A stretch of 32,031 bases of DNA from positions 1 to 32,031 of the forward strand of contig JALWKP010000167.1 of the NCBI GenBank assembly GCA_027081355.1, written 5' to 3'. Below the pieces are notes generated by a model that searched no databases, was not told the DNA's origin, and saw nothing but the letters and a program-made list of their open reading frames with translations. This DNA is from Campylobacteraceae bacterium (GTDB lineage: Bacteria; Campylobacterota; Campylobacteria; Campylobacterales; Sulfurovaceae). The translations under genes were made by a program, and so were the position numbers. The stretch's first letter is position 1, and every line of letters starts with the position of its first letter. Positions 1 to 32,031 of this stretch are shown here, piece after piece.

Positions 1-61
1 AACAGCAAAGAGGACTGTTTTAAATTAGAAAAGTTAGCAACCACCCTGACACCTTTTAGGT

Positions 62-103
62 GGCAGGCAAAGTATCCCCTTCAAGGGGTTTTCAATACCT
101 GCC
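62..103. repeat. Imperfect GC-rich hairpin near the left edge
   Basis: Arms GGCAGG (62-67) and CCTGCC (98-103) enclose GTAT/ATAC and a perfect inner stem CCCCTT (76-81) / AAGGGG (83-88). A second short hairpin with CCCC/GGGG arms follows at about 101-113. It lies just inside an element end at 120-187 and may be subterminal structure of that element or a terminator for something left of the window. No coding frame covers it. Confidence 0.5.
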
Positions 104-117
104 CCTTTGGGGTAGGA

Positions 118-184
118 TTTTTATTTAATTTCTGATACTTTCCTAGCATCATACTTTGGAACTAACTATTGTGCAGTGGTCTCT
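118..184. mobile_element. Right-end fragment of the same element family as the 15,487-15,651 MITE
   Basis: About 65 bp here match the right end of the MITE at 15,487-15,651 with only a few differences, ending in the same terminal sequence ACTATTGTGCAGTGGTCTCT. The matching left terminal repeat is not present between 1 and 118, so this is either the right end of a longer element that begins outside the window or a MITE whose left part has been replaced. No transposase frame is visible on either strand here. Confidence 0.65.
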
Positions 185-288
185 TTTTTCTAAAAAAGTG
201 CCCGGATACATCATCTGCTTGTGTTATAAAGCCTGGTGTAAACAAATCCAAAACAATTAAAATGATTGCTGGTTTATTGATAAATTTT

Positions 289-296
289 TATAAAAT
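289..296 (+). promoter_or_regulatory. Putative -10 box for the GC-rich RNA
   Basis: TATAAAAT lies in an AT-rich stretch that directly precedes the abrupt change to GC-rich sequence at about 303. A -10 here would start transcription at about 302-304, at the edge of the structured block. No -35 is obvious, as is normal in Campylobacterota. This favours the + strand for the RNA. Confidence 0.4.
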
Positions 297-302
297 GAAG
301 AT

Positions 303-512
303 ATTGCCAAAAGATACCCGAGTGGCCGTATTTGCGTGAGTCGGCCCTAATAAGCCAACGGTGGGGGAGAGAGTAAGTCCTTAGGGGACAACTTCTCGCC
401 GGCATAGCCTAGCTCAAACGAAGCCATCCACTCACAGACTCAGCTACTAGTCCCCCTAAAGTTTATCTGTTGGACCCCCATATGCAATTTGGCGAACCAC
501 CCAGGCGACAAA
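303..512 (+). ncRNA. Candidate structured non-coding RNA, family not recognised
   Basis: A block of roughly 200 bases that is sharply richer in G and C than its surroundings, has no reading frame, and folds on paper into nested helices. These are 318-325 with 497-505 (imperfect closing stem), a side hairpin GGCCG 324-328 / CGGCC 342-346, GCCAA 354-358 / TTGGC 489-493, TGGGGG 362-367 / CCCCCA 475-480, and TTAGGGGAC 381-389 / GTCCCCCTAA 450-459, with a further-folded 60-base apex. Unpaired stretches between the last two helices give a central bubble. A rod with a bubble of this length is reminiscent of 6S RNA, but I cannot assign it. The hallmarks of RNase P RNA, tmRNA and SRP RNA were sought and not found. 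The strand is chosen from the promoter at 289-296. Confidence 0.5.
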
Positions 513-712
513 AGAAATTTGAATAGAACATAGCTATATTAAACTAACCTTAAATAAAAGAACTAATTTAATATTTAAAACTATATTTATAATTATAGCA
601 GATTTATTTGTAAAATTATATACTATTTTGGTAAAAATTACAAAAAATTTAAAACTTTTTCAAAAAAAGACCATTTTTGCGTAACTTTTGGAAAAAACAA
701 GTTTTTTCAATT
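513..712. other. AT-rich intergenic stretch, no gene seen
   Basis: About 200 bases of very AT-rich sequence with no supported gene. The only structure is a short A/T hairpin at about 690-710 (GAAAAAAC, 2-base loop, GTTTTTTC), which could act as a weak terminator for the RNA on the left or for hemD on the right. Confidence 0.4.
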
Positions 713-786
713 GAGAATTGATAATTGACAATGGATAATTCTCTCAATTCTAATTATCAATTATCCATTATCAATTGTCAATTATC
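713..786. repeat. Heptad-repeat hairpin, GATAATT family, overlapping the hemD stop
   Basis: The left arm is four consecutive 7-mers: GAGAATT, GATAATT, GACAATG, GATAATT (713-740). The right arm is five 7-mers of the reverse complement: AATTATC, AATTATC, CATTATC, AATTGTC, AATTATC (752-786). The register is exactly 7 bp throughout. The right arm supplies the last codons and stop (V-D-N-stop) of hemD, so the element is fused to the gene's 3' end. Confidence 0.85.
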
Positions 787-1413
787 CACCTCTTTCGCCT
801 TCAAAACGCATGCATCGATTGTTGCTTCGTCTGCTACATATGCATCGATTCCCTCAGGCAGTTTTTTTAATGTGCTTTTGCCGATAACCACCGCTTTGAA
901 GCTCTCTTGCCATTTAAAGCTTTTAAAAAAACACTCTATTGTAGATGGCGAAGTGAAGATTATTATGCTGTTTTCTTCTAAAACTTTATCTTTATACTCA
1001 ACGCAATTGGTTTCATAAATTATCTCTTCGCTTATATCAATTCCGTGGCTCTGCAAAAAGCTTTTGCTGTCAAACGATATAACTTTTGGGCGTATGTATA
1101 ATATTTTTCTATCGCTAAATTTTTCTAAAATATCGCTTGCCAGCTCTTTGCCGTAAAATTTTGCGGGGTAGTAAATATTTTTAGCGCCATACTCTTTAGC
1201 GGTTTTGGCAGTTGCCGAACCTACTGCTAAAATTTCTTTTTCCTGCCAGCCGTCGGCTATTTCATCACAGTAGTAAATCGCCTGTTTGGAAGTAAAAAGA
1301 AGAGTGTCGTAACCGCTTAAATCGAGCGAATCTTTTACTCTTTTAAATTTTATCATCGGCAAAGAGATTGTGCCGTTATATTTTTTGGGCGAACAGAGGT
1401 AAATTTTACTCAA
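778..1413 (-). CDS. hemD: Uroporphyrinogen-III synthase
   Basis: Closes hydroxymethylbilane with inversion of ring D to give uroporphyrinogen III, the common precursor of haem, sirohaem and cobalamin; cytosolic. The protein shows the two alternating Rossmann-like halves of the family, with the recognisable stretches TLLFTSKQAI, LAVGSATAKTA, ILYIRP, IIFTSPSTIE and AVVIGKSTL. The reading frame is open further upstream, but the best start is TTG at 1413: it overlaps the stop of the efflux gene by 8 bases, has the purine-rich AGGGGAAAGGAAG upstream, and gives 211 residues beginning LSKIYLCSPK, a normal family N-terminus. It is translationally coupled to the cation efflux gene. The last codons are contributed by an intergenic heptad repeat. 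Overall sequence conservation in this family is low, but fold and motifs fit well. Confidence 0.88.
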   Translation of the reverse strand: MSKIYLCSPKKYNGTISLPMIKFKRVKDSLDLSGYDTLLFTSKQAIYYCDEIADGWQEKEILAVGSATAKTAKEYGAKNIYYPAKFYGKELASDILEKFSDRKILYIRPKVISFDSKSFLQSHGIDISEEIIYETNCVEYKDKVLEENSIIIFTSPSTIECFFKSFKWQESFKAVVIGKSTLKKLPEGIDAYVADEATIDACVLKAKEVDN

Positions 1414-2347
1414 CTTTGCAACTTCCTTTCCCCTCGAAAAAGCGCACATTCTCTTCTTCGTCGTCGTGCGGGTCAAAATGAGGGTTTATTACCCACCCTT
1501 TATTCGGTTCAAGCGCAGTTATTTTGCAAATAATATCTTCTGCAATTTTATGGGCTTTTTCTATTGTCATTTGCGGGTCTAAAACCATATGAAACTCTAC
1601 AAAGTTATGAATACCGTCTGTCCTTGTTTTTAGCCAATGATACCCTTTTATCTCTTTATGGCTAGAGATAATCTCTCCGATTTTTGCAACTATATTGGCA
1701 TCTAAAGAGCGATCCATTAAAATCAAAATACCTTCGCTTATAATTTCGTAAGCCGAGTAAATAATATACCCGCCGATTGCCAAACCAAAAACCGAATCTA
1801 TAAAGTCAAGTCCCGTAATTGAAACCAAAAATAGCGCCAGTAAAACTGCACCGTTGCTTAAAAGGTCTGTTTTATAATGCAAGGCATCCGATTTTATTAC
1901 AATATTATCAGTCTCTTTGGCTATGCGCTCTAAATATTTAACCAATAAATAAGTTACCGCAATAGAAATTAGCATAACAACAACTGAAGCACCAAGCATT
2001 AAAGTGGGCTTTTTTTCTATAAGTTTATCTATCGCTTCATAAATAATATAAAGTCCCGAAATTGTAATAACTGTTCCTTCTATTACCCCAGCAATCGCTT
2101 GCAGTTTGCCTTTGCCGTATTGAAAAAGCCTGTTTGGCTCCTCTTCTGCCTTTTTAATAGCAAAAAAGTTAAAAACAGAAATTGCAGTATCTAAAATAGA
2201 ATCGATAGCCGAAGCCAATACCGCCACCGAACCGCTTAAAACCCCGATAACCAGCTTAACAATAGCAAGCATAACAGCCGTAGCCGTAGCAATTACCGTA
2301 GCACGCCGCTCTTTGGAAAAACCTTTAATTTTTGATAGAAAATCCAT
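1406..2347 (-). CDS. Cation diffusion facilitator, FieF-like metal/proton antiporter
   Basis: Inner-membrane exporter of divalent metals (Zn, Fe or related) driven by protons. At 313 residues it has about six hydrophobic segments and a cytosolic C-terminal domain. The intramembrane metal site of the family is intact: D49 and D53 in AIDSILD, and H157 and D161 in SDALHYKTD, matching the D-D-H-D order of FieF. The C-terminal domain carries the H-D-D-E-E-E stretch expected of a metal-sensing cytosolic domain. ATG start at 2347 with AAGGA upstream. It precedes and overlaps hemD, forming a two-gene unit; a metal exporter together with tetrapyrrole synthesis could reflect metal homeostasis, but that link is inference. 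The exact metal cannot be read from sequence. Confidence 0.9.
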   Translation of the reverse strand: MDFLSKIKGFSKERRATVIATATAVMLAIVKLVIGVLSGSVAVLASAIDSILDTAISVFNFFAIKKAEEEPNRLFQYGKGKLQAIAGVIEGTVITISGLYIIYEAIDKLIEKKPTLMLGASVVVMLISIAVTYLLVKYLERIAKETDNIVIKSDALHYKTDLLSNGAVLLALFLVSITGLDFIDSVFGLAIGGYIIYSAYEIISEGILILMDRSLDANIVAKIGEIISSHKEIKGYHWLKTRTDGIHNFVEFHMVLDPQMTIEKAHKIAEDIICKITALEPNKGWVINPHFDPHDDEEENVRFFEGKGSCKVE

Positions 2348-2395
2348 TTATAATCCTTAAATTGTGTAAAATAATAAGTAATGTTGCTTTTTGCT

Positions 2396-2595
2396 GTCAT
2401 TCTGAGCGTAGCGAAGAATCTCTATATGAAGCTTAGAGCTCAGGGCTTAGAGCTCAGAGCTGATTGTGTGGCTGCGCCGCGTTTAATATTTGCGGCTTTG
2501 CCGCTTAAAAAAAGCGAAGCTACCTTGTTAGCTCTTAGCTCTAGGCACTAAGCTCTAAGCTTTCAAACAAGATTCTTCGTTGTGCTCAGAATGAC
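2396..2595. repeat. Nested repeat: GTCATTCTGAGCG element enclosing a GAGCTTA heptad element
   Basis: The outer inverted repeat starts GTCATTCTGAGCG and ends AATGAC (2396-2421 and 2571-2595). Inside it sits a second element (2430-2563) with heptad arms of the type GAGCTCA, GGGCTTA, GAGCTCA, GAGCTGA on the left and TAGCTCT-type 7-mers on the right, around a core with GCGGC/GCCGC hairpins. The inner element occurs again, without the outer one, at 9031-9171, so the two are independent units and one landed inside the other. Confidence 0.85.
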
Positions 2596-2635
2596 AACAA
2601 ACTTCATTTACCTATTTCCTTGCAAAATTTATATT

Positions 2636-2998
2636 CTACGCAACATCTAAACTCTTTTTAAACGCTTTATAATCCAAAAGTTGATGCTCTTTTTTGAGTT
2701 CATAATCTATCCGGCTTGGACTCTCTTTAACAACTTTGCCTTCTCCAAATACAGAGTCTAGCAAAAAAAGATTTTTTGCACTGTTTAATACCAAAATATC
2801 TGTTTGAATTTTTAATTTTTTTGAAAGAATATAATTTATCTGAAGAATATTATCTATTGAGTCGTCTTTTAAATATAGTGCAAGGTCGATATCGCTGTTT
2901 TGGTTTTGCTGCCCCTTTGCATAAGACCCAAACAGATAGCCAAACTCAACATTATCGATATTTTCTAACTCTTTTTGTAATATTTGCACTATATTCAA
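2636..2998 (-). CDS. Minimal nucleotidyltransferase (MNT/MntA-like), orphan antitoxin-type protein
   Basis: Small 120-residue protein of the nucleotidyltransferase superfamily. The active-site signature is intact: G24-S25 in LFGSYAKG, then D36 and D38 in SDIDLAL. MNT proteins of this size are usually antitoxins that AMPylate a neighbouring HEPN RNase. Here no HEPN gene lies on either side: a repeat nest follows and htpG is upstream, so it is either solitary or has lost its partner. The start is TTG at 2998, supported by GGAG eight bases upstream. A long perfect palindrome lies immediately upstream (3002-3046), a possible self-regulatory site. Family assignment is firm; the role is open. Confidence 0.8.
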   Translation of the reverse strand: MNIVQILQKELENIDNVEFGYLFGSYAKGQQNQNSDIDLALYLKDDSIDNILQINYILSKKLKIQTDILVLNSAKNLFLLDSVFGEGKVVKESPSRIDYELKKEHQLLDYKAFKKSLDVA

Positions 2999-3001
2999 AG
3001 C

Positions 3002-3046
3002 GGCGCTCCGTTTTTGATATAAGTTATTATATCAAAAATTGGCGCC
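3002..3046. promoter_or_regulatory. Long palindrome between htpG and the MNT gene
   Basis: A perfect 12-bp stem, TTTTTGATATAA (3011-3022) with TTATATCAAAAA (3027-3038), loop GTTA, flanked by GGCGC/GGCGCC. It sits just downstream of the htpG stop and just upstream of the MNT start, both on the - strand. It may be the htpG transcription terminator, an operator for the MNT gene, or both. Confidence 0.55.
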
Positions 3047-3055
3047 AAAAAGCTT

Positions 3056-4927
3056 TTATTTTACCAATTTGGAAAGAAGCGAAGTTACTCTTTTTGACAA
3101 ATCTATCTTGCTTACCGGCTCTAAACCTTCGGCAAGCCTTGCACTGTCTAGCAGCAGCCAGGCTGCCTCTTTTACAAGCTCTACATCGCTTGTTGTATTA
3201 AGCGCTTTAATAAGTTCGCTTTTGCCGTTTAACTCCAATATTAGCGGGATATCCGGCGCCTCTTGCCCCATCTGTCTAAACATTGCACGCATAGAAACAA
3301 GCGGGTCGGAGCTGTCTGGCACTACGCAGCTGTCGCTTTCGCTGAGTCTTGTGGTAATTTTTACATCTTTAACCTTATCCCCAAGTTCATCTTTAAATAT
3401 TTTAACCAGAGATTCAAACTCTTTCTCTAACCCTTTTAACTCCTCTTCATTCTCTTTGATTTTTGGCGGTTCGCAGGTTGCAATATCTACAAATTTCCAC
3501 TCTTTATATTCGCCAATAGCTGGTGTTACAATTTCATCCACCTCTTTATCGTCAAGTATCAGCACCTCTATATCATTTAATTTATACGCTTCTAGCAGCG
3601 GCGAGTGGCGCAAAATATTTTCATCTTCGCCGACAATGTAATAAACCTCTTTTTTTCTATCTTTCTTATCTTTTTCGCGCTCAATATAATCTGCAAGCGA
3701 AGTCAAGCCCTCTACTGCACTTGATTTGTAGCGCACAATATCAAGCAGAAGCTCTTTATTTAAATGGTCGGTAAAAATTCCCTCTTTAATCAGTCTGTTA
3801 TACTGCTCTATGAATTTATCGAACTTTTCTTTATCTAGCTTTTTGATATGGTTTAAAATCTTTTTAACCGAAGCTTGCTTGATATTTGCCAAAATTCTGT
3901 TCTCTTGCAAAATTTCACGGCTTACATTTAGCGGCAAATCTTCGCTGTCTATAATTCCGCGCACAAATCTTAAATAAATTGGCAAAAGCTCTTTCTCTTT
4001 ATCGGTAATAAATACGCGCTTAACATACAGTTTAACACCCGGTTCAAAGTCGGCTCTATAGATATCTGCAGGCGCAACTTCGGGGATGTAAAAGAGTGTT
4101 TTATACTCCAAAGAGCCCTCTGCGCTTGTGTGAATCCAAGTTAGCGGGTCGCTTACATCGTGCCAATTGCTCTTATAAAACTCTTTATACTCATCATCGC
4201 TTATTTCGTTTTTATTCATTGTCCAAAGCGCTTTTGCCTCGTTTGCAAGCTCTGTTTTATTCTCTTCGACTTCTTTGCCATCTTTTTCGGTTTTTTCGGT
4301 GTAATTTACATAAATTTCATAAGGAATATGGTTAGAGTATTTTTTAATAATATCTTTTATATGGTATGCATTCAAAAACTCTTTTGCGTCATCTTTAAGC
4401 TTAATATATATTACCGTTCCGTGGCTCTCTTTTACCACTTCGCTAACTTCAAACTCTCCGCTTCCGTCGCTTTTGAATTTATAAGCCTTATCTTCGCCCG
4501 CCTTTTTGCTAATAACCTCTACAGAATCGCTGACCATAAAGACAGAATAAAATCCAACCCCAAACTGTCCGATTAAATTGCTGTCTATTTTAGAATCTTT
4601 ACTCTTTTCTAACTGCTCAATAAATGCTTTGGTTCCGCTTTTTGCAATGGTTCCCAGGTTTTCTATTAAATCCTGTTCATTCATACCTATACCGTTATCG
4701 CCAATACTCAAAGAGCCATCTTTTGTATCTACTTTTATAGTAATTTTAGGTTTCCAATCTTCGCTTTTAAACTTTTCATCGGTTAAGTGCAAATAATTAA
4801 ATTTATCCAGCGCATCGCTCGCGTTAGAAATTAACTCTCTTAAAAAAATCTCTCTGTTTGAATAGAGTGAATGAGTCATTAATTTAAGCAATTGTCCGAC
4901 TTCTGTCTGATACTGATATTTAGCCAT
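3056..4927 (-). CDS. htpG: Molecular chaperone HtpG (Hsp90)
   Basis: ATP-dependent homodimeric cytosolic chaperone that remodels late folding intermediates. The N-terminal GHKL ATPase domain is complete, with the hallmark stretch REIFLRELISNASDALDK, then SIGDNGIGM, LGTIAKSGTKAF and GQFGVGFYSVFMV. The middle domain shows YVKRVFI and EDLPLNVSREILQEN. The C-terminal dimerisation domain closes at the usual length (623 residues). A TTG at 4933 lengthens the frame by two residues, but ATG at 4927 has AGGAG seven bases upstream and gives MAKYQYQTEVG, so it is preferred. It stands alone. A 19-bp perfect palindrome about 75 bases upstream (5002-5020) is a candidate operator; no CIRCE-type sequence is present. 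Confidence 0.97.
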   Translation of the reverse strand: MAKYQYQTEVGQLLKLMTHSLYSNREIFLRELISNASDALDKFNYLHLTDEKFKSEDWKPKITIKVDTKDGSLSIGDNGIGMNEQDLIENLGTIAKSGTKAFIEQLEKSKDSKIDSNLIGQFGVGFYSVFMVSDSVEVISKKAGEDKAYKFKSDGSGEFEVSEVVKESHGTVIYIKLKDDAKEFLNAYHIKDIIKKYSNHIPYEIYVNYTEKTEKDGKEVEENKTELANEAKALWTMNKNEISDDEYKEFYKSNWHDVSDPLTWIHTSAEGSLEYKTLFYIPEVAPADIYRADFEPGVKLYVKRVFITDKEKELLPIYLRFVRGIIDSEDLPLNVSREILQENRILANIKQASVKKILNHIKKLDKEKFDKFIEQYNRLIKEGIFTDHLNKELLLDIVRYKSSAVEGLTSLADYIEREKDKKDRKKEVYYIVGEDENILRHSPLLEAYKLNDIEVLILDDKEVDEIVTPAIGEYKEWKFVDIATCEPPKIKENEEELKGLEKEFESLVKIFKDELGDKVKDVKITTRLSESDSCVVPDSSDPLVSMRAMFRQMGQEAPDIPLILELNGKSELIKALNTTSDVELVKEAAWLLLDSARLAEGLEPVSKIDLSKRVTSLLSKLVK

Positions 4928-5001
4928 TACCAAACTCCTTTAAATATTTTTTGCAATTTTACTAAAAATTTTTATAAATTTCAATAGTTTTGTAAAGTTT
5001 T

Positions 5002-5020
5002 TTTAGTCTATTTGACTAAA
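5002..5020. promoter_or_regulatory. Palindromic operator candidate upstream of htpG
   Basis: TTTAGTC-TATTT-GACTAAA is a perfect inverted repeat with 7-bp arms, about 75 bases upstream of the htpG start. On the - strand it is followed by TTTACA and TATAAA at roughly promoter spacing. It does not match the CIRCE element (TTAGCACTC). Which repressor would bind it is unknown. Confidence 0.45.
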
Positions 5021-5130
5021 GGTTTGCAATATTTTTTACTTTATAATGAAATAGATTTTAATATGTTATTGTGGTTTTAAAATAATTTTAATATTTTGCT
5101 GATATTGAAAGATAATTGAATGGTATTGAA

Positions 5131-5156
5131 TAAAATAGCCCCAAAGAAGGGCTTAA
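5131..5156 (-). terminator. Terminator after the cold-shock gene
   Basis: On the - strand, just past the csp stop, the stem AGCCC/GGGCT (5149-5153 with 5137-5141) with a 7-base loop is followed by ATTTTA. This is a small but typical intrinsic terminator in an otherwise AT-rich gap. Confidence 0.55.
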
Positions 5157-5163
5157 ACTTCCC

Positions 5164-5382
5164 TTATTGAGGGTTTACGTTTTCTGCTTGAGGTCCTTTT
5201 AAACCTTCGCCGATTTGGTAAGTTACTTTTTGTCCCTCTTGTAGAGATACACGGCCTCCGTTTGGATTATTAACTTGGCGGAAATGAACAAACAAATCGC
5301 CTTGACCATTATCTTGAGAGATAAAACCGTAACCTTTTTCATCGTTGAACCATTTAACAGTTCCTTCTAACACATTAGACAT
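5164..5382 (-). CDS. Cold-shock protein, CspA family
   Basis: Single-domain OB-fold RNA chaperone of 72 residues that binds single-stranded nucleic acid and loosens mRNA structure. RNP1 (KGYGFIS) and RNP2 (LFVHF) are both intact, and the N-terminus GTVKWFN is canonical. The frame is open 24 codons further upstream, but ATG at 5382 gives the normal family start [12 protein letters not shown] and has AAGG upstream; the longer frame starts in non-conserved sequence. The long upstream region shared with speA could hold a cold-sensing 5' leader, as known for other csp genes, but nothing specific can be recognised. Confidence 0.95.
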
Positions 5383-5564
5383 TATATACCTTAAAAATAA
5401 AATTTGTGAAAATTTTGCAGGAAGTAATTCTAGCAGGGTAACACGGGGTAACACATTGCAAGAAGAGAATCTATCCTCATCCTTTTCAAGAGGTATTATA
5501 CCTGCTTTTTTTAAATTTGCATAGTATTTTGAAAAAAAATATCAATTTTTAACAAAATATCAAA

Positions 5565-5570
5565 TATAAT
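5565..5570 (+). promoter_or_regulatory. Putative -10 box for speA
   Basis: TATAAT in an AT-rich stretch, about 30 bases upstream of the GTG start of speA and before its GGAG ribosome-binding site. No -35 is evident. Confidence 0.4.
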
Positions 5571-5600
5571 AATTTTTACTATTTAATTACGGAGTATAAA

Positions 5601-7463
5601 GTGAATAGAGATTACGGTTTGTCTGTATGGGGCGACGGAAATTTTAAAATTAAAGATGACAGTGTGGTTATTGCACACAAAAGCGAGCCTAGTTTGTTAG
5701 AAATTGTAAAAAAGGTGCGTGATAAAGGTTATAAGGGACCTGTTCTTTTACGTTTTCCGCATTTAATTAAAAAGCAGATAGATTTGCTTTACGGTGAATT
5801 TAAAAGGGCTTCTGAAGAGTTCGCTTATAAAGGGAGTTTTAATGCGGTTTTTCCGCTTAAAGTCAATCAGTTTCCAAATTTTATAAATGAATTGCTAAGT
5901 GTCTCAAACGGTTACAATTACGGTCTTGAAGCCGGTTCTAAAGCAGAGCTTATAATTGCTATGGCAAAAACTCCTTTGGGTGCTCCAATAACCGTAAACG
6001 GCTTTAAAGATAAAGAAATGATTGCGCTTTGTTTTATAGCGGCAAAAAGCGGGCATAATATTACTGTTACAATCGAAGGGCTTAACGAGCTTGAGACCAT
6101 AATAGAGGTTCACAATGAGTTTAATTCCAATTTTAGTGACAATATTACACCAAAAATCGGTATGAGAATCAGAATGCACAGTTTGGGAGCGGGCGCTTGG
6201 GCAAAAAGCGGAGGATACAGTTCTAAATTCGGGCTTACATCTACGGAGCTTTTGGAAGCTTGCGATATGCTGGAGCGCGAAGGATTGATAGAGCGCTTTA
6301 GTATGATTCATTTTCATATAGGTTCGCAAATGGAAGAGATTAATCCGCTTAAAAAAGCTTTAAGAGAAGCTGGTAATATTTATGCCGATTTAAAAAAGCA
6401 CGGTGCAATGGCATTGAATGCTATTAATATAGGCGGAGGATTGGCAGTAGAGTATTCGCAGGACAAGGCAAATAAAAACCGTAACTACTCTATAAAAGAG
6501 TTTGCTAATGATGTTATCTATTTTATGCAAGAGATTGCAAAAAACAAAGGTGTAAGCGAGCCTGATATTTATACTGAATCGGGGCGTTTTATAGCAGCGA
6601 GCCACTCTGTATTGATTGCACCTGTTTTAGAACTTTTTTCGCAAGATTATAACGAAAAGTTTTTGCGCTTAAAAGAAAAAAATCCGCCGCTTATTCAAGA
6701 GCTTTACGAACTTTATAAAGGGATGAAAAAATCCAATGCACGCGAATATCTGCACGATGCAATCGACCATTTAGACAGCTTGCTTACCCTTTTTGATTTG
6801 GGGTATATAGATTTAGAAGACCGCTCAAATACCGAAATTTTGGTAAGTTTGATTATAAAAAAAGCGATAGATTTGCTTTCGCGAGAAGACAGCGACGAAT
6901 TAAAGAGGCTTGAGAATAAAATTCAAGAGAAGTATCTGGTGAATTTTTCTATTTTTCAATCTCTTCCCGATTTCTGGGGGCTTGGGCAAAAATTTCCAAT
7001 AATGCCGATTTCGCATCTCTCAAAAAAGCCTACGCAAGCGGCTTCTATTTGGGATATTACTTGCGACAGCGACGGAGAGCTTGGATTTGATGCAACAGTT
7101 CCTTTGAAACTGCACGATGTAGATTTAAAAAAAGAGGAATACTTTTTGGCATTTTTTTTAAGCGGTGCGTATCAAGAGGTTTTGGGTATGAGGCACAATT
7201 TATTTACACATCCTACTGAAGTTACTGTTAAATTTGACAAAAACGGCAATTATAGTTTAGAAAATATTATAGAAGCTCAAAATTTAATGGATATTTTAGA
7301 TGATATTGATTATGATATTGGCGCAATAGATAAAAGTTTAAAAAGCAATATCGAAGAGTCAAAGCTTATAGATAAAGAACAAAAACAGATAATTCTTGGC
7401 AAATTATATCTTTATTTAAGCGAAAACAGCTATTTAAAAACCATTCAGGCAATTAAGGCATAA
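5601..7463 (+). CDS. speA: Biosynthetic arginine decarboxylase
   Basis: PLP enzyme converting arginine to agmatine, the first step of the agmatine route to putrescine; cytosolic. At 620 residues it has the fold III barrel with the PLP lysine K87 in FPLKVNQ, then HIGSQ, the glycine-rich GGGLAVEY, ESGR, and near the C-terminal part the catalytic-cysteine region WDITCDSDG. The start is GTG at 5601 with GGAG six bases upstream. cysE follows one base after the stop, so the two are co-transcribed. It belongs logically with nspC at 20,708-21,862, a later enzyme for norspermidine/spermidine through carboxy-intermediates. Length and motifs agree with the family throughout; no damage is seen. Confidence 0.96.
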   Translation: MNRDYGLSVWGDGNFKIKDDSVVIAHKSEPSLLEIVKKVRDKGYKGPVLLRFPHLIKKQIDLLYGEFKRASEEFAYKGSFNAVFPLKVNQFPNFINELLSVSNGYNYGLEAGSKAELIIAMAKTPLGAPITVNGFKDKEMIALCFIAAKSGHNITVTIEGLNELETIIEVHNEFNSNFSDNITPKIGMRIRMHSLGAGAWAKSGGYSSKFGLTSTELLEACDMLEREGLIERFSMIHFHIGSQMEEINPLKKALREAGNIYADLKKHGAMALNAINIGGGLAVEYSQDKANKNRNYSIKEFANDVIYFMQEIAKNKGVSEPDIYTESGRFIAASHSVLIAPVLELFSQDYNEKFLRLKEKNPPLIQELYELYKGMKKSNAREYLHDAIDHLDSLLTLFDLGYIDLEDRSNTEILVSLIIKKAIDLLSREDSDELKRLENKIQEKYLVNFSIFQSLPDFWGLGQKFPIMPISHLSKKPTQAASIWDITCDSDGELGFDATVPLKLHDVDLKKEEYFLAFFLSGAYQEVLGMRHNLFTHPTEVTVKFDKNGNYSLENIIEAQNLMDILDDIDYDIGAIDKSLKSNIEESKLIDKEQKQIILGKLYLYLSENSYLKTIQAIKA

Positions 7464-7464
7464 A

Positions 7465-8178
7465 ATGGGATTAATACGAAGTATTATAAATGATTTTAAA
7501 ACAGTTAAAAAAAATGACCCTGCTTTAAAATCCAATTTTGAACTTATTTTTAACTATCCAGGCGTGTGGGCGCTTTTTTTTTATAGGATTTCACATTCAT
7601 TATACGGTTTGGGTTTGCGTTTTTTGCCCCGTTTAATTTCTGCAATCGGGCAGTTTTTGACAATGGTAGATATTCATCCCGGTGCAAAAATAGGACAGGG
7701 AGTTTTTATTGACCACGCTATGGGGGTAGTTATAGGAGAAACAGCAGAAGTTGGCAATAACGTTTTGATTTACCAGCAAGTTACTTTAGGCGGAGTGAGC
7801 TTGTCGCAGGGCAAGCGCCACCCGACAATAGAAGACAATGTAACAATAGGAGCGGGTGCAAAAATATTAGGCAATATTACAATAGGTAAAGATGCTAAAA
7901 TCGGTGCAAATTCTGTAGTTATAAAAGATGTTCCGCCCGAATGCACTGCTGTGGGAGTGCCAGCACACATTGCAAAAAGGGTTGATAATAAAGAACCGCT
8001 TCGGCATAATATTATGCCCGATATTGAAAAAGAACTGTTTAATTATTTGTTAGAAAGAATAGAATTGCTAGAAAATGCCATTAAAAAGAACGATTTAAAT
8101 ATTTTAGATACAAAAGAAAAAGAGTTAAACAGCATTAAAGCCGACTTTATTAAAGCAATGAGAAAAAGGGATGATTGA
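7465..8178 (+). CDS. cysE: Serine O-acetyltransferase
   Basis: Transfers acetyl from acetyl-CoA to serine, giving O-acetylserine for cysteine synthesis; cytosolic. The N-terminal helical region leads into a left-handed beta-helix of hexapeptide repeats from about residue 70 (DIHPGAKIGQGVFIDH), with the catalytic region HAMGVVIGETAEVG and the loop QGKRHPTI, and ends with GVPAHIAKR plus a charged C-terminal helix. At 237 residues it is slightly shorter than the enterobacterial form. ATG directly follows the speA stop. The stop codon sits at the beginning of a heptad-type intergenic sequence (GATGATTGAGGATTTAGGG). Confidence 0.95.
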   Translation: MGLIRSIINDFKTVKKNDPALKSNFELIFNYPGVWALFFYRISHSLYGLGLRFLPRLISAIGQFLTMVDIHPGAKIGQGVFIDHAMGVVIGETAEVGNNVLIYQQVTLGGVSLSQGKRHPTIEDNVTIGAGAKILGNITIGKDAKIGANSVVIKDVPPECTAVGVPAHIAKRVDNKEPLRHNIMPDIEKELFNYLLERIELLENAIKKNDLNILDTKEKELNSIKADFIKAMRKRDD

Positions 8179-8373
8179 GGATTTAGGGTGCAGATTATTG
8201 TTGTTGAGTTTAATCATTGCTTAGCCTCTTGTTGTTTTTGTGAAAGAGGGATAGAAATGAATTAAGAAACATCGAAAATGAAACATTCTCAAAGAGATTG
8301 CAAGCATAAGAGTTTCTTAAACTTTTTTTATTACTGCAATTTGATAATTGTAAGGTTTCTCCCATGCAAAGCT
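8179..8373. other. Intergenic gap between cysE and the M15 gene
   Basis: No gene is seen. The left edge holds two GAGGATT/TAGGGTG heptads. A 9-bp inverted repeat, TTAAGAAAC (8262-8270) / GTTTCTTAA (8312-8320), is followed by a T-run at 8323-8330 and could be a weak terminator for speA-cysE. Confidence 0.35.
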
Positions 8374-9009
8374 TTATTTCTTATCAAAATGCTGATAATC
8401 TTTACAGCATCTGAAATCTCCGCCCCAGCGCCAGCCTAGTGACTTAAAAATATTAACAATAGCATCGCCTCTTAAAATAAGCGCTCTTTGCGCTGCGCTG
8501 CTGCCGCTTCTGATTCTGCTTAGATATTTGTAAGAACCTTTATGCGAAGTTCGTCCGCTTTTAGAGACATAAGGGTTTTCTAGCGGATTAATATCGATTG
8601 CTTTGCCGTAACTGTGCAGCGACCATCTGTTTGTTCCTGCAACAGGGCGGCAATTAAAAGCCGAGGTGTTATCTGCTTCGATAGATGCAAAATCGCTTCC
8701 GCCGTAATTGCTTACAAGCTGCATTTTTCTAATAGGGTATTTTATCTCGTAAAGTTTTTTAAAAGCATACACAACATCATTTGCTACGGCTTTGTTTACT
8801 ACCATTTCGCCTATATGCTCTTTGCCGTCAAAACCGATATAGCTTAAGTTTAAATAACGCAAACTCTCAAGCCCGACAGGGCACCCATTGCGGTAAGAAC
8901 CGCCATTTATCATTCTGCTCTTAATTTTTGGGGTAATGGGAGAAATAGAGTAATTAAAAGATGCAAATGCCAAAGACCCCGCACTTAACATTATTATAAG
9001 TAATTTCAT
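8374..9009 (-). CDS. Secreted M15-family (VanY-like) peptidase
   Basis: Predicted periplasmic zinc peptidase acting on peptidoglycan cross-bridges or stem peptides. The first 16 residues form a short signal peptide (MKLLIIMLSAGSLAFA). The M15 metal ligands are visible: the S-x-H-x-x-G-x-A-x-D motif in SLHSYGKAID, and the terminal histidine in DYQHFDK, preceded by GWRWGGDF. The upstream stretch NTSAFNCR is also typical of this branch. 211 residues, ATG at 9009 with AAAGGAT seven bases upstream. Monocistronic. Whether it is a D,D-carboxypeptidase or an L-alanyl-D-glutamate endopeptidase cannot be told from sequence. Confidence 0.82.
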   Translation of the reverse strand: MKLLIIMLSAGSLAFASFNYSISPITPKIKSRMINGGSYRNGCPVGLESLRYLNLSYIGFDGKEHIGEMVVNKAVANDVVYAFKKLYEIKYPIRKMQLVSNYGGSDFASIEADNTSAFNCRPVAGTNRWSLHSYGKAIDINPLENPYVSKSGRTSHKGSYKYLSRIRSGSSAAQRALILRGDAIVNIFKSLGWRWGGDFRCCKDYQHFDKK

Positions 9010-9030
9010 TTTAAATCCTTTCTTTAATTA

Positions 9031-9171
9031 AAGCTTAGAGCCAAGAGCTAAGAGCTTAGAGCTAACAAGGTGCGGCTAATGCCGCGTTTTAATATTTGCG
9101 GCTTTGCCGCTTAAAAAAAGCGAAGCTACCTTATTAGCTCTATGCTCTTGGCTCTTGGCTTCTTAGCTTTA
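9031..9171. repeat. Heptad-repeat element, GAGCTTA family, second copy
   Basis: The left arm is made of 7-mers of the type AAGCTTA, GAGCCAA, GAGCTAA, GAGCTTA, GAGCTAA; the right arm of TAGCTCT, ATGCTCT, TGGCTCT. The core is nearly identical to that at 2480-2530 (shared TAATATTTGCGGCTTTGCCG). It fills the divergent gap between the M15 gene and the nuclease gene. Confidence 0.85.
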
Positions 9172-9223
9172 TTTTAAACATATTCTACCATAATCTAAGT
9201 TGCTATTAGATAGAATATTTATT

Positions 9224-10843
9224 ATGAAAAAGTTAGCTTTACTTCCGATTATTCCTTTTATACTGCATTCAACCGAGCTGAAAATTGCTACATATAATGT
9301 AGAAAATCTTTTTGATGATGTGAAAAACGGTAGCGAATACGAAGAGTTTATACCCGGACATCATAATTGGACAGAACAGATTTTAGAAAAAAAACTGCAA
9401 CACACAAGCCGTGTAATTTGTGATTTAAATGCCGATGTGATAGGGCTTGAAGAGGTAGAAAACGACAGGGCTTTAAAACTTTTGCAAGATAAACTTAACC
9501 GCCAAGGGTGTAAATATCCTTATAGTGCAATAACCCATAAAAGGGGTTCTGCAATAGAGGTTGCACTGCTTTCTAAGGTAAATTTTATTCATAAAACAGA
9601 TATAAAAGTAAGTAATTCTAAAAGAGACAGAGATATATTGGTAGCAGAGCTTAAAACCAAACCAAAGCTTACTATTTTTGTAAACCATTGGCGTTCCAAA
9701 TCTGCACCCGAGAGTGAGCGGGTGAAATATGCAAAAGCTCTTATAAAAAGAATAAGAAAAATGCCTCCTGATAGCGAGTATATAATTTTGGGAGATTTTA
9801 ACAGCGAATATAATGAGTGCGAAAATCTTTTGCCAAAATATAACGATACAAATGGAACTTGCGGGATTGATACTATTTTGCATACATACAGCAACGGCAG
9901 GCTTATAAGGTTAAGAGATAAGAAAATAGGCGGTTTTCATTTATATAATTTGTGGAGCCAATTGCCGGCTCATAGACGCTGGAGCCACGATTATCACGGT
10001 AAAAAAGGTGCGATTGATTCTATTATTATTCCGCCTGCATTAATAGATAATAAAGGCTGGTTTTATGAAAAAGGGAGTTTTGGGGTTTTTAAAAAGAGTT
10101 ATCTGTTTTTAAGAAACAAAAAAGGTTTCTTAAACAGATGGGAGTATAAAAATTTTAAACATACCGGCAGAGGGTATTCCGACCACTTGCCTATATATGC
10201 AGTTTTTGCAAATTCTAAAAAGAAAGAGTTGAAACACGAAACCCTTTTAGATAAATTCTGGAAGCTTTTTTTACCTTCAAAAAAAGAGAATAAAAAAAGT
10301 GCAGAGTTGAAAGTAATGACAGTTAATGAATTAGCAAATATAAATTATTTGAAAAACCCTGTAATCTTAAAAGATGCCTGTGTTGTATATAAAAGAGGCG
10401 ATTTTGGCGTAGTAAAATCTTTTGCTAATTCAAAGTCTATAACGCTTTATAAGAGTGCAGGCGGTTTGAAAGAGGGTAAATGCTATGATTTTAAAGTTTA
10501 TAAAAAGAAAAAATATTACAAAATAGATGAAATTACGGATTTGGATATTATAAAAGAAAAAAAGGGTATAAATGTTGAAAAGTTTATACCTAAATTCAGC
10601 GGAGCCCTTATGCAAAAAGATAAGAGTAATTTGGGCGAAATGGTTAAAAATATAAAAGGTATTTACAGAAACGGTTACATAACTGTTGATAATAGCAGCT
10701 ATAAGCTTTACTTAAAACAGAAAAAAAGAGGACTTTTAAAAAAAGAGAGCTATTTATACATAAAAAAAGCTCAAATAGGGTATTATAAGGGCGAAAAAGA
10801 GTTGGTTGTCCACTCTTTAGAAGATATTAGCAAGGAAAACTAA
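9224..10843 (+). CDS. Secreted endonuclease/exonuclease/phosphatase-family protein
   Basis: Metal-dependent phosphodiesterase or nuclease of the EEP (DNase I-like) fold, predicted exported. From ATG 9224 it begins with a short signal peptide (MKKLALLPIIPFILHST), then ATYNVENLFDD (N25), GLEEVEN with the metal-binding Glu, NHWRSK, LGDFNSE, DSIIIP and the closing SDHLPIYAVF at about residue 320. The rest, about 200 residues rich in Lys and Tyr, follows no motif I recognise and is an additional C-terminal region of unknown role. The frame is open eight codons further up, but that start would put charged residues before the signal peptide. No strong ribosome-binding site is seen. Its stop overlaps the hemJ start by one base. 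The substrate cannot be predicted. Confidence 0.82.
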   Translation: MKKLALLPIIPFILHSTELKIATYNVENLFDDVKNGSEYEEFIPGHHNWTEQILEKKLQHTSRVICDLNADVIGLEEVENDRALKLLQDKLNRQGCKYPYSAITHKRGSAIEVALLSKVNFIHKTDIKVSNSKRDRDILVAELKTKPKLTIFVNHWRSKSAPESERVKYAKALIKRIRKMPPDSEYIILGDFNSEYNECENLLPKYNDTNGTCGIDTILHTYSNGRLIRLRDKKIGGFHLYNLWSQLPAHRRWSHDYHGKKGAIDSIIIPPALIDNKGWFYEKGSFGVFKKSYLFLRNKKGFLNRWEYKNFKHTGRGYSDHLPIYAVFANSKKKELKHETLLDKFWKLFLPSKKENKKSAELKVMTVNELANINYLKNPVILKDACVVYKRGDFGVVKSFANSKSITLYKSAGGLKEGKCYDFKVYKKKKYYKIDEITDLDIIKEKKGINVEKFIPKFSGALMQKDKSNLGEMVKNIKGIYRNGYITVDNSSYKLYLKQKKRGLLKKESYLYIKKAQIGYYKGEKELVVHSLEDISKEN

Positions 10844-11277
10844 TGGAGTATTTTAATTGGATTTTAGCATTTCATGTAATGAGTTTTGTAAGCTGGATGG
10901 CAATGCTGTTTTATCAGCCAAGACTATATGTTTACCATAGCGAAAATGCCGATAACAAGGGTTTTGTTGAAGTAGTTGAAATTCAAGAGTATAAATTGAT
11001 AAAATATATCGGCACACCCGCAATGTGGGCTACAATTTTAAGCGGGCTGACAATGATATATTTAAAATACGGCACTGCGATTCCAACTTGGCTGATTGCA
11101 AAATTAATTTTAGCAGCATTTTTAATTGCCTACCATTTTTCGCTAGAAGTGCACAGAAAAAAATTAAAAGAAAACCCGCACTATAAACCGGGAAAATTTT
11201 ACCGCTTTTATAATGAAGTGCCTACTTTGATTATGATAGGAATTGTAATTTTTGTTGTTATTAAGCCTTGGCAGTGA
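10843..11277 (+). CDS. hemJ: Protoporphyrinogen IX oxidase HemJ
   Basis: Membrane haem-containing oxidase converting protoporphyrinogen IX to protoporphyrin IX in organisms without HemG/HemY. 144 residues, four hydrophobic segments, with the family's signature stretches: H11 in AFHVMSF, MLFYQPRLYVYH, and RFYNEVPTLIMIGIVIFVVIKP at the C-terminus. The start ATG overlaps the stop of the preceding nuclease gene by one base, so translation is coupled although functions appear unrelated. Together with hemD at the left this is the second haem-synthesis gene in the window. Heptad repeats start directly after its stop. Confidence 0.93.
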   Translation: MEYFNWILAFHVMSFVSWMAMLFYQPRLYVYHSENADNKGFVEVVEIQEYKLIKYIGTPAMWATILSGLTMIYLKYGTAIPTWLIAKLILAAFLIAYHFSLEVHRKKLKENPHYKPGKFYRFYNEVPTLIMIGIVIFVVIKPWQ

Positions 11278-11310
11278 GAGTTGAGGTTTGAGGATTTAGG
11301 ATTTAGGATG
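11275..11310. repeat. GAGGTTT-type heptads after the hemJ stop
   Basis: Consecutive 7-mers GAGGTTT, GAGGATT, TAGGATT, TAGGATG begin within a few bases of the hemJ stop. Only one arm is present; the GTCATTCTGAGCG hairpin follows directly. Confidence 0.65.
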
Positions 11311-11324
11311 AAGATTGATATGCA

Positions 11325-11396
11325 GTCATTCTGAGCGCAGCGAAGAATCTATTTTAGTGCAGTTTTATCTAGATTCTTCGCTACGCTCAGAGTGAC
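11325..11396. repeat. GTCATTCTGAGCG hairpin element
   Basis: Near-perfect inverted repeat: 26-base arms beginning GTCATTCTGAGCG and ending AGAGTGAC, separated by about 20 bases. Same family as at 2396-2421/2571-2595 and 17,869-17,939. It may double as a terminator for hemJ. Confidence 0.85.
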
Positions 11397-11516
11397 AAAG
11401 AGGCTAATTTTTCTTTTGTCCCATAGTCTCAGCTTTAGGATGCATATTTAGAATTATGGCAAATAAAGAAAGTTGTTTTTGTTTATATCTATGCAACTGT
11501 GCCGCACAATCTAAAG
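11397..11516. other. Intergenic stretch, nothing recognised
   Basis: About 120 bases between the hairpin element and the next gene. No frame, hairpin or repeat that I can support. Confidence 0.4.
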
Positions 11517-12011
11517 CTACTTGCACTCCTTAGGCACTTTAATCCAAAAGGTTAAATTTAATCTTTTGTGGAGAGTATGTTTTATATTATGATACTCAAA
11601 TATTCTTACTGTTTTTAAGTAACTGTCTAAAAATTTGTCATCTTTAAACCATGTGTATTCAAATTCATATTTGCCTTTTAAAATATGCGGTAAATCGGCT
11701 CTGTAATACCGTCCCGGCTCTAAAGTTATAGGTTTAAATTTATCTTTAGTAATATCTTTTTTATACGGATTGGAGTAATTTTTAATCTTTAAAGAGCAAA
11801 TAGTTGAAGGATTTTTAGCATACAGGGCGATTGTAACTTCTGTTTTTTTGCCGATATTTAATCCGCCGATTTTGTTTGCAGCCATAATTACAGGCAAATT
11901 CCAATCTGTCTGGGCAACAGCAAAAATAGATAGTATGGAAAATATAATTACTTTTTTAATGACATATCCTTTCTTTTTTTTAATTTTAACATATAAACCG
12001 ATAGAAATCAA
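11517..12011 (-). CDS. Hypothetical secreted protein, uncertain start
   Basis: Not recognised. The mature part is about 130 residues, with no motif I know and an alternating pattern suggestive of a beta-sandwich; it ends in a Lys/Cys-containing tail (PKECK). A signal peptide is clear (KKVIIFSILSIFAVAQ). The frame opens with TTG at 12,011, which has no ribosome-binding site and places 20 charged residues before the signal peptide. A good AAAGGA lies upstream of an in-frame ATT at 11,960 that would start exactly at the signal peptide (IKKVII), and a plausible -10 (TTAAAAT) lies at about 11,990, downstream of the TTG. So the true start may be the rare codon ATT at 11,960, giving about 147 residues. 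It is transcribed divergently from the Mla operon. Confidence 0.6.
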   Translation of the reverse strand: MISIGLYVKIKKKKGYVIKKVIIFSILSIFAVAQTDWNLPVIMAANKIGGLNIGKKTEVTIALYAKNPSTICSLKIKNYSNPYKKDITKDKFKPITLEPGRYYRADLPHILKGKYEFEYTWFKDDKFLDSYLKTVRIFEYHNIKHTLHKRLNLTFWIKVPKECK

Positions 12012-12022
12012 ATTTTTTTTGA

Positions 12023-12028
12023 TATAAT
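12023..12028 (+). promoter_or_regulatory. -10 box of the Mla/Mce operon, very close to the start codon
   Basis: TATAAT preceded by a T-run. It ends seven bases before the ATG at 12,036, so transcription would begin at or next to the start codon, implying a leaderless or nearly leaderless mRNA; no ribosome-binding site is seen either. Confidence 0.5.
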
Positions 12029-12035
12029 CATAGTT

Positions 12036-13148
12036 ATGGGGTTTGCAAAATATGAATTGATTGATAAAAATGATACTTCTTATCTTAAATGTTATGGCAT
12101 TTGGCGCGTTGGCACAATAGATAAAATAGAAAAGAAATTGCTCAAATTAAAAAACAGCAAAAATTTAACAATTGATGCAAAAGATATAAAAGATTTAGAC
12201 AGCAGCGGTGCTTTGCTTCTTTTTTTGCTTCAAAAAAACGTGCAGGATAGGGGCAAAAAAGCTGAAATTATTAATTTAAGCCCAAAGCATAAGCGTCTTT
12301 TAGAAATAGTAAAGAATAATTTTATTCAAAACGGCAAAGATTTTAAAACTAAAAGAAGTTTTTTAGAAGCTGTTGGCAAGAGTGTGATTGATGTAATTAA
12401 TTATTTAATAGATTTTGTAGGATTTATCGGCGAGCTTTTTGTATATACATTAAGTATGTTTAAAAATCCTAAAAACTTTAGGTTTAAAGAGACGGTTTAT
12501 TTTATTCAAAGTGCAGGTATAAGCGCGCTGCCTATAATTGGAATGACCTCTTTTTTAGTCGGGGTCGTAATAGCTTATCAAACTATTGTGCAGCTTAATA
12601 AGTTTGGAGCGGATATTTTTGTTGTTGATGCAAGCGCAATATCTATAACAAGGGAATTGGGTCCTATGATTACCGCTATTGTTGTAGCAGGAAGAAGCGC
12701 ATCTTCTTTTACAGCAGAAATCGGGGCTATGAAGCTTACCGAAGAGATTGATGCAATGAAAACGATGGGATTTATGCCTTTTTTCTTTTTGGTAATTCCC
12801 AGAGTGACGGCTTTAATAATATCTTTGCCGATTTTGATATTTTTTTCGGATATGGTAGGGATTTTTGGTTCTATGGTTGCAACAAGAGCGCAAATTGGGC
12901 TCTCTTTTGAAATTTTTATAAACAGGCTTTATGAGGTTTTGGCGCTTAAACATTATATAATAGGCATTGCAAAAGGTCCTTTTTTTGCTATAATAATAGC
13001 ATTAATCGGTGTTTTTCACGGATTGAGAGTCAGCCAGGACACTGAAAGTATTGGCAAAGAGACTACACAAAGTGTGGTAAATGCAATATTTTTTGTTATA
13101 GTTTGCGATGCTTTGTTTTCGATTATTTTTACGGAACTTGGAATATGA
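12036..13148 (+). CDS. mlaE: Mce/Mla-type lipid ABC transporter permease with N-terminal STAS domain
   Basis: Inner-membrane permease of an MCE phospholipid transporter. Residues 1-100 form a STAS-like domain (KNLTIDAKDIKDLDSSGALLLFLLQ is typical), the role played by separate MlaB in enterobacteria; residues about 120-370 are the MlaE domain with hydrophobic segments, the family stretch GPMITAIVVAGRSASSFTAEIGAMK and EEIDAMKTMGF. 370 residues. The start at 12,036 lacks a ribosome-binding site, and a -10 box almost touches it. The next gene starts inside the stop (ATGA), so the operon is tightly coupled: permease, ATPase, MCE protein, lipoprotein. No MlaC-like periplasmic carrier is present here. 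Confidence 0.92.
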   Translation: MGFAKYELIDKNDTSYLKCYGIWRVGTIDKIEKKLLKLKNSKNLTIDAKDIKDLDSSGALLLFLLQKNVQDRGKKAEIINLSPKHKRLLEIVKNNFIQNGKDFKTKRSFLEAVGKSVIDVINYLIDFVGFIGELFVYTLSMFKNPKNFRFKETVYFIQSAGISALPIIGMTSFLVGVVIAYQTIVQLNKFGADIFVVDASAISITRELGPMITAIVVAGRSASSFTAEIGAMKLTEEIDAMKTMGFMPFFFLVIPRVTALIISLPILIFFSDMVGIFGSMVATRAQIGLSFEIFINRLYEVLALKHYIIGIAKGPFFAIIIALIGVFHGLRVSQDTESIGKETTQSVVNAIFFVIVCDALFSIIFTELGI

Positions 13149-13906
13149 AAAGTGTAGTTAAGGTAGAAAATTTAGTTACAAAATTTGGTTCTAAAGTTAT
13201 TCATAATGGGGTTAATTTAGAAATAGAAAGAGGTGAAATTTATGCGATTTTAGGGGAGAGCGGAGCCGGTAAATCGGTGCTGCTTAAAGAGATTATTATG
13301 CTTTTAAAGCCTGCAAGCGGAGATATTTATATTTTTGGGAAAAATATTAAGAATTTGACTGCAAAAGATGAGCAAAGAATAAAAAAAGAGTGGGGCGTTT
13401 TGTTTCAGTTTGGGGCTCTTTTTACCTCTTTGAGTATTGCAAACAATATTGCTTTTTTATTGAAAGAATATACTAAGCTTTCAAAAAAAATGATAGATTA
13501 CATAATTGATGAAAAGCTTGAAATGGTGGGATTGGATGCTAGTGTAAAATATCTTTATCCGCATGAATTAAGCGGCGGGATGATAAAGCGAGCAGCACTT
13601 GCTAGAACATTGGCGCTTGACCCTAAGCTGCTGTTTTTAGATGAACCAACAAGCGGTTTGGATCCTGTGGGTGCGCGGGGATTTGATGAATTAATTTCAA
13701 ATCTTCGTGATATTTTAGATTTAACAATTGTTATGATTACGCATGATTTGGATACAATACATAACATTGTAGATGAAATGTCTATTTTGGCAGATAAAAA
13801 GGTTGTTGCCAGCGGAACATTGGATGAGATTTTAAAATCCAACCATCCTTTTGTGCAAAAATTCTTTAAAAATGAGTATGTAAATACAAGGTTAAGAAAT
13901 GTATGA
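13145..13906 (+). CDS. mlaF: Mce/Mla-type lipid ABC transporter ATPase
   Basis: Cytosolic ATPase that powers lipid movement through the MlaE-type permease. From the ATG at 13,145, which overlaps the permease stop by four bases, it has 253 residues. Walker A is GESGAGKS (residues 37-44), the Q-loop lies in LFQFGALF, the signature motif is LSGGM, and Walker B is LLFLDEPTSGLDP, followed by the switch histidine in MITHD. The FQFGALFTSL segment is typical of the MlaF branch. The frame runs a further 14 codons upstream inside mlaE, but that start has no support. It overlaps the MCE gene by eight bases. Confidence 0.95.
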   Translation: MKSVVKVENLVTKFGSKVIHNGVNLEIERGEIYAILGESGAGKSVLLKEIIMLLKPASGDIYIFGKNIKNLTAKDEQRIKKEWGVLFQFGALFTSLSIANNIAFLLKEYTKLSKKMIDYIIDEKLEMVGLDASVKYLYPHELSGGMIKRAALARTLALDPKLLFLDEPTSGLDPVGARGFDELISNLRDILDLTIVMITHDLDTIHNIVDEMSILADKKVVASGTLDEILKSNHPFVQKFFKNEYVNTRLRNV

Positions 13907-14858
13907 AAAGATAAATTATAAACTTGTTGGTTTATTTGTTTTGCTATTTAGTGCAGCAGCAGTCTATTTTGCATTTTGGCTATCTAAAAGCGGGGTTAAT
14001 AAAAAGAATTATAATTTTTATATTGTTTATTTTACCGAATCTGTTGATGGCTTAAATAAAGATTCTGCAGTTAAACTTAATGGGGTAAATATAGGAAGGG
14101 TAGAGAAAATTTCTGTTGATATAAAAGATATTAAACGGGTTAGGGCGGATATTGCTATATTAAAAAATATAAAAATAACAGACAGTATGTATGCCACCTT
14201 ACAAAGCCAAGGTTTAACGGGACTTAGGTATATAAATATATTAACAGCCGGCAATGAAGGAAAAATAATTAAACCAAACACTGAGAACTCTATAATCAAA
14301 ACAAAAATATCGCTTTTGTCTTCTTTGTCTCAAACTGCTCCAAAAACGCTAGACAAACTTTTAGAATTTAGCCAGAAATTAGATATTTTGTTAAGTAAAA
14401 AGAACGTAGAGAATTTTTCTAAAATTTTAGAAAACGGGGCAAAAGTTACTAAAAAAGCGGCAGATTTAGAAGATAAATTAAGTGTTATTTTGGGCAAAGG
14501 CAATCAGATAAACAGTTTATTAGGTAGTTTTAAAGATTTAAACAGCACGATATATGAATATAAAATATTAGCTAAAAATTCAAATTTGACAGTAAAAATT
14601 ATTAATAAAAAATTACCGGCTTTAATTAATAATATAAATAGAGCAGCAATTAGCATTAAAAAGGTTTCTTCTGTTGTAAATAAAACCATTAAAAGAGGCG
14701 ATTATAATTTAAAAAGAATTTTAAGCCCTGCTTTGAGCGATTTAAAAGAGTTATCTGTAAAATATGAAGAGTTAGGAGATGAGCTTAAAGCATTGGCTCA
14801 AAATCCTGGCGGAAGACTTTTAAACGGTAAAATGCCGCCGAAAGGACCGGGAGAATGA
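13899..14858 (+). CDS. mlaD: MCE-domain (MlaD-like) lipid-binding protein
   Basis: Substrate-binding component, anchored in the inner membrane and forming a ring through which lipids pass. One N-terminal membrane helix (about residues 10-30), then the MCE domain with VDGLNKDSAVKLNGVNIGRV, SQGLTGLRYINI and the usual spacing, then a long helical region to residue 319 with heptad-like leucines, as in longer MCE proteins that span toward the outer membrane. It ends with a Pro/Gly-rich tail. The start overlaps the ATPase gene; the stop overlaps the next start by four bases. Confidence 0.93.
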   Translation: MYEKINYKLVGLFVLLFSAAAVYFAFWLSKSGVNKKNYNFYIVYFTESVDGLNKDSAVKLNGVNIGRVEKISVDIKDIKRVRADIAILKNIKITDSMYATLQSQGLTGLRYINILTAGNEGKIIKPNTENSIIKTKISLLSSLSQTAPKTLDKLLEFSQKLDILLSKKNVENFSKILENGAKVTKKAADLEDKLSVILGKGNQINSLLGSFKDLNSTIYEYKILAKNSNLTVKIINKKLPALINNINRAAISIKKVSSVVNKTIKRGDYNLKRILSPALSDLKELSVKYEELGDELKALAQNPGGRLLNGKMPPKGPGE

Positions 14859-15415
14859 AAAGATTGACAATTATATTAACACTATTACTAGGAGGCTGTT
14901 CTGTCCATAATATAAATAGTTATGATTTGGGCACAAGCAGCATTGTTACGGCACCTAGCAGGTATGAATATAAAGTTTTAAAAGTGGAGTTTCCTTCAGC
15001 ATTAGATGCTTTAGGCAGCAGCAGGATTTATTATAAACGAGACGGTATAACAAGTTATTATTTATACAGTTCTTGGGAGCAGTCGCTTAATAGATTGATT
15101 TATTCTAAATTAATAAAATCTTTAGAGTCTTCGGGGAGTTTTAAAAGCGTAGTAGGGTATAGCAGTTATGCAAAAGCTGATTTGGTGTTGGAAACTCAGA
15201 TTTTAGATTTTTATCATATAGTTAAAGGCGATGAATCTTATGCTGATATAAAATTTTCTGTTAAATTGATAGATGAAAGCAGCGGAAAAATTCTTAAAGA
15301 TAAAATTTACAGCTATAATATCAAGGTAAAAGAGTTAAATGCAAAAGGTTTTATTATCGCAGCTCAAAAAGCGGTAAATATGTTTTTAGAAGATTTGTCT
15401 AGCAGTCTGTTTTAA
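14855..15415 (+). CDS. Lipoprotein of the MCE transporter (PqiC/ABC-type auxiliary family)
   Basis: Outer-membrane or periplasmic lipoprotein thought to receive lipids from the MCE tunnel. A lipobox LLGGC puts the lipidated cysteine at residue 15. The mature part shows the pattern of the ABC transport auxiliary (PqiC-like) family: an early SRYEYKVLKVEFPSAL, the YYKRDGITSYYLYSSW block, and VLETQILDFYHI. 186 residues. It overlaps mlaD by four bases and closes the operon. Exact membrane location is inferred from the family. Confidence 0.85.
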   Translation: MKRLTIILTLLLGGCSVHNINSYDLGTSSIVTAPSRYEYKVLKVEFPSALDALGSSRIYYKRDGITSYYLYSSWEQSLNRLIYSKLIKSLESSGSFKSVVGYSSYAKADLVLETQILDFYHIVKGDESYADIKFSVKLIDESSGKILKDKIYSYNIKVKELNAKGFIIAAQKAVNMFLEDLSSSLF

Positions 15416-15486
15416 AAGTTTTAGTAATTATAAAGCTAAAAGCCAGGTATCCCGTAATTCCTGCGAAAGCAAGAATTAACGGTTTA
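15416..15486. repeat. Short repeat debris left of the MITE
   Basis: Contains two heptads (AAAGCTA, AAAGCCA, from about 15,433) and a decayed palindromic repeat resembling TTCCTGCGAAAGCAAGAAT. The MITE inserted at its right edge. Confidence 0.45.
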
Positions 15487-15651
15487 AGAGACCACCGCAC
15501 AATAGTAAGCCCAAATTACGGCACTATAAAATATCATAAATCAAAAAAATTCCTCTGGGCTTAGCTTTGGTTAGGCTTTCGAGTAATTTTGTTTAATTTC
15601 TGATACTTTCTAGCACCATACTTTTGAACTAACTATTGTGCAGTGGTCTCT
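15487..15651. mobile_element. 165-bp MITE with terminal inverted repeats and TTA target duplication
   Basis: The left end AGAGACCACCGCACAATAGT matches the reverse complement of the right end with a single difference over about 20 bases. Both sides are flanked by TTA (15,484-15,486 and 15,652-15,654), a 3-bp target duplication. The interior has no open frame. The right 65 bp recur at 118-184. The ends (GAGACC...GCACAAT) resemble those of some IS5-type elements, but the parent IS is not in the window. Confidence 0.85.
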
Positions 15652-15691
15652 TTAAGATGTTGAGCCCAAAAAGTATTAACCGCTTAAAAAA

Positions 15692-16696
15692 TTAAGGTAA
15701 TATAGAAGATATTCTTCTTAAAATTCTTCTGGAAATTCTGTTTTTGCCTTGATGTCTTTTTGCATAAATTTTCCAACCTCTGCTATTTTGTGTTAAATAA
15801 TAAGTATTCTTAGAGTAAATACGTGTGCCGTTTCTCAATGTATAAACCACATCTGCAACAACTTTATCGGTTCTTACAAGTCTTATTCTCTTAATAGAAA
15901 TATATCTTAAATTACTGCTTATCCAGCTTTGATATCCGCTATCGTTAAATGCCGTTTCGTTATCAAATATAATTCCTTTATTTGCTCTTATTATTTTGTT
16001 CATTTTACTTATATAATTTGTAACATAATCTGTTTGTGTAAAATGGTAAACATTATTGTTATAATTTGTTCTGTTTGCATATCTTTTAACTCCAAAATTA
16101 ACCTGAGGAAGACCTCTTATAACTCCAATTAAGCGTCTTTCACTGCCTCTGATCCAGTGCATATTTGTGAATTTTGTGTCAAACATTTTTGCTAAAAGCG
16201 AGGTTGGAGCATTGACATAATTTGCATAATCTAAAACGCTGGCAAAATCCCTTCCCATTGAAGCGGCAGAAACATATTCTCTATTTCTGTAATAAAATCT
16301 ATGATAGCCTAATTTAGAACCGTATGGTAATATTAACAGTTTTCTGCCGTATAAATCCCTGCCGCCCAAAAAAGCAAGCGCACAGCTGCTGGCGCACATA
16401 CCATTTTTAATTACTGCACTTCCTATGCGATTGTCTTTTAAAAATCTGCCTATTCTTAACCCTTCTTGCAATTCACCGCCGCCACTGTTAAAAACAACAA
16501 TAGTTTGTTTGCCATTAGCAATTCTATTGTATGTTTTTCTAAGGTTATATAAATCTCCATGACGAATTTTACCAGATGCATAAATTAAATTATAATTGTA
16601 ATAATTTTTACTCACGGCAAAACTTAAAGCATTTAATGTTATAGAACTAAATGCTGTTAAGATAAAAGCTGATATAATATTTATTTTATTTTTCAT
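15692..16696 (-). CDS. Secreted ClpP/crotonase-fold (SppA/COG3904-like) protein
   Basis: Predicted periplasmic protein of the ClpP-like serine protease superfamily. From ATG 16,696 (GAAAG upstream) it has 334 residues; an extra 36 residues are open upstream but non-conserved in character. Signal peptide at residues 1-24. The ClpP-like core shows FNSGGGELQEG (about 70-79), the oxyanion region, then GMCASSCALAFLGG with the likely nucleophile S103, and H132 in GYHRF. The last 120 residues form a second region (YQSWISSN...TYYLTQNSRGWKIYAKRHQ) resembling small NTF2-like folds; that is a guess. Monocistronic, no partner gene. Proteolytic activity is plausible but not certain. Confidence 0.7.
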   Translation of the reverse strand: MKNKINIISAFILTAFSSITLNALSFAVSKNYYNYNLIYASGKIRHGDLYNLRKTYNRIANGKQTIVVFNSGGGELQEGLRIGRFLKDNRIGSAVIKNGMCASSCALAFLGGRDLYGRKLLILPYGSKLGYHRFYYRNREYVSAASMGRDFASVLDYANYVNAPTSLLAKMFDTKFTNMHWIRGSERRLIGVIRGLPQVNFGVKRYANRTNYNNNVYHFTQTDYVTNYISKMNKIIRANKGIIFDNETAFNDSGYQSWISSNLRYISIKRIRLVRTDKVVADVVYTLRNGTRIYSKNTYYLTQNSRGWKIYAKRHQGKNRISRRILRRISSILP

Positions 16697-16940
16697 GGCG
16701 AATCTTTCAAGTGTGATATTGCTGTTTACTAATAAATATAAGTAAACAATAGAATTATACCATATTTTGGATTTAATTAGCTTAATGAAACATAAAAATA
16801 ACATAAAATATTATTGGAAAAAATTCATACTAAAAAATATTTTTTTCAAATATATTGATTTTATGGAATATTTTTATGTTAAATAAAAATTATGCTAAAA
16901 TACTAAAAATATAAATAAAATTAAATGAAATGGATGCTAA
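16697..16940. other. AT-rich divergent intergenic region
   Basis: Divergent promoter region between the ClpP-like gene and the FUN14 gene. A TGCTAAAAT extended -10 for the FUN14 gene lies at about 16,893-16,901. Nothing else is seen. Confidence 0.4.
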
Positions 16941-17270
16941 ATGGAAGAAAAAAGTTTAGATTTCTTAAATAATATTTCTTTAGGTCAAATGGGTGCAGGA
17001 TTTCTGCTTGGGCTTTCGGTGGGATTTTTCTTTAAGAAAAGTTTTAAAATAATGCTGTTTTTTTTAGGATTAGGAGTTGTTGTTCTGTTTTTATTAGATT
17101 CTAACAATATTGTAACAGTAAATAGTGATACAATTTTAGGAACTTTTGATAAAATAGCTCTTATGCTTAAGCATTTTGCCACTTTTTTGCAACATAAACT
17201 TTCAAATTTAGAGTTAGAAGGCGGAGCCGGAGCAATTGCCGGTTTTTTAGTTGGAATTAAAGCGGGATAA
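16941..17270 (+). CDS. FUN14-family small membrane protein
   Basis: 109-residue membrane protein with glycine-rich hydrophobic segments. The first helix region, MGAGFLLGLSVGFFFKKSFKI, matches the G-x-x-x-G and KKxxK arrangement of FUN14 proteins, and the C-terminus GAGAIAGFLVGIKAG is also typical. In bacteria the function of this family is unknown; the eukaryotic relative FUNDC1 is a mitophagy receptor. A 36-codon gene follows 12 bases after the stop with a strong ribosome-binding site, so the two are probably one operon. Confidence 0.75.
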   Translation: MEEKSLDFLNNISLGQMGAGFLLGLSVGFFFKKSFKIMLFFLGLGVVVLFLLDSNNIVTVNSDTILGTFDKIALMLKHFATFLQHKLSNLELEGGAGAIAGFLVGIKAG

Positions 17271-17282
17271 AGGAGAATTAAA

Positions 17283-17393
17283 ATGTTTCAAAAATACGCA
17301 CCGTTAATAATATTGGCACTTTTTGTAATAGGCACATACTTTATGATTCAAGGTATGGAACATGCAACGGCACTTGGGCATCCTGGGAAATGA
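17283..17393 (+). CDS. 36-residue single-pass membrane peptide
   Basis: A short frame from ATG 17,283 to TGA 17,393 with an excellent AAGGAG ribosome-binding site seven bases upstream. The product begins MFQKYAPLIILALFVIG, forming one hydrophobic helix of about 18 residues, and ends in a short polar tail HATALGHPGK. It lies 12 bases after the FUN14 gene and is likely co-translated with it. The site strength, clean helix and position argue for a real gene that automated calling would drop for its length. Function unknown. Confidence 0.65.
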   Translation: MFQKYAPLIILALFVIGTYFMIQGMEHATALGHPGK

Positions 17394-17404
17394 TTGTATT
17401 TGCA

Positions 17405-17473
17405 GGGGTTGCCCTTCAATGCCAATTAGGTTAAAAGTAAAACTATCCATTTATTGGCACAAAGCCTAAAGCT
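17405..17473. repeat. Half copy of an intergenic palindromic element
   Basis: Right-half copy of the element at 17,569-17,704, sharing GGTTGCCC-TCAAT, the following TTAAAAGTAAAAC-like stretch, and ending TTGGCACAAAGC. Confidence 0.6.
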
Positions 17474-17487
17474 GTTATTTTAAAGAA

Positions 17488-17535
17488 GAGAGATTAGAAA
17501 TTAGAGATTACAAAAATTTGTTTTTGTAATCACTA
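17488..17535. repeat. GATTAGA heptads and short hairpin
   Basis: 7-mers GATTAGA, AATTAGA, GATTACA are followed by an A/T hairpin (TTACAAAAA / TTTTTGTAA). Another member of the heptad class with a different sequence. Confidence 0.6.
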
Positions 17536-17568
17536 TTCCGTGATTCGGATGTCAAGATGCTTTTCTCT

Positions 17569-17704
17569 GTCGGCTTTAAGCTTTATGTATTTTATGGATA
17601 TAAAATCCTTATACGATGGAATTGATGGGCAGCCACAAGGGTTGCCCCTCAATTCCATTAAGTTAAGCATAAAAGTTTCCATTTTTTGGCATAAAGCTTA
17701 AAGC
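17569..17704. repeat. 135-bp imperfect palindromic element
   Basis: The left half (GGCTTTAAGCTTTATG..., through GGAATTGATGGGC) and the right half (GCCCCTCAATTCC... through TTGGCATAAAGCTTAAAGC) are reverse complements of each other with some differences, around a central GGCAGCCACAAGGGTTGCC. Half copies lie at 17,405-17,473 and 18,022-18,091. Confidence 0.7.
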
Positions 17705-18032
17705 AGAAAGCAGAAAGCAAATGGTCATCTGCCTTCTGTCATTCCCAACTTGATTAGGAATCCACGGTTTTTAAAATGCTTAAAAGTTAAAATAGGACTT
17801 TTGTAGCAGTTCAAACTGTGGATTCCCTCTTGAGAGTGCGCAAAAAGTTTATAAAATTTGCCTTAATCGTCATTCTGAGCGAAGTGAAGAATCTCGATAG
17901 AACGGTAGTAAAGAGATTCTTCGCTGCGCTCAGGATGACAGAAACGGCAAAATTTTCAAAAATTTTAACTTTTGCCAAGTCTCGCTTTCGCGGGAATGTC
18001 GAGGTGGTTGGCTTTTGGCTTTGAGCTTTAAG
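17691..18032. repeat. Repeat nest: AAAGC heptad arms around two further inverted repeats
   Basis: The outer arms are 7-mers AAAGCTT, AAAGCAG, AAAGCAG, AAAGCAA (17,694-17,721) and, at the far end, GGCTTTT, GGCTTTG, AGCTTTA, AGCTTTA (18,010-18,032). Inside lie GTCATTCCC/GGGAATG arms, a GGAATCCAC/GTGGATTCC pair (about 17,758 and 17,817), and the complete GTCATTCTGAGCG hairpin at 17,869-17,939. The open frames that cross this region on both strands are products of the palindromes, not genes. Confidence 0.75.
17869..17939. repeat. GTCATTCTGAGCG hairpin element
   Basis: Third copy of the hairpin seen at 11,325-11,396, with arms GTCATTCTGAGCGAAG... and ...CTGCGCTCAGGATGAC. It is embedded in the larger repeat nest. 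Confidence 0.85.
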
Positions 18033-18091
18033 CTTTATGCATTTTATGGACATAAAATCCTTAACTTAATGGCAATGGGGTTGTCCCTACA
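18022..18091. repeat. Second half copy of the palindromic element
   Basis: Left-half copy (AGCTTTAAGCTTTATGC... AACTTAATGGCAATGGGG) of the element at 17,569-17,704. It ends a few bases before the pyrF stop. Confidence 0.6.
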
Positions 18092-18095
18092 TAAA

Positions 18096-18782
18096 TTACA
18101 ACTTTTCTAAAATTTGCTTGACTTTAGCCGAGGGGTTATCGCTTTTATAAATAGGGCGGCCTACTACTATGTAATCTACTAAATTATCTTTTGCTATATC
18201 TATCGTTGCAACTCTTTGCTGGTCGTTTGCATCTTCGCCGAAAGGTCTTATACCCGGAGTAAGCGTTAAAAAATCTTTGCTTGTGCTGTTTTTTATATCC
18301 AAACTTTCAAATGCGCTGCATACAACGCCGTCTAAGCCGCTATTGTATGCATCTTTTGCAAATTGTGTTGCGGTATCGGCTAAATCTTTATTATAAACCT
18401 CTTTAAACCCTTCGCTGCTAAAAGAGGTTAGGGCGGTTACTGCCAATACTAATGGGCGTTTTGGCAGTTTGGCAAGGCGCCCCATAACTGTTTGCATTGC
18501 GACTTTGCCGCTGCTTGCGTGAATATTAAACATATCTACGCCCAAATTTGCAATTTCTTCGGCGGCATCTGCCATAGTATTTGGAATATCGTAAAGTTTT
18601 AAATCTAAAAAAATCTTAAAATCGGGGTTTATCTCTTTAATCTGGCGCAAAAACTTTTTGCCGTCTCTTATGTAAGTTCTAAATCCCACTTTAATCCACA
18701 AGCCGTTATGCTCTTTAATAGAGTTTAAAAGTTGTAAATTTTGCTCACTGCTTGGCAAATCTAATGCAATACAAAGCTTCAT
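18096..18782 (-). CDS. pyrF: Orotidine 5'-phosphate decarboxylase
   Basis: Last step of de novo UMP synthesis: OMP to UMP with loss of CO2; cytosolic. The catalytic D-x-K-x-x-D array is LDLKLYDIPNT; the N-terminus CIALDLP and the C-terminal VGRPI phosphate-binding motif are also present. From ATG 18,782 it has 228 residues, the usual size. A TTG five codons upstream is the GGAG-containing ribosome-binding region rather than a start. Transcribed alone and divergently from the cyclophilin gene. Confidence 0.96.
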   Translation of the reverse strand: MKLCIALDLPSSEQNLQLLNSIKEHNGLWIKVGFRTYIRDGKKFLRQIKEINPDFKIFLDLKLYDIPNTMADAAEEIANLGVDMFNIHASSGKVAMQTVMGRLAKLPKRPLVLAVTALTSFSSEGFKEVYNKDLADTATQFAKDAYNSGLDGVVCSAFESLDIKNSTSKDFLTLTPGIRPFGEDANDQQRVATIDIAKDNLVDYIVVGRPIYKSDNPSAKVKQILEKL

Positions 18783-18807
18783 AGTGTGTAACTCCAATTT
18801 TTTTTGG

Positions 18808-18813
18808 TATAAT
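18808..18813 (+). promoter_or_regulatory. -10 box of the cyclophilin gene
   Basis: TATAAT preceded by a T8 run, 28 bases upstream of the ATG at 18,842, followed by AGGAG at normal spacing. The T-run plus TATAAT pattern resembles the Mla operon promoter. Confidence 0.55.
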
Positions 18814-18841
18814 CATATCTAAAATTTAGTTAGGAGCAATT

Positions 18842-19363
18842 ATGTTTGGCAGAAAAAAGTTAAAAGAGTATAACTTAAGCGAAGAGGAGTTAAATAAACT
18901 GCAATATGCAGTTATAGATACCAACAAAGGCAAAATAATAGTAAAACTTTATCCAAAAGATGCCCCAAATACCGTAGCAAACTTTGCGCATTTGGCAAAC
19001 AGCGGTTTTTACGACGGATTAAAATTTCACAGAGTGATTCCCGGCTTTATGGCGCAAGGAGGATGCCCTTACTCTAAAAGCAACCCTTCGCTTGCAGGAA
19101 CCGGCGGACCCGATTGGGCAATTGCCTGCGAAACCGATAACGGCATAAGACATAAAAGAGGAGCTCTTTCTATGGCGCACGCAGGCAAAGATACAGGCGG
19201 CAGCCAGTTTTTTATAACATTTGTAGATACGCCGCATTTAGACGGTGTGCATACCGTATTTGGCGGGATTGACGAAGACGACATAGAAAGCTTTAAAAAT
19301 TTAGACAGCATAACTCAAAATGACGATATAAATTCTATAAGAGTAGTAGAAAAACTGGATTAA
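18842..19363 (+). CDS. Peptidyl-prolyl cis-trans isomerase, cyclophilin type
   Basis: Catalyses isomerisation of X-Pro bonds. 173 residues with no signal peptide, so cytosolic. Cyclophilin motifs: FHRVIPGFMAQGG, the SMAHAGKDTGGSQFFIT core, and HLDGVHTVFGG. ATG at 18,842 with AGGAG. A lysine-rich N-terminal extension of about 25 residues precedes the core. The CYTH-CHAD gene follows five bases after the stop, suggesting co-transcription. Confidence 0.94.
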   Translation: MFGRKKLKEYNLSEEELNKLQYAVIDTNKGKIIVKLYPKDAPNTVANFAHLANSGFYDGLKFHRVIPGFMAQGGCPYSKSNPSLAGTGGPDWAIACETDNGIRHKRGALSMAHAGKDTGGSQFFITFVDTPHLDGVHTVFGGIDEDDIESFKNLDSITQNDDINSIRVVEKLD

Positions 19364-19368
19364 TACAA

Positions 19369-20637
19369 GTGAAAAATTTAGAGATAGAAAGAAGATACCT
19401 CTTTGATGCTTACGGCATTTACGATTTATTAAAAGAAAACGGTATCTCTTTTATTATCTCTGATTTAGAACAGTTTTATTTAAAAGCAACCCCTAGCGAA
19501 ACACTTCGTTACCGCAAAGAAGACAACAGTTACATAAAAAATATTAAAAAAGGCGGCGGCTTAGCAAGAGAAGAGTTTGAGCAGAAAGTTAGCAAAAAAG
19601 AGTATAAGCAGGCAAAAAAGCAAAACAGCGGCGGGATTATAAAGAAAAAACGCTTTAAATTTAGAATAGACGGATATAAATTTGAGCTCGATATTTTCAA
19701 AGGCAAGCTTAAAGGGCTTTCTATTTTAGAAATAGAATTTGACTCTTTAAAAGAAGCCCATAAATTCAAAATGCCAAAACTCTTAAGCCCTTTTGTTATT
19801 AAAGAGGTTACAAACGAAGCCATTTATACTAACGGCGCACTTTCGCGCTCTATGCGCATTCCTTTGCGGGATGATTCTTATATCTCTTTAAAAGAGATTA
19901 TCTCTTCGCAAAAAGTTAAAAAACCCAAATTTGACCTTTATATTTCGGCAACCGAAGATACAAGTTATGTTTTTCATAACTATCTGCACAGATTTTTTGT
20001 AACTTTCAAACTAAATTTAAAAGAGTTTGCTAAAAATAAAGAGATAAAACCGCTAAAACGGGCTTTAAAAGCCGCCCTTATTTTAAAAAAGCTTCTGCTT
20101 GGATTTAGAAAGTATTTAAAAGATAAAAATACAATCGAAGCCCTCTTTAATTTAAACAGTTTTCTTTTAGAAGTGCAAAGAATTGCTGATTTAGAGCAGA
20201 GCTTTAAACTTTTGCTTGAGAAAAAACAAAATTACCCAATGCATCTTCAGCCGAAAGTCTTGCGTATTTTAATAAAACTGGCACAAAAATTAAAACACAA
20301 AAAAGATAACCTCTTAGAGTGCTACCCGCTAAAAGAGCTTGAGGGTCTGGAAAAACACTTAGGAAATATAGAAAACAAAAAAAGCTTAAAAGTGCCATAC
20401 TATTACGCTAAGCATAAAATTTTGGAAAAAAGAGCCAAAAAACTGAAAAAAGAGATAAATCAAATAAGAATCACCAAAACCATTGCCAAATTTTTTAATG
20501 TAAAAGTCAAGGTTAAAGGTTACAAAAAACTAAAACAGCGCAAAAAAATGGAAAAATTAATTGAAAACATAAAAAAACTGGATTTTGACAAAAAGGATAA
20601 AAAAGAAATTTTGAGAGGATTGAGGGGTGAGGTTTGA
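19369..20637 (+). CDS. CYTH-CHAD domain protein
   Basis: N-terminal CYTH (triphosphate tunnel) domain at about residues 1-160, opening with the signature LEIERRYLF (E-x-E-R in place of the usual E-x-E-x-K), followed from about residue 185 by an all-helical CHAD domain rich in Lys with conserved histidines (FHNYLHRFF). CYTH enzymes hydrolyse inorganic triphosphate or related substrates; CHAD domains bind polyphosphate, so a polyphosphate link is likely. 422 residues, GTG start at 19,369. The last codons (G-L-R-G-E-V-stop) are read from heptad repeat sequence, so the C-terminus has been shaped by the insertion. Confidence 0.82.
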   Translation: MKNLEIERRYLFDAYGIYDLLKENGISFIISDLEQFYLKATPSETLRYRKEDNSYIKNIKKGGGLAREEFEQKVSKKEYKQAKKQNSGGIIKKKRFKFRIDGYKFELDIFKGKLKGLSILEIEFDSLKEAHKFKMPKLLSPFVIKEVTNEAIYTNGALSRSMRIPLRDDSYISLKEIISSQKVKKPKFDLYISATEDTSYVFHNYLHRFFVTFKLNLKEFAKNKEIKPLKRALKAALILKKLLLGFRKYLKDKNTIEALFNLNSFLLEVQRIADLEQSFKLLLEKKQNYPMHLQPKVLRILIKLAQKLKHKKDNLLECYPLKELEGLEKHLGNIENKKSLKVPYYYAKHKILEKRAKKLKKEINQIRITKTIAKFFNVKVKVKGYKKLKQRKKMEKLIENIKKLDFDKKDKKEILRGLRGEV

Positions 20638-20706
20638 GGTTTTAGAATAGAGGGAATGTTTTTTAAATTTTACTTCTTAATCCTCAAACCTCAATCCTCA
20701 ACCCTG
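20620..20706. repeat. Heptad-repeat hairpin, GGTTTGA family, overlapping the CYTH-CHAD stop
   Basis: Left arm 7-mers GGATTGA, GGGGTGA, GGTTTGA, GGTTTTA (20,618-20,645); right arm TTAATCC, TCAAACC, TCAATCC, TCAACCC (20,679-20,706). The stop codon of the gene on the left is inside the left arm, and the right arm ends one base before the stop of nspC. Confidence 0.85.
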
Positions 20707-20707
20707 A

Positions 20708-21862
20708 CTACCCCAATCTTCCTTTAAACTCTTCATACCCAAACTCTCTTACAATATCAACAGTGCTGTTTTCTCTTAATATTGCGATGCTTGGCAGATT
20801 TATTCCGTTAAAAGTCGTAGCTTTTACCATTGTATAGTGCATCTGGTCTTCAAAAATAATTTTATCGCCTATTTTTAGCGGTTTTTCAAAACTGTAATCG
20901 CCCATTATATCGCCTGCTAGGCAAGTGTTTCCTCCTAAGCGGTAAGTGTAAGGCAAAATATTTGGCTTTTTTGCGCCGCGGACATCGGCGCGATAAGGCA
21001 TTATTATTGTATCGGGCATATGGGCTTCGGCAGAAGTATCCAGTATGGCAATATCCATTTTATTATGCACAATATCTAAAACAGTTGCAACCAGCACCCC
21101 TGTTTGCCAGCCGACCGCTTCGCCGGGTTCTAAATAGATTTGCAAATGAGGATATTTGGTGCTGAAACTGTTTAATAATTTGATTAAATGCTCTGTGTTG
21201 TAATTTTCTCTTGTAATATGGTGTCCGCCGCCAAAATTAACCCATTTTAATTTTGGCAAATATTTGCCAAATTTCTCTTCAAATGCTTTTAAAACTGTCT
21301 CAAGCGCTGTTGAGTCTTCTTCGCAAAGGGCGTGAAAATGCAACCCTTCGATTTGTTCTAAAAACTCTTCTTTAAAATCTTCTGCTTTAATGCCAAGCCT
21401 TGAATACACTCCGCAAGGGTTGTAAATCTCTTTTGGAGCTAATGAGACTTCGGGATTAACGCGCACACCGAGCGAAATCTTGGGGTTTATCTCTTTTGCT
21501 TTTTTTGCAAATTTTTCTAACTGATTTTCTGAATTAAATATCAAATGGTTAGATATTTTTGCAATCTGCTCTATCTCTTCATCTTTAAAAGCCGGGGAGT
21601 AGGTGTGCACCTCTTTTTTAAACTCCTCTTTTGCTAAAAGCGCCTCATTAAGCCCGCTAGCACAGCAGCCGTCTAAATATTTAGATACAGTATCAAAAGA
21701 GTGCCAAAGGGCATAGCCCTTCAGCGCCAAAAGAATTTTTACCCCCGTTTTTTCTTTTATATTTTTTAATATCTCTAAATTTTTAATCAACAATTTCTCT
21801 TCCAAAACCCAACAAGGGGAGGGCAGGGAATTTAGGATTTTGTTATTCAATTTACTTTGCAT
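20708..21862 (-). CDS. nspC: Carboxynorspermidine decarboxylase
   Basis: PLP enzyme that decarboxylates carboxynorspermidine or carboxyspermidine, the alternative polyamine route common in Campylobacterota. 384 residues with PLP lysine K48 in LLALKGYALW, the glycine-rich GGGHHITREN, LEPGEAVGW, and the catalytic cysteine in GNTCLAGD. The start at 21,862 has GGAG six bases upstream, and that ribosome-binding site lies within heptad repeat sequence (GTATGGA, GTGTTGA). Works downstream of agmatine-derived putrescine made through SpeA. The partner carboxy(nor)spermidine dehydrogenase gene is not in the window. Confidence 0.94.
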   Translation of the reverse strand: MQSKLNNKILNSLPSPCWVLEEKLLIKNLEILKNIKEKTGVKILLALKGYALWHSFDTVSKYLDGCCASGLNEALLAKEEFKKEVHTYSPAFKDEEIEQIAKISNHLIFNSENQLEKFAKKAKEINPKISLGVRVNPEVSLAPKEIYNPCGVYSRLGIKAEDFKEEFLEQIEGLHFHALCEEDSTALETVLKAFEEKFGKYLPKLKWVNFGGGHHITRENYNTEHLIKLLNSFSTKYPHLQIYLEPGEAVGWQTGVLVATVLDIVHNKMDIAILDTSAEAHMPDTIIMPYRADVRGAKKPNILPYTYRLGGNTCLAGDIMGDYSFEKPLKIGDKIIFEDQMHYTMVKATTFNGINLPSIAILRENSTVDIVREFGYEEFKGRLG

Positions 21863-21905
21863 TCAACACTCCATACTTCAAACTTTCAACTTCAAACTCA
21901 ATCTC
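21863..21905. repeat. GTTTGAA-type heptads between nspC and the thioredoxin gene
   Basis: On the - strand, 7-mers GTTTGAA, GTTGAAA, GTTTGAA, GTATGGA, GTGTTGA run into the nspC start and provide its ribosome-binding site. A partner set (GGATGAA, GGTTGAA, GGGCGAA) lies at the other end of the thioredoxin gene at about 22,400-22,430. Confidence 0.65.
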
Positions 21906-22401
21906 CAACCATCTTTACCCGCGCTAAAAACCCAGGCTTGGTTAAGTAGCCGCTGTCTTTAACAACCTTTTTGCTGCTGCTGCTTATAAAAACCGTAGTA
22001 GGGTAGGTTGTAATTTTAAACCTGTTTGCTAAGGCGCCGTTTTTGTCATTTACTACGCTAAAATCTATACCCTTTTCTTGCATATATTTTTTTATCTCTT
22101 CATCGCTTCCGCTATTTACCGCTATGGTTATTAGGGTAAAGTCTTTGCTTTTTGAAAGAGATGAAATGTTATAAACTTCACGGGCGCAGACAGGGCACCA
22201 TGTTCCCCAAAAGTTTATTACAAGCGGCTTGTCGGGTTTAATTAAAGAGCCAACTTTTTGTCCGCTAATTGTTAAAGCACTTTTGAGAGCTTCTAAATTG
22301 CCATCAACCTGCACGCTAGAGCTTCTAAAATAGCCGATAACATTAGAAGCCAAAAATACAACAAGCGCAATTGTTATAAACTCTTTAAAATATTTCTTCA
22401 T
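21898..22401 (-). CDS. TlpA/ScsD-like membrane-anchored thioredoxin
   Basis: Periplasmic thiol-disulfide oxidoreductase with one N-terminal membrane anchor (about residues 7-25) and a thioredoxin fold with the active site WCPVC (C69, C72), preceded by PLVINFWGTW. The cis-proline region is TTYPTTVFI. 167 residues from ATG 22,401. The frame extends seven codons further to ATG 22,422 (M-K-V-E-G-R-R), but these codons are heptad repeat, and AAGG directly abuts that ATG, so the inner start is preferred. Whether it reduces or oxidises is not readable. Confidence 0.85.
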   Translation of the reverse strand: MKKYFKEFITIALVVFLASNVIGYFRSSSVQVDGNLEALKSALTISGQKVGSLIKPDKPLVINFWGTWCPVCAREVYNISSLSKSKDFTLITIAVNSGSDEEIKKYMQEKGIDFSVVNDKNGALANRFKITTYPTTVFISSSSKKVVKDSGYLTKPGFLARVKMVGD

Positions 22402-22528
22402 TCTTCGCCCTTCAACCTTCATCCTTATTCAAAAATATACTAAAATAATACTGTAAGAAAATAAACTTTTATCACTACTTTAATGCAATTTTAGTAAAAT
22501 AAGGCAAATTTTTCTCTAAAGGTATCTG

Positions 22529-24742
22529 ATGTCAAAGCAGTTAGAAAATATTGATGAGGTTTTATCTTCGCACAAACTCTCTTATGCAGATTACGAGCAT
22601 ATCAAGCAAATTCTTGGGCGCGAGCCAAATTTTGTAGAAATAGGCATTTTTAGTGCTATGTGGAGCGAGCACTGCTCTTATAAATCTTCTAAAAAGTATC
22701 TTAACGGCTTCCCTACAAAAGCGCCGTGGGTTATTCAGGGTCCGGGCGAAAATGCAGGTGTAATCGATATTGGTGATGGAATGGCGGCGGTATTTAAAAT
22801 GGAGAGCCACAATCATCCAAGCTATATAGAGCCGTTTCAGGGAGCAGCTACGGGAGTTGGCGGAATTTTAAGAGATATTTTTACAATGGGTGCAAGACCT
22901 GTTGCGAATTTAAATTCTCTTCGCTTTGGCGATGTTGACGGCAAAGGCGATACAGAGCGCTATCAGCGCCATTTGGTTCGCGGAGTTGTTGATGGTATCG
23001 GAAGTTACGGCAACTGTATGGGGGTTCCGACAATCGGCGGAGAGATGACTTTTGAGAGCTGTTACAACGGTAATATTTTGGTAAATGCATTCTCTTTAGG
23101 ACTTGCAAAAGCGGATGAAATTTTCTACGGAAAAGCAGAGGGTGTGGGTAATCCTGTAATTTATGTCGGCTCCAAAACAGGACGCGACGGGCTTGGCGGC
23201 GCGGTAATGAGCAGCGACAGCTTTACCGAAGAGAGCAAAAAACTGCGCCCAACAGTGCAAGTTGGCGACCCGTTTACCGAAAAACTGCTCTTGGAGGCGT
23301 GTTTAGAATTGTTTAAAACCGACTACGTTATTGGTATTCAAGATATGGGCGCAGCGGGGCTTACAAGTTCTAGCTTCGAGATGGCAGGGCGCAGCGGCAG
23401 CGGTATGGTAATGCATTTAGACAGAGTGCCTGCGCGCGAAGAGGGTATGACACCTTATGACTTTATGCTGAGCGAATCGCAAGAGAGAATGTTAATTTGC
23501 GCCAAAAAAGGAACCGAAGATAAAATTATCGAAATCTTCCAAAAATGGGATTTAGATGCAGAAGTAATAGGTGAAGTTACAGACAGCGGAAATATCGAAC
23601 TGTTCTGGCACGGCGAAAAAGTTGCCGAAATTCCTGTCGATCCTGTAAGCGAAGAGGCGCCAATTCTTGATAGACCTACCAAAAGACCTGAGTATTTAGA
23701 TAAAATAAAAGATGCAAATATTGCTGCATTAAAAGAAAAAAGCAATCAAGAAATTTTTGATAAAATTATCCGCTCTTTAGAGGTTGTAGATAAAGCGTGG
23801 GTTTACAATCAATACGATTCTACCGTGCAGACAAATACCGAAAAACATCCGGGCAGCCTGGATGCAAGCGTTATCCGCGTAAAAGAAAACGGCAAAGCTT
23901 TGGCAATGAGTAGCGACTGCAATACAAGACAGTGCTACATAGACCCGTTTAAAGGGGCTGCTATGGCTGTAATGGAGAGCGGCAGAAATGTTGCAATGAG
24001 CGGCGCAAGACCGCTTGCAATTACCGACTGCTTGAATTTTGGAAACCCCGAAAATCCCGAAGTTATGTGGCAATTTGCACAATGTTGTGAAGGAATCAAA
24101 GAGGCGTGCAAAGAGCTTAGCACCCCTGTAGTAAGCGGAAATGTGTCGCTTTATAACGAAACAAACGGTGTAAGCATTTTCCCAACCCCTGCAATTGCTA
24201 TGGTGGGTGTTAATGATAATGCCGAAAATGTTTTAAGAAGCGAATTTAAATATGAGGGCGATATTATCGTGCTTCTTGGCAAAACAAAAGGGGAATTTGG
24301 CGCATCTTTGGCACTAAAAGAGGTGGTTGGCGAAATTAAAGGCGAACTTGGCGAAATAAGTTACGAAGATGAATTGAAACTTTGGGATATTGTAATTCAA
24401 GCAAATGATCAAAGGTTGCTAAAAAGCGCAAAAGATGTAAACTTAGGCGGTATGGCAATAGCAGTTGCTAAAAGTTGCGCAATTTCTAACATAGGCGCTA
24501 AAGTAAACAGCGGATTAGGATTAAACATCTTCGACGAAAGCCCAAGCAGAGCAATCGTAACAGTTGCCAAAGAGAATTTAGACGCTTTAATGAATTTAGC
24601 AAAAGAGATAGGCATAGAAGCCAAAGAAATCGGAGTTGTCGGCGGAAACGAAGTAAAAATAGACGATGTTGAAATTTCGCTTGATAAATTGAAGGATATT
24701 TATTTTAATACATTTAAAGAGGTTATAGAGCAAGATTTGTAG
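22529..24742 (+). CDS. purL: Phosphoribosylformylglycinamidine synthase subunit PurL
   Basis: ATP-dependent step of purine synthesis: FGAR plus glutamine to FGAM, with PurQ and PurS in the small-subunit type. 737 residues, the length of the short (non-fused) PurL. Motifs: [50 protein letters not shown], and the second-half repeat with [11 protein letters not shown] and LNFGNP. ATG at 22,529 with AAAGG upstream. A hairpin of 12-bp arms directly follows the stop. Confidence 0.97.
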
Positions 24743-24769
24743 AAATTTTTAGATGGAATCTAAAAATTT
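24743..24769 (+). terminator. Hairpin directly after purL
   Basis: AAATTTTTAGAT (24,743-24,754), loop GGA, ATCTAAAAATTT (24,758-24,769): a perfect 12-bp stem starting one base after the stop. It is AT-rich and lacks a long T-tract, so it may be a weak terminator. Confidence 0.5.
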
Positions 24770-24781
24770 TGCTGAAAGTGA

Positions 24782-24863
24782 AAAGCTTAAAGCACAAAGC
24801 CAATGGTGTGGCTTTTACTACTTTAAAAGCTTTTAGCTTTCAGCTTTATGCTTATAGCTTTTA
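24782..24863. repeat. AAAGCTT-type heptad hairpin between purL and the RNase gene
   Basis: Left arm 7-mers AAAGCTT, AAAGCAC, AAAGCCA (24,782-24,802); the right arm, in reverse complement, reads TAAAAGC, TATAAGC, ATAAAGC, TGAAAGC, TAAAAGC (24,827-24,863). Same core vocabulary as the nest at 17,691-18,032. Confidence 0.8.
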
Positions 24864-24876
24864 ATTGGGAGTATAT

Positions 24877-25845
24877 ATGAAAAAACTAGCACTAATTACA
24901 CTTGCAACCGTTGCTTTGTTTTCAAAAAGTGTTACTGCAACTAAAGCTTGCGAAGCTTATAACGATTTAAAGCACAATAAAAATTATGGACATATAGTTT
25001 TAGAGCCAAACAGCAGTTACCAAATTTTGCGCGAGCAAAAGAGCAACTATTTAATTAAAATTCCAAATGCCAACCCTAAAACAAGATGGGTGAGCATTGG
25101 CTGTTTTAATCAAAACGGGCAAAACCAAAAACCAAGCACTGGTTCTAAAATAAAAGCTTTTTTAGGTAAGGTTTTCTCTAAAAAAGAGCCAAAGCAAAGC
25201 GCAGACGGCGGAAGTTTAGACTCTGTTTTGGTATTAAACTGGCACAACACATTTTGCGAAACACACGGCAATAGAAAAGAGTGCAAAAGAGATGGCGGAG
25301 AATATAAAAACCATTTGGTTTTGCACGGACTATGGCCTCAGCCAAGAAACAACCTCTATTGCGGTATCGACTCTAAAATAAAATATTTAGACAAATCAAA
25401 ACGCTGGAATGCTCTGCCAAGCCTTAACTTAAACAGCCAGGTTTCAAATCTGCTAAACCAATATATGCCAGGCTCAAAAAGCAACCTTCAGCGTCACGAA
25501 TACTACAAACACGGCACCTGCTACGACAGCGACGCAAACAGATACTTTTTAGACGCCCTGACAATGGTAAAAGAAGCCGACCAAAGCATAGGCGATTTCC
25601 TGCGCCAAAATGTAGGCAAAAAAATAAAACTCATAAACCTAAAAAGAGCAGCAGTCAAAGCATTTGGCGATGATATAAAATATAAAATTGCAATAAAATG
25701 CAAAGGCAGAGTATTAAACGAAATCTGGATATCCCTAAAAGGCAAAGGCAACAGCATAAAACCCCTACTAAAAGGTGCCAAACCAATCCACTCTACCTGC
25801 CAAGAAGCAATAGTAGATGCGCCGGGGAAGTTTAGAAGATTTTAA
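24877..25845 (+). CDS. Secreted ribonuclease T2-family enzyme
   Basis: Extracytoplasmic endoribonuclease. From ATG 24,877 (GGGAG five bases upstream) it has 322 residues: a signal peptide at 1-20, then a region of about 60 residues resembling an SH3-like domain (QILREQKSNYLIKIP...TRWVSIGCF), a charged linker to about 112, and the T2 catalytic domain. Both catalytic motifs are intact: CAS I HGLWP with H150, and CAS II HEYYKHGTC (207-215) with E208, K211, H212. Cysteines suit disulfide formation. The frame opens four codons earlier with TTG, but those codons are the ribosome-binding region. Possible roles: RNA scavenging or action on foreign RNA; neither can be decided. Confidence 0.9.
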   Translation: MKKLALITLATVALFSKSVTATKACEAYNDLKHNKNYGHIVLEPNSSYQILREQKSNYLIKIPNANPKTRWVSIGCFNQNGQNQKPSTGSKIKAFLGKVFSKKEPKQSADGGSLDSVLVLNWHNTFCETHGNRKECKRDGGEYKNHLVLHGLWPQPRNNLYCGIDSKIKYLDKSKRWNALPSLNLNSQVSNLLNQYMPGSKSNLQRHEYYKHGTCYDSDANRYFLDALTMVKEADQSIGDFLRQNVGKKIKLINLKRAAVKAFGDDIKYKIAIKCKGRVLNEIWISLKGKGNSIKPLLKGAKPIHSTCQEAIVDAPGKFRRF

Positions 25846-25855
25846 TAAATTATGT

Positions 25856-25885
25856 TATAATACTAAAAAAGTGCCAAAATGGCAC
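25856..25885 (+). promoter_or_regulatory. Promoter and palindromic operator of the TacA/TacT-like operon
   Basis: TATAAT at 25,856-25,861 with an upstream TG (extended -10). Right after the expected transcription start lies the perfect palindrome GTGCCAAAATGGCAC (25,871-25,885). It precedes the antitoxin's ribosome-binding site, as expected for an operator bound by the RHH antitoxin. Confidence 0.6.
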
Positions 25886-25899
25886 ATAAAGGTGCGGCT

Positions 25900-26166
25900 A
25901 TGAATACAGCAAGAATAACAGCAAGAGTAGATACCGAAACTCAAAAATTGTTAGAAAAAGCAAGCGCTATAATGGGGGTTTCCAGTATTAACTCTTTTAT
26001 TGTCAGCGCGGCAGTAGAGAAAGCAAAAAGTATAATAAGCAAAGAAACCAGCTTAAAATTATCAAAGCAAGACACTATGCTTTTTATAGAAGCATTAGAA
26101 AATCCGGTATTTAATGAAAAATTAGCAGTAGCTGCAAAAAATTACGAAAGCAAAAAAGAGCAGTGA
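25900..26166 (+). CDS. DUF1778/TacA-like RHH antitoxin
   Basis: Antitoxin of an acetyltransferase toxin system. From ATG 25,900 (AAAGG seven bases upstream) it has 88 residues: an N-terminal ribbon-helix-helix domain opening TARITARVDTETQKLLEKAS, as in DUF1778 proteins, and a C-terminal part that in this family wraps the toxin (ALENPVFNEKLA). An upstream ATG at 25,879 lies inside the operator palindrome and is less likely. The stop overlaps the toxin start by four bases. Confidence 0.88.
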   Translation: MNTARITARVDTETQKLLEKASAIMGVSSINSFIVSAAVEKAKSIISKETSLKLSKQDTMLFIEALENPVFNEKLAVAAKNYESKKEQ

Positions 26167-26663
26167 AAATTGTTTTATTAGATAGCGCAAAACATGACAG
26201 AAAAAGATTTGATTGCGGTATAAAACCTTTAAACAATTATCTTCGTTTAACGGCAAATCAGCAGTCAAAACGGGATAATGCAAGAACCTTTGTATTAGAA
26301 GACAAAAATAATCCAAACTATATTATCGGCTATTATACCTTGACTATAATATCTTTAGACTTTGCTGCTTTGCCTGATAAGCTGCAAAAAAAGCATTACA
26401 ATTTTAATACCGCAGCACTAATTGCCAGACTGGCAGTAGATAAGCGGTATCAAAACAGCGGCTTTGGAGAGTGGCTTTTAGTTGATGCGCTTAAAAAATT
26501 GCTAAACGCTAATAAAACCGTCCCTTTTCCAATAATTGTTGTAGATGCCAAAGATGGAGCCGAAAAATTTTACAAAAAGTATGGTTTTACCCCTTTTTTA
26601 GATACAAAAAATCGTCTGTTTATAACTATAGATACAGTAAGAAAAAGCTTTGGCAATCTGTAA
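26163..26663 (+). CDS. GNAT acetyltransferase toxin, TacT-like
   Basis: Toxin that, in the TacT family, acetylates the aminoacyl group of charged tRNA and blocks translation. 166 residues with the acetyl-CoA motif RYQNSGFGEWLL, the preceding beta strand IARLAVD, and the Tyr in FYKKYGF near the C-terminus. Start GTG at 26,163 overlaps the antitoxin stop (GTGA). Intact; with its antitoxin it forms a complete module. Target tRNA cannot be predicted. Confidence 0.9.
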   Translation: MKIVLLDSAKHDRKRFDCGIKPLNNYLRLTANQQSKRDNARTFVLEDKNNPNYIIGYYTLTIISLDFAALPDKLQKKHYNFNTAALIARLAVDKRYQNSGFGEWLLVDALKKLLNANKTVPFPIIVVDAKDGAEKFYKKYGFTPFLDTKNRLFITIDTVRKSFGNL

Positions 26664-26745
26664 ATTCCAAAAAATTACCAAGCATAATTCCAAATTTTAA
26701 CCATATAAATTCCAAAATCTCACCAATGCTATTTAACAATCACCA
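26661..26745. promoter_or_regulatory. Three iterons AATTCC-N8-ACCA upstream of the RHH-PemK pair
   Basis: AATTCC at 26,663, 26,686 and 26,708, each followed 14 bases later by ACCA (26,677, 26,700, 26,722). The repeat period is 22-23 bp, two DNA turns, so all sites face the same side of the helix. The first overlaps the TacT stop codon. A further ACCA at 26,742 lacks the matching AATTCC. A TATAAT follows at about 26,756. Operator-like. Confidence 0.55.
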
Positions 26746-26803
26746 AATTTTGATGTATAATATAATCATTAATTTTTTATATAATTTTATAAGGAATGAA
26801 ATT

Positions 26804-27049
26804 ATGACCAATTCCCAAAATAGCAGAATAACAATTACTCTTCCTAAATATATTAACGATGAATTGGATTCTTCTAAAAAGGAGCTAGGCTACTCAAAAA
26901 ATGAAATAATTAAAATGGCAATAGAAAATTTTTTAGAAGAGAGCAAAAAAGCCAAGTTGCAAAATACTGTTGATATAATGCAAAATGAGTATAAAAGCAA
27001 TAAGGAGCTTACCGCATTTACCACTCTTGACGGGGAAGATTTTATATGA
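26804..27049 (+). CDS. Ribbon-helix-helix antitoxin of a PemK/MazF pair
   Basis: 81 residues. The N-terminal RHH stretch RITITLPKYINDELDSSKKE with GYSKNEIIKMAIENFLEE is followed by a toxin-binding tail. Start ATG 26,804 with AAGGA eight bases upstream; the frame runs 26 codons further upstream without support. Its stop overlaps the start of the PemK frame (ATATGA arrangement). Since the toxin frame is broken, this antitoxin may be an orphan or may still be functional through frame restoration. Confidence 0.82.
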   Translation: MTNSQNSRITITLPKYINDELDSSKKELGYSKNEIIKMAIENFLEESKKAKLQNTVDIMQNEYKSNKELTAFTTLDGEDFI

Positions 27050-27380
27050 AGCAAAAAGAGATTTGGCTTATAAATCTAGACCCAACAATTGGTGGAGAAA
27101 TTAAAAAACAAGACTCTGCGTAATTTTAAACAGCAACCTTATTGGCAGACTCCCTCTTAAAATAATCGCTCCTGTTACAGATTTTAAACCGCAATATGAA
27201 GCAGTTCCCTGGAAGGTAAAGCTGACACCAAACAGCAGAAATAATTTAACCAAAATATCAGCCATAGACCTCTTTCAAGTCCGTTCAGTTTCAGAAATAA
27301 GACTTGTTAAAAAAATTGGAATAATAGATGATAAAGAGTTCAAAAAATGCAAAGAAGCTTTGAGTTTGGTTTTTGAGTAA
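27046..27380 (+). pseudogene. PemK/MazF-family endoribonuclease toxin, frameshifted
   Basis: The first 25 codons from ATG 27,046 read MKQKEIWLINLDPTIGGEIKK, the typical PemK/MazF N-terminus, then the frame runs into stop at about 27,121. The rest of the family (CVILNSNLIGRLPLKIIAPVTDF through LVKKIGIIDDKEF) continues in another frame to 27,380. The break is in an A6 tract at 27,103-27,108; one more A would give I-K-K-T-R, the canonical sequence. So it is either a recent inactivating deletion, a sequencing error, or slippage. The 3' end exists again at 29,481-29,558. Confidence 0.85.
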
Positions 27381-27392
27381 GTGTAAATTTAG

Positions 27393-27875
27393 TTATTCTA
27401 AACTCTCTAAAAAATCTTTTTCTAATTTAAAGCTCAAACGATAGCCAACTCTTTTAAAATCATCCAAAATAAACAGCAACTCTTTATACGAAATTAAATT
27501 CAATCGAAAATTAGCCTCCAAAATGCCGAGCAATCCAATAATTTTAACTCCTTTATCTTTAGCTATTTTTCGTCCCCTTTTTTCATCTATCAGTAGTCTC
27601 AAGTTTAATTCTAAAGCTAAAGCGATAGCTTCTGTTTCACCCAAATCAAGATTTGTGTTTTTGATGTCATCTAATATCTTTTGATTTGTTACCTTTTTTA
27701 TTTCAATAAAATCGGAGTTCTCTATTAGCACTTTTACAATATCATTTTTATATCTAATCTCTTCTAATACAGCTTCTGGAATATAAATTTTATCTACTAA
27801 ATTGGTTAAGAGATTTAAATAGTTGGTTTTTGCTAAAATAATTAAAGCGGTTGTGTCGCTAACTATTATTTTCAT
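27393..27875 (-). CDS. DUF3368-type PIN-domain toxin
   Basis: PIN-fold RNase, 160 residues. Acidic residues of the family: D7 in IIVSDTTALI, E80-region LGETEAIALAL, and D96 in LLIDEKRGRKIA; the C-terminal GLLGILEANFRLNLI is typical of DUF3368. It starts three bases after the stop of the UPF0175 antitoxin, the usual pairing. Intact. RNA target unknown. Confidence 0.85.
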   Translation of the reverse strand: MKIIVSDTTALIILAKTNYLNLLTNLVDKIYIPEAVLEEIRYKNDIVKVLIENSDFIEIKKVTNQKILDDIKNTNLDLGETEAIALALELNLRLLIDEKRGRKIAKDKGVKIIGLLGILEANFRLNLISYKELLFILDDFKRVGYRLSFKLEKDFLESLE

Positions 27876-27878
27876 ATT

Positions 27879-28193
27879 CTATTTTTTTAAATCTGACAAA
27901 AAAGCATCCACATTTTTTTTCTCTTCCGTTAAATTGTAATCTACAAAATCGATATTATTTTGAGCTAGAAGAGAAAGAACCTCTTCTTTTTCAATATTAA
28001 GGTTTTCTGCAATTTTACCTATGGATATTTTAGAATCTTTATATTGCTTTAACAATGAGATTGCTTTTTTTTCTTTTTTATGTTTTTCTGCCAAAAGAGT
28101 TTTTATAGTTTCTATAAATTTTGCCGGATTTGCTCCAAACTCTTTGTGATATAAATTTTCAAGCCAAGGGTCATCTATTTTTATGGTTGTCAT
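27879..28193 (-). CDS. UPF0175-family antitoxin
   Basis: Partner of the PIN toxin. From ATG 28,193 (GGAG upstream) it has 104 residues, with MTTIKIDDPWLENLYHKEFG and a central helical part ISIGKIAENLNIEKEEVLSLL resembling a winged/HTH module, as in UPF0175 proteins. The frame is open nine codons further upstream without support. Its first 31 codons and about 180 bases of upstream DNA are duplicated at 29,200-29,463. Confidence 0.82.
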   Translation of the reverse strand: MTTIKIDDPWLENLYHKEFGANPAKFIETIKTLLAEKHKKEKKAISLLKQYKDSKISIGKIAENLNIEKEEVLSLLAQNNIDFVDYNLTEEKKNVDAFLSDLKK

Positions 28194-28374
28194 AACCGCT
28201 CCTCGTTTATATTTCAACAAGTCTATTGTTTACAATTATATCATAGTTTTTAAGAAATGTCTCTTTGTTAAGATTATAAAAACATCCTGTCAAATAACTG
28301 CTATGGGGTTATATGGTGGTATTGCTCATTATAAAATGAGCGGTTCCTTTTTGCAAAAAGTGTAAATTCAACGC
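28098..28374. repeat. Segmental duplication, copy 1
   Basis: About 277 bases covering the 5' end of the UPF0175 gene and its upstream region, repeated with roughly 85-90% identity at 29,200-29,463 in the same orientation. The upstream part in copy 1 contains in-frame stops where copy 2 has an open frame, suggesting decayed coding sequence. Confidence 0.85.
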
Positions 28375-28398
28375 AACCTTTTTGGTTGACATTTAACA

Positions 28399-28782
28399 CT
28401 AAATCAGTTTTAATGTTTTTATTTTCAAATCAAGTTGTTTAAAATCACTGACATTATTTGTTACAATATCAAATCCATAAACTAAAGCAGTTGCAGCAAT
28501 TATAGCATCGGGTGTTTTGATTTTATATTTTTGTCTTATATTTATTGTTTCATTGGCAACAGCTTCATCTAACTCATAAACAGTAGCATGCGATATAAAG
28601 TCAAAAGCTTTTTGTTTTAAAGAATCATCATTTAATAATTTGTTCCAGCTTAAAAATTCAATTTTTGTAATAATTGATATATTAAAACTCTCTTTTAAAA
28701 TTTCATGAATTGCACTGTCTATAATTAAACCATTAAAGTAATATATAATTATATTTGTATCTATTAAAAAATTATTTTTCAC
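28399..28782 (-). CDS. vapC: PIN-domain toxin, VapC-like
   Basis: PIN-fold RNase of 128 residues from GTG 28,782, which gives the family start KNNFLIDTNIIIYYF with the first catalytic Asp, and overlaps the antitoxin stop by 11 bases. Later acidic sites: E in ITKIEFLSW, D in KTPDAIIAATAL, and the closing D/N in IVTNNVSDF. A longer frame from 28,857 would run inside the antitoxin gene and is unlikely. An ATG at 28,800 is an alternative. Complete, paired with the upstream antitoxin. Confidence 0.85.
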   Translation of the reverse strand: MKNNFLIDTNIIIYYFNGLIIDSAIHEILKESFNISIITKIEFLSWNKLLNDDSLKQKAFDFISHATVYELDEAVANETINIRQKYKIKTPDAIIAATALVYGFDIVTNNVSDFKQLDLKIKTLKLI

Positions 28783-29008
28783 TGCTTTTATCCCATTCAT
28801 CTTTTGAAGATTGCAGATAGCTGTCAATTTCATCTTTTGATATATTAGCTGCCCCAAAAAAATCTTTTGGATTAAAAGAATCTTTTTTATCCTTTTTTAT
28901 TGGCATTATAAATACTCTAACTTTTCGATTTTCATATAAATTTCGATAATCTTTAGGTATATGTACCACCCCATCTTTTACCGGAGCTTCAAATTCTACT
29001 GCATACAT
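28772..29008 (-). CDS. VapB-like antitoxin
   Basis: 78-residue protein preceding and overlapping the VapC-like toxin. The N-terminal part AVEFEAPVKDGVVHIPKDY looks like a swapped-hairpin (AbrB-type) DNA-binding fold, and the acidic tail DEIDSYLQSSKDEWDKSS is a typical toxin-binding end. ATG 29,008 with AAAGGA six bases upstream. The class is inferred mainly from position. Confidence 0.75.
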   Translation of the reverse strand: MYAVEFEAPVKDGVVHIPKDYRNLYENRKVRVFIMPIKKDKKDSFNPKDFFGAANISKDEIDSYLQSSKDEWDKSSEK

Positions 29009-29187
29009 TTAATTTCCTTTATTCGCAAGGTTGGTTAAATAATTATACCATAAAATAAAAATTTATAAAAATTATCCCTTATTAAAAATCAATTATCAAT
29101 TTTTTATTATCTAATTTCAATTGTTCTATTTATCACTTAAACCACAATAGATGATACTAAATAAGTAAGAAGTAAAGCCCGGCTCTT
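29009..29187. other. AT-rich gap, nothing recognised
   Basis: Promoter region of the VapBC pair on its left. Contains loose AATTATC/AATTTC heptads (about 29,090-29,135) but no gene. Confidence 0.35.
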
Positions 29188-29295
29188 CTATTTTAAAAAA
29201 GTTTTTATAGTTTCTATAAATTTTGCCGGATTTGCTCCAAACTCTTTGTGATATAAATTTTCAATCCAAGGGTCATTTATTTTTATGGTTGTCAT
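29188..29295 (-). pseudogene. Truncated second copy of the UPF0175 antitoxin gene
   Basis: From ATG 29,295 the product reads MTTIKINDPWIENLYHKEFG and matches the first 33 residues of the UPF0175 antitoxin at 27,879-28,193, then ends after 36 residues where homology stops at about 29,200. The remaining two thirds and the PIN toxin are missing. A relic of a segmental duplication. Confidence 0.85.
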
Positions 29296-29463
29296 AACCG
29301 CTCCATCTGTTATACTGTTTACATTTATATCATAGTTTTTAAGAAATATCTCTTCGTTAAGATTGTAAAAACATCCTGTCAAATAACTGCTATGGGGATA
29401 TATGGTGGTATTACTCATTATAAAAATTGCGGTTTCTTTTTGCAAACAGTGTAAATTCAACGC
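29200..29463. repeat. Segmental duplication, copy 2
   Basis: Second copy of 28,098-28,374, about 264 bases, same orientation, offset near 1,100 bases. On the - strand, upstream of the truncated gene, the frame M-S-N-T-T-I to N-S-I-T-D-G-A is open here but interrupted in copy 1. Confidence 0.85.
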
Positions 29464-29480
29464 CTGACCCTTTTGGAAAG

Positions 29481-29558
29481 GCTTGTTAAAAAATTGGAAC
29501 AATAGATGATAAAGAGTTCAAAAAATGTAAAGAAGCTTTGGGATTGGTTTTTGAGTAA
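29481..29558 (+). pseudogene. 3' fragment of a PemK/MazF gene
   Basis: 78 bases nearly identical to the last 79 bases of the frameshifted PemK gene at 27,302-27,380, including the stop, with one A fewer in an A-run. It follows the duplicated UPF0175 piece and marks a second breakpoint. Confidence 0.85.
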
Positions 29559-29632
29559 GATAAAATGTTATTTCAAGCATTTTATTTTACCAGATTTATA
29601 TGATTCTCCGGCACAATTAATGCAAATTATTG

Positions 29633-29638
29633 TAAAAT
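29633..29638 (+). promoter_or_regulatory. -10 box next to the helicase start codon
   Basis: TAAAAT with an upstream TG, six bases before the ATG at 29,645. No ribosome-binding site is seen, so the message may be leaderless. Confidence 0.4.
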
Positions 29639-29644
29639 TATTTT

Positions 29645-31983
29645 ATGAATAAAAAAGCAATTTATCTTCCAACAAACCAGAATACAGTAATATTAAATGA
29701 ATTTGAAGGGTATTATGATATTTTTCTTGATGGAGAATACAAAACTGTTCCCAAAAATGATGTTCAATTGCTACATTCTAAAATAAAGACATCAACATTA
29801 ACAGAATTAAAACATAATATTTTTCTTCATTGCATAAAAAAGCCTTTAACTGATATTCTTTATTCATTCAATACAAATAGATTAATCCCTGAAGCACATC
29901 AATATAAACCCCTGTTTAAATTCTTAAAATCTGATAACAACAGAATACTTATAGCAGATGAAGTTGGGCTTGGTAAAACTATAGAAGCCGGAATGATATA
30001 TAAAGAGATTGATAAAAGAGAAGATTTAAAAATTTCATTAATTGTTGTTCCTTCGTCATTAACTTTAAAATGGAGAGAAGAGTTAAAAATAAGATTTAAT
30101 GAAAATTTTGAGATATACAAAACAAATCAATTTTTATCTTTTATAGATGATGTGGAAAATTTTGGAGATTCAAAGCTAATAAATGAAAAAATTATCATTT
30201 CTTATCATACATTAAGAGATGATAAAGTGATGCAAAAATTGGCAAATAGTTTTTTTGAAGTAGATTTTTTAATAATGGACGAAGCCCACACAATGCGAAA
30301 TGCTGACACTTCTACATTCAAAAGTTCAGAATTAATTACTTCGCTGTCTAAACATATAATTTTTTTAACTGCTACACCTATTCAAAATTATCTGCAAGAT
30401 CTTTTTAACATTTTATATCTTTTAGATAATGACTATTTTAGAGATTTTGATTATTTTAAAAAAATGTTAAAACCTAACCCTTTAATTCATAAATTAATTT
30501 CTCTAATCAGGAATAATTACAATTTAGATACAATTAAGCAAATCATTTTAGAAAATAAAAACAGCAGCTATCCAAATATCTTACAAAATTTATTAAATCA
30601 GCTTTTGCAAGAAGAAAAACTAGAACCAATAAAAAAATATATTATATTAACGAACTTACCAAATCTGACCATTTAAGTTTTATAATAAATAGAACAAAGA
30701 AAAAAGATGTAGGTTTAGTAACTCCAAGAAATGCAGTCTCTAAAGTAGTAAATATTACTAAATTTGAGAAAGAGTATTATCAAGCTGTAATAGAGTTTAT
30801 TGTTTTTCTTTATCCGCATGTTCCGCAAGGGTTTATTACGATAATGCCTGAAAGAATAGCAAGTTCTTCAATGATCGCTTCGCTTGAAACTTTTAAAAAT
30901 ATGCGTAAAAACAAAAAGCTTTTGCTTAATGATATTGATGATGGCAAAGAGACTCAAGAAAATATAGAGATAAATAAAGAAGCAATAAAATATCTTAATA
31001 AAATCATAGAAAAAGGGGATAGAATTGGTGAATCTGATTCTAAATTTATAGAGTTTGAAAAAATTTTAAAAGACATTAAATCGCAAAATATTAAGCAGTT
31101 AATAGTTTTTTCATCTTTCAAAAAAACACTAGATTATTTAGAAAAGAAACTGCAAAATATGAATTACAAAATCGGCAAAATTCATGGAGATTTTAGCACA
31201 GAAGAGAGATTTGCAAAAATTAAAGCATTCAAAAATGGCGAATTTGATATTTTACTCTCTTCAGAAGTAGGAAGCGAAGGTTTAGATATGCAATTTTGCA
31301 ATGTAATTATTAATTACGATTTACCTTGGAATCCTATGCGGGTAGAACAAAGAATAGGGAGAATAGACCGTATAGGGCAGAAATTTGAAAAATTGCATAT
31401 TTTTAATTTGTGTATAGAAGGCTCAATCGAAGATAAAATTTACAATAAACTCTATAGCAAACTTAATATTTTTGAAAATTCAATTGGTGAATTGGAACCG
31501 ATTTTAGGCGATTTAGAGAAAAAGTTAGATATACCAAACCTTATAAAATTATCAAAAGAAGAGATTGAACAAAAGATAAAAATAGAAGAGTTGGCAATAG
31601 AGAGAAAGCGGTTAGAAATTCAAGAAAATTTGCAAGAGTTTGATAAAATGCTCAATGACGATTTGGCTTTGCAAGATAATAAAAAAGAGTTTTTAAATAA
31701 TAAAAAAATTGATATACTGCAAAATGAGAGCAAAAAGATTTTTATCGATTTTCTACAAAACAATAAAATAAGTTATACAGAACTAAAAGACGGCACTATA
31801 AAATTATCTTTGGAAAATACTAAAAAGATTTTTAATCTTTTAAAAGCCAATATGAGCGATAAACGCAAAGAACCATTAAGATACCAAGAAGAAAAAGATG
31901 TTTTAATAAAAATAAAAAAGAGTAAAGATTTAAAAATAAGTTTTTCTACAGAGCCACTTGCAAATTCAAACACTAAAAAGTAA
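29645..31983 (+). CDS. SNF2-type helicase/ATPase, split by a -1 frame change at an A7 tract
   Basis: DNA-dependent SNF2/RapA-like translocase, a type frequent in defence islands (for example DISARM-type loci). Part 1 (29,645 to 30,637) contains the N-terminal region, Walker A ADEVGLGKT (residues 104-112), DEAH (212-215) and LTATPIQN. Part 2 (frame from 30,637, stop 31,983) contains KSDHLSFIINRTKK and the C-terminal helicase lobe with SSEVGSEGLDMQ and the motif VI stretch RVEQRIGRIDRIGQ, then a charged coiled-coil tail. Zero frame stops at 30,676. Codons AAA-AAA in A7 at 30,631-30,637 form the classic A-AAA-AAA slippery heptamer; a -1 shift joins both parts into 779 residues. Alternatives: phase variation, mutation, or a missing A in the assembly. 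Confidence 0.82.
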
Positions 31984-32031
31984 CCAACAGCTATTTCCCT
32001 AGTTAAAAAAAGATTAAAATCTTCAATTTTT

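Follow-up and report, generated by a model that had tools for sequence, protein, structure and literature searches.

The window analysed here, a 32,031-nucleotide stretch of a contig from an uncultured member of the Campylobacteraceae, carries close to its first base a sharply bounded GC-rich island (GC 0.50-0.54 over positions 301-500 versus 0.11-0.30 in the windows just outside), with which no open reading frame of at least 60 amino acids was found to overlap. The island lies downstream of hemD, with remnants of two mobile elements on its other side; the contig ends at base 1, on the downstream side of the RNA that the island encodes. The principal features are as follows.

1-126, plus strand, right end of an IS200/IS605-type element
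119-184, MITE copy, right half only, cut by the insertion element and abutting its end
311-510, minus strand, body of the RNA, interpreted here as a 6S RNA gene (ends approximate, +/-10 nt)
778-1476, minus strand, hemD (Pfam HEM4, E 6.6e-34), an upstream neighbour conserved in relatives
1406-2347, cation-efflux gene, on the same upstream side as in relatives
about 15488-15653, MITE copy

Four further copies of the sequence at 1-126 are found in the genome, most of them where a contig ends (contigs C106, C7, C67 and C142), and because the C142 copy follows a reading frame that belongs by its match to the Y1 transposase family (PF01797), we assign the sequence to the terminus of an IS200/IS605-type element, which carries terminal hairpins. 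On the plus strand, the final codons of a TnpA-like frame (QQRGLF, stop) precede two GC-rich hairpins, and this repeated sequence probably accounts for the break in the contig. The MITE, about 165 bp long with terminal inverted repeats GAGACCACTGCACAATAGT, occurs dozens of times in the genome, in full or partial form. Neither element belongs to the RNA. The initial annotation had raised the possibility of a transposon-associated guide RNA, of the omegaRNA/HEARO kind, and the element end does lie only about 180 nt from the island; the island RNA and the transposase remnant, however, are on opposite strands, and the RNA does not accompany the element end at its other sites in the genome, returns no HEARO/omegaRNA match in Rfam, and is found phylum-wide as a single copy per genome that in relatives sits beside hemD, between that gene and purD. 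This set of observations renders a guide RNA so improbable as to be excluded in practice.

Rfam matches and relationship to 6S RNA

Scanning the window against Rfam (cmscan) yielded a single above-threshold match, to RF01069 (the "purD RNA motif"), at 447-316 on the minus strand (84.3 bits against a cut-off of 41, E 5.9e-15), which is also the only match to this family in the genome. The Rfam search proposed in the initial annotation thus returned a high-scoring known family, the outcome named there as grounds for withdrawing the label "unassigned", and no guide-RNA family. RF01069 is found as one match per genome in 139 of 150 genomes of the family and 143 of 150 of the phylum, and was absent from 14 control genomes.

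Work in Campylobacter jejuni provides the link between this motif and 6S RNA. In that species, the region upstream of purD gives rise to the most abundant non-coding RNA, a 185-nt transcript with a 6S fold and a 13-nt pRNA; a purine riboswitch proposed earlier at this position proved to be a shorter version of the 6S RNA, the Helicobacter pylori homologue sits in the same place, and both homologues make pRNAs (PMC3847290). We found no literature treating the "purD motif" together with 6S RNA, and the connection drawn here depends on that study. The geometry of the present locus is as in C. jejuni: RF01069 takes in the inner and 3' portions of the RNA, and the closing stem has its 5' strand about 60 nt beyond the match, on the upstream side. 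The RF01069 match thereby establishes homology to an RNA whose 6S nature has been demonstrated by experiment, with function taken from the published work on C. jejuni and H. pylori.

Consistent with this assignment, the Rfam 6S model (RF00013) aligns end to end, positions 1-187 of 187, at 510-311 on the minus strand when an 800-base region is searched at relaxed thresholds (29 bits, E 6.5e-4). This score falls below the gathering score of 46.4 bits, and a standard RF00013 search of this genome gave no match at E 0.001. Full-length RF00013 alignments were also obtained in the relatives L014 (36.9 bits), L015 and L005, and the shortfall likely reflects the reach of the model rather than a peculiarity of this gene: in contrast to the 6S (SsrS) RNAs of Escherichia coli and Bacillus subtilis, whose end-to-end alignment and architecture it shares, the Campylobacterota RNA is so diverged that none of the 101 phylum genomes searched reaches the gathering score. 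The standard 6S model therefore missed Campylobacterota 6S in every genome searched, and the RF01069 RNA fills an otherwise empty 6S slot. We considered the missing genome-level RF00013 match as evidence against a 6S identity and set it aside, as overruled by the RF01069 core and the architecture described below. Other sub-threshold Rfam matches nearby (Xist_exon1, MIR774 and other microRNAs, anti-hemB) appear to have arisen by chance on hairpin or low-complexity stretches.

Architecture and covariation

Folding of the island in isolation gave an equivocal result. The minus-strand fold is moderately more stable than shuffled sequence (z -1.98, with 11 of 200 shuffles as good) and the plus-strand fold is at shuffle level (z 0.02); given these values, fold energy alone is not decisive, and it is covariation that decides. 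Together, the data identify the minus strand as functional, with a true extent of about 510-309. Alignment of 38 homologues drawn from the family, including 12 from within the genus, reveals a conserved block with the following elements.

493-505, minus strand, closing stem, 5' strand (CCTGGGTGGTTCG); pairs with 328-317
317-328, minus strand, closing stem, 3' strand (CGGCCACTCGGG), supported by the same covariation test
457-492, minus strand, central bubble, 5' side, unpaired in the consensus, with conserved GGTCCAACA at 476-468
329-362, minus strand, central bubble, 3' side, with a small hairpin at 359-340 (GTTGGC...GCCGAC)
363-456, minus strand, terminal stem-loop (helices 2-5), with an apical hairpin at 413-398
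316-447, minus strand, RF01069 match, equivalent to the inner and 3' part of the RNA

This arrangement reproduces the plan of 6S RNA: a closing stem, an open central bubble with a hairpin on its 3' side and a long terminal stem-loop, within about 180-200 nt. An RNAalifold consensus of the 38 sequences contains 47 pairs, 23 of which show compensatory changes. When the named 6S structure is imposed on the same alignment, 96.1% of pair cells are paired and 25 of 46 pairs show two-sided changes, the latter amounting to 218 cells as compared with 69 in shuffles; not one of 500 shuffles attains the observed value of any of five measures, and pairing falls to 40-48% when the partners are slid as a control. 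The closing stem contributes 12 pairs, six of them compensatory, with 98.5% of cells paired, and the terminal stem-loop 19 pairs with compensatory changes. The hairpin of the 3' bubble (helix 6) is paired in 100% of cells; it and the ends of the closing stem vary so little that covariation is hardly informative there. The self-complementarity noted in the initial annotation, with its nested helices, is accordingly borne out in the closing stem (505-493/328-317), the four helix blocks of the terminal stem-loop (456-363) and the separate hairpin (359-340), as are the GC-rich, non-coding character of the island and, through the covariation analysis it had called for, one of its three guesses, a divergent 6S RNA. 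The remaining guess, something new, becomes unnecessary since the 6S identity fits.

We conclude with great confidence that the island is the bacterium's single 6S RNA gene, of the Campylobacterota type, read on the minus strand, away from hemD and towards base 1. Like the 6S RNAs of C. jejuni and H. pylori, it combines an RF01069 core with a closing stem, bubble and terminal stem in about 185-200 nt. It matches RF01069 over the full length of the model, above cut-off and once per genome; it departs from the Rfam entry in that the latter is typed as cis-regulatory and is confined to the inner and 3' portions of an RNA that in fact continues for about 60 nt more at its 5' side. RF01069, filed as a purD cis-regulator, should thus be read as the 6S RNA of the Campylobacterota.

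In established 6S biology, the RNA polymerase holoenzyme binds to the bubble as a mimic of an open promoter and is freed through synthesis of a pRNA (PMC9130861). The present RNA forms a long double-stranded rod whose open central bubble resembles a melted promoter; by analogy, holoenzyme carrying the housekeeping sigma factor would bind this structure and be sequestered until plentiful nucleotides allowed the polymerase to copy a short pRNA from the bubble and be released. The GGTCCAACA element (476-468), invariant in 38 of 38 sequences, is a candidate for the region that would serve as pRNA template. The invariant CCAAC of the 5' bubble (within 476-468) is also complementary to the invariant GUUGG of the 3'-bubble hairpin (359-355, minus strand), such that an alternative pairing between the two sides of the bubble is possible; both segments are invariant and show no covariation.

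Gene order and separation from purD

In most relatives, a cation-efflux gene, hemD, the RNA and purD follow one another on one strand, and in most of those with enough downstream sequence purD starts within about 200 nt of the RNA. This order, which is the usual one for Campylobacterota 6S genes, together with the classification of RF01069 as Cis-reg in Rfam, would favour a riboswitch-like leader of purD. The present genome (G000) does not conform to this expectation: purD lies on a different contig (C16), preceded by more than 4 kb of HNH, AAA ATPase and gyrA genes, and no RF01069 match was found near it on that contig. Within the genus, purD directly follows the RNA in G001, G059, G071 and G077, lies about 4 kb away in G031 and G040, and is located elsewhere in G012, G022 and G065 as well as in G000 (G048 and G054 gave no purD placement in the survey). 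The RNA is intact in all genus members surveyed, wherever purD lies, an observation that favours a free-standing RNA over a purD cis-regulator; genomes that keep the RNA after its separation from purD constitute a natural test against a role in the service of that gene. A purD leader is further disfavoured by the omission from the RF01069 model of the 5' strand of the closing stem, a stem backed by six covarying pairs, and by the finding that C. jejuni makes its 185-nt RNA as a separate transcript (PMC3847290). On this evidence we consider a cis-regulatory role very unlikely, and retain the 6S assignment.

Inspection of the regions around purD revealed that a two-gene AAA ATPase and HNH pair adjoins purD in the present genome (L053, 1283-3884, contig C16) and that the same pair lies between the 6S gene and purD in G031 (L049, 4893-7369). 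This pair corresponds to the PADLOC candidate system PDC-M62A/B, which is Septu-like. A related HNH gene is found downstream of the 6S gene in G040 (L045). These placements suggest that, in this genus, defence genes insert into the interval between 6S and purD. In the nearest named relative, Campylobacteraceae MAG M10_metabat2_scaf2bin.114 (L054 and L016/L050), whose HemD is 96% identical, the 6S gene lies away from hemD, at the end of another contig.

Promoter and 5' leader

In most other genera in which a promoter could be located, a TATAAT element ends 6-11 nt before the start of the closing stem, a spacing that would make the closing stem the start of the transcript, in the manner of a 6S gene. 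The initial annotation had placed a -10 box at the edge of the island. The only -10 element whose position is conserved in the present genus is instead TGCTATAAT at 600-592 on the minus strand, 86 nt upstream of the RNA body, and two features are predicted in this region.

592-600, minus strand, extended -10 promoter element (TGCTATAAT), with a predicted start near 585
529-585, minus strand, predicted 5' leader hairpin of a precursor

The element TGNTATAAT occurs 57-86 nt upstream of the body in all 11 genus members with enough upstream sequence, against a chance expectation of 0.6-2.9% per locus from dinucleotide shuffles. A displaced TATAAT, 27-36 nt upstream, is likewise seen in some members of genera g2 (L022, L148, L149) and g8 (L013, L124, L129, L140). 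In these lineages, as in the present genus (g1), a small inverted repeat or predicted hairpin lies between promoter and RNA body. The 80-nt leader of the present locus folds at -12.0 kcal/mol (z -3.1 to -3.3). Across loci, leader hairpins have a mean z of -2.0 compared with -0.9 for control stretches, a difference that is suggestive only, as the loci are related and two of the controls are themselves strongly structured.

The controls are noisy; a putative precursor with a hairpin leader is the simplest reading of the displaced promoter. We tentatively propose, as a model somewhat short of an even chance, that this genus and, separately, some g2 and g8 members make a 6S precursor from a promoter 27-86 nt upstream, with a 5' hairpin ahead of the closing stem that would either be removed by a nuclease or be kept as a protecting 5' domain, and that the gene has moreover lost its linkage to purD in this genus, at some loci through the insertion of defence-like genes. 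Unlinked from purD and with a likely promoter 86 nt upstream and a hairpin leader, the gene would differ in these respects from the Campylobacterota 6S genes of C. jejuni and H. pylori; it is otherwise a 6S RNA of known kind, only the leader being possibly, and modestly, variant. The apparent repeated gain of such a leader makes 6S maturation in the phylum a testable question.

A hairpin at this position also recalls Ms1, an RNA that shares the bubble architecture of 6S but binds core polymerase rather than holoenzyme, and that has an extra 5' hairpin (PMC9130861), as the leader predicted here would. Ms1, however, is about 300 nt long and actinobacterial, and the counterparts of the present RNA in C. 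jejuni and H. pylori make pRNAs (PMC3847290); we accordingly consider an Ms1-like mode of action very unlikely and favour the holoenzyme-binding 6S assignment. Further upstream, just downstream of hemD, an AT-rich long inverted repeat occupies positions 709-786, with 32-nt arms that are 88% complementary.
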